Assembly: GCF_021390935.1 (NCBI RefSeq)
Contig: NZ_JAJPUI010000012.1
Location: 1-64,000, forward strand
Origin: Streptomyces sp. CC228A
GTDB lineage: Bacteria > Actinomycetota > Actinomycetes > Streptomycetales > Streptomycetaceae
Length of the DNA: 64,000 bases
Direction of reading: 5' to 3'
The notes beneath the pieces are model-generated. The model was not told the origin of the DNA, did no database searches, and worked only from the letters and a program-made list of their open reading frames with translations. The translations under genes were made by a program, and so were the position numbers. Below are positions 1-64,000 of this stretch, in pieces; within the stretch, counting starts at the first letter, position 1; the number at the start of each line of letters is the position of its first letter.

Positions 1-488
1 GCGTCGTCGAGGGCGGCACCGGCACCGCGGCGGGCGCTGTCGGGCGGCCCGCCGCCGGCAAGACGGGCACCGCGGAGGACGACAAGGCCGCCTGGTTCGC
101 CGGCTACACCCCGGAGCTCGCCACCGTCGTCGCCCTGATGGGCCAGGATCCGAAGACCGGCGCCCAGAAGCCCCTGTACGGCGCGATGGGGCTGCCCCGG
201 ATCAACGGCGGCGGCGCCCCCGCGGAGGTGTGGGCGCACTACACGAGCACCGTGCTGGAGGCCGAGCCCGTGCGGGACTTCGACCTGCGCGTACCGGACC
301 ACCTGCGCCACGCGCAGCAGCCGCCGGCCCCGGACCTGTGGGCGCAGCACCCGTGGGGGCAGGAGCCCCCGGCACGCGACCCGTGGGCGCGGGAACCGGA
401 CCTGTGGCACGAGCCGGCGGGACGGCAGGGCGGCGGCCACGGCCGTGGACCGGCCGCCACCGGCAGCCGCCCGCCCGCCGCTCAGTGA
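1..488 (+). CDS. penicillin-binding protein (transpeptidase), C-terminal fragment
   Basis: The open frame runs in from the left edge (codons start at position 3) and stops at 486-488. The visible part begins just before a KTGTAE motif, the third signature (KTG) of the penicilloyl serine transferase fold, followed by WFAGYTP, as in bifunctional class A PBPs that cross-link peptidoglycan outside the membrane. The last 60 residues are a proline/tryptophan-rich tail with repeats of the type D-P-W-A-x-E, common in actinobacterial PBPs. The N-terminal glycosyltransferase and the SxxK/SxN motifs lie outside the window, so class A is inferred. The stop overlaps the end of the convergent SMR gene by 7 nt. 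Confidence 0.85.
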   Translation, partial: VVEGGTGTAAGAVGRPAAGKTGTAEDDKAAWFAGYTPELATVVALMGQDPKTGAQKPLYGAMGLPRINGGGAPAEVWAHYTSTVLEAEPVRDFDLRVPDHLRHAQQPPAPDLWAQHPWGQEPPARDPWAREPDLWHEPAGRQGGGHGRGPAATGSRPPAAQ

Positions 489-802
489 CCGGAGGTGGCC
501 TTCAGGCCCACCACGGCCACCAGCAGCAGGCACACGAAGAAGATCCGGGCGGCGGTCACCGGCTCGTCGAGGACGACCATGCCGACGATCGCCGCTCCGG
601 CGGCACCGATGCCCACCCACACGCCGTACGCCGTGCCGATGGGCAGGGTCTTCGCGGCCTGGGCCAGCAGCGCCATGCTGGCGACGATGCCGAGGCCGGT
701 CAGCAGGCTCGGCCACAGCCGGGTGAAGCCGTCCGTGAACTTCATCCCGACCGACCAGCCGATCTCCAGCAGACCGGCGGCGATGAGCAGAACCCAGGCC
801 AT
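482..802 (-). CDS. sugE: SMR-family transporter (guanidinium exporter Gdx/SugE type)
   Basis: A 106-residue protein with four hydrophobic helices, the standard size of small multidrug resistance transporters. It begins MAWVLLIAAGLLEIGW with the membrane-embedded glutamate (E13) that couples substrate to proton exchange in this family. The GxxYGVWVGIG motif in helix 3 follows. The frame is open further upstream, but ATG at 802 is chosen because the family starts with MAW and the extension lacks hydrophobic character. The 5' leader carries a guanidine-III riboswitch, which argues for guanidinium as substrate (Gdx) rather than quaternary ammonium drugs. Dual-topology dimers are usual for the family. 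Confidence 0.88.
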   Translation of the reverse strand: MAWVLLIAAGLLEIGWSVGMKFTDGFTRLWPSLLTGLGIVASMALLAQAAKTLPIGTAYGVWVGIGAAGAAIVGMVVLDEPVTAARIFFVCLLLVAVVGLKATSGH

Positions 803-840
803 GACGACACACCTTCCGGAGGGAGGAACTCTTCCGTGGT

Positions 841-886
841 GCGTCGTCTTTGCCTTGGGACCCGGTACGGCGCGTCTCGTCGGGGT
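841..886 (-). promoter_or_regulatory. guanidine-III (ykkC-III) riboswitch
   Basis: Read on the minus strand, the leader contains CCCGACGAG, then GCGCCGUACCGGGU, then GGCAAAGACGACGC. This follows the order and sequence of the guanidine-III aptamer known from actinobacteria (ACGAG, GCGCCGUACC, CAAGACGGCGC). P1 forms as CCCG with CGGG. The pseudoknot helix GCGCCGU with ACGACGC has one C-A mismatch. It ends 39 nt before the ATG of the SMR gene, so it probably controls ribosome access or termination in response to guanidinium. The assignment is by eye from memory of the consensus. Confidence 0.82.
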
Positions 887-913
887 GCCCTCCACGCTAG
901 CAAACAGCGCGGT

Positions 914-968
914 GCGGTGCCCCGGGACGGCTCAGAGGTGGCGCGGTGCCCCGGGACGGCTCAGAGGT
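914..968. repeat. 26-bp direct repeat at the 3' end of the GroES-like gene
   Basis: Positions 914-939 and 943-968 are identical 26-mers (GCGGTGCCCC...CAGAGGT), spaced with a 29-nt period. The second copy covers the last codons and stop of the minus-strand GroES-like gene, so the 3' end of that gene plus flank is duplicated just downstream of its stop. Confidence 0.9.
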
Positions 969-1299
969 AGAGCCCCGTGGAGTCCTCCGACCCCTCGAAC
1001 CGGTCCGCCGCCACCGCGTGCAGGTCGCGCTCGCGCATGAGGACGTACGCCACGCCGCGGACCTCCACCTCGGCGCGGTCCTCGGGGTCGTACAGCACCC
1101 GGTCGCCGGGCTCCACGGTCCGTACGTTCTGGCCGACGGCGACCACGTCGGCCCAGGCCAGCCTGCGGCCTACGGCAGCGGTCGCCGGGATGAGGATGCC
1201 GCCTCCGGACCTCCGCTCGCCCTCGGGCGTGTCGGACCGGACCAGCACCCGGTCGTGCAGCATCCGGATGGGCAACTTGTCGTGGGTGTTCTCGCTCAC
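961..1299 (-). CDS. GroES-like chaperonin-10 family protein
   Basis: A 112-residue protein that starts at GTG 1299. The core reads PIRMLHDRVLVRSD, GGGILIP, VVAVGQNVRTVEPGDRVLYDPEDRAEVEVRGVAYVLMRERDLHAV, the Cpn10 barrel with its mobile-loop region (GERRSGGGILIPATA). It lacks a neighbouring groEL, so it is probably the second, stand-alone GroES-like protein found in streptomycetes rather than the main co-chaperonin. C-terminal residues after AV (about 14) are extra. It is followed by the DUF3618 gene upstream on the same strand (97 nt gap), possibly co-transcribed. Confidence 0.8.
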   Translation of the reverse strand: MSENTHDKLPIRMLHDRVLVRSDTPEGERRSGGGILIPATAAVGRRLAWADVVAVGQNVRTVEPGDRVLYDPEDRAEVEVRGVAYVLMRERDLHAVAADRFEGSEDSTGLYL

Positions 1300-1396
1300 C
1301 CCATGAACTTACCCGGCCGCCGGCCCCGCGAGGGCCCGGGGTCAGCCCTCGCGGCGGCTCCGGCCGAGGGTCCCGCGGGGGCCCGCGGGCCCGGGG

Positions 1397-1717
1397 TCAG
1401 CCCTTGCGGCGGCGGGCGGTCACCGCGATCAGCCCGATCACGCCGACCGCGACCATGGCCACCGGCAGGACCCGCTCCAGGCGCGGCGTGCCGTCCTCGG
1501 CGACGAACCGCTCGCGGACGTCGGTCACGACCCGGTTGACCGCGACGAAGGCCCGGCCGGCGGTCTCGTCCACGGTGGACGCGACCCGCGCCTTCGCGTC
1601 ACCGATGATCGTCTTCGGGTGCACCCGCACACCGATCTCGTCGAGCGTGAGGGCCAGCTGCTCGCGCCGGCGGATGATGTCCGCCTCGATCTGCGCAGGG
1701 GTCCTGTCGTCCGACAC
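1397..1717 (-). CDS. DUF3618 family membrane-anchored protein
   Basis: A 106-residue protein starting at GTG 1717. The N-terminal motif TPAQIEADIIRRREQLALTLDEI and VHPKTIIGDAKARV are typical of DUF3618, an actinobacterial family with a helical N-terminus. One transmembrane helix sits near the C-terminus (residues about 81-100, VLPVAMVAVGVIGLIAVTA) and is followed by a basic RRRKG tail, so the helical part would lie on the side opposite the tail. Function is unknown. It lies upstream of the GroES-like gene on the same strand and faces divergent bcp. Confidence 0.75.
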   Translation of the reverse strand: MSDDRTPAQIEADIIRRREQLALTLDEIGVRVHPKTIIGDAKARVASTVDETAGRAFVAVNRVVTDVRERFVAEDGTPRLERVLPVAMVAVGVIGLIAVTARRRKG

Positions 1718-1845
1718 GCGCTGCCTCCGAAGGTCCGTGGTGTTGTCAAGGGCCAGTCTGTCAGCTCGTCGCCCGGAAGCCCGCCACAGACCCCCATTAG
1801 GCTCGGTCGGGCAAGCACCCGAGCACCCGCGAGGAGACCAGAGCC

Positions 1846-2313
1846 ATGAGCGAGCGACTGCAGCCCGGCGACACCGCCCCCGCCTTCACCCTGCCGGACG
1901 CGGACGGCAAGGACGTCTCCCTCGCCGACTACGAGGGCCGCAAGGTCATCGTCTACTTCTACCCGGCGGCCCTCACGCCCGGCTGCACCAAGCAGGCCTG
2001 CGACTTCACGGACAACCTGGAGGTCCTGGCGGGCGCGGGGTACGACGTGATCGGCGTCTCCCCGGACAAGCCGGAGAAGCTGGCGAAGTTCCGCGAGAAG
2101 GAGGACCTGAAGGTCACCCTGGTCGGCGACCCGGACAAGGCGGTCCTGGAGGCGTACGGCGCCTTCGGCGAGAAGAAGCTGTACGGCAAGACGGTGACGG
2201 GCGTCATCCGCTCCACGGTGATCGTCGACGAGAAGGGCAGGGTCGAGCGCGCCCTCTACAACGTGAAGGCCACCGGCCACGTCGCCAAGCTGATCAAGGA
2301 CCTCGGCATCTGA
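1846..2313 (+). CDS. bcp: thioredoxin-dependent thiol peroxidase (peroxiredoxin Bcp)
   Basis: A 155-residue cytosolic peroxiredoxin of the Bcp/PrxQ type that reduces hydrogen and organic peroxides using thioredoxin. The active-site segment YPAALTPGCTKQACDF holds the peroxidatic cysteine (TPGCT) and, five residues on, the resolving cysteine usual for PrxQ. Length matches the family. The start is ATG 1846, preceded by GAGGAGA. A strong 17-bp stem hairpin follows the stop at 2322-2359. Neighbours are divergent DUF3618 and tRNA-Leu downstream. Confidence 0.93.
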   Translation: MSERLQPGDTAPAFTLPDADGKDVSLADYEGRKVIVYFYPAALTPGCTKQACDFTDNLEVLAGAGYDVIGVSPDKPEKLAKFREKEDLKVTLVGDPDKAVLEAYGAFGEKKLYGKTVTGVIRSTVIVDEKGRVERALYNVKATGHVAKLIKDLGI

Positions 2314-2321
2314 GCCGCCGT

Positions 2322-2359
2322 GGACGGCCCGTACCGCGACCGCGCGGTACGGGCCGTCC
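2322..2359 (+). terminator. hairpin terminator after bcp
   Basis: GGACGGCCCGTACCGCG (2322-2338) pairs perfectly with 2343-2359 across a 4-nt loop. It begins 9 nt after the bcp stop. There is no U-run, as is common for high-GC actinobacterial terminators. Confidence 0.75.
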
Positions 2360-2479
2360 GGCTTCCCGGGGGCCGGCCGGCGGCCCGACTGCCACGCGGG
2401 CGCGGCCGGCTGGGCTCGGCTGCGGAAGCGGGAATCCCGCGTGGACGGGCACCGGGTCACCGGTAGCATGGGCGGGCAC

Positions 2480-2563
2480 GCGGCCGTTGCTGAATCGGTA
2501 TAAGCGGAGGTTTTAGGTGCCTCTGGGCGTCAGCCCATGTGGGTTCGAGTCCCACCGGCCGCA
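2480..2563 (+). tRNA. tRNA-Leu (anticodon UAG)
   Basis: Acceptor arms GCGGCCG (2480-2486) and CGGCCGC (2556-2562) pair, with discriminator A at 2563. The T-arm is GTGGG-TTCGAGT-CCCAC. The anticodon arm is GAGGT-TTTAGGT-GCCTC, with TAG at positions 34-36 and a closing T-G pair. A long variable arm (TGGGC-GTCA-GCCCA) makes it a class II tRNA, consistent with leucine. CCA is not encoded. It reads CUA codons and is not the UUA-decoding bldA tRNA. Confidence 0.93.
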
Positions 2564-2574
2564 CGACGGCACCG

Positions 2575-2613
2575 CGAAGGCCCACCCGGGCACCTGCCCC
2601 GGGTGGGCCTTCG
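2575..2613. terminator. bidirectional hairpin between tRNA-Leu and rdgB
   Basis: A perfect 16-bp stem: CGAAGGCCCACCCGGG (2575-2590), 7-nt loop, and its complement (2598-2613). It sits 12 nt after the tRNA and 13 nt before the stop of convergent rdgB, so it can end both transcripts. Confidence 0.8.
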
Positions 2614-2625
2614 CCGTACGCGCCC

Positions 2626-3228
2626 TCAGCCCAGCACGTCCCGCAGGACGGGGACCAGCGCGCGGAACGCCTTGCCCCGGTGGCTGATGGCGTTCTTCTC
2701 CTCGGGGCTCAGCTCGGCGCACGTGCGGGTCTCGCCGTGCGGCTGGAGCACCGGGTCGTAGCCGAAGCCGCCCGTGCCCGACGGGGTGTGGCGCAGGGTG
2801 CCCTCCAGGCGGCCCTCGACGACGTGCTCCGTCCCGTCCGGCAGGGCCAGGGCGGCTGCGCAGGCGAAGTGGGCGCCGCGGTGGGGGGCGTCGATGTCGG
2901 CGAGCTGGGCGAGGAGCAGGTCCAGGTTGGCCCGGTCGTCTCCGTGGGTGCCGGCCCAGCGGGCGGAGAAGATGCCGGGCGCGCCGCCCAGGACGTCGAC
3001 GCAGAGGCCGGAGTCGTCGGCGATGGCCGGGTGGCCGGTGGCCCGGGCCAGGGCGTGCGCCTTGAGGAGCGCGTTCTCCGCGAAGGTGACGCCGGTCTCC
3101 TTGACGTCCGGGACCTCGGGGTAGGCGTCGGCGCCCACCAGGTCGTGGGTGAGCCCGGCGTCGGCGAGGATGGCGCGCAGCTCGGTGATCTTCTTGGCGT
3201 TGCGGGTGGCGAGGATCAGGCGGGTCAT
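2626..3228 (-). CDS. rdgB: non-canonical purine NTP pyrophosphatase (RdgB/HAM1)
   Basis: A 200-residue enzyme of the Ham1 family that hydrolyses ITP, dITP and XTP to monophosphates and cleans the nucleotide pool. It starts TRLILATRNAKKITEL (substrate-binding T/S-xxNxxK) and has FAENALLKA, the catalytic ADDSGL, and GGFGYDPVL, followed by SPEEKNAISHRGKA near the C-terminus, all diagnostic. The frame is open upstream of 3228, but the conserved first motif fixes the start. It is next to rph, a pairing seen in many bacteria. The lipoprotein gene between the two is on the same strand. Confidence 0.94.
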   Translation of the reverse strand: MTRLILATRNAKKITELRAILADAGLTHDLVGADAYPEVPDVKETGVTFAENALLKAHALARATGHPAIADDSGLCVDVLGGAPGIFSARWAGTHGDDRANLDLLLAQLADIDAPHRGAHFACAAALALPDGTEHVVEGRLEGTLRHTPSGTGGFGYDPVLQPHGETRTCAELSPEEKNAISHRGKAFRALVPVLRDVLG

Positions 3229-3311
3229 GGCGTCCAGTATCCCGGTGCCCCGGCCGGTGCCCCGCGGAGTGCGCCGCAGGGCATCGGCCGGGGGTGCGCC
3301 CGGGGAGTGCC

Positions 3312-3683
3312 CTACGGGGTGCAGACCTTGGCGACCTCGGAGGCCGCGTTGGTGATCGGCGTGAGGTCGGGCGTGGTGTCGCCCTTCTCCACGGCGGTGC
3401 GGACGGTGTCGACACCGGCGGAGAGGTCGTCGACGGCCTGGGTCAGGTCGGCGTTGCCGGTCGTGTCGCGGAGGTTGTCGAGCTCGCGGTCGATGTCGTC
3501 GAGCGACTCCTGGATCTGCGTGGGGTCGCCGGCGCTGCCGACGGCCTGGCTGAGGCGGTCGACGCTGGTGGCGATGGCGTCGGCGGTCCTGACGCAGTCG
3601 AAGGCGGTGTCGAGGGCGCCGCATCCGGTGAGGGCGGTCGTGGTGAGGGCGAGGGCGGCGACGGTCAGGGCGGTACGGCGCAT
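3312..3683 (-). CDS. small secreted lipoprotein, unknown function
   Basis: A 123-residue protein with an RR start, hydrophobic h-region and lipobox LTGC (Cys21), so it is probably lipid-anchored outside the membrane. The mature part (GALDTAFDCVRTADAIATSVDRLSQ...) is predicted largely helical with regular heptad-like spacing of hydrophobic residues and ends with VAKVCTP, so two cysteines (in FDCVR and KVCTP) could form a disulphide. The start ATG 3683 is chosen for the signal peptide. It lies between rph and rdgB on the same strand. No known domain is recognised. Confidence 0.78.
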   Translation of the reverse strand: MRRTALTVAALALTTTALTGCGALDTAFDCVRTADAIATSVDRLSQAVGSAGDPTQIQESLDDIDRELDNLRDTTGNADLTQAVDDLSAGVDTVRTAVEKGDTTPDLTPITNAASEVAKVCTP

Positions 3684-3787
3684 GGTTGGGGTCCTCCCCG
3701 GGGTGGTGGCGGCGGGCGGGCGTACGGGCCTGGGGGGCGCGCGTACGCCCGCGGGGGCGAAGACGCCGATCGGGGGCGTCGGGTTGC

Positions 3788-4519
3788 TCAGGCGGTGGCG
3801 CCGAGGGCGGCCTGCTGGAGGGCGGCGAGGTCGGCGCAGCCTCCGGTGGCGAGGTCGAGGAGGGCGTTGAGCTCCTTGCGGTCGAAGGGCTCGGCCTCGG
3901 CGGTGCCCTGGACCTCGACGAAGCGGCCGTCCCCGGTGCAGACGACGTTCATGTCGGTCTCGGCGCGGACGTCCTCCTCGTAGCAGAGGTCGAGGAGGGG
4001 GGTGCCGTCGACGATGCCGACGGAGACGGCGGCGACGGTGCCGGTGAGGGGCGCGCGGCCGGCCTTGACGAGCTTCTTGCGCTGCGCCCAGGCGACGGCG
4101 TCGGCGAGGGCGACGTAGGCGCCGGTGACGGCGGTGGTGCGGGTGCCCCCGTCGGCCTGGAGGACGTCGCAGTCGAGGACGATGGTGTTCTCGCCGAGGG
4201 CCTTGTAGTCGATGACGGCGCGCAGGGAGCGGCCGATGAGGCGGGAGATCTCGTGGGTGCGGCCGCCGATCTTGCCGCGGACGGATTCGCGGTCGCCGCG
4301 GGTGTTGGTGGAGCGCGGGAGCATGGAGTATTCGGCGGTGACCCAGCCTTCGCCGCTGCCCTTGCGCCAGCGCGGGACGCCTTCGGTGACGGAGGCCGTG
4401 CACAGGACGCGGGTGTCGCCGCAGGAGATGAGGACGGAGCCCTCGGCGTGCTTGGTCCAGCCGCGTTCGATGGTGACCGGGCGGAGCTGTTCTGGGGTGC
4501 GGCCGTCGATTCGAGACAT
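3788..4519 (-). CDS. rph: ribonuclease PH
   Basis: A 243-residue phosphorolytic 3'-5' exoribonuclease that trims tRNA 3' ends. It begins [21 protein letters not shown] and shows [40 protein letters not shown] (phosphate-binding arginines), [22 protein letters not shown] and the C-terminal [17 protein letters not shown]. Length is normal (about 240). It acts as a hexamer in the cytosol. It is the first gene of a minus-strand group running toward the lipoprotein and rdgB. Confidence 0.95.
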
Positions 4520-4543
4520 GGCGTAGAGCCTAGGCGGTGGCGG

Positions 4544-4741
4544 CTAGTCGGCGGGATGCGCGGTGCAGCCGTCGCGGCAGGGGGTGCAGACGGGGGTGGT
4601 CTCCGGCGGCACGTAGGGGCTGCACCAGCCGCAGAAGGTGCAGGCGTAGCGGCCGTTGACGCCGGCGACGGTGGCCTGGCACCGGGGGCACGGCGTGGTG
4701 GTGATCTCAGCGGTGTACGTGGCGGGGTGCGGGGTGTGCAT
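4544..4741 (-). CDS. small zinc-ribbon protein
   Basis: A 65-residue protein starting at ATG 4741, with GAGGAG 6-11 nt upstream. It contains CPRC, CTFCGWC and CTPCRDGC, three closely spaced cysteine pairs that suggest one or two structural zinc sites (zinc ribbon). There is no catalytic signature. It lies just upstream of rph on the same strand and in the same accessory patch as the small genes at 4991-5776, two of which are also cysteine-rich. Function unknown. Confidence 0.7.
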   Translation of the reverse strand: MHTPHPATYTAEITTTPCPRCQATVAGVNGRYACTFCGWCSPYVPPETTPVCTPCRDGCTAHPAD

Positions 4742-4990
4742 GGCGTGGCTCCTCTCGCCTCCGCACGGGGATGCTACCCACCGGTGGGGCGTCCGTGCCC
4801 ATGGTGCCGCAAGTCGCCGAACGCAGCCGCTGGGGGCGGGGGGCCGCGGTCGGCGGCGGGGCGGCCTGTCGGGAGCGGTGCCGGGCACGCCCGGTGGTGG
4901 CGGGGGCGCGGGGCCCGCCACCGGCGGGGCGGGTGGTCGTCTGGTGGCCGTCCGCCCGCTCACCTGGATGATCGCGGACGGACGGCCGGT

Positions 4991-5209
4991 CTACGGGTGC
5001 ACCACGTGCCGCAGGGTGGGGCGCCCGTCATGGCACGGGCAGGTACACGTGACGGAGACGACGGGACCGACCGTCGGCCCGCCCGGGCGCTGCACGTACA
5101 CGCTCACCGGGTGGCAGAAGCCGTGTTCATCGACGACGCATGCTCCCGACTTCCCCGTCCGCTCCCTCTCCGTCCACGCCTCCCGGATCGTGAGGCGCCC
5201 GCCGGTCAC
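4991..5209 (-). CDS. small cysteine-containing protein, unknown
   Basis: A 72-residue frame starting at GTG 5209, whose GTGA overlaps the TGA of the gene before it, so translation is probably coupled. It contains RLTIREAWTER, a mid-region ACVVDEHGFCHPV and a C-terminal CTCPCHDGRP cluster that could bind metal. A longer in-frame start exists upstream (5374), but it would run through the preceding gene. Last gene of the three-gene operon 5776-4991. No family recognised. Confidence 0.55.
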   Translation of the reverse strand: MTGGRLTIREAWTERERTGKSGACVVDEHGFCHPVSVYVQRPGGPTVGPVVSVTCTCPCHDGRPTLRHVVHP

Positions 5210-5430
5210 CAGGTGCCGTCCGGGTTGCCGGGCCGAGCGGGCTCGTGCTGCGGGTGGGCGAAGCAGTACCGGGCGCACGTCGGGCAGCAGTAGACGCTGA
5301 ACCCCGGACCACTCGCCGAGTGGATCTCCGTCACGAGCACGGGTGTGTCGGTGATGTGGCGGCAGCGCACGCACATACGGACCGGCTTCCGCGCCGCGGG
5401 GGACGTGGCACCAGTCAGGGCCTCACTCAC
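5206..5430 (-). CDS. small putative zinc-finger protein
   Basis: A 74-residue frame with GTG start at 5430. It has MCVRC in the N-terminal half and YCCPTC with CFAH, a C-x2-C ... C-x2-C arrangement fit for one zinc ion. Its start overlaps the stop of the upstream gene (5423) by 8 nt and its stop overlaps the start of the downstream gene (GTGA), typical of a coupled operon. Family not recognised; the metal binding is inferred from cysteine spacing. Confidence 0.6.
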   Translation of the reverse strand: MSEALTGATSPAARKPVRMCVRCRHITDTPVLVTEIHSASGPGFSVYCCPTCARYCFAHPQHEPARPGNPDGTW

Positions 5431-5776
5431 CAGGCACCCCCAGCCGGTGGAGGTCGATCCGGCAGTCCGCGGCGACGGCGAGGGTCAGCCGTCGCCGCCG
5501 GCGGGCGCGTGCCTGCCGCCTCTCGAACTCGATCAGGTGCGGACGAACGAGGGCGACGTGGTCGCCCTCCAGGGGTACGTCCTGCGTGTACGGGGAGTGG
5601 TGCGCGGGAAGCTGCCTGGCTCCAGGGCAGCCCCGCCTGTCCGCAGCAGACGGCATGAGGCGTCCGGGGGCCGTGCGGCTGCTGTGCGCGCCTGGTGAAA
5701 GTCGGTGGCGGCCGGGGCCGCGCAAGCCGAGGACGAGCCTCGCCCAGAGGGGCAGGACGCGGATAGTGTCGGGCAC
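5423..5776 (-). CDS. small basic protein, first gene of operon divergent from XRE regulator
   Basis: A 117-residue protein that begins PDTIRVLPLWARLVLGL with a GTG start at 5776 and an AAGGAG box 8 nt upstream. The rest is arginine-rich (RRQARARRRRRLTLAVAAD) with an acidic C-terminus. Similar short W-x-R-LVLG starts occur in Streptomyces genes beside accessory helix-turn-helix regulators (recollection, unchecked). It faces the regulator gene at 5915, with both promoters in the 138-bp gap. Confidence 0.6.
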   Translation of the reverse strand: MPDTIRVLPLWARLVLGLRGPGRHRLSPGAHSSRTAPGRLMPSAADRRGCPGARQLPAHHSPYTQDVPLEGDHVALVRPHLIEFERRQARARRRRRLTLAVAADCRIDLHRLGVPGE

Positions 5777-5867
5777 TGTCGACGCTCCTTGTCAGCGTTG
5801 GCCACGCCCCGGGGCCGGTCGCTCGGCCGCCGGGGTCTTCGTGTCCAAGACCCTTGCGTCGACGTGC

Positions 5868-5914
5868 GTTTACACCCATCCCATGGCCCTATAGCGCCGC
5901 CCTATATTGGGGAT
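5868..5914 (+). promoter_or_regulatory. promoter/operator of the XRE gene, probably leaderless
   Basis: The octamer GCCCTATA occurs at 5886-5893 and 5899-5906 (13-bp period), a plausible operator for the regulator itself. The TATATT at 5903-5908 lies 6 nt before ATG 5915 and there is no Shine-Dalgarno, so a transcript starting at the ATG is likely. TTTACA at 5868 is placed for a second promoter with TATAGC at 5890. Confidence 0.45.
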
Positions 5915-7171
5915 ATGGGGGCACCTTCCGAGGACCTGTGGTCCTCTCACCCGGACTTGGCGGCGGCGGTCACGAAGGAGGACTGGGGCGCCGTCTTCCG
6001 CACGTACCGGAAGCTCAGCGGCCTGAGCCAGACGAAGCTCGGGGAACGGGTCGGCCTGGTGCAGCCGGACGTGTCCGACATCGAGCGCGGACGCCGCAAG
6101 GTCACGTCCGTGGAAGTCCGGCAACGCATCGTTGCCGGACTCGGCATCCCGTCCGACCTGCAAGCCGTGGCGGCACGAATCGGCCGCAGCATGATGCCGG
6201 TACCGGGGCTGATGCTCCCTGGCGTTGCACCAGACGAGGACCTGTTGGCCCGGGTCACGAGCGTCGTCGACGCCTCGCACCACGTGGACGACGCCACGCT
6301 CGACTGGCTTGACCGGCTATTGGCGGAGCACCGCCGGGCCGAGGACCGTATCGGCTCGCGGCCACTCGTCAACGTGATGCACCAGCAGCTCCGGACCGTG
6401 GTGGATCTGCACGGCGGAGCACGCGGCGCGTTGGCGGACCGGGTCGTGCGGCTGGCCGCCGAGCACGCGCAGTTCCTGGCGTGGATGGCCCAGGACCAGG
6501 CCCAGACCGCCTCCGCGCTCGCGTGGTACGACCGGGCCCACGAATGGGCGTTGGAGGCCGGAGACGCCGACATGGCGGCCACGACGCTCAGCATGAAGGC
6601 ACACATGGCGTGGTCCGGCGGGCGCGGTACCCGATGCGTGCGGCTGGCGGAGGCCGCCCGCTGGTCGGCGCCGGGCACGTCGCTCGGGGTGCAGGGCATG
6701 GCCGCGCAGATGGCCGCCCGCGGACACGCACTGGACGGAGAGGCAGACGGCGCCCGGCGGCTGCTGGACGAGGCGCAGGGGCTCATCACGCGGGCGTCTG
6801 AGCGCCCCGAGGACGAGCCGGCGTGGATGTACTTCTACGACGAGACCTGGTTCACCCTGCAACGCGGCATGGCGTCGCTGCACCTGCGGGACTGGCACTC
6901 GGCTGTCGAGCAGCTCACGGAAGGGCTGGGCGCCCTGCCGGAGGACTTCCGCCGGGACAGGGCCTGGTACCGCGCGTGCCTGGCGCACGCCCTGGCCGGA
7001 GCCGGGGAGTCGGCGCAGGCCGCCGCTGTGGCCGTGGCGACCGTTCCGGACGCCTCCGCCGTCGGCCGCCCGCACTCGTGGAACGAGCTGCACACAACGG
7101 CGGCCGTGCTCATGCGCCGAGCCGCTCGGGAGGGACGAGACCTCGTTGCCGCTCTCCGCGAGTACGACTGA
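5915..7171 (+). CDS. XRE-family regulator with TPR-like sensor domain
   Basis: A 418-residue protein. Residues about 20-80 form a Cro/C1 helix-turn-helix (LSGLSQTKLGERVGLVQPDVSDIERGRRKV). The remainder is a long run of alanine-rich helical pairs (such as ALAWYDRAHEWALEAGDADMAATTLSMKA, and AVEQLTEGLGALPEDFRRDRAWYRACLAHALA) resembling degenerate TPRs, as in Rgg/PlcR-like or Streptomyces accessory regulators. No enzyme motif is visible. ATG 5915 is chosen because the HTH follows directly and a promoter abuts it. Longer in-frame extension upstream runs through the divergent operon. Likely controls the small-gene operon. Confidence 0.8.
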   Translation: MGAPSEDLWSSHPDLAAAVTKEDWGAVFRTYRKLSGLSQTKLGERVGLVQPDVSDIERGRRKVTSVEVRQRIVAGLGIPSDLQAVAARIGRSMMPVPGLMLPGVAPDEDLLARVTSVVDASHHVDDATLDWLDRLLAEHRRAEDRIGSRPLVNVMHQQLRTVVDLHGGARGALADRVVRLAAEHAQFLAWMAQDQAQTASALAWYDRAHEWALEAGDADMAATTLSMKAHMAWSGGRGTRCVRLAEAARWSAPGTSLGVQGMAAQMAARGHALDGEADGARRLLDEAQGLITRASERPEDEPAWMYFYDETWFTLQRGMASLHLRDWHSAVEQLTEGLGALPEDFRRDRAWYRACLAHALAGAGESAQAAAVAVATVPDASAVGRPHSWNELHTTAAVLMRRAAREGRDLVAALREYD

Positions 7172-7314
7172 CCACCGCCGGGGCCGGTTCTCCCGTACAC
7201 ATGCCGTACAGGCGGCACCAAGGAACCCCGGGGATCCGCGGGGCGACGGAGGATGCACCGCCGCAGGTCACCGGGGTTTCCGTGCGTCCGGTGCAGGTCA
7301 CCGGGACGCGTGGG

Positions 7315-7548
7315 TCACATCATGTCCTCGATCTCCGCGGCGATGGGGTCGGCGTCGGTGCCGATGACGACCTGGATCGCGGTGCCCATCTTGACGACGC
7401 CGTGGGCGCCGGCGGCCTTCAGCGCGGCCTCGTCGACCAGGTCGGGGTCGTTGACCTCGGTGCGCAGGCGGGTGATGCAGCCTTCGACCTCTTCGATGTT
7501 GTCGAGCCCGCCGAGCCCGGCGACGATCTTCTCAGCCTTGCTGGCCAT
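7315..7548 (-). CDS. nagF: PTS EIIB component, N-acetylglucosamine type
   Basis: A 77-residue IIB protein. The phosphocysteine lies in VEGCITRLRTEV, the standard GlcNAc/glucose-family IIB motif, followed by VVIGTDADPIAAEIEDMM. ATG 7548 with GGGAGA upstream gives the usual length; the longer frame (7608) lacks support. It passes phosphate from EIIA to the sugar carried by the NagE permeases. It is transcribed away from nagE1 with a DasR site between them. Named by synteny with S. coelicolor. Confidence 0.9.
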   Translation of the reverse strand: MASKAEKIVAGLGGLDNIEEVEGCITRLRTEVNDPDLVDEAALKAAGAHGVVKMGTAIQVVIGTDADPIAAEIEDMM

Positions 7549-7712
7549 GTGTTTCTCCCTGTGTTCCAAGAGCGCAGTCTCGGCGCGCCGTAGGTCCGCT
7601 TTTGTCACGGTAACTCACGGTTGGCCCATCTACGCGGGCGGGCTGCCGCCCCGTCACGGATCATGACGATCATCGGCGTCCCGCCCACGGCCGGGCTTCG
7701 GGAGCCTACCGC

Positions 7713-7728
7713 ACTGGTCTACACCAGT
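7713..7728. promoter_or_regulatory. dre operator (DasR site) between nagF and nagE1
   Basis: ACTGGTCTACACCAGT differs from the DasR consensus palindrome ACTGGTCTAGACCA(G/C)T at one position. It lies 165 bp from the nagF start and 35 bp before nagE1, so it can repress both. DasR releases on binding glucosamine-6-phosphate in characterised streptomycetes. Confidence 0.88.
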
Positions 7729-7762
7729 CTGCCTGTTCCGTCGTGGTTTCCGGGAGGTCCCG

Positions 7763-9034
7763 ATGAGCACGGAGGGTGCGTCGAGCGCCGCGGCCCCGCG
7801 GAGGTCCAAGCGGAGCACGCTGCTCCAAGGGTTGCAGAAGGTCGGGCGCAGCCTGCAGCTGCCCGTGGCGGTGCTGCCGGCGGCCGGCCTGCTGGTGAGC
7901 CTGGGCAACCTGTTCTCGGCGTACCTGGACGGCGCGTTCTGGGACACGACGTCGGACGTCCTGCTCCAGGGCGGTACGGCGATCCTGGACGGCTCGTTCG
8001 GGCTGCCGCTGCTCTTCTGCATCGGCGTGGCGATCGGGTTCGCCAAGAAGGCGGACGGCTCGACGGCGCTGGCGGCGGTCGTGGGCTTCCTCGTCTACGA
8101 CGGGGTGCTGCGCGCGTTCCCCCGGGAGGGGACGGTCACGCCGGAGGTGCCGGAGGGGGTGCCGCAGAACCCCGGGGTGCTGGGCGGCATCCTCATCGGG
8201 CTGCTGACGGCGGTGGTCTGGCAGCGGTACCACCGCACGAAGCTGGTGGACTGGCTGGGCTTCTTCAACGGGCGGCGCCTGGTGCCGATCCAGATGGCGT
8301 TCCTCGGCGTGGTGCTGGGCGTGCTGTTCGGGCTGCTGTGGGAGCCGGTCGGTGAGGGGCTGGAGTGGTTCGCGCGGCAGCTGATCGGCCTCGGGGCATG
8401 GGGCGCGGCGATCTTCGGGGTGGCGAACCGGCTGCTCATCCCGGTGGGCATGCACCAGTTCATCAACACGTTCTTCTGGTTCCAGGCGGGCGAGTACACC
8501 ACGCCGGAAGGGACCGTGGTGCAGGGCGACCTGACGCGGTTCTTCGCCGAGGACCCGACGGCGGGGCAGTTCATGTCGGGCTTCTTCCCGATCATGATGT
8601 TCGGCCTGCCCGCGGCGGCGCTCGCGATCGCCCACACGGCCCGCCCGGAGCGGCGGCACGAGATCGCGGGCCTGATGGCGTCGGTGGCGCTGACCTCGTT
8701 CGTGACCGGGGTGACGGAGCCGATCGAGTTCTCGTTCATGTTCGCGGCGCCGCTGCTGTACGGGCTGCACGCGCTGCTGACGGGCGCGTCGATGGCGGTG
8801 ACGTGGGCGCTCGGCGTGCACGCGGGCTTCAGCTTCTCGGCGGGGCTGATCGACTACGTGGTGAACTGGCACCTGGGCACGAAGCCGTGGCTGATCATCC
8901 CGATCGGCCTCGTCTTCGCCGTCGTCTACTACGCGGTGTTCCGGTTCGCGATCACGTTCTTCGACCTGAGGACGCCGGGGCGGGAGCCGCCGGAGGTCGA
9001 GGCGGAGATGGAGCGCGACGCCACGAAGCCCTGA
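7763..9034 (+). CDS. nagE1: PTS EIIC permease, N-acetylglucosamine type
   Basis: A 423-residue integral membrane permease of the glucose/GlcNAc IIC family with about ten helices. Signatures: SLQLPVAVLPAAGLLV near the N-terminus, CIGVAIGFAKKADGSTALAAVVGFLVY, the sugar-site HQF and GVTEPIEFSF motifs. It has no fused IIA or IIB, so it needs NagF and a soluble IIA. GGAGGT lies 5 nt before ATG 7763. It is paralogous to the next gene. By synteny this is the first of two (nagE1), the role of which is less clear than nagE2. Confidence 0.9.
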   Translation: MSTEGASSAAAPRRSKRSTLLQGLQKVGRSLQLPVAVLPAAGLLVSLGNLFSAYLDGAFWDTTSDVLLQGGTAILDGSFGLPLLFCIGVAIGFAKKADGSTALAAVVGFLVYDGVLRAFPREGTVTPEVPEGVPQNPGVLGGILIGLLTAVVWQRYHRTKLVDWLGFFNGRRLVPIQMAFLGVVLGVLFGLLWEPVGEGLEWFARQLIGLGAWGAAIFGVANRLLIPVGMHQFINTFFWFQAGEYTTPEGTVVQGDLTRFFAEDPTAGQFMSGFFPIMMFGLPAAALAIAHTARPERRHEIAGLMASVALTSFVTGVTEPIEFSFMFAAPLLYGLHALLTGASMAVTWALGVHAGFSFSAGLIDYVVNWHLGTKPWLIIPIGLVFAVVYYAVFRFAITFFDLRTPGREPPEVEAEMERDATKP

Positions 9035-9398
9035 GGGCGGGCCGGCCCCGCGGAGTCGGCGGCCGCCGCGGAACCCGCACACGCCCGGAGCGGCGTACGA
9101 GCACGGCGGGCGCGGCGGGCGCCTTGAGGCAGGGAGGGGTACGGGCGCGGCGGGCGCATCCGGCAGACGCGGCGGTACGGGCGCGGGGGGCGCCGCCGCC
9201 GTCATCAAGCCGTGACCGTCGGCTGAGCCGCCGCCCGCAGGCGGGGTGACGGGCGGGGCAGGGGGGTCGCACCGTGCCGGACCAGGGCTTTGCGGGTCCG
9301 GCGTCAGGGGCCGTTGTGCAGGTCGCAGGGGTGCGCACGGACCGTGGAGGTCACATCACGATTTCACAGGTTCCTTATCTATCCCCCACCGTGCTACA

Positions 9399-9414
9399 AC
9401 AGGTCTACACCAGT
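9399..9414. promoter_or_regulatory. dre operator 1 upstream of nagE2
   Basis: ACAGGTCTACACCAGT matches the DasR consensus except at two positions. It is directly adjacent, with no gap, to the second site at 9415-9430. It lies 108 bp before the nagE2 start. Confidence 0.8.
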
Positions 9415-9430
9415 AATGGTGTAGACCACG
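9415..9430. promoter_or_regulatory. dre operator 2 upstream of nagE2
   Basis: AATGGTGTAGACCACG retains TGGT-n-TAGACCA of the DasR consensus with three mismatches at outer or central positions. Together with the abutting site 1 it forms a 32-bp tandem block. The rest of the 487-nt gap (9035-9521) is GC-rich, with no further gene. Confidence 0.72.
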
Positions 9431-9521
9431 CGGCCATCTCCCCGTGCCGCGCACCCCCTTGAGACGCCGCCGTCCCCCGTTTTCTCCTTCTGGGCGGCGC
9501 CTTGCCCACTGGAGGAAGTTG

Positions 9522-10790
<1,269 letters not shown>

Positions 10791-10810
10791 CCCGCGGCGG
10801 CCGCCGTTAC

Positions 10811-10852
10811 GGGGAGGGCCCCGGGATCCCTGCGGATCCCGGGGCCCTCCCC
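10811..10852. terminator. bidirectional terminator between nagE2 and MBL hydrolase
   Basis: A 19-bp perfect stem: GGGGAGGGCCCCGGGATCC (10811-10829) with its complement (10834-10852). It sits 20 bp from each convergent stop. Confidence 0.82.
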
Positions 10853-10871
10853 CGTTCGGCGTGCCGGCGGG

Positions 10872-11624
10872 CTACAGCTCGTACACCGCGCCCGGTCTGG
10901 CCAGCTCGGCGGGGCCGGAGTAGACGGCGCGGGCGTCCGCCAGGTTCCGCTCGCCGTCCGTCCACGGCGGGATGTGCGTGAGCACCAGCCGCTTCGCCCC
11001 GGCGCGCGCCGCGTGCAGACCGGCCTCCCGGCCGTTGAGGTGCAGCTCCGGGATGTCCTCCTTGCCGTGCGTGAAGGACGCCTCGCACAGGAAAAGGTCG
11101 CTGTCCGCCGCCAGGGTGTCGAGGGCGTCGCACACCCCGGTGTCGCCGGAGTACGTCAGGACCTTGCCGCCGTGCTCGATGCGGATGCCGTACGCCTCGA
11201 CGGGGTGGCAGACCCGTTCCGTGCGCACCGTGAAGGGGCCGAGGTCGAAGGGGCCGGACTTCAGGGTGTGGAAGTCGAAGACCTCGCTCATCGACGTGGC
11301 GGACGGGGTGTCCCCGTACGCCGTGGTCAGCCGCTGCTCGGCGCCCTCGGGGGCGTACACGGGCATCGCCTCGCAGCGGCCGCCCTCGTGCCGGTAGTAG
11401 CGGGCCACGAAGTACGCGCACATGTCGATGCAGTGGTCGGCGTGCAGATGGCTCAGGAAGATCGCGTCGAGGTCGTAGAGACCGCAGTGGCGCTGCAGCT
11501 CGCCGAGGGCGCCGTTGCCCAGGTCGAGGAGCAGCCGGAAGCCGTCGGCCTCCACGAGGTAGCTCGAGCAGGCCGAGTCCGCGGACGGGAACGACCCGGA
11601 GCAGCCGACGACGGTGAGCTTCAT
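10872..11624 (-). CDS. MBL-fold metallohydrolase (RNase Z/phosphodiesterase-like)
   Basis: A 250-residue metallo-beta-lactamase fold protein. It shows SHLHADHCID (HxHxDH, two zinc sites), then CHPVEAYGIRIEH, TYSGDTGVC (bridging aspartate), FLCEASF and a C-terminal THIPPW histidine. The layout with SYLVEADGFRLLLDLGNGALGELQ resembles RNase Z/ElaC-type phosphodiesterases, but the long exosite arm is not obvious, so the substrate is uncertain. Start is ATG 11624. It is convergent with nagE2 and divergent from the MazF-like gene. Confidence 0.85.
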   Translation of the reverse strand: MKLTVVGCSGSFPSADSACSSYLVEADGFRLLLDLGNGALGELQRHCGLYDLDAIFLSHLHADHCIDMCAYFVARYYRHEGGRCEAMPVYAPEGAEQRLTTAYGDTPSATSMSEVFDFHTLKSGPFDLGPFTVRTERVCHPVEAYGIRIEHGGKVLTYSGDTGVCDALDTLAADSDLFLCEASFTHGKEDIPELHLNGREAGLHAARAGAKRLVLTHIPPWTDGERNLADARAVYSGPAELARPGAVYEL

Positions 11625-11846
11625 GGAGCGTGAACCTCCGTGAACGACGCGGGACGGGGGCGGGGGAAGCGCTTCCCGGGGGGAGCGCTGGGGGAGGTCG
11701 TGCGGTGCGACGAGCGTACGGCTCGGGGGCGCGGGGCGCTCCTTCGCGACGGCCCGTTGTGGGGGAACTCACCTGCGCTGTCACCGGTTCGGAGGCTGCC
11801 GGGGCCGCCGGGCGGAGCGCGCGGCGGAACGGTAACGTCCGGAGGT

Positions 11847-12347
11847 ATGGACACGTCCTGGTGGCTGGCGCTCGGCGCCGTCGTGGTGATCGCCCTGGTG
11901 GCGGCCGTGGCCGACGGCTGGGGCCGGGGCGGTGCGGGCGCGGGGCGGCGGCCCGCGCGGCGGCCCGGCGGGCGGACCCGTCCTCCGGGGCGGCCCGCGG
12001 GCCGGCCGGGCGGCACGCGCCCCGCTCCGGGGCGGCGGCCGGAGCCGGGGGAGATCTGGTGGGCGGACGTGCCGTTCGAGGACGGCCCCGGTTCGAAGGA
12101 CCGGCCGTGCCTGGTCCTGTCCGTCCGGGGGGACGAGGCGCTCGTCGCCAAGATCACCAGCAAGTACCGCGCCGAGCGGCCCGGGGTGATCGCGCTGCCG
12201 CCGGGCTCCGTGGGCGACGCGCGGGGGCGTGCCGGGTTCCTGGAGACGGAGGAGCTGCGGAGCGTCCCGCTGGGGGAGTTCCGCCGCCGGGTGGGGTCCG
12301 TGGACCCGCTGGTCTGGGACCAGGTACGGCACCTGGCGGCGGGCTAG
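11847..12347 (+). CDS. membrane-anchored PemK/MazF-like protein
   Basis: A 166-residue protein: an N-terminal transmembrane helix (WWLALGAVVVIALVAAVA), an arginine/proline-rich linker of about 45 residues, then a PemK/MazF-type barrel beginning PEPGEIWWADVPFEDGPGSKDRPCLVLS and containing VAKITSKYRAERPGVIALP. MazF-fold proteins are usually soluble endoribonucleases paired with an antitoxin; neither neighbour looks like one. ATG 11847 is taken because the helix follows at once. GGAGG is only 1 nt away, so a leaderless or near-leaderless start is possible (TAACGT at 11832). Longer upstream frame starts overlap the divergent MBL gene region. Confidence 0.75.
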   Translation: MDTSWWLALGAVVVIALVAAVADGWGRGGAGAGRRPARRPGGRTRPPGRPAGRPGGTRPAPGRRPEPGEIWWADVPFEDGPGSKDRPCLVLSVRGDEALVAKITSKYRAERPGVIALPPGSVGDARGRAGFLETEELRSVPLGEFRRRVGSVDPLVWDQVRHLAAG

Positions 12348-12562
12348 CCGCGTCCGTACGGTCCCGTTGGCCGACCGCCTCCGTACGGTCCCGCCGGCCG
12401 GGCGACGGGCCGTCCTGTCTGCCGGGCGGGCGGCACTGCTCCCCTGCGGGAACTCCCCGGCCGGGCCGGCGGCGCTCCCGGGCGGGTCGTGCCCGGCCGG
12501 GCCCTGGGGTTGCGCAGGAACGACAGCGCGCGGGTGCCCGGCAAGGGCCGCGGTGCCCGCCG

Positions 12563-12587
12563 CCCGCCCCGCGGGGGGCGGGGCGGG
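12563..12587. terminator. GC-rich hairpin downstream of cysM
   Basis: CCCGCCCCGC (12563-12572) pairs with GCGGGGCGGG (12578-12587) across a G5 loop. It lies 18 bp past the cysM stop on the minus strand and 216 bp past the MazF-like gene on the plus strand. Confidence 0.6.
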
Positions 12588-12604
12588 TCCGGGGGCGCCG
12601 GGCG

Positions 12605-13954
<1,350 letters not shown>

Positions 13955-14071
13955 TCAGGCGGCGGCGCCGTGCTGACACATGGCGCTGGCGAGGCGGCAC
14001 AGGTCGACGTGCAGCCGCGCCACGAGCAGGACGGTGCCCGGCGTCTGTTCGCTCACGTCGAGGGAAACCAT
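13955..14071 (-). CDS. cysteine-containing leader peptide upstream of cysO-cysM
   Basis: A 38-codon frame beginning MVSLDVSEQTPGTVLLVARLHV (start ATG 14071). Its core, HVDLCRLASAMC, matches the DLCR-x2-SA-x-C pattern of short leader peptides before sulfur-assimilation genes in actinobacteria. TACGAT lies 6 nt before the ATG with no Shine-Dalgarno, which fits leaderless expression, as reported for cysteine-responsive attenuator peptides in mycobacteria. It ends 121 nt before cysO. Attenuation by cysteinyl-tRNA supply is inferred. Too short for routine gene calling. Confidence 0.72.
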   Translation of the reverse strand: MVSLDVSEQTPGTVLLVARLHVDLCRLASAMCQHGAAA

Positions 14072-14181
14072 GCGCTCATCGTAACGATTCCCGGTCGCCC
14101 CGCCAGAGTGTGATCTCGCATCGCGGACGATGCCCGCTCGCCATGCGGACGCCTGTCCGGCGGGGCGCAGGTCAGGTCGGG

Positions 14182-14604
14182 TCAGTACGCCTCGACGACC
14201 GCGACCTCCTCCTCGGCGATCTCGCCGTCCACGATGCGGAACGAGCGGAACTGGAAGGGGCCGGCGCCGTCGGTGTCCGCCGTGGACACCAGCACGTAGT
14301 GGGCGCCGGGCTCGTTCGCGTACGAGACGTCGGTGCGGGACGGGTACGCCTCGGTCGCCGTGTGCGAGTGGTAGATGACCACCGGCTCCTCGTCGCGGTC
14401 GTCCATCTCGCGGTACAGCTTGAGCAGGTCCCCGGAGTCGAACTCGTAGAACGTGGGCGAGCGGGCGGCGTTGAGCATCGGGACGAAGCGCTCGGGGCGG
14501 TCGGTGCCGGCCGGGCCCGCGACCACGCCGCAGGCCTCGTCGGGGTGGTCCGCGCGGGCGTGCGCGACGATCTGGTCGTACAGGGCCCGTGTGATGGTCA
14601 GCAT
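14182..14604 (-). CDS. mec: JAMM metalloprotease Mec (CysO-cysteine hydrolase)
   Basis: A 140-residue Mov34/MPN/JAB1 protein. The zinc motif HSHTATEAYPSRTD (HxH-x7-S-x2-D) is complete, and the catalytic glutamate is in DEACGVV. In mycobacteria Mec cleaves cysteine from the CysO-Cys adduct after CysM transfers the carrier. Its position upstream of cysO-cysM on the same strand, with the leader peptide between, supports that role here. Start ATG 14604. Confidence 0.92.
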   Translation of the reverse strand: MLTITRALYDQIVAHARADHPDEACGVVAGPAGTDRPERFVPMLNAARSPTFYEFDSGDLLKLYREMDDRDEEPVVIYHSHTATEAYPSRTDVSYANEPGAHYVLVSTADTDGAGPFQFRSFRIVDGEIAEEEVAVVEAY

Positions 14605-14625
14605 GGGGTTCAGGATAAGCAGACC

Positions 14626-14660
14626 GGCCCGCCCGTACCGAAGGGTGGTACGGGCGGGCC
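14626..14660 (-). terminator. hairpin after the amino-acid permease gene
   Basis: GGCCCGCCCGTACC (14626-14639) pairs with its complement at 14647-14660 across 7 nt, placed 35 bp past the permease stop and 22 bp before the mec start. Confidence 0.72.
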
Positions 14661-14694
14661 CGCATGCTGGACACAGCCGGTGGTACGGGGCCGT

Positions 14695-16128
14695 TCAGCG
14701 CTTGCGGAACGCCGCGTTCTCGGGGCTGCGGGCCCTCAGCGCCAGGTACGCGGCGCCGAGCAGGGCGCCCCACACGGGGGCGCAGTAGAGGGACACCCTG
14801 GACTGGGCGTCCACGGCCATGAGCGCCAGCACGAGACCGAGGAAGCCGAGCGCGAACCAGCTGGTCCAGGGAGCGCCGGGGGCCCGGAACGAGGACCGCG
14901 GCAGCTCGCCGCGGTCGGCGCGGGCGCGGTAGCGGAGGTGGCAGACGAGGATCATGATCCACGCCCACATGCCGGACACGGTGGCGAAGGAGACGACCTT
15001 CTCGAAGGCGTCACCGGGCCACCGGTAGTTGATCCACACGCCGACGAGCATCAGGGCCGCGGAGAAGGTGGTGCCGACCAGCGGGGTGCCGGACCGGGTG
15101 AGGCGGGTGAAGACCTTCGGGCCCTGCCCGTTGAGCGCGAGGTCGCGCAGCATGCGGCCGGTGGAGTACATGCCGGAGTTGCAGGACGACAGGGCGGCGG
15201 TGAGCACCACGAAGTTCACGAGGGCGGCGCCGACGCCGAGGCCCATCTTCTCGAAGGCGGCGACGAACGGGGAGACGCCCGGCTGGAACTCGCTCCACGG
15301 CACCACGGAGAGGATCATCACGAGCGCGCCGACGTAGAAGACGGCGATGCGCCACGGCACGGTGTTGATGGCCTTGGGCAGCGTGGTCTCGGGGTCCTTG
15401 GACTCGCCCGCGGTGACGCCGACCAGCTCCACGGCGAGGAAGGCGAACATCACGATCTGCAGGGTCATGAGGGTGCCGCCGACGCCCTGCGGGAAGAAGC
15501 CGCCGTCGGCCCACAGGTGGGTGACGGACGCGGTGTCCCCGGCGTCGGAGAAGCCGAGGGTGAGGATGCCGGCGCAGATCAGGATCATGCCGATGATGGC
15601 GGTGACCTTGACCATCGAGAACCAGAACTCCAGCTCGCCGAAGAGCTTCACGGAGATCAGGTTCGCCGCGTAGAGGACGACGGTGAAGGCGAGCGCGGAC
15701 AGCCACTGGGGGATGTCCCACCAGTACGTCATGTAGGTCGCGGCCGCGGTCACCTCGGTGATGCCGGTGACGACCCAGAAGAGCCAGTACGTCCAGCCGG
15801 TCGCGAAGCCCGCGAAGGGGCCGACGAACTCGCGGGCGTACTCGGAGAACGAGCCGGACACCGGGCGGTACATGAGGAGCTCGCCCAGGGCCCGCATGAT
15901 GAAGAAGATGACGACGCCGGCCAGGGCGTAGGCCAGGACCAGGCTCGGTCCCGCCTTGGAGATGGCGGTGCCCGCGCCGAGGAAGAGGCCGGTGCCGATG
16001 GCGCCGCCGATGGCGATCATCTGGATCTGGCGGGCGCCCAGTCCCCGCTGGTAGCCCTCGCCTCCGCTGTCGCCCTCCGCGGTGCCCGCGGTGCCGTGCT
16101 GCTGTGTCTCGACCTTCGCTGAGGTCAT
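14695..16128 (-). CDS. APC-family amino-acid permease
   Basis: A 477-residue transporter with 12 predicted helices of the amino acid transporter (AAT) subfamily. RGLGARQIQMIAIGGAIGTGLFLGAG is the substrate-binding unwound helix 1 motif, followed by GELLMYRPVSGSFSEYAREFVG and VELVGVTAGESKDPETTLPKAIN. It resembles the proline/aromatic/D-serine (CycA-type) group, so the substrate cannot be fixed. ATG 16128 is preferred to the upstream frame start because the MTSAKVE leader is polar and short. Monocistronic, with its own terminator. Confidence 0.88.
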   Translation of the reverse strand: MTSAKVETQQHGTAGTAEGDSGGEGYQRGLGARQIQMIAIGGAIGTGLFLGAGTAISKAGPSLVLAYALAGVVIFFIMRALGELLMYRPVSGSFSEYAREFVGPFAGFATGWTYWLFWVVTGITEVTAAATYMTYWWDIPQWLSALAFTVVLYAANLISVKLFGELEFWFSMVKVTAIIGMILICAGILTLGFSDAGDTASVTHLWADGGFFPQGVGGTLMTLQIVMFAFLAVELVGVTAGESKDPETTLPKAINTVPWRIAVFYVGALVMILSVVPWSEFQPGVSPFVAAFEKMGLGVGAALVNFVVLTAALSSCNSGMYSTGRMLRDLALNGQGPKVFTRLTRSGTPLVGTTFSAALMLVGVWINYRWPGDAFEKVVSFATVSGMWAWIMILVCHLRYRARADRGELPRSSFRAPGAPWTSWFALGFLGLVLALMAVDAQSRVSLYCAPVWGALLGAAYLALRARSPENAAFRKR

Positions 16129-16368
16129 GGTCGTGGTGCGCCTTTCTCCGCGCTGATCCCCCCGGAACATGGCTTGGAGTGCCGCCGGCGATCGGCCGGC
16201 CGTGGCGCCCCCGGGAGACAGGGGTGGCGTTCCCGGGCGGTCGTGCAGATGTATCACGGGCGTACGCATATCGGACACGGCCGCGGAGCGGTCGCTGTGG
16301 CGCGGCGCACAGCCAGAACGCACCAGACCCGCATCTCCCGGGGCGAAAGGGGCGGGGATTCATGAACA

Positions 16369-16382
16369 GATCTTTATGCGGA
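16369..16382. promoter_or_regulatory. shared 14-bp motif upstream of the permease gene
   Basis: GATCTTTATGCGGA here and GATCGTTATGCGGA at 18316-18329 differ at one base. Both lie 240-310 bp upstream of same-strand amino-acid transporter genes. The remainder of the 370-nt gap (16129-16498) holds only this motif and the AGCS terminator. Confidence 0.4.
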
Positions 16383-16430
16383 GTTGAGCGTCCGCTGAGC
16401 GAACGCCCGCCGGCCGCCCCGGCACACGGG

Positions 16431-16470
16431 AGCGCCCCCGCTCCGCCGTGGGTGGCGGTGCGGGGGCGCT
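16431..16470 (-). terminator. hairpin after the AGCS symporter gene
   Basis: AGCGCCCCCGC (16431-16441) pairs with GCGGGGGCGCT (16460-16470). It lies 29 bp past the stop of the symporter gene on the minus strand. Confidence 0.65.
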
Positions 16471-16498
16471 GGGTGCCGTGCGGGAGGCCGCGCCGGGG

Positions 16499-18013
16499 TC
16501 AGAGGACCTTGGCGGGCTCCTCCTCCTGCTCCACCGGCTCCTCGCCGGCGTCGCGGCGGCGGACGAACTCCAGGAAGGAGTTGAGCTCCTTCTTGACGAC
16601 CGGGGCGAGCAGGTACAGGCCGATGATGTTGACCACGGCGAGCATGAAGAGCACCGAGTCGGCCAGGGAGATCAGCGCCTCCAGGGACATCAGCGAGCCG
16701 AGGACGGCGATCAGCGAGTAGAGCACCTTGAAGGTGATCTCACTGGCCTTGCTGCGGCCGAACATGTGCGTCCAGGCCTTGAGGCAGTAGTAGCCCCAGG
16801 TGATCAGCGTGGAGAAGGCGAACAGCAGCACCGCGAGGGTCAGGATCCACGGGAAGAACGGCATCACGGTGGCGAAGGCGTCCGAGGTGATGGTGACGCC
16901 GCCGATGTCCTCGCCCTCGCGGGCCTGCAGCCAGCTGTCCGGGCGGGCGATGACGATGGTCAGCGCCGTCATGGTGCAGATGACGACCGTGTCGATGAAC
17001 GGCTCCAGCAGGGCGACCAGGCCCTCGGAGGCGGGGTGCTTCGTCTTGACCGCGGAGTGGGCGATCGGGGCGGAGCCGAGACCGGCCTCGTTGGAGAACG
17101 CGGCGCGCTTGAAACCGACGATCAGGGCACCGATGACACCGCCGGCGACGCCCTTCGGGCTGAAGGCCTCGGTGACGATCTGGGAGACGGCGGCCGGCAG
17201 CGCGGTGACGTTGACCAGGATGACGACCAGGCAGGCCACGATGTAGATGCCGGCCATGACCGGGACCAGCAGGCTGGTGACCTTGGCGACCGAGCGGAGG
17301 CCGCCGAGCAGGACCAGGCCGACGAGGGCGGCGATCAGGATGCCGAAGAACAGCGCGTACGTGGAGGAGGCGCCGCCGGTGGTGGCGGACAGCTGGCTGT
17401 AGCTCTGGTTGACCTGGAAGAGGTTGCCGCCGAAGAGGCCGAAGAAGAGGACCATGACGGCGGCGGCGAAGGCGAGCACCTTGCCGGCGGTCTTGGCGCC
17501 CTCGCCGAAGCGGTCGACGAGGCCCTTGCGCAGGTAGTGCATCGGGCCACCGGAGACAGTGCCGTCCTCGTGGACCTCGCGGTACTTCACGCCGAGGGTG
17601 ACCTCGACGAACTTCGACGCCATGCCGAGCAGACCGCAGAGGATCATCCAGAAGGTGGCGCCCGGGCCGCCGATGGAGACGGCGACCGCCACACCGGCGA
17701 TGTTGCCGAGGCCGACGGTGCCGGAGACGGCCGCGGTGAGGGCCTGGAAGTGGTTGACCTCGCCGGCCGACCCCTTCTCGTCGTACTTGCCGCGCACGAC
17801 GTCGATCGCGAGCTTGAACTTGCGGACCTGGATGAACCCGAACCAGCCCGTGAAGACAAGACCAGCGACGACGAGCCAGGCGACGATCAGGGGCAGCTCG
17901 GTGCCGCCGACGGGCACCGAGTAGAAGACGACGTCGCCGACCGCGTCGGCGACGGGCTTGACGATATCGCTGACTGTTGTGTCGATGGTCTTGGCGATGG
18001 AGTCGAGAGACAT
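16499..18013 (-). CDS. sodium:alanine/glycine symporter (AGCS family)
   Basis: A 504-residue membrane transporter that takes up alanine or glycine with sodium. FQALTAAVSGTVGLGNIAGVAVAVSIGGPGATFWM is the AGCS family signature, and GFKRAAFSNEAGLGSAPIAHSAVKT the second conserved block. Expect about 10-11 helices, with an acidic C-terminal tail. It has its own leader of 450 nt with a Crp-like palindrome and the GATC-TTATGCGGA motif. Same strand as the permease gene downstream, which has a separate promoter region. Confidence 0.92.
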   Translation of the reverse strand: MSLDSIAKTIDTTVSDIVKPVADAVGDVVFYSVPVGGTELPLIVAWLVVAGLVFTGWFGFIQVRKFKLAIDVVRGKYDEKGSAGEVNHFQALTAAVSGTVGLGNIAGVAVAVSIGGPGATFWMILCGLLGMASKFVEVTLGVKYREVHEDGTVSGGPMHYLRKGLVDRFGEGAKTAGKVLAFAAAVMVLFFGLFGGNLFQVNQSYSQLSATTGGASSTYALFFGILIAALVGLVLLGGLRSVAKVTSLLVPVMAGIYIVACLVVILVNVTALPAAVSQIVTEAFSPKGVAGGVIGALIVGFKRAAFSNEAGLGSAPIAHSAVKTKHPASEGLVALLEPFIDTVVICTMTALTIVIARPDSWLQAREGEDIGGVTITSDAFATVMPFFPWILTLAVLLFAFSTLITWGYYCLKAWTHMFGRSKASEITFKVLYSLIAVLGSLMSLEALISLADSVLFMLAVVNIIGLYLLAPVVKKELNSFLEFVRRRDAGEEPVEQEEEPAKVL

Positions 18014-18248
18014 CTGACTACCTCAATGGCGCAGGGGGCTGCTGGGCTGTGCTCAGCAGTGAGGGGTGCGGGTTGAGCGAACGCCGTTGTCCGTTCCGGC
18101 GACGTGCGGTCCTCGCCGCCCGCGGACTCGGACGACGTGGATCACACAGGTCGTGCGGTGGCCGGTAGGGGCCGGCCGCTCCACGGTGCGGCAGGGTTGG
18201 GCCGCTGTGGAGTTGCGAAGTTTTACCACGTGTTTCACTGATCGTTGA

Positions 18249-18262
18249 GTGACCCAGGTCAC
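18249..18262. promoter_or_regulatory. candidate Crp site upstream of the AGCS gene
   Basis: GTGACCCAGGTCAC is a perfect palindrome that fits the streptomycete Crp consensus GTG-N6-GNCAC. It lies about 236 bp upstream of the symporter start. The 457-nt gap (18014-18470) otherwise shows no gene. Confidence 0.45.
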
Positions 18263-18315
18263 AACCCGCCGCTTGAAACCGGCCAGTAGCCGGAGAAGCG
18301 CAGGAGCGGTGATGC

Positions 18316-18329
18316 GATCGTTATGCGGA
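18316..18329. promoter_or_regulatory. shared 14-bp motif upstream of the AGCS gene
   Basis: GATCGTTATGCGGA, the partner of the motif at 16369-16382 (13 of 14 identical). About 300 bp upstream of the symporter start and 140 bp past the DUF2017 stop. Confidence 0.4.
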
Positions 18330-18470
18330 ATCCGTCGTCCGGCCAGCGGACGCGGGGCGCGGCCGCAACGGCCGGTAGGCGACGGTCCTGACCTGCGCCT
18401 CTTACGTTCCCCTTACGCATGGAAAAGGGTGCGCCAGACCGAGGAAATACAGGCCCCGGCGAGAGATCGT

Positions 18471-19070
18471 CTACGAAATCAGTGTATCGATGAGCGTTTC
18501 CTGAAGGATGCCAAGCCAGAGGTACGCCATCACCATCGGTTTACGGGGATCGCCGTCCGGCAGCCGGTACAGACCGCTGCCCTCGTCCTCGTCCGTGACG
18601 TCGAGGCGGGTGCCGATGGTGAGCCGGAGGTCGTTGAGCGCGCCGAGCCAGTGCCGGGACTCCTCGGCCGTGAGCTCCAGCCGGCCGCCCGCCCGGCCGT
18701 CGTGCACCAGCCCGTCCAGGCTGCGCACGACCGCGAGCGCGTCCTCGCGCTTGCGGGCCCGCAGGTCGTTCTCCGTGAAGCGGCGGAACTCGGCGGACGC
18801 GGCCCGCAGCTCCGGGTCCTCGTCGGCCGCCTCCGCGCCGGGCTTCCCGTACGCGTCAGGGAAGAGCCGCGCCAGCGCCGGGTCGGACGGCGGCTCGCTC
18901 GGGCCGTCCTGGAACAGCGCGGCGAGCGGGTCCTCGCCCTCGGCCGGTTCGTCGCCCGGGCCGATCAGCTCCAGCATCTGCACGGCGAGCGAACGGAGGA
19001 TGGACACCTCGACCTCGTCCAGGGACACGGCCGCGCCGCCGCCGGGCAGCGCCTCGAAGTTGCCGCTCAT
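18471..19070 (-). CDS. DUF2017 family protein
   Basis: A 199-residue cytosolic protein found next to clpS across actinobacteria (DUF2017). Conserved elements seen are VEVSILRSLAVQMLELI at the N-terminus, DPALARLFPDAY, RRFTENDLRARKREDALAVVRSLDG and a C-terminal MAYLWLGILQETLIDTL. Biochemical function is not known to me; the fixed pairing with ClpS suggests a role in N-end-rule or Clp proteolysis. Its ATG overlaps the clpS stop by 1 nt, so the two are coupled. Confidence 0.9.
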   Translation of the reverse strand: MSGNFEALPGGGAAVSLDEVEVSILRSLAVQMLELIGPGDEPAEGEDPLAALFQDGPSEPPSDPALARLFPDAYGKPGAEAADEDPELRAASAEFRRFTENDLRARKREDALAVVRSLDGLVHDGRAGGRLELTAEESRHWLGALNDLRLTIGTRLDVTDEDEGSGLYRLPDGDPRKPMVMAYLWLGILQETLIDTLIS

Positions 19071-19384
19071 CAGCCGCGGTCCTGGGAGAGCGTCGCCCAG
19101 AGCCCGTAGCCGTGCATCGCCTGCACGTCGCGCTCCATCTCCTCGCGGGTGCCGCTGGAGACCACGGCCCGGCCCTTGTGGTGCACGTCGAGCATCAGCT
19201 TGTGCGCCTTGTCCTTGGAGTAGCCGAAGTACGTCTGGAAGACGTAGGTCACGTAGCTCATGAGGTTGACCGGGTCGTTATGGACGATCGTCACCCACGG
19301 CACGTCGGGTTCGGCGACGGCGAAGCTCTCTTCCGCCGGTGCGGTGCGTTCGGTCTCAAGGGGAGCAACACTCACTCCGCCCAT
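19070..19384 (-). CDS. clpS: ATP-dependent Clp protease adaptor ClpS
   Basis: A 104-residue adaptor that hands N-degron substrates to ClpA/ClpC-ClpP. It has the binding-pocket core [20 protein letters not shown], then [16 protein letters not shown] and a C-terminal [10 protein letters not shown]. The N-terminal 35 residues are the flexible tail. ATG 19384 gives the length of S. coelicolor ClpS; a GTG four codons in is an alternative start. It is divergent from pncB across 97 bp. Confidence 0.92.
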
Positions 19385-19481
19385 GCTGCCACCCAGAGTG
19401 GGGGGCCGCACAAACGGGCTCCTCAGAGCGGGTGCGCCGAGAAATCGTCACTCTGACGAGTATTCGGGGTACGATCCCGCC

Positions 19482-20819
19482 ATGAACGCTGCGGACCTTG
19501 GGCTCGGGCTGCCGGTGGAGGTTCCCTCCACCGCCCTCTTCACCGACCAGTACGAGCTGACCATGCTCCAGTCCGCCCTGCGGGGCGGCACCGCCGACCG
19601 GCGCTCCGTCTTCGAGGTCTTCACCCGCCGCCTGCCCGAGGGGCGCCGCTACGGCGTGGTGGCCGGCACCGGGCGCGTCCTGGACGCGATCGAGAACTTC
19701 CGCTTCGACCCGGACGTCCTGGACTTCCTCCGGGAGCGGGACGTCGTGGACGAGGCGACGCTCGCCTGGCTGGCCGACTACCGCTTCGGCGGGGACGTCT
19801 GGGGCTACCCCGAGGGAGAGGTGTACTTCCCCGGCTCCCCGGTCCTGCGCGTGGAGGGGTCGTTCGCGGAGTGCGTGCTGCTGGAGACCGTGATCCTCTC
19901 CATCCTCAACCACGACTCGGCCATCGCGGCCGCCGCCTCCCGGATGGCCGCCGCCGCGGGCGGCCGCGGGCTGATCGAGATGGGCGCGCGGCGCACCCAC
20001 GAGCTGGCCGCGGTGGCGGCGGCGCGGGCCGCGTACGTGGGGGGCTTCGACTCCACGTCGGACCTGGCGGCCGGGTTCCGCTACGGCATCCCCACCGTGG
20101 GCACCTCCGCGCACGCCTTCATCCTGCTGCACGACACCGAGCGGGACGCCTTCCGGGTGCAGGTCGACGCACTGGGCCGGGGCACGACGCTGCTCGTCGA
20201 CACCTACGACGTGGCGGAGGCGGTGCGGACGGCCGTCGAGGTGGCCGGGCCGGGCCTCGGCGCGGTGCGGATCGACTCCGGCGACCTGCTGCTGGTCGCG
20301 CACCGGGTACGGCAGCAGCTCGACGCGCTCGGCGCGCGGGACACCCGGATCGTGGTCACCTCCGACCTGGACGAGTACGCCATCGCGTCGCTCGCGGCCG
20401 CGCCGGTGGACGCGTACGGGGTGGGCACGCAGCTGGTGACCGGCAGCGGCCACCCCACCTGCTCCATGGTGTACAAGCTGGTCGCCCGCGCGGAGTCGGC
20501 GGACCCGGCCGCGCCGCTGCGCCCGGTGGCGAAGAAGTCCCTCGGCGGCAAGGCGTCGACGGGCGGCCGCAAGTGGGCGGCGCGGCGGGTGGACGCCGAC
20601 GGCGTCGCCGAGGCGGAGGTCGTCGGGACGGGTCAGGTGCCGCCGCACCTGGCGGACCGGCAGGTGCAGGTGCGGCTCGTCAAGGCGGGCGAGGTGGTCG
20701 CGCGCGAGCCGCTGGCGGCGGCCCGCGACCGGCACGTGGCGGCCCGCGCGTCCCTGCCGCTGTCGGCCGTGCAGCTGTCCCGCGGTGAGCCGGTCCTGCC
20801 CACGGAGCTCGTCTCCTGA
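19482..20819 (+). CDS. pncB: nicotinate phosphoribosyltransferase
   Basis: A 445-residue enzyme that makes nicotinate mononucleotide from nicotinic acid and PRPP with ATP, entering NAD salvage. Seen: ALFTDQYELTMLQS, RRLPEGRRYGVVAG, IEMGARRTHE, the GTSAHAFILLHD histidine region, RIDSGDLLLVAHRVR and KKSLGGKASTGGRKWAARR. ATG 19482 is fixed by the motif and by TACGAT at 19470-19475, 6 nt upstream with no Shine-Dalgarno, so the mRNA is probably leaderless. The nicotinamidase gene 480 bp downstream supplies its substrate. Confidence 0.93.
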   Translation: MNAADLGLGLPVEVPSTALFTDQYELTMLQSALRGGTADRRSVFEVFTRRLPEGRRYGVVAGTGRVLDAIENFRFDPDVLDFLRERDVVDEATLAWLADYRFGGDVWGYPEGEVYFPGSPVLRVEGSFAECVLLETVILSILNHDSAIAAAASRMAAAAGGRGLIEMGARRTHELAAVAAARAAYVGGFDSTSDLAAGFRYGIPTVGTSAHAFILLHDTERDAFRVQVDALGRGTTLLVDTYDVAEAVRTAVEVAGPGLGAVRIDSGDLLLVAHRVRQQLDALGARDTRIVVTSDLDEYAIASLAAAPVDAYGVGTQLVTGSGHPTCSMVYKLVARAESADPAAPLRPVAKKSLGGKASTGGRKWAARRVDADGVAEAEVVGTGQVPPHLADRQVQVRLVKAGEVVAREPLAAARDRHVAARASLPLSAVQLSRGEPVLPTELVS

Positions 20820-21297
20820 CGGGCGCCGCATCACCCCGGCCGGGCCCCGCGGTCGCATACGGCGCCGCGAGGCCCGGGGCGAGGCCGCCCCGCGGCGACC
20901 GCGTGCGCGCCGCACCGGGCAGGCGCCCGCGGGCCCGGCAGCGGCGGGACGCACCGCGCGGGCCTGCCAGGCAACGGCGGCAGGCACCCGGCAGGCCGGC
21001 CCGGCGCTCCGCCGGGCCGCCGGCGGGCCCCGGACGGGGAGGCGCCTGGCGGTCGACCCGGGCGGGCCGTCCGGCAGGCCGCCACCGCCGTCCGGCAGTC
21101 CGCCACCGCCGGCGGGCAGCCGGCCGGGGCGGGCCGAGGGCGTGCGGGCGGGGCCCGCGCGCTGACCGGGGCCGCCGGTCCGCGCCGGTCTCCTGCGGGG
21201 TGCACTCCCGCCGGGGAGGGGAAGTCTCTACGCTCGAAACCAATCCCCCGTACGTCCGACAAGCCATCCACCGCTCCCCCACCGAAGGACAACCGCC
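20820..21297. other. 478-nt gap between pncB and pncA
   Basis: Extremely GC-rich sequence with imperfect CGGCAGGC-type repeats (about 20930-21120). Open frames exist in several phases but show no conserved motif and are arginine/proline/alanine-rich shadows. The last 70 nt (CTCGAAACCAATCCCCCG...) are less GC-rich and probably hold the pncA promoter. Confidence 0.5.
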
Positions 21298-21885
21298 ATG
21301 CACCGCGCATTGATCGTCGTCGACGTTCAGAACGACTTCTGCGAGGGCGGCAGCCTCGCGGTGGCGGGGGGCGCGGACGTCGCCGCCGCCATCACGGACC
21401 TCGTCGGCGAGACCGCCGGAGCCGTGTACCAGCACGTCGTCGCCACCCGCGACCACCACGTCGACCCGGGCGACCACTTCGCCGACCGGCCGGACTTCGT
21501 CCGCAGCTGGCCCCCGCACTGCGTGGCCGGCACGGAGGGCGTCGGCTTCCACCCGAACTTCGCGCCCGCCATCGCCTCCGGCGCCGTGGACGCCGTCTTC
21601 GACAAGGGCGCCTACGCCGCCGCGTACAGCGGCTTCGAGGGCACCGACGAGAACGGGGTGCCGCTGGCCGAGTGGCTGCGGGCCCACGGCGTGGAGGAGG
21701 TCGACGTGGTCGGCATCGCCACGGACCACTGCGTCCGCGCGACCGCCCTGGACGCCGCCGCCGAGGGGTTCCGCACGCAGGTGCTGCTGGACCTGACGGC
21801 GGGGGTCGCCGAGGAGACCACGCACAAGGCCCTGGAGGAGCTGCGGGCCGCCGGGGTGGAGCTCAGCGGCAAGCCGGTGGTGTGA
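21298..21885 (+). CDS. pncA: nicotinamidase (isochorismatase-like hydrolase)
   Basis: A 195-residue cysteine hydrolase that deamidates nicotinamide to nicotinate. The triad is visible: Asp in ALIVVDVQNDF, Lys in VFDKGAYAAAYSGF, and Cys in GIATDHCVRATALDA. Metal-binding DHHVDPGDHF is also present. Length fits PncA (about 190-210). With pncB it forms a two-step NAD salvage path. It is convergent, with 6 nt to spare, with the next small gene. Confidence 0.92.
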   Translation: MHRALIVVDVQNDFCEGGSLAVAGGADVAAAITDLVGETAGAVYQHVVATRDHHVDPGDHFADRPDFVRSWPPHCVAGTEGVGFHPNFAPAIASGAVDAVFDKGAYAAAYSGFEGTDENGVPLAEWLRAHGVEEVDVVGIATDHCVRATALDAAAEGFRTQVLLDLTAGVAEETTHKALEELRAAGVELSGKPVV

Positions 21886-21891
21886 GGCCGC

Positions 21892-22191
21892 TCAGGGCCG
21901 GAGCAGAGCCCCTATCGGGTGCCACAGCTCCAGGGCCCGGCTCGGCGTGGTGCGCCACAGCAGCCCCTCCGGGTGGTGGAGCACCGCGGTGACCTCGTCC
22001 GGCGTCGGCGGGTGGGTGTTGCCCCGCAGGTAGGCCCGCAGCCCGAGGTTGCGCAGCCGGGTCAGGGCGCGCGAGCGGTTCGCGGCGTGGACGAGTATCC
22101 GTACGGTGACGCCCTCGGCCGCCGGGCTGGGCAGGCTCAGGGCCACCACCACGCTGCCTCCAGGCAGCTTGCAGAAACCACCATCAGGCAC
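21892..22191 (-). CDS. conserved small protein, unknown function
   Basis: A 99-residue protein starting at GTG 22191. It begins PDGGFCKLPGGSVVVALSLPSPAAEGVTVRILVHAANRSRALTRLRN and ends LLWRTTPSRALELWHPIGALLRP. The composition is ordinary for a folded cytosolic protein, with no membrane helix. It looks like a Streptomyces-restricted conserved family (recollection, unchecked). Convergent with pncA; upstream lies the terminator of the protease gene. Confidence 0.72.
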   Translation of the reverse strand: MPDGGFCKLPGGSVVVALSLPSPAAEGVTVRILVHAANRSRALTRLRNLGLRAYLRGNTHPPTPDEVTAVLHHPEGLLWRTTPSRALELWHPIGALLRP

Positions 22192-22251
22192 GGTGATGCC
22201 TCCCCCGTTGAGATGCGTGTCAATAAGAGTCGGTCAGGTGCACCTAAACAC

Positions 22252-22287
22252 GATCGGCCGCCGCCCGCTAGAGGGCGACGGCCGATC
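22252..22287 (-). terminator. terminator after the M6 metalloprotease gene
   Basis: GATCGGCCGCCGCCC (22252-22266) and GGGCGACGGCCGATC (22273-22287) pair at 14 of 15 positions across 6 nt, 25 bp after the protease stop. It insulates the small gene at 22191. Confidence 0.78.
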
Positions 22288-22312
22288 ATGCGTTGACCTG
22301 CGGTGATGCGGT

Positions 22313-24754
22313 CTACTTGGTGGACGGGCCCACCTGGACGGTGATCGTCTGGCCGCTGCGCGGCTGCTTGACGATCGCGATCCGGGTGTTGGTGTCAGTT
22401 ACCTTGACGCTGGCCCGCGGGTTCTCCTCGGTCCAGTAGACGCCCTTGCGGTCGTCGAAGACCGGGACGCCCGCGTGGTTGCGGACGCGCTGCTTCACGC
22501 CCTCCTTGTGGAGGGTGAGGCCCTGGTAGCGGAAGTGGCTGAAGGTGGAGTCGTACGCCTGGATGCGGTTGCGCATCAGGGTGCCGTCCTTCCACTTCAG
22601 CGGCTCGGGGTTGGCGTCGATCGGGAGGATCAGGCCCTCACCGGGGTGGACGGCCGTGTTGTTGTCGTTCTGGGAGGTGTCCCACTTCCAGATCAGCAGA
22701 CCGGTCTGGTACGGGTAGTGCTCCACCCAGTCGTCCTTCGAGCCGATGAAGCCGAAGTTGTACGGGCCGACCTTGAGGGTCGCGTCGTACGAGACGTACT
22801 GGCGGTTCTCCGCGATGTAGTACTGGGCGTACTCGTCGGAGATCGCCTCGCCGATGCGGGAGAAGCCGTTGGCGGTCCAGCCGGCGGCCTCGGACTCGGC
22901 GTCGTCGGCGAAGAGCTCGGCGCCGTCCGCGGTGATCTTGATGTTGTCGGCCGCGAAGCCCTTCTCCGCCACGCCGCCGTCGGTCAGGTAGCGGAAGCGG
23001 AGGTCGACCTTCTTGCCGGCGTAGGCGTCGAGGCCGTAGACCAGCTTCTTGTGGCCCTCCGAGTGGCCGGTCAGCGCCGGGGCGCCGCTCGCGTCCTTGG
23101 TGATGGCGGCGCCGTCGGCGGTGCCGTCGAGGGCGTTCCAGGTCGCGCCGCCGTCCGCGGAGACCTCGGCGTACAGGTAGTCGTAGTCCGCCTCGATCTC
23201 CCACCAGCCGTCGAGCGACAGCTCGGCCGACGCCTTGCCCGTCAGGTCGACGGAGCGGGTGAGGGTGTTCTTCAGGTCGTCACCCATGTTGCTCCACCAC
23301 TGCATGGAGCCCTGGGCCGGCTTGACGATCGGGGTGGTGACGCGCTTCTTGGGCAGCTCGACGACCAGCGCCTGCGGGTTCTTGGTGTTGTACTCCGCGA
23401 CACCCAGCTTGTGCTTCGACTTGGTGCCGGCCTTGGCCTTCTCGTAGTTGAGCCAGCCCAGCTGCAGCTTGTCCCAGGCGGTCATGTCGCCCGGCATGTC
23501 CCCGATGGTGTCCTTGCCGGTGCCCAGCCAGGAGCCCGAGGACATCAGGGACCAGAAGCCCGTGGAGTTCTCCGCGCCCGGGGCGCCGGAGGTGTCGTAC
23601 AGGTCCGGCAGGCCGAGGTCGTGGCCGTACTCGTGGGCGAAGACGCCGAGGCCGCCGTTCTCCGGCTGGACGGTGTAGTCGCCGACCCAGATGCCGGTGT
23701 CGCCGATCTGGGCGCCGCCCGCCTTGTTGTGCTCGGGGCCCGTCTTGCCGACGCTGGTGCCGTACGCGTACCAGCGGTGCGCCCACACGGCGTCGCCGCC
23801 CTGGGCGCCGCCGCCGGCCGACTCGTCCTCGCCCGCGTGGACGATCTGGAAGTGGTCGATGTAGCCGTCGGGCTCGTTGAAGTCGCCGTCGCCGTCGAAG
23901 TCGTAGCGGTCCCACTTGTCGTACTGGGACAGGGCCGCCTTGATCTCCTCGGTGGACTTGCCCTCGGCCTTCTGCTGCTCGGCCCAGGCGTTCACACCGT
24001 CGCGGACGAGGTCCCACACGTTGGCGCAGTTGGACTGGCCGCAGTAGTTGGAGCCGTAACGGGCCTCGTTGTAGTCGACCTTGACCCAGTCGGTGACGGT
24101 GCCCTCGACGGAGTAGCGGCCGGAGGACTGGCGCTCGTAGTACGTCTTGAGCGAGTGCTTCTGGCGCCCCTGGGCGTCCTTGCCCTCGCCGAAGTACAGG
24201 TCCTGGAAGTGCTCCCGGCTGTAGTCCTCCTGCCAGGCCGTGGAGTTGTCCTTCGAGCGGTCCGGCTTCGCTATCTGGTTGTGCAGCGGGCCGGGCGTGC
24301 CGCCGTACTTCGGCTTCGGCTCGTCGGTGTCGTCGTCCTTGCGGTCGACCAGGGTCTCGTTGTCGACCTTGTCGCCGAACTCGACCAGGATGGTGAAGAT
24401 GCGGTCGGTCTTCTCCCGCGCCAGCTCGACGTACTTCTTGCTGTCGAGCTTGACGACCTGGGAGCCGCCGCGGCGCTGCACCGCGGACTCGCCGGACAGC
24501 ACCTGCTCCAGGGCGGCCTGGCGGGCCTTGGCCTGCTGCTCGCTGAACGGGCCCTTGAGGTCGTGGTCGACGTGGCCGGCCTTGCCGTGCGCGTGGCCCT
24601 CCTCGACCGCGCCCGGTGCCGGATCGTGCCGCTCGATGCCCGTGTCCGGGCGGTTGTCGGCCTGGGCCGTGGTGAAGGCTCCGGCGGTGGCGGCGGTCGC
24701 GGCCATGGCCACGAGCACCGCGGAGGCGCGGAACGCCCTTCGTGTGTTGGTCAC
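22313..24754 (-). CDS. secreted M6-family metalloprotease (immune inhibitor A-like)
   Basis: An 813-residue exoenzyme. A signal peptide (TNTRRAFRASAVLVAMAATAATAGAFTTAQA) is followed by a propeptide, the zinc catalytic motif HEYGHDLGLPDLYDT (about residue 375) of M6 peptidases, and C-terminal beta domains with VKVTDTNTRIAIVKQ near the end. It contains calcium-like DFDGDGDFNEPDGYID. GTG 24754 is chosen for GAGGAAACAAACAA upstream and the signal peptide; the longer ATG frame start (24832) would bury it. In S. coelicolor the orthologous position (SCO2920 by recollection) holds a secreted protease. Degrades extracellular protein. Confidence 0.92.
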   Translation of the reverse strand: MTNTRRAFRASAVLVAMAATAATAGAFTTAQADNRPDTGIERHDPAPGAVEEGHAHGKAGHVDHDLKGPFSEQQAKARQAALEQVLSGESAVQRRGGSQVVKLDSKKYVELAREKTDRIFTILVEFGDKVDNETLVDRKDDDTDEPKPKYGGTPGPLHNQIAKPDRSKDNSTAWQEDYSREHFQDLYFGEGKDAQGRQKHSLKTYYERQSSGRYSVEGTVTDWVKVDYNEARYGSNYCGQSNCANVWDLVRDGVNAWAEQQKAEGKSTEEIKAALSQYDKWDRYDFDGDGDFNEPDGYIDHFQIVHAGEDESAGGGAQGGDAVWAHRWYAYGTSVGKTGPEHNKAGGAQIGDTGIWVGDYTVQPENGGLGVFAHEYGHDLGLPDLYDTSGAPGAENSTGFWSLMSSGSWLGTGKDTIGDMPGDMTAWDKLQLGWLNYEKAKAGTKSKHKLGVAEYNTKNPQALVVELPKKRVTTPIVKPAQGSMQWWSNMGDDLKNTLTRSVDLTGKASAELSLDGWWEIEADYDYLYAEVSADGGATWNALDGTADGAAITKDASGAPALTGHSEGHKKLVYGLDAYAGKKVDLRFRYLTDGGVAEKGFAADNIKITADGAELFADDAESEAAGWTANGFSRIGEAISDEYAQYYIAENRQYVSYDATLKVGPYNFGFIGSKDDWVEHYPYQTGLLIWKWDTSQNDNNTAVHPGEGLILPIDANPEPLKWKDGTLMRNRIQAYDSTFSHFRYQGLTLHKEGVKQRVRNHAGVPVFDDRKGVYWTEENPRASVKVTDTNTRIAIVKQPRSGQTITVQVGPSTK

Positions 24755-25190
24755 TTGTTTGTTTCCTCCCCTGCGCACCGCAGCCGCGGATGGGGGGTCA
24801 CGTGATAATCCGCGTGCGGTCGCGCGCCACAAGTGACGACATTCGACCGGACGCGCGCCAGAAAAGATAGTCTTGACTTGGACAGGCCAACTACCCTATG
24901 TGGACACGCCAATCCGCATACCGGACAGGGGAGTCGGGGGCGCACGAGGGGCGCACGAGGGGCCGGCAAGGGTTCGGGGAAGGGTGCCGCGAGGGTGGGC
25001 GGACGGAACCCCGCACGCCTTCCGCCCGTCCCGGCACGACGCTTCCGCGCCCCGGAATGCGCCCCCGTGCGTCCGTACGGTGGGTCAGGTCACGCTTACC
25101 GCCCGTTCCTCGGGGGCATCGAGCGGCGTAGAGTCGCCCACCAGTGCGACCGCGTTGCGAGACTCCACCACCCGAGGACGGAAATCCGCC
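24755..25190. other. 436-nt gap between protease and small membrane protein genes
   Basis: Contains the divergent promoters. The first 140 nt downstream of the protease start are the least GC-rich (CAAGTGACGACATTC, GATAGTCTTGACTTGG). I see no gene; frames here are proline/arginine-rich shadows. Confidence 0.5.
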
Positions 25191-25538
25191 ATGTCGCGTC
25201 CGACCGCCGCACCTCTCGCCTACGGTTCGGCCACCGTCGTCAGCACGACCGTCGCCCTGATCCTCCTCCTGCGGCCCGCGCCCGGCCCGGGTGTCGCGCT
25301 CATCGGAACGGCCGCCCTGCTGCTCGGCGTCCTGGTCGCGCTGGCGGTCCAGGCACGCCGGGCGCGGACGGCGGGCACCGGGCCGGCACCCGCAGGTCCT
25401 GAGCCCGCCGGCACCGGCCCGGCTGCCGGCCGTCCCGGGCGCGGCCGCCCCGGGCCCGCCGAGGCGGCCGCCCACCGCCCCGCGCCGGTCCGCCGCCGCG
25501 ACCCGGCGCCGCTGGGCGGGCCGTCACCGCGCCGCTGA
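25191..25538 (+). CDS. small two-helix membrane protein, unknown
   Basis: A 115-residue protein with GAGGACGG 10 nt before ATG 25191. Two adjacent hydrophobic helices (AYGSATVVSTTVALILLL and GVALIGTAALLLGVLVALAV) are followed by a 60-residue proline/alanine/arginine-rich tail, probably cytoplasmic. No known domain. It is convergent with the RDD gene and overlaps its 3' end by 15 nt, so the tail may be longer or shorter than the true protein if the sequence has an indel here. Confidence 0.6.
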   Translation: MSRPTAAPLAYGSATVVSTTVALILLLRPAPGPGVALIGTAALLLGVLVALAVQARRARTAGTGPAPAGPEPAGTGPAAGRPGRGRPGPAEAAAHRPAPVRRRDPAPLGGPSPRR

Positions 25539-26284
25539 CACCACCACGGTCTTCGCGGCCTTGTCGTGCAGGCCCTGCTTGTAGGGCTTGTCGAAGATGA
25601 TCATGATGAGCAGCAGCAGCGGCCACAGGCAGGCGCAGCAGATCAGCGCCGGCAACCACAGCACCAGGGCGCGGATCAGCGCGGCGCTCACCGGGGGGAC
25701 GCTGCCGTCGTTCAGCATCGCCACCCGCATGCCCATCAGCCGCTTGCCGACCGTCTGGCCGTTCTGCTTCGCCGTCATGTAGGTGTCGTAGCCCACGTAC
25801 GCCGCGATGGAGATGAGCTGGAACGCCCACTGACCGCCGTCGTTGTTCGCCGCCCACACGTCGCTGAGGTCGGCGTTGTCGTCGCCCACCCGGGCGTACA
25901 CCCCGAACGGGATCCCGAGCACGGCGAGCGGGACGAAGATCAGCAGCCAGTCGAGGAAGCGGGCCAGGACCCGCTTGCCCGTGTCGCCGAGCGGCGGCAT
26001 CCCGGCGAGCGGGTCGCTGCCGCCGTACCCGTACGGGCCGCCCCCCGGAGGGCCGCCGTACGGTCCGCCACCGGAGCCACCGTCGTACGGGCCGCCGCCG
26101 TAGGGGCCCGCGCCTCCCGTGCCACCGCCGTACGGGCCGCCCGGCGGCGGGCCGTAGGGGCCCTCCCCGCCCGGCGGCGGGGGCGGGGGCGGGGTGTGCC
26201 GCCGCCGCCCGGTGACTCGGGCGGCGGCTTGCGGAGCGGGTCGTCGTCGGGGTTCTGATCGGGCCTCGGCGGTTCGTTGCTCAT
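25524..26284 (-). CDS. RDD-family membrane protein 1 (apparent frameshift in N-terminal linker)
   Basis: RDD domain with three to four helices: GKRVLARFLDWLLIFVPLAVLG (R-x3-D), NGQTVGKRLMGMRVAML, ALVLWLPALICCACLWPLLLLIMIIF and the ending HDKAAKTVVV. It is preceded by a glycine/proline/tyrosine-rich linker (GPYGGGPYD repeats). The natural start SNEPPRPDQNPDDDPLRKPPPESPGGGG (ATG 26284) is in another phase. Adding one C to the C4 run at 26191-26194 joins the two as TPPPPPPPGGEG. I give the joined extent. RDD proteins may be ion or solute transporters; the role is unclear. Adjacent to a paralogue. Confidence 0.78.
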
Positions 26285-26561
26285 GGGGGCAGTGCATCGT
26301 GCGCCGCCGACGCCCGCATCCGTTCACGTGCCGTTCGGGGGAAGCGGGCCTCCCCGCGCGGCCGCGGGCGCGGGGAGCCGGCGCCCCGCCCTCGGCACGG
26401 GCGGGCCTGCGGGCGGGACCTGCGTGCGCGGCGCCCGGTACGCGGCACTCCGGGCGGGCCGAGGGCGCGGCGCCCGGTACGCGGGGCTCCGCTCACGGCC
26501 CTTCGCGGCGGGGCCGGCTGGTGCGCGCCCCGCGCGTGCGCGTCCGGTCCGCGCGGGCCTC

Positions 26562-28048
26562 TCAGCCCCTCGCCACGAACGTGCGGGCCGCCTTGTCGTG
26601 CCAGCACTGGCGCCAGGGCCGGTCGACCAGGCACCACAGGACGTTGAGGACGCCGACCGCGAGGAGCCCCAGCACCCCGTACACCAGCCAGCGGCGCAGG
26701 GCCGCACCGAATCCGGGGGCGTCGTGCGACTCGATGTCCCGGACCTGGAGGCCGCACAGCTTCTTGCCGAGGGTGCGGCCCCACCTGGCGGTCGGCAGGG
26801 CCTCGTACAGGACGCCGAGCACCAGCACCAGGGCGAGCGCGATGCCGAACTGGACGGCGTTCGTGCCGTCCACCAGCCACACGGTGACGGTCTCGCCGGA
26901 CTGCTTGGCCCGGTCGAGCTTGTCGGCCACGTGCCGGACGCCGCTGAGCACGAAGGGAGCGCCGGCGGCGCGCGGCGAGGGCGCCGAAGACCACCGTGTC
27001 GACGAGGCGGGCGGCGAGCCGCCGGCCGGGGCCGCGGGCTTGGCGGCGGCCCGCTCGCGGGCGGCCCGGATGAAGGGGTCGTCGACGGGCGGCTTCCACG
27101 GCGCCACCGGCTGCGCGGCCGCCGCCTCGCCCGCGAAGCCGGGGCCGGCCACGGCCGGGGCGGCGCCGGCGGCGGGCACGCCGGACGCGGCGGGCGCCTG
27201 GGGCTGCTGCGCCAGTTGGTGCACCTGCTGCGCCCAGGAAGCCGCGCCGCCGCCGGGGCCGGCGGTCACCGGGGCAGCGGCCTGGGACGGGACGGACGGG
27301 GTGGCCGGGGCTGCGGGGGCGGCGGGTGGCTGCGCGGGTCCGGACGCGGCCTGGCCGTGCCGCACGGGCCCGGACTGCGCGGGCCCGGACTGCGCGGGCC
27401 CGGACTGCGCGGGGAGGTGCGGGTCCCGGGTGCCCTGGGCGGCCTGGGAGCGGGCCCGGATCGTCATGGTGCCGTCAGCGGCGGCCTGCGCACGAGGCTG
27501 CCGCTGCGGTTCCGCTTCCGCTTCCGGCCGGGCCGCGGTGTGCCGTACGCCGGGGAGCGCGCCGCCCGTCGGGTCGGCGGGCGCGGCGGCGGACCTCGGG
27601 TCGGGGGTGGCGCCCCAGGACACCTGGCGGTCGCGCTCGTCGCCGTACCCCCGCTGGCGGGCCGGGTCGGCCTGCCACGCGGACGCGGGCTCGACACCGG
27701 CGGACCGTTCCGGTTCCGGTTCCGGTTCCGGTTCGGGGCCGGGCTCGGAGGAGAAGCTCGGATCGTCGTCCAGGAACATCGGCCCCGTCTCCTCGACGGC
27801 CGGGGCGGGCCCCGGGGTCGGGGCGGCCGGGAACGCCGGGGCGGGCGCGGCGGCTGCCGGGCGGGGGCGGCCGGGAACGCCGAAGCGGGCGCCGCCGGCA
27901 TGGCCTCGCCGTCCTTGGGGGCCGGACGGCTCGTTCCGGGCACCCAGGCGCCGCCGTTCCAGTACCGGATGTATCCGGGGATGGAAGGGTCTGGGTAGTA
28001 CCCAGCCGCTGGGTTGCCGTCGCCGGTTGCCGGGGTTGGGGCGCTCAT
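26562..28048 (-). CDS. RDD-family protein 2 with DUF2510 N-terminus (three apparent indels)
   Basis: From ATG 28048 the frame gives a DUF2510-like segment (AGYYPDPSIPGYIRYWNGGAWVPG). One missing base in the G5 run at 27863-27867 moves it into the long frame with acidic/proline linker (EPEPEPEPERSAG) and RDD domain (GRTLGKKLCGLQVRD, HDKAARTFVARG). In that frame TM1 is replaced by GGSPPASSTRW; the expected RRLAARLVDTVVFGALAA lies in another phase between about 26968 and 27030, implying a missing and then an extra base. GGAGAT precedes the start. Orientation and order match the paralogue downstream. Function unknown. Confidence 0.75.
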
Positions 28049-28276
28049 CACCGTGGTCCCGTATCTCCTCGATGGCCTCGCTTGAGGCACCACATCTATC
28101 AGACGGCCGGACACCCGCGGGTCGCCGCGGAGCGGGCGGGGCTTGTCCGGTCACCTCTCTGTCACGCAAAGTAACAGAAATTTCCCGGTGAAAGTCGCGT
28201 AATGAAAAGGAGCGAAGCCCCTCTCCCCTGTGCGGCCGACCGCCGGCCGCACGGCACCGAGACAGGGAGAGACGCG

Positions 28277-28699
28277 ATGTACGAGACGATCGTGGTGGAG
28301 CGTGAGCTGGAGCTGCGGCTGGTCCTGTCCCCGGAGCACAGCGTTCCGGTACCGGCCCGGCTGACCTACCGCACGGCGGACCCGTACGCGGTCCACATCG
28401 TCTTCCACGTCGGCTCGGACCACCCCGTGCACTGGACGTTCGCCCGGGAGCTGCTGGTCGAAGGGGTGTTCCGGGCCTGCGGGCACGGGGACGTGCGGAT
28501 CTGGCCGACGAAGTCGGAGGGGCGCAGCGTGGTGCTGATGGCGTTGTCCTCCCCGGACGGCGACGCCCTGCTGGAGGCCCCGTCGTCCCAGGTGTCGGCC
28601 TGGCTGGAACGCACCCTGCGGGTCGTGCCGCCCGGCACGGAGGCGGAGCGGCTGGGCCTGGACGACGCGCTGGCGGCGCTGCTGTCGGCGGGGGCGTGA
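28277..28699 (+). CDS. ssgG: SsgA-like sporulation/cell-division regulator SsgG
   Basis: A 140-residue SALP-family protein, restricted to sporulating actinomycetes. It begins YETIVVERELELRLVLSPEHSVPVPARLTYRT and contains DPYAVHIVFHVGSDHPVHWTFARELLVEG, diagnostic of the family. GGGAGA lies 6 nt before ATG 28277. The symbol rests on synteny with SCO2924, described as SsgG, which helps place sporulation septa. Upstream frame extension to 28202 is rejected. The AT-richer stretch 28160-28205 probably holds the promoter. Confidence 0.9.
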   Translation: MYETIVVERELELRLVLSPEHSVPVPARLTYRTADPYAVHIVFHVGSDHPVHWTFARELLVEGVFRACGHGDVRIWPTKSEGRSVVLMALSSPDGDALLEAPSSQVSAWLERTLRVVPPGTEAERLGLDDALAALLSAGA

Positions 28700-28771
28700 C
28701 CCCTGTGGGGCGGGGCGTTGCCCTGGGGGCCGGAGCCTGGCCCCGCGGGTGCCGAGCCCGGCCGTCGGACG

Positions 28772-30154
28772 TCAGAACAGCTTGCCGGGGTTCAGGATGC
28801 CGAGCGGGTCGAAGGCGTGCTTGACCGCCTGGTGGAGTTCGAGGGCGACGGGGCCCAGTTCGCGGGCGAGCCAGTCCTTCTTGAGCAGGCCCACGCCGTG
28901 TTCGCCGGTGATGGTGCCGCCGAGTTCCAGGCCGAGGGCCATGACGGCGTCGAAGGAGGCGCGGGCGCGGCGGGTCTCGTCAGGGTCGTGCTGGTCGAAG
29001 CAGACGACGGGGTGGGTGTTGCCGTCGCCCGCGTGGGCGCACACCCCGATGGTGAGGCCGTACTCGGCGGCGATGGCGGCGGTGCCGTCGAGCATCTCGG
29101 CGAGCCGGGAGCGCGGGACGCACACGTCGTCGATCATCGTGGCGCTCGACACGGTCTCCAGTGCGGGCAGCGACATGCGGCGTGCCTGCAGGAGCAGTTC
29201 GGACTCGGCGGCGTCCTCGGCGGGGACGACCTGGGTGGCTCCCGCGCCGGTGCACAGCTCGGCGACGGCGGCCAGGTCGGCGGCGGGCTCGGGAGTGTCG
29301 AAGGCGGCGAGGAGCAGGGCGGCCGTGGTGTCGGGCAGGCCCATGTTGCCGAGGCGGTTGACCGCCTGGAGGGTGGTGCGGTCCATGAGTTCGAGCAGCG
29401 AGGGGGTGTGGCCGCGCTCCATGATGGCGCAGACGGCGGCGCACGCCTCGGCCGTGGAGGCGAACTCGGCGGCCAGCGCGAGCTGGGCGGGCGGTTTCGG
29501 CCGCAGCGCGAGCACGGCCCGTACGACGACGCCGAGGCTGCCCTCGGAGCCGACGAACAGCCGGGTCAGGTCGTAGCCGGCGACGCCCTTGGCGGTGCGG
29601 CGGCCGGTGGAGAGGAGGCGGCCGTCGGCGAGGACGACGTCGAGGCCGAGCACGTACTCGGCGGTGACGCCGTACTTGACGCAGCACAGCCCGCCGGAGG
29701 CGGTGCCGATGTTGCCGCCGATGGTGCAGGTCTCCCAGCTGGACGGGTCGGGCGGGTAGTGCAGGCCGTGGGCGGCGACGGCCCGGGACAGCGCGGCGTT
29801 GACGACGCCCGGTTCCACGACGGCGACGCGGTCGACGGGGTTGACCTCCAGGATGCGGTCCATCCTGGTGAGGGAGAGCACGATGCACCCGTCGGTGGCG
29901 TTGGCGGCACCGGACAGGCCGGTGCGGGCGCCCTGCGGGACGACGGGTACGCGCAGCGCGGTGGCGGTGCGCATCACGTGCCGGACCTGCTCCACCGTGC
30001 GCGGCAGCACGACGACGGCGGGAGCGCCCGCGGCGCAGAACCCCGCCATGTCGCGTGCGTAGGAGGCGGTGACGTCCGGGTCGGTGAGCAGGGCCTCGGG
30101 CGGCAGGCCGGCGCGGAGCCGGTCGACGAGGTGCGTGGCCTGGAGATCGTCCAT
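28772..30154 (-). CDS. FAD-linked oxidase (glycolate oxidase GlcD-like)
   Basis: A 460-residue flavoprotein of the VAO/GlcD type. The FAD-binding PCMH domain shows PVVPQGARTGLSGAANA and DPSSWETCTIGGNIGTASGGLCCVKYG, and the C-terminal domain ends THPVVCFDQHD ... TGEHGVGLLKKDWL ... FDPLGILNPGKLF. It probably oxidises a 2-hydroxy acid such as glycolate or D-lactate, passing electrons to a membrane acceptor. ATG 30154 fits the family start. No GlcE/GlcF partners are adjacent, so it acts alone or with subunits elsewhere. Confidence 0.92.
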   Translation of the reverse strand: MDDLQATHLVDRLRAGLPPEALLTDPDVTASYARDMAGFCAAGAPAVVVLPRTVEQVRHVMRTATALRVPVVPQGARTGLSGAANATDGCIVLSLTRMDRILEVNPVDRVAVVEPGVVNAALSRAVAAHGLHYPPDPSSWETCTIGGNIGTASGGLCCVKYGVTAEYVLGLDVVLADGRLLSTGRRTAKGVAGYDLTRLFVGSEGSLGVVVRAVLALRPKPPAQLALAAEFASTAEACAAVCAIMERGHTPSLLELMDRTTLQAVNRLGNMGLPDTTAALLLAAFDTPEPAADLAAVAELCTGAGATQVVPAEDAAESELLLQARRMSLPALETVSSATMIDDVCVPRSRLAEMLDGTAAIAAEYGLTIGVCAHAGDGNTHPVVCFDQHDPDETRRARASFDAVMALGLELGGTITGEHGVGLLKKDWLARELGPVALELHQAVKHAFDPLGILNPGKLF

Positions 30155-30251
30155 GGCGCCAGCGTGGCACCCGGGGCCATCGGTGTGAACCGGGCGTGTA
30201 GGGGCCGCGGCCTGTCCGGGCGCCCGGCGGGACGCCCGCACAGTGAGCCGC

Positions 30252-32301
30252 ATGAGCACGAAGGGCGAGCAGCACGGCAGCGACGGGCGGCACGGAGCGG
30301 ACGAGCCCGCGGGTGGGCGGCCTGGCCCGGTGGGGCCGGACGGGTCGGCGCCGACCGCAGGTACGGGAGTGGGGGAAGGCACGGCTGACCGGGCGGCGGC
30401 GGCAGCCGGGCAACGGACGGCCCGCACCGCTGCGGGCGGGGGCGGAGACGCAGCAGCGGACGGAGGCGGACAGGCAGCGGCAGACGGAGGCCGAGACCCG
30501 GCGGCGGGCGGGCGGGCGGCCACGGCCGGGACGGACACCCCCGACGAGCCGCAGGAGCCCGGCGCGCCCCCTCACCTCACGCCCCGCGCGTTCCAGGCGC
30601 CCCCACACGGCGGACGCCCCGCACCCGCCCGGCGGGCCGCAGGAGGCCGTCCGGGGGCACGCGCCCGCCGGGCCGCAGGAGGCCGTCCGGCCGCAGGAGC
30701 CCGCCGGGCCGCAGGAGCCCGCCGGGCCGCAGGAGCCCGCCGGGCCGCAGGAGCCCGCCGGGCCGCAGGAGCCCGCCGGGTCGCAGGAGCCCGCCGGGTC
30801 GCGCGGGCGGTCCCCGGCCCCCGAGCCATACCCGCCGGCCGAACGCCCCGCGCCGCACCGCGGGTTCGGGAGGGGCCGCGGGGCCCGGCAGGGCCGCCGG
30901 GTCGGGCGGATGTCCCAGGTGGTGCTCGTCGCCGGGGCGGGCGCGGTGCTCGCGGGCGCGGCGGTGGTGTTCCTGCCGGAGGGCGGCGCCGGCCTGTTCG
31001 GCGCCGGGAGCACCGGCGTCCCCGCCGGGCACCCGGCGGCGCCCGGGGCCGCGGCGCGCGCGGCCACGGCGGTGACCGCGGGGGCGCAGGCGGCGCCCGC
31101 GGAGCTGGCCGCGCTCATCAAGGACCGGGAGGCGTGGGTGCGGGACCACCCGGGCGACGAGGCGTCCTGGGCGGTGCTGGGCGCGGCGTACGCGGAGAGC
31201 GGGAGGAGGGCGGCCGACCCGGCGGCCTACCCGAAGGCGGAACAGGCGCTGCGGCGCTCGCTGGAGGCGTACCCGGCGGCGCAGGGCAACGTGGAGGCGG
31301 TGCTCGGCATGGGCGCGCTGGCGCAGGCTCGGGGCGACTTCGGAGCGGCCCGGCAGTGGGGCGGCAAGGCCGTGAAGCTGCGCCCGAAGCACTGGCGGGC
31401 CCAGGCGCTGCTGGTGGACGCGTACCGGGGGCTGGGCGACCAGGCGGCGGCCGGCCGGGCGCTGGAGCGGCTGCGGAAGCTGCACGCGGGCGCGGCCGCC
31501 ATGACCCGCACGGCCCAGGTGTACCGGGACAAGGGCTGGCGGGAGGACGCGTCGGCGGTGGCGTACGACGCGGTGGCGAAGGCCGCCACGCCGACGGAGC
31601 GCGCCGCGTGCCTGGCGCGGCTCGGGGACCTGGCGTGGGAGCGGGGCGAGCCCGCGGAGGCGCTGGCGCAGGCCGAGGCCGCGCTGCGGCTGAGTCCCCG
31701 TCACGCCCCCGCGCTGGCGGGCCGGGCGCGGGCGCTCGCGGCGCTGGGGCGGCCCGGCGAGGCCGCACGGGACTGGGCGGCGGCGCTGGCGGCGCGGCCG
31801 GACCCGGCGTACGCGCTGGAGGCCGGCGAGCTGGCGCAGTCCCTGGGCCGGGAGGAGGAGGCGCAGGACCGGTACGACCTGCTGCTCGACCGGTCCGTGG
31901 AGGGGATGACCCAGGGGGCGGACCACGCGCTGACGCTGGCGCGGTACGAGGCCGACCACGGCTCGCCGGAGACGGCGGTGCGCTGGCTGCGGGCGGAGTG
32001 GCGGCGCGGCCACCGCTCCGCGGACGTGGCCGACGCGCTGGGCTGGGCGCTGCTGCGGGCCGGGGAGGCGCAGGAGGCGCTGCCGTACGCCCGCCGGGCC
32101 ACGGAGCAGGGCCGGCGCAGTGCGCTCTTCTCGTACCACCGGGGCGCGATCGAGCGGGCGCTGGGACGGGACGGCGAGGCGCGGCGGCACCTGGCGGAGG
32201 CGCTGCGCACGCACCCGCACTTCTCGCCGCTGCACGCCCCGATGGCACGGCGGGCCCTGGAGGCGCTGGGCGAGCCGTCGGCGGAGCCGCCGCCGCGCTA
32301 G
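30252..32301 (+). CDS. membrane-anchored TPR protein (apparent +1 in N-terminal linker)
   Basis: The C-terminal 460 residues are a tetratricopeptide array (e.g. ASWAVLGAAYAESGRRAADPAAYPKAEQALRRSLEAYP, and EVLAYARR-like repeats) after one transmembrane helix (SQVVLVAGAGAVLAGAAVVFLP). The N-terminal part is low-complexity. MSTKGEQHGSDGRH (ATG 30252) begins in a different phase; removing one C from the C5 run at 30600-30604 joins it to PHPPGGPQEAVRGH. An uncorrected start at 30313 yields only an arginine-rich leader. TPR domains mediate protein contacts; partner unknown. Contains an 18-bp repeat array at 30690-30800. Confidence 0.78.
30690..30800 (+). repeat. 18-bp tandem array coding for PAGPQE hexapeptides
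   Basis: About six near-identical copies of an 18-bp unit (CGCCGGGCCGCAGGAGCC) sit inside the TPR gene, with a T variant (TCGCAGGAG) in the last two. The translated unit is P-A-G-P/S-Q-E. Copies are too similar to have diverged long ago, so copy number probably varies between strains. Confidence 0.85.
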
Positions 32302-32320
32302 GTGCGCCCGGCCGGGCAAA

Positions 32321-32356
32321 CTGCGGCCCCGCGGGTCAGGTTCCGCGGGGCCGCAG
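32321..32356. terminator. bidirectional terminator between the TPR gene and hppD
   Basis: CTGCGGCCCCGCGG (32321-32334) pairs with its complement (32343-32356), a 14-bp stem midway between the convergent stops. Confidence 0.75.
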
Positions 32357-32372
32357 GGCGGGGAGGGGGTGC

Positions 32373-33572
<1,200 letters not shown>

Positions 33573-33577
33573 TCAAT

Positions 33578-33590
33578 CTGCACAGTGCAG
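33578..33590. promoter_or_regulatory. second palindrome in hppD/lrp gap
   Basis: CTGCACAGTGCAG is a perfect 6-bp inverted repeat around one A, 50 bp before the lrp-type start. It could be part of the same operator block or an independent site. Confidence 0.4.
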
Positions 33591-33639
33591 CGCCACTATG
33601 GTCGGGCGATCTGTACATGATGACCACCGGGAGAGCGCC

Positions 33640-34113
33640 ATGGCGATCGATCATCTGGACGGCCGTCTCATCGCCCTGCTCGCCCGCGAGCCGCGGATCG
33701 GGGTGCTGGAGGCGTCGCGGCGGCTCGGTGTCGCCCGCGGCACCGTGCAGGCCCGGCTGGACCGCCTCCAGGCGAGCGGCGTGATCCGCGGCTTCGGCCC
33801 CGACGTGGACCCGGCGGCCCTCGGCTACCCGGTGACGGCCTTCGCCACCCTGGAGATCCGGCAGGGCCAGGGCGCGGACGTGCGGGAGCACCTGGCAGGC
33901 GTGCCGGAGGTGCTGGAACTGCACACGACGACCGGCCGCGGGGACATGCTGTGCCGCCTGGTGGCCCGTTCGAACGCGGACCTCCAGCGGGTCATCGACC
34001 GGGTGGTCGGCATCGACGGCATCGTCCGCGCGTCCACGGCGATCGTGATGGAGAACCCGGTGCGGCTGCGCATCATCCCCCTCGTGGAGCAGGCGGCGAG
34101 CGAGGGCGGCTGA
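33640..34113 (+). CDS. Lrp/AsnC-family regulator, probably of hppD
   Basis: A 157-residue protein: N-terminal helix-turn-helix (LIALLAREPRIGVLEASRRLGVARGTVQARLDRLQASGVIRGFG) and a C-terminal RAM effector domain (AFATLEIRQGQGADVREHLAGVPEVLELHTTTGRGDMLCRLVA). ATG 33640 is used since the HTH begins 8 residues in. It faces hppD. In related species this pair is conserved (SCO2928/SCO2927 by recollection). Likely effector is an aromatic amino acid or its keto acid. Confidence 0.9.
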   Translation: MAIDHLDGRLIALLAREPRIGVLEASRRLGVARGTVQARLDRLQASGVIRGFGPDVDPAALGYPVTAFATLEIRQGQGADVREHLAGVPEVLELHTTTGRGDMLCRLVARSNADLQRVIDRVVGIDGIVRASTAIVMENPVRLRIIPLVEQAASEGG

Positions 34114-34460
34114 GCCCTGCCGGGTGCGGAAGCCGCTTCGAGCCGGGGCCGGTCCGCGTGGTCCGCCGGGCGGTGTCCCGGCACCGGCGGCCCGGCCCGC
34201 ACGAACCGCCCAGAGCGCACCCGCGGCCGGCGACCGGCACCGCGCCGCTCCGTGCGACCCGCCCGCAGGGACCTGCGGCCGCGTGCCGCGCAGCGCCGCC
34301 CTCACGATCCGCCCACGGCCGGTGCCGGGCCTCGCCGGGTGTTCCGCCCGCCCGGGCGACCACCACCCGCACCTTGGGGCCTGCGGGCCCGCGCCCCGAC
34401 CCGTGCCCCCGCGGGCCCGCTCGCGGGACCGCTCGCGGTCCGCGGCCGGTGCCGGGCCGG
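34114..34460. other. 347-nt gap downstream of the Lrp gene
   Basis: Strongly GC-rich sequence between two convergent genes. I see no supported gene, only arginine/proline/glycine-rich shadow frames and weak inverted repeats that might terminate transcription. Confidence 0.5.
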
Positions 34461-35141
34461 TCAGTTGTCCGCCGCGAGCGCCGACGGCGTCCGGCAGCCC
34501 ACGATCGCGGGCGCCTCGCGGACCAGGCGGTCGTCGGTGAGCGCCTCGACCATGAAGAGCGCGTAGTCCACCCGGCGGGTGAGGTTGCTCGCCAGCGCGG
34601 GATCGCCGACGTGGCGGCGCCAGACGGGCAGGCCCTGGCTCTCGCCCTCCTCCAGGTCGCTGCCCCGCACGACGGTCCACCGGGTGTCGCTGGCGAACAC
34701 CCGCCGGCACGCCTCGACCTGGTCGTCCACGTCGATCAGCCGGAAGAGGCGGCCGAGGGAGCCGACCACGGCGGCGAGCGCCCGGAACCTCCGGCTGTAG
34801 ACGTCCTTCCCGTCGCGGGTGATGTGCCAGCCGCACGAGAAGACCAGCCGCGCACCGCGCGGGGCGAAGTCGAGCACGGCCTGCGCCGTCCCCGTCGCGT
34901 ACTGCCGGACGCCCCAGGGCACCAGCACGGTGAGGACCCCGTCGCACCCCTGCACCGCCCGCCGGACCACCTCGCGGTCGTCGGTTCGGCCGGGCACCAC
35001 GGTGATCAGGCCGGCGAACGCGTCGAGTTTGGGCACACTGCGCTCGCGGCACACGCCGACGACCTCGTACCCCCGGTCCAGGGCGTGCCGGACCATGTAC
35101 CGGCCCAGCTTGCCCGATGCGCCGATGATGCAGACCTTCAT
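34461..35141 (-). CDS. NAD(P)-binding oxidoreductase (NmrA/SDR-like)
   Basis: A 226-residue Rossmann protein. KVCIIGASGKLGRYMVRHALDRGYEVVGVCR carries GxxGxxG at the N-terminus, and VDYALFMVEALTDDRLVREAPAIVGC is near the end. It lacks the classic YxxxK dyad in the usual spot, suggesting an atypical SDR (NmrA/HSCARG-like) that may sense or reduce NAD(P)H. The ATG overlaps the upstream DUF4386 gene by 4 nt (ATGA), so they form a coupled pair under a TetR operator. GGAGAC precedes the start. Confidence 0.82.
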   Translation of the reverse strand: MKVCIIGASGKLGRYMVRHALDRGYEVVGVCRERSVPKLDAFAGLITVVPGRTDDREVVRRAVQGCDGVLTVLVPWGVRQYATGTAQAVLDFAPRGARLVFSCGWHITRDGKDVYSRRFRALAAVVGSLGRLFRLIDVDDQVEACRRVFASDTRWTVVRGSDLEEGESQGLPVWRRHVGDPALASNLTRRVDYALFMVEALTDDRLVREAPAIVGCRTPSALAADN

Positions 35142-35842
35142 ACCGTCTCCTTCGGGTGGGGGCGCCCGGTGGTGACGCCCTTGACCAGCAGCCACGCCGT
35201 CAAGCCCAGCTCGCCGAGGGCCGCGGGAAGCAGCAGGACCGTGCTCGCCGTCCCGCCGTGGCCCGCCACGAGCAGGCCGAGCAGGCTGTCCGCCACGTAC
35301 GCGGCGCCGCCCGCGGTGACCAGCGCGCCCAGCGCCCGCGGCACGTAGCGGGAGCGGTACAGCAGGACGCCGACGCACAGCAGGTGCACGCCGAAGACCA
35401 CGAGGCCGAACAGGAACGCCGTGTCGAAGGCGGCGAGCTCCGCCGACGCGCGCACCTCGCCCCCGGCTGCCCCGCCTCCCGTACGGGCCGGATCGCCGAG
35501 CAGGGCGTAGGCGTGGAACACGCCGGTCACGGCGACCCCGAGCAGCGCCGCGAAGAGCAGCCGGAACGCCGTCGCCAGCAGGGCGAGCAGACCGTCGACC
35601 CCCCGCAGCAGCAGGTACAGCGGCAGCGCCACGGCGGCGTCGGCGGCCACCAGTACGGTCCAGCCCAGCAGGACGGCCGTGAACAGGGTGTGTCCGCTCC
35701 GTACGTTCTCGGCGGTGGCCGCGGCGTCCCCGGCCACGACGAACCCGTCGAGGGCCGTCGTCGCGAACATCCCGCACACGACGATCACGAGGAACAGCAG
35801 CCCCGTGAGCCGTGCAAGCCGCTGCGGTGACCTCTGGTCCAT
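35138..35842 (-). CDS. DUF4386 family membrane protein
   Basis: A 234-residue protein with about six helices, beginning RLARLTGLLFLVIVVCGMFA, a start typical of DUF4386. Function unknown. It is the first gene of a two-gene operon with the NmrA-like reductase and faces a TetR regulator gene across 86 bp containing two palindromes, so its expression is probably induced when TetR is released. Confidence 0.85.
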   Translation of the reverse strand: MDQRSPQRLARLTGLLFLVIVVCGMFATTALDGFVVAGDAAATAENVRSGHTLFTAVLLGWTVLVAADAAVALPLYLLLRGVDGLLALLATAFRLLFAALLGVAVTGVFHAYALLGDPARTGGGAAGGEVRASAELAAFDTAFLFGLVVFGVHLLCVGVLLYRSRYVPRALGALVTAGGAAYVADSLLGLLVAGHGGTASTVLLLPAALGELGLTAWLLVKGVTTGRPHPKETV

Positions 35843-35860
35843 GACGACTCTCTCCCGTGA

Positions 35861-35893
35861 CCTTACAACGTAAGGCTAGCTTACATAGTAAGG
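35861..35893. promoter_or_regulatory. twin TetR-type operators
   Basis: CCTTACAACGTAAGG (35861-35875) and CTTACATAGTAAGG (35880-35893) are two inverted repeats sharing the half-site CTTAC/GTAAG, centred 19 bp apart, in the divergent gap. Confidence 0.75.
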
Positions 35894-35928
35894 TTGTCAA
35901 CCGGCTGAGCCGTGGAGGAAGAAGGACG

Positions 35929-36591
35929 ATGGCCGGAAACACCGCACCGCGGGTGCCACTGGACCGGGAACGCGTGCTGCGCGCCGCCGTCGGGATCGCC
36001 GACGACGGCGGCGTCGCCTCGCTGACGATGCGCAGGATCGCCGAACGCCTGGGCGTGGAGGCGATGTCGCTCTACCACCACGTGGCCAACAAGAACGACA
36101 TCCTCGACGGCATGGTCGACACCGTGTTCGGCGAGATCGACCTGCCCGCTCCGGACGAGGAGTGGCGGCAGGCCATGCGCCGCCGGGCGGTCTCCGCGCG
36201 CGACGCGCTCACCCGGCACCCGTGGGCCGTCGGCCTGATGGACTCCCGCGCCACTCCGGGGCCCGCGACCCTGCGGCACCACGACGCCGTCATCGGGTGC
36301 CTGCGCGGGGCCGGGTTCTCCCTGGCGCTCACCGCGCACGCCGTCTCCGTGATCGACAGCTACCTCTACGGCTTCGTCCTGCAGGAGCGCGCCCTGCCGT
36401 TCCGGACCGAGCAGGAACTCGCGGCGGTCGCGGACACGATCATGGAGCAGCTGCCCGCCGACACCCACCCGCACCTGACGGAGATGATGAGCGGCCACGC
36501 CCTGCGGCCGGGCTACCGGTACGCCGACGAGTTCGCGTTCGGCCTCGACCTCATCCTGGACGGCCTCGCCCGCCTCGCCCGCCCCGCCTGA
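35929..36591 (+). CDS. TetR/AcrR-family regulator with TetR_C ligand domain
   Basis: A 220-residue repressor. Its N-terminal HTH reads RVLRAAVGIADDGGVASLTMRRIAERLGVEAMSLYHHVANKNDILDGMVD, followed by a tetracycline-repressor-type C-terminal domain (HPWAVGLMDSRATPGPATLRHHDAV). GGAGGAAGAAGG precedes ATG 35929. The in-frame extension to 35857 would run through the operators. It most likely controls the divergent DUF4386-reductase operon and itself. Confidence 0.88.
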   Translation: MAGNTAPRVPLDRERVLRAAVGIADDGGVASLTMRRIAERLGVEAMSLYHHVANKNDILDGMVDTVFGEIDLPAPDEEWRQAMRRRAVSARDALTRHPWAVGLMDSRATPGPATLRHHDAVIGCLRGAGFSLALTAHAVSVIDSYLYGFVLQERALPFRTEQELAAVADTIMEQLPADTHPHLTEMMSGHALRPGYRYADEFAFGLDLILDGLARLARPA

Positions 36592-36750
36592 CGGCCCGCG
36601 TCACGTCGTCCTGCGCCGGTCCGCGCCGCGGCCGGGACGCCGGGCCGCCCTGCGGCGGCGCGCGGCCTGGCGGTGGTACGCCTGTCGCCCGCCGGGCGGC
36701 AGGCCGGGGACGTCGCGGCCCGGCGGAGGCGGCCGCCCCCTTCAGGCCGT

Positions 36751-36806
36751 GGCGTTCAGGCGGTGGCGTTCAGGCGGTCGCGTTCACCGGTCGGCGTTCC
36801 GGCGGC
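36751..36806. repeat. 14-bp tandem repeat
   Basis: GGCGTTCAGGCGGT occurs twice exactly (36751-36764, 36765-36778), followed by two degenerate copies. It sits between the TetR gene and the Lon-like gene's stop, with no gene in that gap. Confidence 0.65.
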
Positions 36807-36831
36807 CGCCGCGTGCACGCGGTCGCCGGGG

Positions 36832-37617
36832 TCAGCAGGACGGCACCTGCCCGCCGTCGTCCAGGGCCCGCAGGGACGACACCGCGTCCGTCAGCGTGGT
36901 GACCGGGATGAGCCGCATGCCCGCGGGCAGCTCCGACTCCGCGTCCCCGCACTCCGCCTTCGGCACGAGGAAGACCGTGGCGCCGTCCCGGGCAGCGGCC
37001 TGCGTCTTGAGGGACACCCCGCCCACGGCGCCGACCCTGCCGTCCGGGGTGATCGTGCCCGTACCCGCGACGACCCGGCCGCCCGTGAGGTCGCCGGCCG
37101 CCAGCTTGTCGACGACGCCCAGCGAGAACAGCAGGCCCGCGCTGGGCCCGCCCACATCGGCCAGGTGGAGGCGCACGTCGACGTCGTCCGGGTCCTCGCC
37201 GACGTAGTCCAGCGCGGCGAGGACGGCGCTGTCCTGGGACTGCCGCATCTGGCCGAGGTTGCGCTTCTCGATCTCCGCGTCGGTCTTGCCCGCCGGGTAG
37301 ACGGAGTCGCGCGGCAGCACGGCCCGGTCCGTGCGGAACCAGCCCTCCACCACGTCGGCGAGGCCGACGTCGGCGCTCGGCGAGGTCGCCAGGATGGTGG
37401 TCATCAGCAGCTCACCGCTGGTCTCGTGGACCTGCGCACCGGAGATGGTGATGATCGGGCGGCCCTTGTCCGCCCCGAGGACGTTCGCGGTGGTGCCGGG
37501 CTGCGCCAGGGTGAAGGGCAGCGGCGCGAGGACGGCCACGCCGAACAGCGCGAGGATGGGCACGGCGCACAGGGCCAGGGCACGGGGGCGGGAGAGACGG
37601 GAGAGGCGGGAGAACAC
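36832..37617 (-). CDS. membrane-anchored PDZ/Lon-like S16 protease (YlbL type)
   Basis: A 261-residue protein with an N-terminal signal anchor (LALCAVPILALFGVAVLAPLPFTLAQP) and a C-terminal Lon (S16) catalytic domain: GGPSAGLLFSLGVVDKL holds the serine and AVGGVSLKTQAA the lysine of the Ser-Lys dyad. The usual PDZ in between is short or degenerate. It should act outside the membrane. GTG 37617 is used: TAGATT lies 7 nt upstream with no Shine-Dalgarno, suggesting a leaderless transcript. The longer ATG frame (37944) is rejected as arginine-rich. Confidence 0.85.
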   Translation of the reverse strand: MFSRLSRLSRPRALALCAVPILALFGVAVLAPLPFTLAQPGTTANVLGADKGRPIITISGAQVHETSGELLMTTILATSPSADVGLADVVEGWFRTDRAVLPRDSVYPAGKTDAEIEKRNLGQMRQSQDSAVLAALDYVGEDPDDVDVRLHLADVGGPSAGLLFSLGVVDKLAAGDLTGGRVVAGTGTITPDGRVGAVGGVSLKTQAAARDGATVFLVPKAECGDAESELPAGMRLIPVTTLTDAVSSLRALDDGGQVPSC

Positions 37618-37888
37618 GGAAGCCAATCTATCCGCCCGACCGGCACGGGGCCCCGCAGCGCCGACCACCGCCCGCGCGGGGCCCGCGACGCGGCGGCAGC
37701 AGGCGACGCCCGCCGGGTGCGTCCTTCGGCCGGCGGCCGCTGTGCACGCGGCGACCACTGGCACGACCCGGACGACCCGGACCGGCACTCGCACCGCGCA
37801 GCCGCCCGCACCGCCCCGTGACCGAGCACGGCCACGCGACCGAGCCCGGCCACGCACCGGGCAGCGCGGCCGCGCCCGCCGGCCGCTC

Positions 37889-38530
37889 TCAGCGCAGGGC
37901 GTCCGCCACCTCGCGGGCCGCGTCCACGACGCGCGGGCCGACACGTTCTGGTACGGCGTCGCTCAGCATGACCACGCCCACGCTGCCCTCTATGCCGGTC
38001 ACCCCCAGCAGCGGGGCCGCGGCGCCACTCGCCCCGGCTTCGAGTTCGCCGTGCGTGAGGGTGTAGCCGGGCTCCCGCAGACCGCCCTGCCGGGCGCCCA
38101 GGATGGCCCGCCCCGCGGCGCCCCGGTCGAGCGGGTGGCGGAAGCCCGCGCGGTACGCCACGTGGTAGTCCGTCCAGGTCGGCTCCACGACCGCGACCGC
38201 GAGAGCCTCCGCGCCGTCGACGAGGGTCAGGTGCGCGGTGGCCCCGATGTCCTCCGCGAGGGAGCGCAGCGCCGGCATCGCGGCCTCGCGGACCAGCGGG
38301 TGCACCTGGCGGCCGAGCCGCAGCACCCCGAGGCCGACGCGGGCCCGGCCGCCGAGGTCGCGGCGCACGAGGGCGTGCTGCTCCAGGGTGGCGAGCAGGC
38401 GGTAGACGACGGTGCGGTTGACGCCGAGCCGCTGGGACAGCTCGGTGACGGTCAGCCCGTGGTCGGTGTCGGCGAGCAGTTTGAGGACGCGTAGTCCTCT
38501 GTCGAGCGTCTGGGAGGTCTCCGCGGTCAC
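37889..38530 (-). CDS. IclR-family transcriptional regulator
   Basis: A 213-residue regulator: N-terminal winged helix (TLDRGLRVLKLLADTDHGLTVTELSQRLGVNRTVVYRLLATLEQHALV) and C-terminal effector domain (RSLAEDIGATAHLTLVDGAEALAVAVVEPT, RAILGARQ). It is shorter than typical IclR (about 250) at the C-terminus. GTG 38530 has AAGGAGG 6 nt upstream. Known by synteny (SCO2935 by recollection). Target and ligand unknown. Confidence 0.88.
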   Translation of the reverse strand: MTAETSQTLDRGLRVLKLLADTDHGLTVTELSQRLGVNRTVVYRLLATLEQHALVRRDLGGRARVGLGVLRLGRQVHPLVREAAMPALRSLAEDIGATAHLTLVDGAEALAVAVVEPTWTDYHVAYRAGFRHPLDRGAAGRAILGARQGGLREPGYTLTHGELEAGASGAAAPLLGVTGIEGSVGVVMLSDAVPERVGPRVVDAAREVADALR

Positions 38531-39150
38531 GACGCCCCTCCTTCGGAGTGAGTGACGGCGGACACTCCCGGGGGCTCCGGCGACACCTGTCCCGTCAGGG
38601 TCGTCGCTCCGAGAGGCCGCCGGCAGGCCTTGGCACACCGGCTGCGCTCCGCGGCGACGCTGCCACGGGGCGTGCATGTGCCGGGGACAGTAGCGACAAC
38701 ACTCCGCTCAGCGGAAGACCTCGTCCAGAATCCGGGCGCGGATGAGGACTTGATCCGGATTTGCGGGCCCGGTACGGGCGCCCCGGTGCCCGACCCGGGC
38801 CGTACCGGAGCCGTACGGGGCAGGGCCCCGGAAGCCGTACGCCCGCACCTGAAGCGCCACACCTGAAGCCGTACGTGAATCCGTACCGCGCCCCGGTAGG
38901 CGAGCCCTGCGGCGGCCCGCACCGGGGGCCGCACGCCCCGTCCCGTGCCGTCCCCGGCGGGCACCGCCGGCCGTCAGTCCCGTACGAAGGCCGGTACGCG
39001 CGCCGCGGTATGCGGACGTGCGCGCGGCTCCGGGTGCGGCCCGGCACGGGGCCCGCCGCCGGTCGGCGGGCATACGGGCGGGCGGACAGGCGGACAGGCG
39101 TGCGGGCGTGCGGGCGTGCGGGCGTGCGGGCGTGCGGGCGTGCGGGCGGC
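38531..39150. other. 620-nt gap between IclR gene and helicase stop
   Basis: No supported gene. It contains an AT-richer stretch around 38690-38760 (GACTTGATCCGGATTTGC) that may hold promoter elements of unknown use, several short inverted repeats, and the 8-bp array at 39099-39146 next to the helicase stop. Confidence 0.5.
39099..39146. repeat. 8-bp tandem repeat (CGTGCGGG)6
   Basis: Six exact copies of CGTGCGGG run from 39099 to 39146, ending 5 bp before the stop codon of the helicase gene (39151). Adjacent 8-bp GGCGGACA units (39081-39096) extend a degenerate version. Confidence 0.85.
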
Positions 39151-40938
39151 TCAGCGCATGCGCGTGGCCCACTCCTGGACCTTCTTGATCCGCTCGCGGA
39201 TCTGCCCGGCCGTGGCCTCGGCGCTGGGCGGGCCGCCGCAGACGCGGCGCAGCTCCGTGTGGATCACGCCGTGCGGCTTGCCGCTCTGGTGCACGTAGGC
39301 GCTGACCATGGTGTTGAGCTGCTTGCGCAGCTCCATCAGCTCCTTGTGGGACACCACGGGCCGCCGCTCGGCGGGCAGTTCGAGCAGGTCGGCCTCCTCC
39401 GCGGGCTTCTGCCTGCTGTGGGCGATCTGCCGGGCCTGCCGCTTCTGGAGGAGCAGCTGCACCTGGTCGGGCTCCAGGAGCCCCGGGATGCCGAGGTAGT
39501 CCTGCTCCTCCTGGCTGCCGGGGTGGGCCTGCATGCCGAACTCGGCGCCGTTGTACATCACGCGGTCGAAGACGGCGTCGGACTCCAGCGCCTCGAAGGG
39601 CAGCATGTCCTGCTCCCCGGTGTCCTCGTCCTGCTGCTTGTTCGCCTCGTCCATCTCCTTCTCGGACTCGGCGTACGGGTCCTCGTCCTCGCCCGCCTTC
39701 TTCGGGCGGTCCAGGACGTGGTCGCGCTCGACCTCCATCTCGTTGGCGAAGCCGAGGAGCATGGGGATGGTCGGCAGGAACACGGACGCGGTCTCGCCGC
39801 GCCTGCGGGACCGCACGAAGCGGCCGACGGCCTGCGCGAAGAACAGCGGGGTGGAGATGGTCGTGGCGTACACGCCGACGGCGAGCCGCGGCACGTCGAC
39901 GCCCTCGGACACCATGCGGACGGCGACCATCCAGCGGTCGTCGCTCTCGCTGAACTCCTCGATCCGTTTGGAGGCGCCGGTGTCGTCGGACAGCACGACG
40001 GTGGCGCCCTGCCCGGTGATCTCCCGGATCAGCTTGGCGTACGCGCGGGCCGAGTCCTGGTCGGAGGCGATGACCAGGGCGCCGGCGTCGGGGATGGCCT
40101 TGCGGACCTCGGAGAGCCGCTGGTCGGCGGCGCGCAGCACGTTCGGCATCCAGTCGCCGCGCGGGTCGAGGGCGGTGCGCCACGCCTGGGAGACGGCGTC
40201 CTTGGTCATGGGCTCGCCCAGCCGGGCGGCGATCTCGTCGCCGGCCTTCGTGCGCCAGCGCATGTTGCCGCTGTAGCTGAGGAAGATGACCGGCCGGACG
40301 ACGTTGTCGGCGAGGGCGTTGCCGTAGCCGTAGGTGTAGTCGGCGGCGGACCGGCGGATGCCGTCGTTCCCCTCCTCGTACGTGACGAAGGGGATCGGGT
40401 TGGTGTCGGACCGGAACGGCGTACCGGTGAGGCAGAGGCGCCGGGTGGCGGGCTCGAACGCCTCCAGGCACGCCTCGCCCCACGACTTGGAGTCGCCGGC
40501 GTGGTGGATCTCGTCCAGGATGACGAGGGTCTTGCGCTGCTCGGAGCGGTTGCGGTGCAGCATGGGCCGCACGCCGACGCCGGCGTACGTGACGGCGACG
40601 CCGTGGTACTCCTTGCTGAGCGGCCCCGCGCTGTACTCCGGGTCCAGCTTGATCCCTATCCGCGCGGCGGCGGCCGCCCACTGCTTCTTCAGGTGCTCGG
40701 TGGGGGCGACGACGGTGATCTGCTGGACGACGTGGTGGTGCAGCAGCCACGACGCCAGGGTGAGCGCGAAGGTGGTCTTGCCCGCGCCGGGCGTGGCGAC
40801 GGCGAGGAAGTCGCGGGGCTGCTCCTGGAGGTACTTGTCCATGGCGGCCTGCTGCCAGGCGCGCAGCTTGTTGGCGGTACCCCAGGGGGCGCGGCCGGGG
40901 AAGGCCGGTGAGAGGTGATGGGAGGCGGTAGTAGTCAC
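39151..40938 (-). CDS. SF2 DEAD/DEAH-box helicase
   Basis: A 595-residue helicase. Motifs in order: ATPGAGKTT (Walker A), VILDEIHHAG (DEIH box), LTGTPFRSD (motif III), VASDQDSARAYAKLI, VRMVSEGVDVPRLAVGVYAT, QAVGRFVRSRRR (motif VI), then an acidic linker (EDEDPYAESEKEMDEANKQQDED) and a C-terminal helical tail. GTG 40938 is preferred to the upstream 40992 ATG. It resembles XPB/UvrB-like restriction or repair helicases; nucleic acid substrate unknown. It follows a CGTGCGGG array after its stop. Confidence 0.9.
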   Translation of the reverse strand: MTTTASHHLSPAFPGRAPWGTANKLRAWQQAAMDKYLQEQPRDFLAVATPGAGKTTFALTLASWLLHHHVVQQITVVAPTEHLKKQWAAAAARIGIKLDPEYSAGPLSKEYHGVAVTYAGVGVRPMLHRNRSEQRKTLVILDEIHHAGDSKSWGEACLEAFEPATRRLCLTGTPFRSDTNPIPFVTYEEGNDGIRRSAADYTYGYGNALADNVVRPVIFLSYSGNMRWRTKAGDEIAARLGEPMTKDAVSQAWRTALDPRGDWMPNVLRAADQRLSEVRKAIPDAGALVIASDQDSARAYAKLIREITGQGATVVLSDDTGASKRIEEFSESDDRWMVAVRMVSEGVDVPRLAVGVYATTISTPLFFAQAVGRFVRSRRRGETASVFLPTIPMLLGFANEMEVERDHVLDRPKKAGEDEDPYAESEKEMDEANKQQDEDTGEQDMLPFEALESDAVFDRVMYNGAEFGMQAHPGSQEEQDYLGIPGLLEPDQVQLLLQKRQARQIAHSRQKPAEEADLLELPAERRPVVSHKELMELRKQLNTMVSAYVHQSGKPHGVIHTELRRVCGGPPSAEATAGQIRERIKKVQEWATRMR

Positions 40939-41096
40939 GGTCTCCGATTCGGGCTCTCGGACGCGGGGGCGCGCACCGCCGGTGCGCGCCACGACAACCG
41001 GGCCACCCTACCGGGGGCCCGGCGCCCGTCCGGGCCGGACGGCGCCGTGACCTCGGGGACTGCGACGGGGGTCACACCCCGGTGTTCTCCAGCTCC

Positions 41097-41468
41097 TCAA
41101 CGCGCGGCGAACCGGGGCAAGTGCGCCGCGATCTTCGCTACGTCGAGAGCGCCCTGGCACACATCGAGCACGAACCGCTCCGCCTCGTCCACATCGAACG
41201 CGGCGTCGAGGGGATGGCCGTTCATGTGCAGGAACACCCAGGTCGCATACCAGGCGAGGCGCTTGTTGCCGTCGATCAGTGCGTGATTGCGTGCGAGCGA
41301 CTCCATGAGGGCCGCGGCCTTCTGCCACACGTCCGGGTAGGCGTCCTGCCCGAACACACTGGACTGGGGACGGGCGAGCGCCGAGTCGAGCAGCCCGTAG
41401 TCGCGCACCTCGGGCGTACCGAGCCGCTCGGCCAGGTTCAGCACCTCGGGCAGAGTGAGGTAGTGCAT
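41097..41468 (-). CDS. doc: Doc-type toxin (Fic fold)
   Basis: A 123-residue protein of the death-on-curing family: YLTLPEVLNLAERLG at the N-terminus, then DYGLLDSALARPQSSVFG and the catalytic HALIDGNKRLAWYAT (H-x-x-x-D/N-G-N-K-R). Doc proteins phosphorylate elongation factor Tu and stall translation. It starts at ATG 41468, overlapping the stop of the antitoxin gene upstream (TGATG), the usual order of type II pairs. Plausibly part of an accessory region. Confidence 0.92.
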   Translation of the reverse strand: MHYLTLPEVLNLAERLGTPEVRDYGLLDSALARPQSSVFGQDAYPDVWQKAAALMESLARNHALIDGNKRLAWYATWVFLHMNGHPLDAAFDVDEAERFVLDVCQGALDVAKIAAHLPRFAAR

Positions 41469-41665
41469 CAGGCGAGCCTCCGGTTCAGCTCCTCACTGAC
41501 CTTCAGCACGTGTTCGGCGGCCTCGTTGAACAGCCGCGAGTGTTCGTTTATCGCCCTGATGACGGCGTCGTGCGCGAACGACTGCATACTGCGGCCCTCA
41601 GCTTCGGCGCGCTCGCGCAGCGCGGTCAGCTCTTCCTCGGTGAAGCGCACATTGAGACCTGCCAT
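41468..41665 (-). CDS. ribbon-helix-helix antitoxin paired with Doc
   Basis: A 65-residue protein, AGLNVRFTEEELTALRERAEAEGRSMQSFAHDAVIRAINEH..., with the beta-strand plus two-helix pattern of an RHH/CopG DNA-binding domain and a C-terminal neutralising tail (FNEAAEHVLKVSEELNRRLA). ATG 41665 fits; the upstream frame is part of a different gene. The overlap with doc indicates translational coupling and autoregulation is expected. Confidence 0.85.
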   Translation of the reverse strand: MAGLNVRFTEEELTALRERAEAEGRSMQSFAHDAVIRAINEHSRLFNEAAEHVLKVSEELNRRLA

Positions 41666-41759
41666 ACCATGACGGTACCGCACGGTACCGCCCGGTGTCA
41701 CGTGCGAGCAACGCCCGCCTCGGCCGGTGTTCCGGCGCCATGGCCGCAGGGGCGGCCGG

Positions 41760-43228
41760 TCACCCGCCCACCGGTCCGACCCGCACCCGCGCCGCCACCC
41801 AGGCCCCCAGCAGCGCGACGCCCGCCATCGGCAGGAAGACGGCCGCGAAGGCCACGGGGTGCGACCCGGCTCCGGCCGCCACCCCGTGCCCCGCCGCGGG
41901 CGACCCCCGCCCAGGGCGGCGAAGGCGGCCCCGCCCGCCGCGAGCAGCAGCACGTTCGACAGCCCGTCCGAGATCTGGAGCGCGGCCGAGTTGTTCCCGG
42001 CCTCCTCCGGCGCGGACAGCTTCAGCAGCAGCACGCTCGCGGAGGAGATCACCAGCCCCATACCGAGGCAGCCGAAGCCCCAGGCCACACCGACGGTCCA
42101 CACCGGCACCGCGGGGATCAGCACGCTCGGCACCGCCGCGATCGCCGCCGCGACCATCAGCATCCCCAGCACCATCAGCCGCTCCCGGTACGGCTCCACC
42201 GCGGGACGCGACTGGACGAACGACCCCAGCGCCCACGCCGCGCCGCCCACCGCGAGCGACATGCCGGCCATCGTCGGGCTCAGCCCCCGCTCGGTGACGA
42301 GCATCAGCGGGATGAACGACTCCGACGCGATGAACGCCCCCGCCGCGATCCCGCGCAGCAGCACCACCGACGGCAGGCCGCGGGCCGCCCGGAAGGTACC
42401 CCCCGGCAGCAGCCCCAGCGCGGCCGGCACCAGCAGCGCCACACCCACCAGGGCCGGGGCGGCGGACAGCCAGCGGAGCTCCTGCCCGGCGTACTGGAGG
42501 AGGCCCGCACCGAGCGAGATCCCCAGCGCCAGCCGCAGCCGCCGCCGGTCGAAGCCGGCCGCCGGCGCACCCGGGTCGGCGGGACCGGACGCCCGGCTCC
42601 GGATGGCGGGCAGGGCGAGCGCCAGCGGCAGCACCACGAGCGCGGGGATCCCGAGGAAGACCCACCGCCACCCGAGGTGCTCGGTGACCGTGCCGGCGGC
42701 CAGCGGTCCGACGATGGACGGGATGACCCAGCTCGCCGCGAACGCCGCCATGATCGCGGGCCGCAGCCTCTCCTCGTACGCGCGGCTGACCACCACGTAC
42801 AGCGCGACGATCACCAGGCCGCCGCCGAAACCCTGCACGGCCCGCCCGGCGATGAACAGCCACATCGCCCCGGCGGTCCCCGACACCACCAGGCCGGCGG
42901 CGAACGCCCCGATGCCGGTGGCCAGCGCCGCCAGCGGCCCGTCGCGGTCGGCCCACTGCCCGGCCAGCACCATGCCGAACAGGCTCGTGGTGAAGAACGC
43001 GGAGAACGCGAAGGCGTACAGCGGCACCCCGCCGAGCTCCCGCGCCGCGACCGGCATCGCCGTCCCCACGGCGGTCGCCTCGAACGCGATCAGCAGCACG
43101 ACGGAGACGATCCCGACCGTCAGCGCCCGGTGCGCCCGGTCCAGCACGCCTCCGCCGCCTCCTTTCCCTGCGGGGGGAGCGGAGGCGGCGGACTCAGCGG
43201 CGGTGTCGGGGGGCTCCAGGGCGCTCAT
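41760..43228 (-). pseudogene. MFS transporter (frameshift near C-terminus)
   Basis: A major facilitator (EmrB/QacA or Bcr-like) protein, full length about 489 residues after correction. It begins SALEPPDTAAESA with helices such as LTVGIVSVVLLIAFEATAVGTAMPVAARELGG, GMVLAGQWADRDGPL (motif A) and later GVAWGFGCLGMGLVI. After AAFAALGGG the phase changes at the G5/C5 run 41904-41908: adding one base yields the expected helix AFAAVFLPMAGVALLGAWVAARVRVG ending at 41760. Without it the protein ends in an arginine-rich tail through the Doc antitoxin. The shift may be a sequence error. Substrate unknown. Confidence 0.82.
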
Positions 43229-43320
43229 GCCCTCCAGAGTAAGAGGCGTACAGGCGGTTAGCCCCTGTATAAGGTCGGACCCCGGCTCGGCCCTTGGTCG
43301 TACGCCTCCGGCCCCGAAGC

Positions 43321-43794
43321 TCACCCGTCGTAGGCCCGCCGGAGCTCCGCGATGTCGATCTTCTTCATCCGCATCATGGCCTCGGTGGCACGCTTCGCCT
43401 TCTCCGGGTCCGGGTCGGTCACCATCTCGTCGAGGACGCGCGGACTGACCTGCCACGACAGCCCGTACTTGTCCTTGAGCCAGCCGCAGGGCCCCTCCTC
43501 GCCGCCCTCGCACAGCCGCGACCAGTAGTAGTCGACCTCCTCCTGGTCCTCGCACACCACGGACAGCGAGACGGCCTCGTTGAACCTGAACTGCGGGCCG
43601 CCGTTGAGGGCGATGAACTGCCGGCCGTCCAACTCGAACTCGACGGTCATCACCGTCCCCGCCGGCTGCGGGGTCCCCTCGGGGTACCGGCTGGTCCTCA
43701 GGACACGTGAGTTCTCGAAGATCGAGAGGTAGTGCTGCGCCGCCTCCTCCGCCTCGTTGTCGAACCACAGGCACGGCGTGATCTTCTGCTGCAT
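43321..43794 (-). CDS. VOC-superfamily protein (PhnB/3-demethylubiquinone methyltransferase-like)
   Basis: A 157-residue protein with paired beta-alpha-beta-beta-beta modules: ITPCLWFDNEAEEAAQHYLSIFENSRV and FNEAVSLSVVCEDQEEVDYYWSRLCEGGEEGPCGWLKDKYGLSWQVSP. This is the PhnB-like/DUF899-neighbour VOC fold usually annotated as 3-demethylubiquinone-9 3-methyltransferase, a label of doubtful meaning. Metal site residues are not complete, so activity is uncertain. Starts at ATG 43794; 93 bp from the MFS gene on the same strand. Confidence 0.87.
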   Translation of the reverse strand: MQQKITPCLWFDNEAEEAAQHYLSIFENSRVLRTSRYPEGTPQPAGTVMTVEFELDGRQFIALNGGPQFRFNEAVSLSVVCEDQEEVDYYWSRLCEGGEEGPCGWLKDKYGLSWQVSPRVLDEMVTDPDPEKAKRATEAMMRMKKIDIAELRRAYDG

Positions 43795-44127
43795 GGCGGG
43801 ACTCCTTCCGTCCGTGTCCCTTCAGTCGAGTAGACCGGCGGACCGCGCGAAACTCATCGCCCGCCACGCCGCGCCGCGTCCGGCGGGAGCCGGCCGGCCC
43901 AGGAACGCGACGCGCCGCGTCCGGCGCGCCCCGGGGCCCCCACCACGCCCAGCGGAGCCGGGGGCTCCAGGACCGCGCCACACCCAGCGGCGCCCAGGGG
44001 CGCGCCGCGCCCAGCGGAACCGGGGGCCCAGGACCGGGCCACGCTCAACGGGGAGCCCGCACCCCGCCGCCGGCCGCGGCGGACGGCACACCCGCGGCAC
44101 CACGCCCCGCCCGGACGGCAGCCGCAC
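43795..44127. repeat. non-coding stretch with decayed direct repeats
   Basis: A 333-nt gap. CCCAGCGG(A/C)-type units recur (e.g. 43948-43984 and 44012-44045) and GCGCCGCGTCCGGCG occurs near 43874 and 43909. These are imperfect, so old tandem duplications are likely. No gene seen. Confidence 0.45.
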
Positions 44128-44820
44128 TCACCTGACGGAGGCGGGAGGCTGACCGGGGACGACCGGCTTGTTGGTGCAGCCGAGCACCTCGACCATGACC
44201 CGGGCGGAGTGGAGCAGGTGGGCGAAGTGCGGCCGGGGGTCGGTGTCGCCGGTGAGGCCGTCGTGAAGGAACCCCTGGATCGGCAGCTCGTCCTTCTGCT
44301 CGGGCGCGGCGCCCGGTATCCCGCACCTGATGTAGACCATGTAGGAACCCCCGCGTCCCCGTTCGGCGGTCCCGTGGACGAGTGCGAGATCGCGGTTCAC
44401 CTCGATGTACGTATCCCCGGCTTCCCGCACCTCGTCCCAGCGGAGCACCGACCTGGCGTACTGGACGGTGTACGCGCCGGCGGCCGCTTCCGCGCCGATC
44501 TTGCACATGTCCAGGAAGGGGAACGGGTCCAGCTTTCCCGCGCTCTGCGGATCCCACTCCCGAACCTGCCGCTGCAACCGTGCGGCCCTGTCCGGTACGT
44601 CTATCTCCGACTCCATCCGAAGGTCGGCGGGCCGGGCCACCTGCTTGAGCCAGCCGACGGCGGCGGTGCCGAGCAGTCGCTCACACGTCGCGGCACCCGC
44701 TCGCGCCTCCTCGGAGGCAGGGGCGGCCACCCGGCGCTGCGAACCGTCCGCTTCCGGTGCGCTGCAAGCGGTGCCGCCGAGCAGGAGCACGGACAGGCCC
44801 ACCATGACGGTCTTCCGCAT
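44128..44820 (-). CDS. lipoprotein of the WXG-motif cluster (downstream of IS)
   Basis: A 230-residue protein with signal peptide RKTVMVGLSVLLLGGTACSA and lipobox GTAC, then a mature domain with CERLLGTAAVGWLKQVARP and later cysteines (MCKIG, IRCGIPG, LGCTNK). It ends VVPGQPPASVR. The fold is not recognised; DUF3558-like lipoproteins are one option. It shares cysteine-rich character with the lipoprotein at 46069. The two were probably consecutive genes before the IS element landed 78 bp upstream. GGGGGC precedes ATG 44820. Confidence 0.75.
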   Translation of the reverse strand: MRKTVMVGLSVLLLGGTACSAPEADGSQRRVAAPASEEARAGAATCERLLGTAAVGWLKQVARPADLRMESEIDVPDRAARLQRQVREWDPQSAGKLDPFPFLDMCKIGAEAAAGAYTVQYARSVLRWDEVREAGDTYIEVNRDLALVHGTAERGRGGSYMVYIRCGIPGAAPEQKDELPIQGFLHDGLTGDTDPRPHFAHLLHSARVMVEVLGCTNKPVVPGQPPASVR

Positions 44821-44898
44821 GATCAATGCCCCCGGGCGTTGTCGGCTGGTGCACGCTGGTCGAGTTGTCCGCAGACGCGCAGACCGGCGCGTCCCCTA

Positions 44899-46069
44899 GT
44901 GTCTCGTGATTCCGTTGGCGTTACTTGATCCTGTGTGGCAGGGTCGCTTGGTGTGGAGCTCTCTGTAGAACAGGCCGCCGTGTTGCGGGAGTTGGTAAAT
45001 AGCCCGGACGTGCCCGCCGACATAGCGACGCGGGGCCGGATCGTGCTGTGGTCGAGCGAAGGCCGTCGCCGCAAGGACATCGCTGAACTGCTTGGCGTAT
45101 CCCTGCCGACGGTGGACCGCTGGAAGCGGCGTTATGTCGAGCTCGGACTGGCTGGGCTGGAAGGCGACCGGCCCGGCGGAGCCCGGGAACAAGTGCCGGC
45201 GCGGGTGCGGGCCCGCGTGATCGCGCTGACGCGCATGACGCCGCCGGACGGCACCGGCCTTTCGCACTGGTCCACGCGCGAGTTGGCGAAGTACCTGAGG
45301 CGGACCGAGAACATCACCGTGTCCTGGCACTACATCGCGCGGATCTGGCGGGAGGAGAACCTGAAGCCGCACCGCTCCGGCACCTTCAAGCTTTCGAAAG
45401 ACCCCGCGTTCGCGGCGAAAGTGGCCGATGTGATCGGCTTGTATCTGGCCCCGCCGGGCGGCGCGGTGGTCCTCTCGATCGATGAGAAGACGCAGATCCA
45501 GGCCCTGGACCGGACCCAGCCGGTGCTGCCGGTCGCCTTCGCGGCGAGCGAGAAGCGCACCGCCGACTACGTCCGGCACGGCACCACAAATCTGTTCGCT
45601 GCCCTGAACGTGACCACCGGCGAAGTACTTGGCGAGTGCAAGCCGACCCGGAACGGCAAGGACTTCCTGGCCTTCTTGAAGAAGGCGGTGAAGCCGCACG
45701 CCGGGAAGGACATCCATGTCGTCCTGGACAACCTCTCCACGCACACCACTCCGGAGGTCAGGGAGTGGCTGGCCAAGAACCCGCACATCCACTTCCATTT
45801 CACCCCCGTCGGCTCCTCGTGGCTGAACCAGATCGAGATCTGGTTCGGAATCCTGACCCGGCAGTCCATCCGCCGCGGCACGTTCTCCAGCGTCAACGTC
45901 CTGATCAAGCAGATCCGTGACTACATCAGCTCCTGGAACGCGACGGCGAAGCCGTTCACCTGGACCGCGACTGCCGGCGAGGTCCTTGCGAAGGTCAAAC
46001 TCGTCGCGACCAACGTGAAGAAACTCGTCAATAACAACTCGAACTGACATGAACAGGATCACGAGACAC
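44899..46069 (+). mobile_element. IS630-family insertion sequence
   Basis: The 1,171-bp element is bounded by inverted repeats (12 perfect bases GTGTCTCGTGAT at 44899-44910 and its complement at the right end, extending imperfectly to about 18 bp) and by TA at 44897-44898 and 46070-46071, the TA target duplication of IS630. It holds one intact transposase gene. The right junction falls in the TAG stop of the lipoprotein gene, where the IS supplies the G that preserves the stop. Confidence 0.92.
44935..46047 (+). CDS. IS630-family transposase
   Basis: A 370-residue DDE transposase. N-terminal helix-turn-helix (RKDIAELLGVSLPTVDRWKRRYVELGLAGLEGDRPGGAR) is followed by the catalytic residues: D in VVLSIDEKTQIQ, D in HVVLDNLSTH, and E in SSWLNQIEIWFG. 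The frame starts at GTG 44935 and is uninterrupted, so the element may be active. Its codon usage is a little less GC-biased than the core genes. Confidence 0.92.
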   Translation: MAGSLGVELSVEQAAVLRELVNSPDVPADIATRGRIVLWSSEGRRRKDIAELLGVSLPTVDRWKRRYVELGLAGLEGDRPGGAREQVPARVRARVIALTRMTPPDGTGLSHWSTRELAKYLRRTENITVSWHYIARIWREENLKPHRSGTFKLSKDPAFAAKVADVIGLYLAPPGGAVVLSIDEKTQIQALDRTQPVLPVAFAASEKRTADYVRHGTTNLFAALNVTTGEVLGECKPTRNGKDFLAFLKKAVKPHAGKDIHVVLDNLSTHTTPEVREWLAKNPHIHFHFTPVGSSWLNQIEIWFGILTRQSIRRGTFSSVNVLIKQIRDYISSWNATAKPFTWTATAGEVLAKVKLVATNVKKLVNNNSN

Positions 46070-46749
46070 TAGGAAAGACGAGTGAAGGGCGCAGTCTGAG
46101 CCAACCCTGCTCCGCCTTCGCACCGCAGAGCTCCGGCAAAGGCGCGGGAAGCCGACGCGAGGATTTTCAGGTTCGCCTGGCGCAGCTCTTCGGGATCAAT
46201 TTTCACTGAGCGCCTATTCGTCAATTCGGCGCGCATCAGGACAGGATCCCCCACACCCTCGGGGAATCGCTGACTCGCACAGTCGAAGTACACAACGGAC
46301 GCTCCCCCGTTGGATATAGCCTGTCGCCCAACGGCGTATTTCACGAAGGACGGCTTGACGCCTCGCAGATCCTCCTCCTCGCTGAGCGAAACGCCGATCT
46401 CCAGGTCCGGCAGTCCTCCGGCATCCGGCACGTGAACCTCGCAGAGGTCTGTTTCCCTCCACTTGTCCACGGCGCCACCAGAGCTGTACTCGGCAACCAC
46501 AGCGTCCGCCGCCGTCCGCGGCTCCGCAAAGGAGAGCCGCGCCGCGAACTCTTTCGCCCCCGTCACAGTCTCCACGGCCAAGGATGCCTCCCTTGAGAAG
46601 GCGCCGCCGCACAGCTTCTCCGCCGAAACGGTGTCGCGTCGATCAGGACCGTCCGGCGGCCCCCCGCCGCAGGCCGACAGGAGGACGGTCGCGAACATGA
46701 CGGCTGCGGCACGGCAAGAAGACCGTGCGCCGACGCACGCGCGCCTCAT
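46069..46749 (-). CDS. lipoprotein of the WXG-motif cluster
   Basis: A 226-residue protein: signal peptide (VMFATVLLSACGGGP, lipobox LSAC), then a mature domain with CGGAFSREASLAVETVTGAKEFAARLSFAE, FEVHVPDAGGLPDLEIGVSLSEE-like strands, YFDCASQRFPEGVGDPVLMRAEL and ALRCEGGAGLAQTAPFTRLS. Fold not recognised. The ATG (46749) lies 4 nt after the stop of the large WXG protein, so it is co-transcribed; AGGGAG precedes it. Its TAG stop is split at the IS junction but regenerated. Lower GC than the core. Confidence 0.8.
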   Translation of the reverse strand: MRRACVGARSSCRAAAVMFATVLLSACGGGPPDGPDRRDTVSAEKLCGGAFSREASLAVETVTGAKEFAARLSFAEPRTAADAVVAEYSSGGAVDKWRETDLCEVHVPDAGGLPDLEIGVSLSEEEDLRGVKPSFVKYAVGRQAISNGGASVVYFDCASQRFPEGVGDPVLMRAELTNRRSVKIDPEELRQANLKILASASRAFAGALRCEGGAGLAQTAPFTRLS

Positions 46750-46753
46750 GTGA

Positions 46754-49024
46754 TCACTCCCTGTCCTGAGGCAGGCTACCGTGCGCGGACTCGCTTCCGC
46801 GCCCCCACAGGTGACCGCCCTTGAGAGCCTCTTCCAGATCCTGACCGAACGCGGAATCCCGTTCAACGCCATGATGTTCCATGAAAACACGCATCGGAAT
46901 CGCGGCATTGAGCTCACCAGCGTCAAAGATGGCCTTGCGCTGCTTCTGGACGTCTTCTCCACTGTCTTTCTGGTTGGAGTCGACGTAGTCACCCACGACG
47001 CCATTGACCAGTTGCCCGACCACTCCCGTGCCCGCGTCCTGGGCCACAGGGATCAGTGTGGCAGCGACTCCGACGGCGGCGACCGGCGGGAGGAAAGCTG
47101 CTCCAGCCGCAATCACCACACCGCTGCCGAAGTTGATCCACCCTGCCCGCTTCGCCTGCGCCTTGTTGTATGCCTCGTCCGCCGCGAGCCCCTCCGCCCT
47201 GACCTGCTCGACGCGCGCCTGGTCGATCAGGCCTTGCACTTCACCGATCGACCGCACGGCTTCACGCGCATGCGCCTCGTTCACCGCGCCGTCGGCGCCC
47301 ACCTGCGCTTCGAGCATGCTGACCGTATAGACCTGCTCGGCCTTGGCGATTTCCGCATAGGCGTCCGGATGCTTCCCCAGGGCGCTGAGGAACTGACGGG
47401 TAGCGTCCATCCCGAACTCCGCATGGCCGGGCTCCGGCCTACCCCCTTCGCCCTTGCGCGGGGCGAACATACTCGTCGGGTCGTTCTCGTTCATGGACCA
47501 GTTGATGTCGTCCACGTATCCGGCTGCCATGCGCCCGAGACTGTCAGCCAGTGACTCCTGCCTCCTCAGCAGTGCCGGATCGCCCCCGTACCTCTCGACA
47601 ACCCTTTCCATGAGTTCAGCGGTGTCGCCGTCACGGCTGAGCCGCGCGTTCGGGTCATCGTGCGAGGCGCCCAACACCGCTGCTTCCAGGGCGTGCCCCA
47701 GACTGTCGTAGCCGTGTGCGGCGCTCGTGCCGTCGGCCACCACGTCCTCGGGCCACTCCCGCCCCTGAGTGAAGTAGTCGAAGGCGTTGAGCTTCTCCTT
47801 GCCCTCCCCGTGGTCGGCGGGGAGGTCGAATCCGCCGCTGAAGAACTCCGTCGCGGCCCTGGGGTGGTGGCCGAGGGCCTCCATGAAGCCCACCATGGGA
47901 TCGCGACCCAGGTCCCTGCCATCCCAGTTGAGGCGCGGCATACCCCCATGGGTCATCCATGCCTGCGTCGGCGCCACCATGCCGTTGCGCGTCATCTTCC
48001 GCTCGGCGGCGACAAGGGCGCTCCCGTAGTCATGGAGGAAACTCTTTTCGAAGCTCCCGTGCCGCATGAGGGCACTCATCACCTGGAAGCCGTAAGGTGA
48101 CGCACCCCGTGTCCGGACCGGATCGTCGCCCGCACTGATCACTTCCGCCTTCCAAGCCTGCATCTCGGGGCTTGTCGAGTGGGTGGCGGCGGCCAGGGCC
48201 ATGCTGTAGTTCTTCTGGAGTTCCTGCAGCTTGTCCCGGTGGTCGATGCCGAGCCGGGATGCGTCGCTCGGGTCCCCCAGGTCCGCCCAGTATGCAAGGG
48301 TTCCCCGGCCGCCTACCTCCAGCGCGAGCCTTTCCGCGAAGTACGGGTCGTCCGCGTTGTCCTTGAAGAGCCTGTTCAGGCGGTCGATCTCCTTGGCCGT
48401 GGCTTCGTCGCCCTTCTTCACCAAGGCCGCCGCGAGCTTGGCGTCCTCAGCGTCCTGAACCTTGGACGCCTCCTCCAGAGACCTGTAGCGAGTGCCGGAG
48501 AAGTCGTGCTCGTCTGTTCCGACTACCGCGCGCAGTGCCCGGTTGGCGACGTCATCGGCGTCATCGGCACGTTCGACCGCTGCCTGAAGAGCGGATCTCA
48601 CCCCGTCGAAATCCGCCTGCTGCGGCGTCGGCCCGTCGTAACTCCCGCTTCGCCGATCAGGATGCACCAGGTGGCTGACGCCGCCGTTCGCGTCGATGCG
48701 AATGCCTCTGCGAGGGGCTTCGTCGACTATCTTCTCCAGTGCCCGCTTGGCTGCCTTGAACTCAGCCAGTGCGTCCCGCAGGATGACCCTGATGCTGCCC
48801 GCGACCGCGGCGGCGTCTGCGAACTCCTTGGCCGTCTTCTTCACGAACGGTCGTGTCACCCCGGCATTGGCACCTTCCCAGCGTGCCTTGTCCGCCTTGG
48901 CCCGCATACCGCTGTCAGCCTGCTCTCCCAGCGCCTTCAGCTTGTCGTGGGTCTGACCCCAGTCCGTGACGGCCTCTTCCAGACTGCCCAGCCTTGCGTG
49001 CAGCACTTGCGCGAACGTCAACAT
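46754..49024 (-). CDS. large WXG-motif protein with membrane-active segment
   Basis: A 756-residue protein. The N-terminal 110 residues are alpha-helical with a W-E-G turn (KARWEGANAGVTRPFVKKTAKEFADAAAVAGSIRVILRDALAEFK), like WXG100 or LXG type VII secretion substrates. The middle is helical with no motif I recognise (DUF6571-type proteins are a possible match, unverified). Near residues 635-690 a hydrophobic, glycine-rich segment (GWINFGSGVVIAAGAAFLPPVAAVGVAATLIPVA) could insert in a membrane. Flanked by a smaller WXG-like gene (18 nt upstream) and a lipoprotein gene (4 nt downstream). No catalytic motif seen. Confidence 0.72.
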   Translation of the reverse strand: MLTFAQVLHARLGSLEEAVTDWGQTHDKLKALGEQADSGMRAKADKARWEGANAGVTRPFVKKTAKEFADAAAVAGSIRVILRDALAEFKAAKRALEKIVDEAPRRGIRIDANGGVSHLVHPDRRSGSYDGPTPQQADFDGVRSALQAAVERADDADDVANRALRAVVGTDEHDFSGTRYRSLEEASKVQDAEDAKLAAALVKKGDEATAKEIDRLNRLFKDNADDPYFAERLALEVGGRGTLAYWADLGDPSDASRLGIDHRDKLQELQKNYSMALAAATHSTSPEMQAWKAEVISAGDDPVRTRGASPYGFQVMSALMRHGSFEKSFLHDYGSALVAAERKMTRNGMVAPTQAWMTHGGMPRLNWDGRDLGRDPMVGFMEALGHHPRAATEFFSGGFDLPADHGEGKEKLNAFDYFTQGREWPEDVVADGTSAAHGYDSLGHALEAAVLGASHDDPNARLSRDGDTAELMERVVERYGGDPALLRRQESLADSLGRMAAGYVDDINWSMNENDPTSMFAPRKGEGGRPEPGHAEFGMDATRQFLSALGKHPDAYAEIAKAEQVYTVSMLEAQVGADGAVNEAHAREAVRSIGEVQGLIDQARVEQVRAEGLAADEAYNKAQAKRAGWINFGSGVVIAAGAAFLPPVAAVGVAATLIPVAQDAGTGVVGQLVNGVVGDYVDSNQKDSGEDVQKQRKAIFDAGELNAAIPMRVFMEHHGVERDSAFGQDLEEALKGGHLWGRGSESAHGSLPQDRE

Positions 49025-49042
49025 GCCTGTTCCACGAGCCTC

Positions 49043-49471
49043 TCAGGAGAAGTGCCTGTCGATGATCGCGACGGAGTAACTGGTGACCAGCTCCTCTTCC
49101 CCCTTCAGGTGATCGGCTCTCGTCACCTCGAGGTGGTTGTGGATGTGAGCACAGGCACTGAGGAGCGTTTCGCACTGCCCGCGCCACCTGTCCCATGCCG
49201 TCCACATCCCCGAACCGGTCTTGAATCCGTCCTCGTCGAGGGATTTCGAAGCGGTGTCCGTCTTGGCACCTGCGTGGAACGCCGCGGCCTCGAAGGCATG
49301 GAAGAGTGCTTGCGCGTCGTTGCCCACGGCGCGTAGATCCTTGGAGAATACCTTGTAGTCCGCGTCCCCCGTGCCGCTGTCCTCCGACGGTAGCTGGTTG
49401 AGACGCGTACCGGCTTCATGCCGCTGACGCACCTCAGCCTTGATTCCCGCCCATTCGTCCTCGAACGCCAT
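49043..49471 (-). CDS. small WXG-like helical protein, first gene of cluster
   Basis: A 142-residue protein, AFEDEWAGIKAEVRQRHEAGTRLNQL..., helical throughout, with W-R-G in MWTAWDRWRGQCETLLSACAHIHNHL, which may be the WXG hairpin turn. It lacks a signal peptide or membrane helix, like ESX-type secreted partners or chaperones. ATG 49471 is preceded by AGGGGGG. It starts a same-strand run of genes (49471 to 44128). Function is inferred only from context and the motif. Confidence 0.65.
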   Translation of the reverse strand: MAFEDEWAGIKAEVRQRHEAGTRLNQLPSEDSGTGDADYKVFSKDLRAVGNDAQALFHAFEAAAFHAGAKTDTASKSLDEDGFKTGSGMWTAWDRWRGQCETLLSACAHIHNHLEVTRADHLKGEEELVTSYSVAIIDRHFS

Positions 49472-49552
49472 CGAGCCCCCCTGGTCCCGGACCGCGACAC
49501 CTTTGCAGGGGTAACCATAATCGTGGCCATGTGGCCAACGAGGCTTTCCGGC

Positions 49553-51886
49553 CTACGTGTTGGACGTCACCACCGCCGCCTGCGGGCGGATGGGGAGGCG
49601 GTTGACGGGGCGGCCCGTGGCGGCGCGGACGGCGGCGGCGACGGCTGCCGGGGCGGTGACGACCGGGACGGCGCTGGCGGGCTTGGCGCCGAAGGGGGCC
49701 ACCACGTCGCGTTCCTCGACCAGGCGGACGATGCGGATCGCCGGGGCGTCCAGGGCCGTCGGCAGGGCGTAGCCCGTCAGGTCGGGGTGGCGGACCAGGC
49801 CGCGGGGGGTGCGGAGGTTCTCCGTGAGGGCGGCGCCGAGCCCCTGGGTGACGCCCGCTTCGATGCGGGTGGCCAGCTGCGCCGGGTTCAGGACGCGGCC
49901 CACGTCCTGGGCCACCGCGAGTTCGACGACGCGGACGCTGCCCAGTTCGACGTCCACGTCGACCACCGCGCGGATGGCGCAGAAGGCGAGGCCGACGAAC
50001 GCGTCGCCCTGGCCGGTCTCGTCCAGGGGCTCCGTGGGGTGGGGGCGGCACTGGGCGGTGGCCCACAGCTCCTTGCCCTCCAGGGCCTCGGCGACCGTGG
50101 TGGACAGCACGCCGTCGTAGGAGGTGATCTTGCCGTCGGCGATCTGGAGGAGTTCGGTGGACATGCCGAACTTGTGGGCCAGCGGCTGGAGCAGCTGGGT
50201 GCGGACCATCTTCGCGGCGCGTTCCACCGCGCCGCCCGAGACCCACGTGTGGCGGCCGTGCGCGGCGGCGCCCGCCGGGGGCTGGTCGGTGTCGACCGGC
50301 GCCACGTGGACCTCCTCCACGCCCAGCACGTCCTGGACGATCTGGCGGGCGAGGGTGGAGAACCCCTGGCCGGTCTCGACGGCGGCGCACAGGACCGTGG
50401 CGACGCCGTCGTGGACGCGGACCGTCGCCGTGGACACCTCGTCGGTGCCCTCGGCGCCCAGCATGTGCACCATGCCCAGCGCGTAGCCGACGCCCCGCCG
50501 GACCGCGCTCGGCTCGCCCGCGCCCTCCGGGCCGCCGGGCAGCAGCCAGTCGTCCGCCGGGGTGTCCCGGGGCAGCGGCGGCAGCGGTTCGTCCCGTACG
50601 GCCGCGAGGAGTTCGGCGACCGGCGCCGGGCACGTCACCGTCTGGCCGGTCGGCAGCAGGTCGCCGGTGGCCAGGACGTTGCGCATGCGCAGCTCCGCCG
50701 GGTCGAGGCCCAGCTTCGCGGCGAGCTTGTCCATCTGGCCCTCGTACGCGGCGCACACCTGCATCGCGCCCTCGCCCCGCACGTGTCCGGACGGCGGGTT
50801 GTTCGTACGGACCGCCCACCCCTCGACGAAGGCGTGGGGCACCACGTACGGGCCGCAGGCGAAGGCGACCGCCGCGGCCAGGGAGTCCGAGGACGCCTCC
50901 GCGTAGGCGCCGGCGTCCAGCAGGATCTGCGCCTCCACCTTCACCAGGCGGCCCTCGGCGTCCGCGTGGTGGCGGTAGCGCAGGAGGGTCGGGTGGCGGT
51001 GGGCGTGGCCCAGGAACGACTCCTCGCGGGTCGCCGTGAGCTTGACGGGGGCGCCGGTGCGCAGGGCGAGGAGGCCCAGCGGGATCTGGAAGCCGGGGTC
51101 CTCGCGGTCGCCCATCGCGCCCGGCACGCCCGTGACGACGATCTTCACCTGCTCGGGCGGCAGCCCGTAGCAGGCGGCGGCCAGGTCCCGGTCGGTGTGC
51201 GGGTCGGTGGAGGCGGTGTAGATCTCCACGCCGCCGTCGGGCCGGGGCACGGCGAGGGCCGCCTCGGCGCCGACCGGCGCGGGGTCCTGGCGGCCGATGC
51301 GGTACAGGCCCTCGACGATCACCTCGCCGGTCGCGGCGGGGTCGCCGTAGCGCAGCGGGATGTGGCGGATCAGGTTGCCGTCGGGGTGCAGCGGCGGCGC
51401 GGAGAACGCCTGCTCGGGGTCGGTGACCGGGTCGAGGAGCTCGTAGTCGACGATGATCGCGGCGGCGGCGAGCCTCGCCGTGTCCGGGTGGTCGGCGGCG
51501 ACCGCGGCGATGGCCTCGCCGTGGTGGCGGACGGTGTCGGAGGCGAAGACCGGCCGGTCGGCGACGGTGCGGCCGTAGGCGCTGTCGCCCGGCACGTCGG
51601 CGTGGGTGACGACCGCCCGTACGCCCGGCATGGCGGCGGCGGCCGACGTGTCGATGGAGCGGATGCGGGCGTGGGCGTGCGGCGAGCGCAGGATCGCCGC
51701 CCACAGCAGGCCCTCCGCCCAGAGGTCCGCGGCGTACGGGAAGGTGCCTTCCGCCTTGGCGCGGGCGTCGGCCGACGGCAGCGACGCGCCCAGCCCGAGC
51801 ACGGGCTGCTCCTGCTCCTGGTCCGGGTCCCGGTCCTGCCGGGGGGAGTCGACCGCCGGGATGGCGGTGGCCGCGTCGTTGCTCAC
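49553..51886 (-). CDS. molybdenum hydroxylase (xanthine dehydrogenase-type) large subunit
   Basis: A 777-residue molybdopterin-binding subunit. It begins SNDAATAIPAVDSPRQD and shows DLWAEGLLWAAILRSPHAHARIRSID, VRHHGEAIAAVAADHPDTARLAAA, GHVRGEGAMQVCAAYEGQMD and a C-terminal GVTQGLGAALTENLRTPRGL. The usual catalytic glutamate motif near the end (GxGE) is not seen; the region reads DVVAPFGAKPASAVPVVTAPAAV. GTG 51886 overlaps the FeS gene stop (GTGA). Substrate is uncertain (purine or other N-heterocycle). Confidence 0.85.
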   Translation of the reverse strand: MSNDAATAIPAVDSPRQDRDPDQEQEQPVLGLGASLPSADARAKAEGTFPYAADLWAEGLLWAAILRSPHAHARIRSIDTSAAAAMPGVRAVVTHADVPGDSAYGRTVADRPVFASDTVRHHGEAIAAVAADHPDTARLAAAAIIVDYELLDPVTDPEQAFSAPPLHPDGNLIRHIPLRYGDPAATGEVIVEGLYRIGRQDPAPVGAEAALAVPRPDGGVEIYTASTDPHTDRDLAAACYGLPPEQVKIVVTGVPGAMGDREDPGFQIPLGLLALRTGAPVKLTATREESFLGHAHRHPTLLRYRHHADAEGRLVKVEAQILLDAGAYAEASSDSLAAAVAFACGPYVVPHAFVEGWAVRTNNPPSGHVRGEGAMQVCAAYEGQMDKLAAKLGLDPAELRMRNVLATGDLLPTGQTVTCPAPVAELLAAVRDEPLPPLPRDTPADDWLLPGGPEGAGEPSAVRRGVGYALGMVHMLGAEGTDEVSTATVRVHDGVATVLCAAVETGQGFSTLARQIVQDVLGVEEVHVAPVDTDQPPAGAAAHGRHTWVSGGAVERAAKMVRTQLLQPLAHKFGMSTELLQIADGKITSYDGVLSTTVAEALEGKELWATAQCRPHPTEPLDETGQGDAFVGLAFCAIRAVVDVDVELGSVRVVELAVAQDVGRVLNPAQLATRIEAGVTQGLGAALTENLRTPRGLVRHPDLTGYALPTALDAPAIRIVRLVEERDVVAPFGAKPASAVPVVTAPAAVAAAVRAATGRPVNRLPIRPQAAVVTSNT

Positions 51887-53618
51887 GCCGTGCCTCCGTC
51901 GTGCGGGTGGGGAAGCTGGTGCGGGATGCGTACCTCGGGCGGCTGCTCGTCGGCGGCGCCCGCACGGGCCGCGGCCGCCTGCGCGGCGGCCCTGCGCTCG
52001 GCGACGACCTCCTGCACGGCGCGCAGGGCGCCCTGGTAGCCGGTGCAGCGGCACAGGTTGCCGGACAGGGCGCGGCGGGCCTCCACGTCGCTGGGCGCGT
52101 GGTTGCCCTCCAGCAGGTCGTGCATGGTCATGGCCATGCCGGGGATGCAGAAGCCGCACTGGACGGCGCCGCAGCGGGCGAGGGCGCGCTGCACGTCGGA
52201 GGGCTCGCCGCGGGCGGCCAGGCCCTCGACGGTGCGGACCTCGCTGCCCGCGGCGGTGGCGGCGGGCACCAGGCAGGACGCCACGAGGCGGCCGTCGACC
52301 TGGACGTTGCAGGCGCCGCACTCGCCCTGCGAGCAGCCGTCCTTGGCGCCCGCGAGGCCGAGGCGCTCGCGCAGCACGTAGAGCAGGGACTCGCCGATCC
52401 AGGCGTCGCTGACGGGCCGGTCGGCGCCGTTGACCCGCAGGACGTACGAGACGTGGGGGTGCTCGTCGCCGACCGGGGCCTCGGACGCCTGCGCGTGCTC
52501 CTCGCGGGCATCGGCCGGGGCGGCGGCGGGTGCGCGCCGCCCGGTTCCGCGGCGTCGTGGAGCGCCGGGGCGTCGGGGGATGCCGGGGCGTCCTGGTCGG
52601 CCGGGGCGCCGGCCGGCGCGGGGCCGTCCGGTCGCGTGTCCGGGCGGGGTGCGGCGCCGTCCGGGTCGGTGGAAGCCCCGGCCGCGGCGGGAGCGCCCTC
52701 CTGCGGCGTCCCGTCGGCGTCCGGTGCGTCCGGTGCGTGCGGCGGGTCCGCGGGCGCGCCGGGGCCCGCGGGCTCCTCGGGTCCTGCGCCCCGTGCGGGG
52801 TCGGCCGGCCGGCCGTGCCCGCCGCCGGCCGCGTCCGGGTCGTGGAGGCCCGCGTTGAACGGGGCGGCGCCCTGCGCCGTACCACCGGGCGGTACGGGAG
52901 AGCCGGGCGGTATGGCCGCCTCGGGGGCCGCGGGGGCAGCTGCGGCGCCCGGGCCGTGCGCCGGTGGCACGGGCGGCTCCGGCAGGTCGGACGGGGCCGC
53001 TCCGCCGATCGCGCCCGTACCGCCGGCGGCGTCCGCCGTGCCCGGCCGCGGGGCATCCGGTCCGGCCTCCGCGCCGGGCTCGGTCGCGGCGGGGCTGAGG
53101 GTCCAGGGCGCGGGGGCGCCGCCCGGGAGGGTCGCGGGCGGGGTGCCGTACGACCAGTCCGGTGCGGCCGGGGGCCGTCCCGCGGCGAGCCGGTACTCGC
53201 CCGACTCCTCGGGCAGGTCGCCCTGCGCCACGGGGATGGTCCACTGGCCGGTCAGGTCCGCGCCGCCGGGCGCGGGCGCCTGCGGGTAGGGCTGCGCGGC
53301 GGGCGGCTCGGGCGCGGACGGCACCTCCTCTGCGGCGACGGCGTCGTGGAAGTTCCACTGGGCGGTGGCGTGCGGGTCGGCGATCTGCGGCGGTACGAAC
53401 CCGTGGCCGGGCGCCTCCAGGGGGAAGCCGTCCAGGCCGGCGTCGGGCGGAAGCTGCACGAAGGCGGTGGCGTCGCCGTCGTACTCGCCCGCCGGGAGGG
53501 GCTGCCAGCCGCCCCCGTGCCCCTCCTGGCCGCGGTGGTCGTGAAGGGCCTGGTGGTCCTGGTGGTCCTGGTGGTCCTGGTGCTCCTGGTGCCGGTTCCC
53601 GGTCTCGTCGGCGGTCAC
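51883..53618 (-). CDS. molybdenum hydroxylase 2Fe-2S subunit with long proline-rich N-terminus (one apparent indel)
   Basis: A roughly 578-residue protein after correction. The C-terminal 200 residues hold two [2Fe-2S] domains: CSQGECGACNVQVDGRLVASC and CGFCIPGMAMTMHDLL ... NLCRCTGYQG. The first 380 are a glutamine/histidine/proline-rich extension (NRHQEHQDHQDHQDHQ...) from GTG 53618, in another phase; one base missing from the C4 run at 52517-52520 explains the split. It sits between FAD and Mo subunit genes with GTGA overlaps on both sides. Confidence 0.83.
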
Positions 53619-54507
53619 GACAGCGCCCTCCCCAGTGCTCGTCGGGCCAGCACGGCGACGGTGCGCCGCAGGTGCAGTACGGCGGGTGGCAGCGGGGGCG
53701 GCTCCTCGCCCTCGGCGGCCGGCGGCTGGTCCGGGATGCAGGCGGCCGCCACGTATTCGCCGAAGGCCACCAGGGCCTCCGGGCTGAGCCCGCGCTCCCC
53801 GTCCCAGTCGACGAGCGAGGCGATCCAGTGCTCGGCCTCCAGCGGCCGCAGCGGCATCGGGGCGATGGCCCCGACCGCGCAGCGCACGGCACGCCGTGCC
53901 GGGTCCAGGACGACGGCGACCGACGCGAGGGCGCGGCCGGGGCCGGTCCGCCCGGTGGCCTTGAGGAAGACCTGCGGTGCGTGCAGCAGCGGCACCCGCA
54001 CGTGCGCGACGAGCTCCGCGGGACCGAGCATCTCGCGTCCGGCCAGCAGGTGGGAGACCGGGATCTCGCGGGCGCCGCCGGGTCCGACGACGACGAGGTC
54101 GGCCTCCAGCGCGGCGAGCACGGGAAGCGTGTCGCCGGTCGGGGCCGCCGTGACGACGTTGCCGCCGAGCGTGCCGGCGTTGCGGATCTGCGGCGGTCCG
54201 GCGGCGCGGGCGGCGGCGGCCAGGGCGGGGATGAGCGCGGCGAAGTCGGGGCGGCCCAGGCGGGCGTGCGTGAGGCCGGCGCCGAGGAGGGCGTGGCCGT
54301 CCTGGTACTGCCAGCCGCGGATCTCGCCCACGCGGCCGAGTCCGACGAGTCCGGCCGGGCGGAGCCGCCCTTGTTGACGGCCGCCATGAGGTCGGTGCCG
54401 CCGGCGACGGGGACGGCGGCGGGCATGGCGGTGAGCGCGGCCACGGCCTCGGCGAGCGTGGCCGGCAGCGTGACGGACTGCGCCGCCCGCGGTGCGTGCG
54501 TGGTCAA
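53615..54507 (-). pseudogene. molybdenum hydroxylase FAD subunit (one apparent indel)
   Basis: The FAD-binding CO dehydrogenase medium-subunit type: AAVPVAGGTDLMAAVNKG at the N-terminus, GGNVVTAAPTGDTLPVLAALEADLVV and APQVFLKATGRTGPGRALASVAVVLD further on. The start is TTG 54507 with GGAAGGGG upstream; its frame runs to NKGG and then changes phase at 54361-54370, where one extra C would give GLRPAGLVGLGRVGEIRG. Corrected length is about 297 residues. It is first in a three-gene operon, with its stop overlapping the FeS start (GTGA). The break may be a sequence error. Confidence 0.82.
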
Positions 54508-54860
54508 CCCAGCTGCCCCTTCCCGGTGTCCCGGTCCCGGCTGTATCGGCTGTCCCGGTCGTCCCGGCTGTGTTGCCGTACCGTACGTGCTCACAGCCCG
54601 GACGTGGAAACTCTGGCACATCTTCCAGGCTGTCCGGCGCGAGGGTCCGTGAAGGGTGTATCCGCCCGCGACCGCCCGGCCCCTCCCCGTGACCTCCCCT
54701 GATCCCCCGGCACTTCAGGCAATCACCCCCTTCGCCCGATTCGCCCGCTCTTTCGCACACGGGAGGAATGGACCTTTCTCCTCCCGGGCGTCGGCTCGGG
54801 ACCCGCGCGGAGGCGGAGGCGGAGGCGGGGGCCGGCGGGCGGGCAGCGGCCGCCCGGGGG
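54508..54860. other. 353-nt gap before the xdh-type operon
   Basis: Holds repeated GGCTGTxxCGGCTGTCC units near 54535-54575 and an AGCCCGGAC/GTCCGG inverted repeat around 54597-54634. Likely contains the operon promoter and the terminator region of the GH20 gene. No gene seen. Confidence 0.5.
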
Positions 54861-57047
54861 TCACACGTCCGGAGGCGGCGAGTCGAACGGGCGCCCGACC
54901 AGTCCGGGCCGCCGCTGCCAGGGCAACGGGCCCTGCGGGCGCCGGTAGTCGACACCGAGTGCCTCAAGGCGCCGGTAGTGCGCGGTCATTCGCCGCTCGA
55001 AGTCGGCGAGGTCGCGCGCCGGGGGCGCGGGGAGGCCGGCCGACCAGGCCACCTCCGCGAAGGCGGCGAGCCGCGGGAAGAGCTGGTAGTCGACGCGGGC
55101 GCGGTTCTCCGTCACCTCGCTCCACAGGTTCGCCTGCGTGCCGAGGACGCGGGCGGCGGCGCCGGGGCCGAGTCCGGGCGGGACGGGGTCGAACCGGTAG
55201 ACGTCCTCCAGGGTGCGGACGAACCCGATGGGCACCGGCTCGTCGCGGCCCGGGTCCTGACGGTGGTCCAGGTACACGTACTGCTCGGGGCACATGACGA
55301 CGTCGTGGCCGGCCTCGGCGGCGGCGATCCCCCCGGCGTAGCCCCGCCAGGACGACACGGCGGCGCCCGGCGCCAGGCCGCCCTGGAGGATCTCGTCCCA
55401 GCCGATGAGCCGGCGCCCGCGGTCGGAGAGCCACCGGTCGAAGTGGCGGATGAACCAGCTCTGCAGGCCGTCCTCGTCCCCGACCCCCAGCTCCGCGATC
55501 CGGGCCTGCGCGGCCGGCGAGGCCCGCCACTGGTCCTTGGGGCACTCGTCGCCGCCGATGTGGACGAACGGCGACGTCTCGGCGGGGAAGAGCTCCAGGA
55601 CCTCCTCCAGCACGCCCTCGTAGAAGCGCAGGACGTGTTCGGTGGGGGCGAGCACGTTCGGGCTGACGCCCCAGGTGTCCCACACGGCGAGGCCGGCGGT
55701 GTCGACGGCGTCGGTGTTGCCGAGTTCCGGGTACGCGGCGATGGCGGCCTGCGAGTGGCCCGGGACGTCGATCTCCGGGACGACGCGGACGTGCCGCTCG
55801 GCGGCGTACGCGACGATCTCGCGGATGTCGTCCTGGGTGTAGTAGCCGCCGTGCGGGGTGTCGTCCCACAGCGGTGAGGCGCGGTGGCCGCGCTTGGTGC
55901 GGCTCCGCCACGCGCCGACCCCGGTCAGCCGCGGGTACCGGCGGATCTCGATCCGCCAGCCCTGGTCGTCGGTGAGGTGCAGGTGAAGGACGTTCAGCTT
56001 GTGGGCGGCGAGGAGGTCCACGTACCGCAGGACGTCGTCCTTGGGCAGGAAGTGGCGTGCGACGTCCAGCAGCAGCCCGCGCCAGCCGAACCGCGGCCGG
56101 TCCTCGACGGTCGGCGCGGTGAGGACGGCGGGGCGGCGCGGCCGCCGCGCCGGACGGGCGCCCGCCGGAAGGCGTCGGCGCCGAGGAGCTGCCGGAGGGT
56201 CTGCGCCCCCAGAAGACGCCCGCCGGATCACCGCCGATGATCCGCACGCGGCGGCTCGCGGCGGCGACGTCGAGCCGGTACGCCTCCGCCCCGAGCCGCG
56301 GGTCCAGTCGCAGCACGACGGTGTCGTCCCGTCCGGCGGGCACGGGCGGGAGGGCCAGCCCGAAGGCGGCGCCGACGGTGGACCGCAGCCACCGCTCGGT
56401 GCCCTCCGTCCCCGGCGCGGCGTCGATGCCCGTCCGCCGGTCGAGGACGAACCCGCACCGGTACGGGCCCTGCACCCGCGCGGGCAGCGGCACGAGACCC
56501 AGGGTCCGGCTGCTGGGAGCACCGTCGGCCCCGGCGGGGGCGGTGGCGGGGCGGCGGCGGTAGGGGTGACGCCGCTGCGGCCGACCCGGCTGTCCGGCTC
56601 CACTCCGCCGCGGGTCCCGGCCGGGCCGCCGGCTTCGGCGGGGGCGTGGGTGCAGGCTTCGGCTGGGGCGTGGGTGCAGGCTTCGGCGGGGGCGCTGCCT
56701 TCGGCGGAAGCGGGGGCGCCACCTTCGGCGGAAGCGGGGGCGCAAGCTTCGGCGGAGGCACTGCCGCCGGGTCCGTCCGGACCGCCGGCCGGGGCAGCAC
56801 CGGCGCCGCCGGGTACGGGCCCGCCGACGCCGCCCCCGCATACGGCCCCGGTGCCGCCGCTGTCGGCCCCGCGGCTGCCGCCGCCCCGGCCTGCCGCGCC
56901 CTTGCCGCCCCGGTCGGCCCCCGCCCCGGCTTCCCGGGAGTGCCCGCCGCCGGACCCGGCCGGGTCCGGGCCGGTGCCGCTCTCGCCGTATCCGGCCGTG
57001 CTCGCGTCCCCGCGGCCGTCCACGGACCCCGCCCCCTCCACGCCCAT
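54861..57047 (-). pseudogene. GH20 beta-N-acetylhexosaminidase (three apparent indels)
   Basis: GH20 catalytic barrel with the DE pair in FVHIGGDECPKDQW, HLHLTDDQGWRIEI and VPEIDVPGHSQAAIAAYPEL. The N-terminal domain (GLVPLPARVQGPYRCGF...DPAGVFWGAQTLRQLLGADAFRR) is spread over three phases; single bases missing at 56536-56540, 56206-56210 and 56130-56133 (G or C runs) rejoin it. ATG 57047 (GGGGAGG upstream) opens an alanine-rich leader with repeats (ASAEGGAPASAEGSAPAEA) and no signal peptide, so the enzyme may be cytosolic or exported another way. It releases terminal GlcNAc. Confidence 0.83.
56644..56760. repeat. 24-bp tandem repeat in GH20 leader
   Basis: GCGTGGGTGCAGGCTTCGGC recurs at 56644 and 56668 with a 24-bp period, followed by GGCGGAAGCGGGGGCG units (about 56700-56760). 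These encode the Ala/Glu/Pro repeat ahead of the GH20 barrel. Confidence 0.7.
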
Positions 57048-57186
57048 GAGCCCTCCCCGGGTCGGCCTGCCCGGCAGGCGGCGGAGCCGGGCGCGCTCCG
57101 GTCCCGGCAACCGCCGACCCTAGGCACACGCCCCGCCCCCGACAACCGCCCTGCCCCCGGTCCGAGCCCAGCGGTCGGCACGCGCA

Positions 57187-57225
57187 GGGCCCCCGGGGCG
57201 CGCCTGCGCGCACCCCGGGGGCCCC
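57187..57225 (-). terminator. hairpin after the DUF3039 gene
   Basis: GGGCCCCCGGGGCGCG (57187-57202) pairs with the complement ending at 57225 (one bulged A), 22 bp past the DUF3039 stop. Confidence 0.65.
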
Positions 57226-57247
57226 GGTGAGCCAGAGCGGTCGGCCG

Positions 57248-57538
57248 CTACTTGCCCTTGCCGCTCTTGTCCTTGTCCTTGTCGCCACCCGCGCCCATGG
57301 ACTCGTAGATCTCCTTGCACATCGGGCAGACCGGGTACTTCTTCGGGTCGCGCCCCGGCACCCAGACCTTGCCGCACAGGGCGACGACGGGAGTGCCGTC
57401 GAGGGCACTCGCCATGATCTTGTCCTTCTGGACGTAGTGGGCGTAGCGCTCGTGGTCGCCGTCGCCGTGCGACACCTGCGGCGTCGGCTCTACGAGGGTC
57501 CCCGTACCTGCCCCGCGCTCGGGCTCAAGAGTGCTCAT
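57248..57538 (-). CDS. DUF3039 protein with zinc-binding motif
   Basis: A 96-residue protein; STLEPERGAGTGTLVEPTPQVSHGDGDHERYAHYVQKDKIMASALDGTPVVALCGKVW is the DUF3039 signature, followed by PVCPMCKEIYESM with four cysteines across the two segments that could bind zinc. A lysine/glycine/aspartate tail (DKDKDKSGKGK) ends it. ATG 57538 is chosen over an in-frame start three codons upstream. It is co-directional with yqgE upstream, 31 bp away. Function unknown. Confidence 0.88.
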   Translation of the reverse strand: MSTLEPERGAGTGTLVEPTPQVSHGDGDHERYAHYVQKDKIMASALDGTPVVALCGKVWVPGRDPKKYPVCPMCKEIYESMGAGGDKDKDKSGKGK

Positions 57539-57568
57539 AAGTGCCAAGGGTACTCACCCGGCGCGCGA

Positions 57569-58138
57569 TCAGTTCAGGCTCGGGTCGTCCGGGTACGTCG
57601 CGATCATGGCCAGTTCGCTGCGCTGCCGCCGCAGCACCGCGCGCCACAGGCCCTCGGGCCGCGGGGAGCACACGTCGCCCGGCTCGGACTCCACGACGAA
57701 CCAGGCGCCGTCGCCCAGCTCCTCCTCCAGCTGGCCGGGTCCCCACCCCGCGTACCCGGCGAAGATCCGCAGGGCGCCGAGCGCGGGTCCGAGCAGCTCG
57801 GGCGGGGTCTCCAGGTCGACCAGCCCGATGGCGCCGTGGACCCGGCGCCAGCCGAGCGGGCCCTCGTCCCCGGGGATCACGGCGAGGCCGAGCGCGGAGT
57901 CCAGGGACACGGGGCCGCCCTGGAAGACGACGCCCGGCTCCCCCGCGAGGGGCGCCCAGGGCTCCAGGATGTCGCCGACGCCGACCGGTGTCGGCCGGTT
58001 CAGGACCACGCCGAGCGACCCCTCGTCGTCGTGGTCGAGCAGCAGCACCACGGCGCGGTCGAAGTTGGGGTCGGCCAGCGCGGGGGTGGCGACGAGCAGC
58101 CGCCCTGCGAGCGAGGACACCTCGGTCATGGCAGACAT
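57569..58138 (-). CDS. YqgE/AlgH family protein
   Basis: A 189-residue protein (start ATG 58138; an ATG three codons in, 58129, is equally likely). It shows SLAGRLLVATPALADPNFDRAVVLLLDHDDEGSLGVVLNRPT, FQGGPVSLDSALGL and IFAGYAGWGPGQLEEELGDGAWFVVE, the YqgE/AlgH fold. Function not settled; possibly a transcription-related protein. It faces murA across a 406-bp gap that contains a hairpin. Confidence 0.88.
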   Translation of the reverse strand: MSAMTEVSSLAGRLLVATPALADPNFDRAVVLLLDHDDEGSLGVVLNRPTPVGVGDILEPWAPLAGEPGVVFQGGPVSLDSALGLAVIPGDEGPLGWRRVHGAIGLVDLETPPELLGPALGALRIFAGYAGWGPGQLEEELGDGAWFVVESEPGDVCSPRPEGLWRAVLRRQRSELAMIATYPDDPSLN

Positions 58139-58385
58139 GATCCCGCACTTTGCGGTCCCGTGGAGGGTGCGCGCGGCACCCCGCGCCGTCGCGGTGCCGG
58201 GGCCGGGGACGGGACGGCGCGGCCGGGCGCCCGGGTGCGGCACGGCCGGACGGCCCGGACGGCCCGGGCGGCGCGGCACTGCCTGGGCAGCCCGCCCGGG
58301 CGGCGCGGCGCCGCACGCGGACCCGGGTGGTGCCGGGCGAAACGTACGCGCCATCACGACCGAAAACCGGATGGTAACGGTCCGC

Positions 58386-58449
58386 TAAGGCCGCGAGACG
58401 GACCGTGTTGTGCCGAATTCATTACAAGGTCCGACCGTCCGCGGCCTTA
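58386..58449. promoter_or_regulatory. large inverted repeat in the murA leader region
   Basis: TAAGGCCGCG (58386-58395) pairs perfectly with CGCGGCCTTA (58440-58449), and GACGG (58397-58401) with CCGTC (58435-58439), giving a 15-bp stem with one bulge around a 33-nt loop. It lies 96-159 bp before the murA start in a divergent gap, so it is not a terminator of either gene; an RNA leader structure or a protein-binding site are options. Confidence 0.5.
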
Positions 58450-58544
58450 CGAACCGGGCACTCCGTCCCCTTACCCTTTTCCCTGGCCCCTTGCCCGACC
58501 TCCCCCGGCTCCACCGGGGGGACGCCCCTCAGAACGCGAGATAC

Positions 58545-59888
58545 ATGACCGGCACTGACGATGTACTGCTTGTCCACGGCGGCACCCCGCTGGAGGGCGA
58601 GATCCGCGTCCGCGGCGCGAAGAACCTCGTGCCCAAGGCGATGGTCGCCGCCCTGCTGGGCAGCGGACCAAGCCGGCTGCGCAACGTGCCCGACATCCGC
58701 GACGTGCGGGTGGTCCGGGGGCTGCTGCAGCTCCACGGAGTGACCGTCCGCCCCGGTGAGGAGCCGGGCGAGCTGGTGATGGACCCGACGCACGTCGAGT
58801 CCGCGAACGTCGCCGACATCGACGCCCACGCCGGTTCCTCCCGTATCCCGATCCTCTTCTGCGGCCCGCTGCTGCACCGCCTCGGCCACGCCTTCATCCC
58901 GGGCCTGGGCGGCTGCGCCATCGGCGACCGGCCGATCGACTTCCACTTCGAGGTGCTGCGGCAGTTCGGGGCGAAGATCGAGAAGCGGGACGACGGCCAG
59001 TACCTGGAGGCGCCGCGCAGGCTGCGCGGCACGAAGATCCGGCTGCCGTACCCGTCGGTGGGCACGACGGAGCAGGTGCTGCTCACGGCCGTGCTCGCGG
59101 AGGGCGTGACGGAGCTGTCGAACGCCGCCGTGGAGCCGGAGATCGAGGACCTCATCTGCGTTCTGCAGAAGATGGGCGCGATCATCGCGATGGACACGGA
59201 CCGGACGATCCGGATCACCGGCGTGGACGAGCTGAGCGGCTACACGCACCGCGCGCTCCCGGACCGGCTGGAGGCGGCGTCCTGGGCGTCGGCGGCGCTG
59301 GCGACCGAGGGCAACATCTACGTGCGCGGCGCGCAGCAGCGCTCGATGATGACCTTCCTCAACACGTACCGGAAGGTCGGCGGCGCCTTCGACATCGACG
59401 ACGAGGGCATCCGCTTCTGGCACCCGGGCGGCTCGCTGAACGCGATCGCCCTGGAGACGGACGTCCACCCGGGTTTCCAGACGGACTGGCAGCAGCCGCT
59501 GGTGGTGGCCCTGACGCAGGCGGCCGGCCTGTCGATCGTGCACGAGACGGTGTACGAGTCGCGGCTCGGCTTCACGTCGGCGCTGAACCAGATGGGCGCG
59601 CACATCCAGCTGTATCGGGAGTGCCTGGGCGGCTCCGACTGCCGCTTCGGCCAGCGCAACTTCCTGCACTCGGCGGTCGTGTCGGGCCCGACGAAGCTGC
59701 AGGGCGCCGACCTCGTCATCCCCGACCTGCGGGGCGGGTTCTCGTACCTGATCGCCGCGCTGGCGGCGCAGGGCACGTCGCGGGTCCACGGCATCGACCT
59801 GATCAACCGCGGCTACGAGAACTTCATGGAGAAGCTGATGGGGTTGGGCGCGAAGGTCGAACGCCCGGGCGGCGGCACCGCCGTCTGA
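58545..59888 (+). CDS. murA: UDP-N-acetylglucosamine 1-carboxyvinyltransferase MurA
   Basis: A 447-residue enzyme that transfers enolpyruvyl from PEP to UDP-GlcNAc, the first committed step of peptidoglycan synthesis. GGTPLEGEIRVRGAKNLVPK has the catalytic KN pair; GLGGCAIGDRPIDFH carries the active-site cysteine (target of fosfomycin, so sensitive type). GSLNAIALETDVHPGFQTDWQQPLVVALTQA is the closing-loop region. ATG 58545 is fixed by homologues. Last 68 bp are repeated downstream. Cytosolic. Next gene is convergent hup. Confidence 0.95.
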   Translation: MTGTDDVLLVHGGTPLEGEIRVRGAKNLVPKAMVAALLGSGPSRLRNVPDIRDVRVVRGLLQLHGVTVRPGEEPGELVMDPTHVESANVADIDAHAGSSRIPILFCGPLLHRLGHAFIPGLGGCAIGDRPIDFHFEVLRQFGAKIEKRDDGQYLEAPRRLRGTKIRLPYPSVGTTEQVLLTAVLAEGVTELSNAAVEPEIEDLICVLQKMGAIIAMDTDRTIRITGVDELSGYTHRALPDRLEAASWASAALATEGNIYVRGAQQRSMMTFLNTYRKVGGAFDIDDEGIRFWHPGGSLNAIALETDVHPGFQTDWQQPLVVALTQAAGLSIVHETVYESRLGFTSALNQMGAHIQLYRECLGGSDCRFGQRNFLHSAVVSGPTKLQGADLVIPDLRGGFSYLIAALAAQGTSRVHGIDLINRGYENFMEKLMGLGAKVERPGGGTAV

Positions 59889-60013
59889 CGCCGCACCGCC
59901 GGACCTCCTGCCGGGGGTCCGGGGGTCGCCCCCGGAAAAGCACAGCATGGAGAAGCTGATGGGGTTGGGCGCGAAGGGCGAACGCCCGGGCGGCGGCACC
60001 GCCGTCTGACGCC
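59825..60013 (+). repeat. 68-bp duplication of the murA 3' end
   Basis: 59825-59892 (last codons of murA, its TGA and four more bases) recurs at 59946-60013 with one substitution (T to G). Period 121 bp. The copy keeps 67 of 68 bases including the stop. The 53 nt between contain a GGGGGTCGCCCCC hairpin followed by AAAA. Confidence 0.95.
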
Positions 60014-60083
60014 TTCCGCCCGCCCTTGAGGCGGCGTGCCGCCTACCGTGGCGGCACTGCGGCTTGACGGCGTGTCAGCCGAT

Positions 60084-60138
60084 GTACGAGGCCCCCGTGT
60101 CCGATCCGCAAGGACCGCACGCGGGGGCCTTCGTCGTA
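60084..60138 (+). terminator. hairpin downstream of murA and its 3' copy
   Basis: GTACGAGGCCCCCGTG (60084-60099) pairs, with a bulge or two, with CACGCGGGGGCCTTCGTCGTAC (60118-60139). About 200 bp after the murA stop. The 60140-60473 stretch past it holds no gene that I can support. Confidence 0.7.
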
Positions 60139-60473
60139 CCCGGATGCGCGGGCACCGCGTACGTACGGCCCGTGCGAGGGCTCCGGCGGCCGGGCCCCGG
60201 TCCTCCGACCCGCCGCGGCGGGTCCCACGCCCAGGCGGGGCCGTGCGGTGTCACCCGCCTCCGCTCCGTGCGGCCCGCCGCGCCGGGGCCGGGCCCGTAC
60301 GCAGTACCCCTCACACGGCCCGGGTCGTCCCGCCGTGAAGCCCCTACACGGGCGGCGCCCGGGGCATCCCCGCGGTCCCTGCGGATCCCGCGCACGTCCC
60401 CGCACGCGCACCCGCCCGGCCGCCTCCGGGGCGGCTGCCGCGGGCGCTGGGAGGGGCGCAGGGCGGCGAACGC

Positions 60474-60510
60474 AAGGGCGGCCACCCCGTCGGGGGTGGC
60501 CGCCCTTTTT
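60474..60510. terminator. bidirectional terminator between murA region and hup
   Basis: AAGGGCGGCCACCCC pairs with GGGGTGGCCGCCCTT across a short GTCG loop, followed on the plus strand by TTTTT. It lies about 18 bp past the hup stop on the minus strand. Confidence 0.82.
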
Positions 60511-60527
60511 CTCAGCGCCTGGGGGGC

Positions 60528-60809
60528 TTACTTGCCCTTGGCGGCTTCCTTGAGCTTGGAGCCCGCGGAGACCTTCACGCTGTAACCGGCCGGGATGTCG
60601 ATCGGCTCGCCGGTCTGCGGGTTCCGCGCGGTGCGAGCGGCACGGTGGGTGCGCTCGAAGGTCAGGAAGCCGGGGATGGTGACCTTCTCGTCGCCCTTGG
60701 CGACGATCTCGCCGACGGTCTCGGCGAACGCGGCCAGCACGGCGTCGGCGTCCTTGCGGGTCACCTCGGCGCGGTCGGCCACGGCGGCCACCAGCTCACT
60801 GCGGTTCAT
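60528..60809 (-). CDS. hup: nucleoid protein HU
   Basis: A 93-residue HU: NRSELVAAVADRAEVTRKDADAVLAAFAETVGEIVAKGDEKVTIPGFLTFERTHRAARTARNPQTGEPIDIPAGYSVKVSAGSKLKEAAKGK. The DNA-bending arm with RNPQTGEPIDIPA is complete. It is the short HU (SCO2950-type by recollection), not the Lys-rich HupS. GGGAGT precedes ATG 60809; the in-frame upstream extension is rejected. Compacts DNA as a dimer. Confidence 0.95.
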   Translation of the reverse strand: MNRSELVAAVADRAEVTRKDADAVLAAFAETVGEIVAKGDEKVTIPGFLTFERTHRAARTARNPQTGEPIDIPAGYSVKVSAGSKLKEAAKGK

Positions 60810-61131
60810 GTTGTTACTCCCGTGTATTTCTTGCCTGTGAGGCGTGCCACGCGGCGGAGGCCGCATGTCGAGCACAGCGAAGCCGATGCTGTCAGGGCCC
60901 TACGACAGTGCTCGGACCCGGGTCTGCCGATCAGACCCTCGCGCCCGAATACGCATCCTGCCCCCACCAGCGGCGGGAAAGCCAATCCGGCACCCTCCGG
61001 AGTCACACGAAAAGCGCCACGGCCCTGCGCCGACGACCTCGGTCGGCTGGGCGAGCAGATTTCGCCCACCCTACGCCCGGCGCCCGGCCGGCGCCTGCCG
61101 ACACGCCGGGCGCCGGGCTCCCCCGTACGGG
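60810..61131. other. 322-nt gap between malic enzyme stop and hup
   Basis: Contains the hup promoter region (60810-60910, including a CGACAGTGCTCGG/CGATGCTGTCAGG-like imperfect repeat). No gene supported. Confidence 0.5.
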
Positions 61132-62556
61132 TCAGAGCTTCTCGGTCTCGCCCGCGACGGCCTTCGCGGCGTTGCGGACGGCACCGGCGACGGCGCCGGC
61201 GACCTTGTCGTTGAAGACGGAGGGGATGATGTAGTTCGGGTTCAGCTCGCCCTCGGTGACGACGTCGGCGAGGGCGGCCGCCGCCGCCAGCATCATGTCG
61301 GTGTTGACCGTGCGGGACTGGGCGTCCAGGAGGCCGCGGAAGACGCCGGGGAACACCAGCACGTTGTTGATCTGGTTGGGGAAGTCGGACCGGCCCGTGG
61401 CCACAACTGCCGCCGTCTGGCGGGCGATTGCGGGGTCGACCTCCGGGTCCGGGTTCGCGAGCGCGAACACGATGGCGCCGTCGGCCATCGCGGCGACGTC
61501 GGAGCCGTCGAGGACGTCGGGGGCGGAGACGCCGATGAAGACGTCGGCGCCGACGACGGCCTCCTTGAGGGTGCCGGTGACACCCTCGGGGTTGGTGTTG
61601 TCGGCGATCCAGCGCAGCGGCGACTCCGCGGCCGCCTCGACGAGGTCCGCGCGGCCGGCGTGGACGACGCCGTGGATGTCGGCGACCACCGCGTGCTTGA
61701 CGCCCGCGGCGATCAGCAGCTTCAGGATGGCCGTACCGGCGGCTCCGGCGCCGGACATGACGACCCGGACGTCCCCGATGGCCTTGCCGACCACCCGCAG
61801 CGCGTTGGTGAGGGCGGCGAGCACGACGATCGCGGTGCCGTGCTGGTCGTCGTGGAAGACCGGGATGTCGAGGGCCTCGCGCAGCCGGGCCTCGATCTCG
61901 AAGCAGCGGGGCGCGGAGATGTCCTCCAGGTTGATGCCCGCGAAGCCGGGGGCGATGGCCTTGACGATCTCCACGATGGCGTCGGTGTCCTGGGTGTCCA
62001 GGCAGAGCGGCCAGGCGTCGATGCCGGCGAACCGCTTGAAGAGGGCGGCCTTGCCCTCCATCACCGGGAGGGCGGCCTTGGGGCCGATGTTCCCCAGCCC
62101 CAGCACCGCGGAGCCGTCCGTGACGACGGCGACGGAGTTCCGCTTGATGGTGAGGCGGCGGGCGTCCTCGGGGTTCTCCGCGATGGCCATGCACACGCGC
62201 GCGACACCGGGGGTGTAGACCATGGACAGGTCGTCGCGGTTGCGAATGGGGTGCTTGGACGCCATCTCGATCTTGCCGCCGAGGTGCATCAGGAACGTAC
62301 GGTCGGAGACCTTGCCCAGGACGACGCCCTCGATGGAGCGCAGCTTGCCGACGATCTCGTCCGCGTGGGCGGTGGAGGAGGCCGCGATGGTGACGTCGAT
62401 CCGCAGCTTCTCGTGGCCGGAGGCGGTCACGTCGAGGCCGGTGACCGAGCCGCCGGAGGACTCCACGGCCGTGGTGAGCTGGGAGACCGCGGTTCCGCTC
62501 GCGGGCACCTCCAGCCGGACCGTCATCGAGTACGAGACGCTGGGCGCCGTTGCCAT
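61132..62556 (-). CDS. NAD(P)-dependent malic enzyme with N-terminal ACT domain
   Basis: A 474-residue enzyme decarboxylating malate to pyruvate. The first about 80 residues (PSVSYSMTVRLEVPASGTAVSQLTTAVESSGGSVTGLDV) form an ACT-like regulatory domain. Catalytic parts follow: VYTPGVARVCMAIAENPEDA, KRFAGIDAWPLCLDTQDTDAIVEIVKAIAPGFAGINLEDISAPRCFEIE, FHDDQHGTAIVVLAALTNAL and the dinucleotide loop VVMSGAGAAGTAIL. Cofactor not decided; the adjacent-gene set matches SCO2951 (recollection). ATG 62556. An AT-rich palindrome cluster lies at 62678-62726 upstream. Confidence 0.93.
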   Translation of the reverse strand: MATAPSVSYSMTVRLEVPASGTAVSQLTTAVESSGGSVTGLDVTASGHEKLRIDVTIAASSTAHADEIVGKLRSIEGVVLGKVSDRTFLMHLGGKIEMASKHPIRNRDDLSMVYTPGVARVCMAIAENPEDARRLTIKRNSVAVVTDGSAVLGLGNIGPKAALPVMEGKAALFKRFAGIDAWPLCLDTQDTDAIVEIVKAIAPGFAGINLEDISAPRCFEIEARLREALDIPVFHDDQHGTAIVVLAALTNALRVVGKAIGDVRVVMSGAGAAGTAILKLLIAAGVKHAVVADIHGVVHAGRADLVEAAAESPLRWIADNTNPEGVTGTLKEAVVGADVFIGVSAPDVLDGSDVAAMADGAIVFALANPDPEVDPAIARQTAAVVATGRSDFPNQINNVLVFPGVFRGLLDAQSRTVNTDMMLAAAAALADVVTEGELNPNYIIPSVFNDKVAGAVAGAVRNAAKAVAGETEKL

Positions 62557-62677
62557 GGCCGAGTTCCTCTGCTTTCCCTAGCTTCGTTGCCAGCCCGGCG
62601 CGGCGGTGGCCGTGCGCGGGGCCCTCCGATGGTCGCACCTACCTGCGAGTAGCGGGTAATGCGGTCATTTTGTTTTC

Positions 62678-62726
62678 GGAAACTGTTTTCCACCATACGA
62701 GAAACTGTGCTTCCGCACAACGGAAG
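62678..62726. promoter_or_regulatory. paired palindromes upstream of malic enzyme
   Basis: GGAAACTGTTTTCC (62678-62691) is a near-perfect inverted repeat; CTTCCGCACAACGGAAG (62710-62726) is a 6-bp stem with 5-nt loop. They are 122-170 bp upstream of the malic enzyme start, at a local AT maximum. The first resembles IclR-type operators in shape. Confidence 0.5.
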
Positions 62727-63137
62727 CGGCGGGTCCCGGGGCGGTCGGCCGCCGGCGCATGCCGGGCGCTCGGCTGCCCGGGCGGGGCCTGGCACCGGTG
62801 CCCGTGCGGACCCCGGGCCGCCAGGGCACGGGCCCTGCGGCGCGGGCCCTGGCGGCGGCCGGGCACGGACCCCGGGCCGACCGGGCACGGGTCCCGGGCC
62901 GACCGGGGCCCGGGGCGGCCCTGCGGGCGCTGCCCGGTGCGGGCGTTGCGGGCAGGCCCGGGCCCGTACTGCCGAGCCGTGCCGGCGGCCCTGGGGCTCC
63001 CCGCGGAGCCTGGGGCCCCCGGTGGCGCGGCGCGGGCCCGGCAGCCGGTCCGCGGGGCGGCACGGGCACGGCGGCCGGTCCGCGACGCGCCAAGGAGGCC
63101 GGTCCGCGGCGCGCGCACGCGGCCCGTCCGCGGCGCG

Positions 63138-63192
63138 CAAAACGGAGCGGGTCCGCGCCGCCCCGGTGGGGGGCGGTACGGACCCGCTCCGT
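63138..63192 (-). terminator. terminator of the helicase gene
   Basis: ACGGAGCGGGTCCG pairs with CGGACCCGCTCCGT, with a GCCGCCCC/GGGGGCGG inner stem. On the minus strand a TTTT tract follows. It is about 132 bp past the helicase stop. Confidence 0.75.
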
Positions 63193-63324
63193 ACGCAGAT
63201 GACACCGACCCGCCATGCTCGCCTCGCGGCAAGTGGTCGCTCGAAGCGACGAAGGTTGGGCCCGGGGGCTTGGATCGGGCCGGTGCCGCATCCAGGCTAA
63301 CAAACCCTGCCGGAAGGTGTTCCC

Positions 63325-64000
63325 TCAGTCGCGCAGCAGGTCCGGAACACCGTCCGCGTCGGGCTCGTCGCGCGCCCCCGCCACCACGGTGAGCTGCTGC
63401 GTGGCCCTGGTCAGCGCCACGTACAGCACGCGCAGGCCCGCCGGGGACTCGTCGGCGATCTCCGCCGGGCAGACCACGACGGTCGCGTCGTACTCCAGCC
63501 CCTTGGCCTCCAGGCTGCCCAGGGCCACCACCCGGTCCCCCAGCCCCGCGAGCCAGCCGGCGGCCTGCTCGCGGCGGTGCATGGCGACGACGACGCCGAC
63601 GGTGCCGTCCACCCGGTCCAGCAGGCGGCGCGCCTCGTCCCGGACGGCCTCGGCGAGCTCCCGCTCCCCCACGGTCGCGAAGCGGGGCACCACGCCCGTG
63701 GACCTGACCGCGCGCGGGGACTCGGCGCCCGGCATCGCCAGGGCGAGGACCCTGCCGGCCAGCTCGGCGATCTCGGCGGGGTTGCGGTAGTTCACGGTGA
63801 GGGTGAAGCGGCGGCGGGGGCGGCTGCCGAGCGCCTCGTCCCGGGCCTCGGCGGCCTCGTCCGGCGCCGACCACGAGGACTGCGCGGGGTCGCCGACGAC
63901 CGTCCACGTCGCAGCGCGGCCGCGCCGCCCGACCATGCGCCACTGCATGGGCGTGAGGTCCTGCGCCTCGTCGACGATGACGTGGGCGTACTCGGTGCGC
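63325..64000 (-). CDS. UvrD/HelD-type helicase, 3' portion
   Basis: The gene enters from the right edge. The visible C-terminal 225 residues begin RTEYAHVIVDEAQDLTPMQWRM, a Walker B/DEAQD motif of superfamily 1, then WTVVGDPAQSSW, LTVNYRNPAEIAELAGRVLAL and VLYVALTRATQQLTVVAGA (motif VI region). The size and VNYRNPAEI suit HelD-like RNA polymerase-associated ATPases (HelR) as well as UvrD. N-terminal Walker A is outside the window. The gene has its own terminator downstream. Confidence 0.85.
   Translation of the reverse strand, partial: RTEYAHVIVDEAQDLTPMQWRMVGRRGRAATWTVVGDPAQSSWSAPDEAAEARDEALGSRPRRRFTLTVNYRNPAEIAELAGRVLALAMPGAESPRAVRSTGVVPRFATVGERELAEAVRDEARRLLDRVDGTVGVVVAMHRREQAAGWLAGLGDRVVALGSLEAKGLEYDATVVVCPAEIADESPAGLRVLYVALTRATQQLTVVAGARDEPDADGVPDLLRD

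Follow-up and report, generated by a model that had tools for sequence, protein, structure and literature searches.

The cysO locus of Streptomyces sp. CC228A raises the question of what controls cysO and cysM, and what is contributed by the short open reading frame (ORF) ahead of them. The window is the whole stretch of DNA that was analysed, with a length of 64,000 nucleotides. On its minus strand the gene order was mec, leader ORF, cysO and cysM (Table 1). A preliminary description had placed a 38-codon ORF between mec and cysO, with TACGAT exactly 6 nt 5' of its ATG and no Shine-Dalgarno sequence. The ORF and the hexamer were both present as described, and no Shine-Dalgarno-like stretch was seen by eye before the ATG. 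A longer open frame (14968..13955, 337 aa) was rejected because it overlaps mec and because conservation starts at the promoter and ATG 14071.

The reading favoured here, with a probability of about 0.55, is that of a cysteine-sensing leader which would be fed by two overlapping promoters, one housekeeping and one SigR-dependent, and in which a ribosome stall would raise cysO-cysM expression. Control by a stress sigma factor and by an amino-acid leader would then be combined within about 40 bp, with neither bypassing the other. The SigR promoter over the start codon, the probable NdgR site and the conservation of the peptide beyond its Cys codons had been missed in the preliminary description.

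Table 1. Coordinates of the features at the cysO locus and of the sister leaders.
Feature	Coordinates	Strand	Remarks
Leader peptide ORF	13955..14071	-	38 codons + TGA; translation MVSLDVSEQTPGTVLLVARLHVDLCRLASAMCQHGAAA
cysO, sulfur carrier, ThiS/MoaD family	13555..13833	-	Pfam PF02597, 63.7 bits
cysM, cysteine synthase family	12605..13555	-	TIGR01136, 367.7 bits, above cut-off; also PF00291
mec-like JAB-domain hydrolase, upstream neighbour of leader	14182..14604	-	Pfam PF14464, 110.7 bits
C-rich untranslated stretch, leader to cysO	13834..13954	-	cysO Shine-Dalgarno AGGAG at 13846..13842
Conserved leader motif A-R-L-H-V-D-L-C-R-L-A-S-A-M-C	13976..14020	-	Cys codons TGC 13999..13997 and TGT 13978..13976
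SigR -35 box GGAAT	14087..14091	-	At -20: GGAAT in 156/165 leaders, GGGAT in 8, absent in 1
Housekeeping-type -10 TACGAT, within SigR spacer	14078..14083	-	Start point expected at ATG
SigR -10 box GTT (leader codon 2)	14066..14068	-	Spacer 18
Codon 6 GTG, proposed second leaderless start	14054..14056	-	At SigR start point inferred from ECF geometry
Probable NdgR (IclR-type) site	14114..14128	-	-57..-43 from leader ATG; 13/15 published motif positions, opposite strand
Sister leader L108	G000:C1:175889-175945	-	NF042934 above cut-off
Sister leader L109	G000:C1:900048-900101	-	NF042934 above cut-off
Sister leader L110	G000:C19:107630-107680	-	NF042934 above cut-off
Sister leader L111	G000:C25:56407-56457	+	NF042934 24 bits, below cut-off

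The leader ORF and its family

The leader ORF is almost certainly a leader peptide of a known family. It scored 37.7 bits against the NCBIfam profile NF042934 "putative leader peptide" (cut-off 27) over the whole 19-position profile, which had no matches above cut-off in 14 control genomes. Against the Cys-rich leader families Ms4527A and Ms5788A the scores were 18 and 16.5 bits, below the cut-off of 45, and nothing in Pfam matched the leader. The likeness to NF042934 (cis_reg_atten) consists of a score above the curated cut-off and of the position of a short ORF 5' of sulfur-type genes. The genes 3' of the four sister leaders (L108 to L111), named from their translations, were a flavin reductase, a sulfite/nitrite-reductase-like gene, a thiosulfate-sulfurtransferase-like gene and a symporter. 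The earlier assignment to the leaderless leaders of actinobacterial sulfur genes is supported by the profile score, by the tie to cysO-cysM across genus and family and by the sister leaders. Eight near-alike loci from several genomes (L383, L384, L391-L393 and L398-L400) formed a sub-type of the family, VRLWRRVHMDLxRYAGCVCRxSC.

Upstream regions of cysO were gathered from 226 loci, and 221 were unique after five duplicates were dropped. A leader was parsed in 165 of the 221; these loci are related, and the counts of leaders and boxes given here are not independent events. By taxon the leader was parsed in 120/130 regions of the genus, 34/35 of other genera of the family and 11/14 of the rest of the order. 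The pattern search found none in 42 cysO regions from other orders. CysO was present in 101/101 genomes of the genus. The genus set comprised 100 of the 101, as cysO lies 58 nt from a contig end in G050, and a leader at the spacing TANNNT-N6-ATG was present in 94 of these 100 regions. The family search used 35 of 36 other-genus genomes, the remaining one (G294) having a weak paralogue only. The order search covered 60 genomes and the class search 118 (107 with a match), and upstream regions were taken from part of these only. One region, L186, was counted as leader-less because it was unparsed, the motif being visible in it by eye. In two loci of another order (L201 and L202) a frame resembling the leader, with LVARLHVDLLRVASARC or LVARLHVDLLRVNSARC as its end, was present several hundred nt 5' of cysO. 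UGU stood at the corresponding position in both, an exact SigR box was lacking, and the search pattern missed these frames.

Within the leader frame pN/pS was 0.33 for the 16-codon block VARLHVDLCRLxSAIC and 0.18 for the core. The two other frames gave 0.98/2.84 and 1.16/4.19, and leader-frame codons before the block gave about 1. One of the 165 loci (L100) was anchored at the wrong Asp in this calculation, as also in the stall model and hairpin count below. The motif residues R, H, D, L, R, S and A were conserved despite synonymous change. As the low ratio is specific to the leader frame and set against about 1 before the block, the C-terminal end is selected at the peptide level, whereas the N-terminal part is filler.

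Amino-acid-level selection is also what would be seen if the peptide acted in trans as a small protein, for example by binding a metal or thiol. Such a role is very improbable. The leader lay 46 to 208 nt 5' of cysO in all 165 loci, and sister leaders with the same motif precede other sulfur-type genes. Leader length ranged from 31 to 58 aa, with 13 of the first and last codons free to vary in length.

Promoters and proposed start codons of the leader

The promoter consensus of SigR, the thiol-stress sigma factor, is GGAAT-N18-GTT (PMC2375139 and PMC9205884, in the passages on the promoter). An exact copy was present in the window at 14091..14066. It spans the start of the leader, with the housekeeping-type -10 in its spacer and its own -10 triplet on codon 2. 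A SigR promoter is very likely built into the leader start. Exact SigR boxes were present in 156 of the 165 leaders, with a spacer of 18 in 133 and of 19 in 23; eight leaders had the GGGAT type and one (L227) had none. The housekeeping-type -10 was TACGAT in 128 leaders and another TANNNT in 37. The arrangement TANNNT-N6-ATG was part of the leader search pattern and is present in 165/165 by construction.

Fixed blocks were found in all of the first 94 same-genus leaders (94/94): GGAAT at -20..-16, TA at -12/-11, AT at -8/-7, ATGGTT at +1..+6 and GA.GTG at +13..+18. Positions between these blocks varied freely. Where codon 2 was Val it was GTT in 133/133 leaders, compared with 5/377 Val codons elsewhere (157 leaders). 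Genome-wide (6.86 Mb, both strands) there were 45 exact GGAAT-N18-GTT sites and nine for the reversed pattern. From the 45 sites the chance of a SigR box at exactly that place was estimated at about 1 in 100,000 or less. A search pattern that combined codon 6 with both promoters matched at least 118 stretches in the genome collection. Among the 118 matches listed cysO lay within 450 nt in 113 and at 491 nt in one, and four were cut by the locus end.

SigR and RsrA are both encoded in the genome (358.9 and 104.4 bits, respectively, each exceeding its cut-off). A GGAAT-N18-GTT site is also present some 320 nt 5' of sigR itself. Self-activation of sigR is known and a box upstream of sigR fits this expectation.

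Among the family members compared, the SigR box was seen at cysO leaders only. Twenty-eight new loci were inspected, of which 20 were parsed; the other eight were read for the codon alone and were excluded from the SigR comparison. SigR boxes were present in 10/10 cysO leaders and 0/10 other family leaders, and none was seen by eye in the four sister leaders of the genome (0/4). The NF042934 entry is silent on promoters, and the overlap with SigR sets the cysO leaders apart from these other members.

SigR-type boxes were also found without a leader. Outside the order 21 of the 42 cysO regions had such a box 64 to 132 nt 5' of cysO and no parsed leader (0.1/42 in shuffles). Within the order 12 of 14 leader-less regions retained the box, and in some of these ACG or ACC replaced the ATG. 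As the box persists in leader-less regions within and outside the order, SigR control looks older, with the leader added later and sometimes lost.

The preliminary description proposed in effect a plain codon-counting attenuator. The leader would then serve the housekeeping mRNA only, and the SigR-like box and codon 6 would be neutral hitchhikers. NF042934 is known as a family of leader peptides, and at least one motif Cys codon was present in every leader. Hitchhiking does not fit a box held at a fixed place in 164/165 leaders including the GGGAT version, the constant GTT among codon-2 Val codons or the boxes in other orders. Codon counting alone also asks for less than the conserved H, D, L and R, and the retention of R, H, D, L, R, S and A through synonymous change is not demanded by it. 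This explanation is therefore regarded as quite improbable, and a leader fed by both promoters is preferred.

From the housekeeping-type promoter the mRNA would start at ATG 14071 and the leader would be translated with no Shine-Dalgarno sequence. Transcription from ECF promoters usually begins about 9 to 11 nt after the -10 triplet. By this geometry the SigR start is expected at +15..+17, on codon 6. Codon 6 was GTG in 152 of the 165 leaders, ATG in 12 from several genera and GCC in one, and the GCC belonged to L227, the sole leader without a SigR-like box. Val codons elsewhere in 157 leaders were GTC (220), GTG (148), GTT (5) and GTA (4). Codon 6 does not seem to be kept as a Val residue, because GTC would then be expected to outnumber GTG. 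Since the Val/Met exchange keeps a start codon, and GTG is used over GTC, codon 6 is read as the point where translation of the SigR mRNA begins, a further leaderless start, and this reading is probable. The 5' end of the SigR mRNA would lie on the codon-6 GTG (14056) or a few nt from it, within the leader, and this codon would serve as an in-frame leaderless start. Both mRNAs would then encode the same C-terminal motif and pass one cysteine checkpoint.

The same geometry places the SigR start downstream of the ATG, and the SigR mRNA might instead bypass the leader. Expression under stress would then be blind to cysteine, the housekeeping mRNA would be attenuated and the codon-6 GTG would be only the SigR start region. 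The boxes retained in leader-less loci of the order imply that SigR works without a leader. Four regions that have lost the motif (L043, L099, L145 and L150) likewise had GTG as codon 6, and the reason for keeping it may differ from reading the motif. A start region kept for its bases or its residue would not account for the change from Val to Met, which preserves a start codon in several genera, and codon 6 and the SigR box were lost together in L227. Bypass is accordingly held to be unlikely, and translation of the motif from both mRNAs is retained as the preferred reading.

Cysteine codons and the route to cysO

At least one of the two motif Cys was present in 165/165 leaders. The codon two after Asp was TGC in 151, TGT in two and GGC in 12. 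The codon nine after Asp was TGT in 158, TGA in four, TAG in two and GGG in one, and was never TGC. All 158 leaders with Cys at this place thus used UGU, as did the sister leaders of the genome (4/4) and family members in other genomes (18/18). UGU is the rare Cys codon of these genomes, and the remaining Cys codons of the leaders were mostly UGC. The Cys codons of six neighbouring genes in the window were TGC (16/16). In the pattern DLCRxxSAxC, given earlier for this leader, the Cys were not universal across the 165 leaders: that of DLC was present in 153 (Gly in 12) and that nine after Asp was replaced in seven. UGU was replaced by a stop in six leaders (L031, L127, L131, L225, L227 and L232), whose peptides end SAM, SAA or SAL; these six count against the favoured reading.

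The leader likely senses cysteine. A shortage of charged tRNA-Cys would make ribosomes stall on the Cys codons, above all on the UGU nine positions past Asp, and the motif RxHxDLxR of the nascent chain would assist the stall from within the exit tunnel. If this is so, the position-fixed UGU offers a simple handle on cysteine sensing by a large actinobacterial leader family.

A rare codon that is held at a constant distance from a conserved peptide, and that gives way to a stop in six of the seven exceptions, is the pattern expected of an A-site arrest site. The leader may therefore be an arrest peptide: its nascent motif would halt the ribosome when UGU or a stop codon occupies the A site, and the trigger may be cysteine, another sulfur metabolite or the redox state. 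TnaC is the comparison for arrest with a stop codon in the A site. The constancy of UGU contrasts with the other motif Cys, which was TGC in 151/153, and selection falls on the motif with the rest of the leader neutral (pN/pS about 1). The motif might act at the mRNA level as well, and UGU may be kept either for slow wobble decoding or for the mRNA. Arrest is a serious candidate, held at somewhat below even chances, and it is not exclusive with a cysteine leader under two promoters. A fuller scheme comes close to even odds without reaching them. It has two in-frame leaderless starts 15 nt apart, each with its own promoter, so that either sigma factor would lead to the same arrest-peptide-like checkpoint ending on the fixed UGU. 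In the Streptomyces order the leader would have been added to a SigR promoter that was there before it, and it could be shed to leave SigR alone.

The proposal that the CysO pathway is under attenuation stood as far as the tie of the leader to cysO-cysM is concerned. The usual devices (terminator, Shine-Dalgarno switch, fold stronger than shuffles) were not found. No terminator-like sites were predicted in 13500..14300, and TTTTT was present in two of the 165 spacers. In a stall model which was thermodynamic only and without pseudoknots, Shine-Dalgarno accessibility over 165 loci was 0.223 when free, 0.212 and 0.225 when stalled at either Cys and 0.230 when stalled at the stop. The RNA fold of the window locus was no stronger than shuffles (z = +1.05). 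Hairpins of at least 6 bp near a Cys codon were found in 70/165 loci compared with 60.4 (50-69) in shuffles. The four Rfam matches near the locus up to E = 1 were far below gathering scores, were of eukaryotic types and were taken as chance.

Two candidate structures were rejected. Pairing of the DLC codons to ACAGG, which would sequester the Shine-Dalgarno sequence, was set aside as the stall model was flat and ACAGGA was present in 6 of 11 leader-less regions of the genus and family. A conserved-fold candidate, GCCGCGGC, recurred in one clade of 22 aligned loci, and hairpins over the 165 loci were near chance.

C exceeded G in the leader-cysO spacer of 165/165 loci (C 47.6%, G 28.4%), compared with 23/43 for the stretch before cysO in leader-less regions. 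The stall would raise cysO-cysM expression, and a block of Rho on the C-rich spacer is the first guess, given this difference and the proposal of Seliverstov for mycobacterial cys leaders.

NdgR, published expression and related leaders

The 15-bp NdgR motif was matched at 12/15 or more positions within -60..-22 in 128 of 164 leader loci, compared with 6/164 when shuffled (one locus was too short). In the window NdgR probably represses from -57..-43. A ChIP-seq peak of S. coelicolor NdgR at SCO2910-2912 is given in the relevant passages of PMC4340878. According to these passages S. coelicolor cysM shows hardly any expression in the absence of diamide. Diamide induces it whether or not ndgR is present, NdgR represses it under diamide, and the authors suggest further regulators (PMC4340878). 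The SigR box would account for the effect of diamide on cysM. It would also be a candidate answer to a question left by PMC4340878, namely which factor other than NdgR is behind the diamide induction of S. coelicolor cysM. Under oxidative stress SCO2912, SCO2911 and SCO2910 were up 3.43-, 5.24- and 8.46-fold in the data excerpted from PMC4991794. The SenR site predicted there for SCO2912 matches the end of mec (PMC4991794). SCO2912 may be a longer annotated version of the cysO leader; S. coelicolor lies outside the locus set.

Canestrari reportedly described mycobacterial polycysteine leaderless small ORFs as attenuators in 2020, namely Ms5788A and Ms4527A. Leaderless Cys-containing small ORFs precede cysteine genes in mycobacteria in the pertinent section of PMC4633059. 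The cysO leader is like them in being leaderless, in containing Cys and in preceding cysteine genes, and its profile resemblance to them is weak. It differs in lacking a Cys run (2/38 codons) and in that no translation-attenuation fold was found for it with the stall model over 165 loci. Seliverstov (2005) reported short ORFs with Cys codons near the stop and no conserved terminator, for which Rho was proposed, before cys and cbs genes of Mycobacterium, P. acnes and B. longum (PMC1262725, passages on cys leaders). These passages name no Streptomyces cys leader, though two Streptomyces genomes were in the study. RNA-seq of S. lividans TK24 revealed leaderless leader peptides before amino-acid genes, and of the eight leaders listed in the relevant part of PMC8079986 none is for cysteine.

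Control of these genes by a sigma factor has a parallel in M. tuberculosis, where SigH directly controls mec-cysO-cysM (PMC4803200, in the part concerned with this operon). The SigH site is assigned there to mec, whereas the Streptomyces SigR site lies between mec and cysO, within the leader ORF. In open-licence PMC text no description of a SigR promoter inside a leader peptide was found.

Two further observations concern the surrounding genes. The genome has a second CysO-like gene, 55% identical, at G000:C19:15232-15507 (minus strand), and a second CysO match was also present in most genomes of the genus. The ORF after cysM (11624..10872, minus strand) has by eye an HLHADH stretch like that of metallo-beta-lactamase-fold hydrolases.
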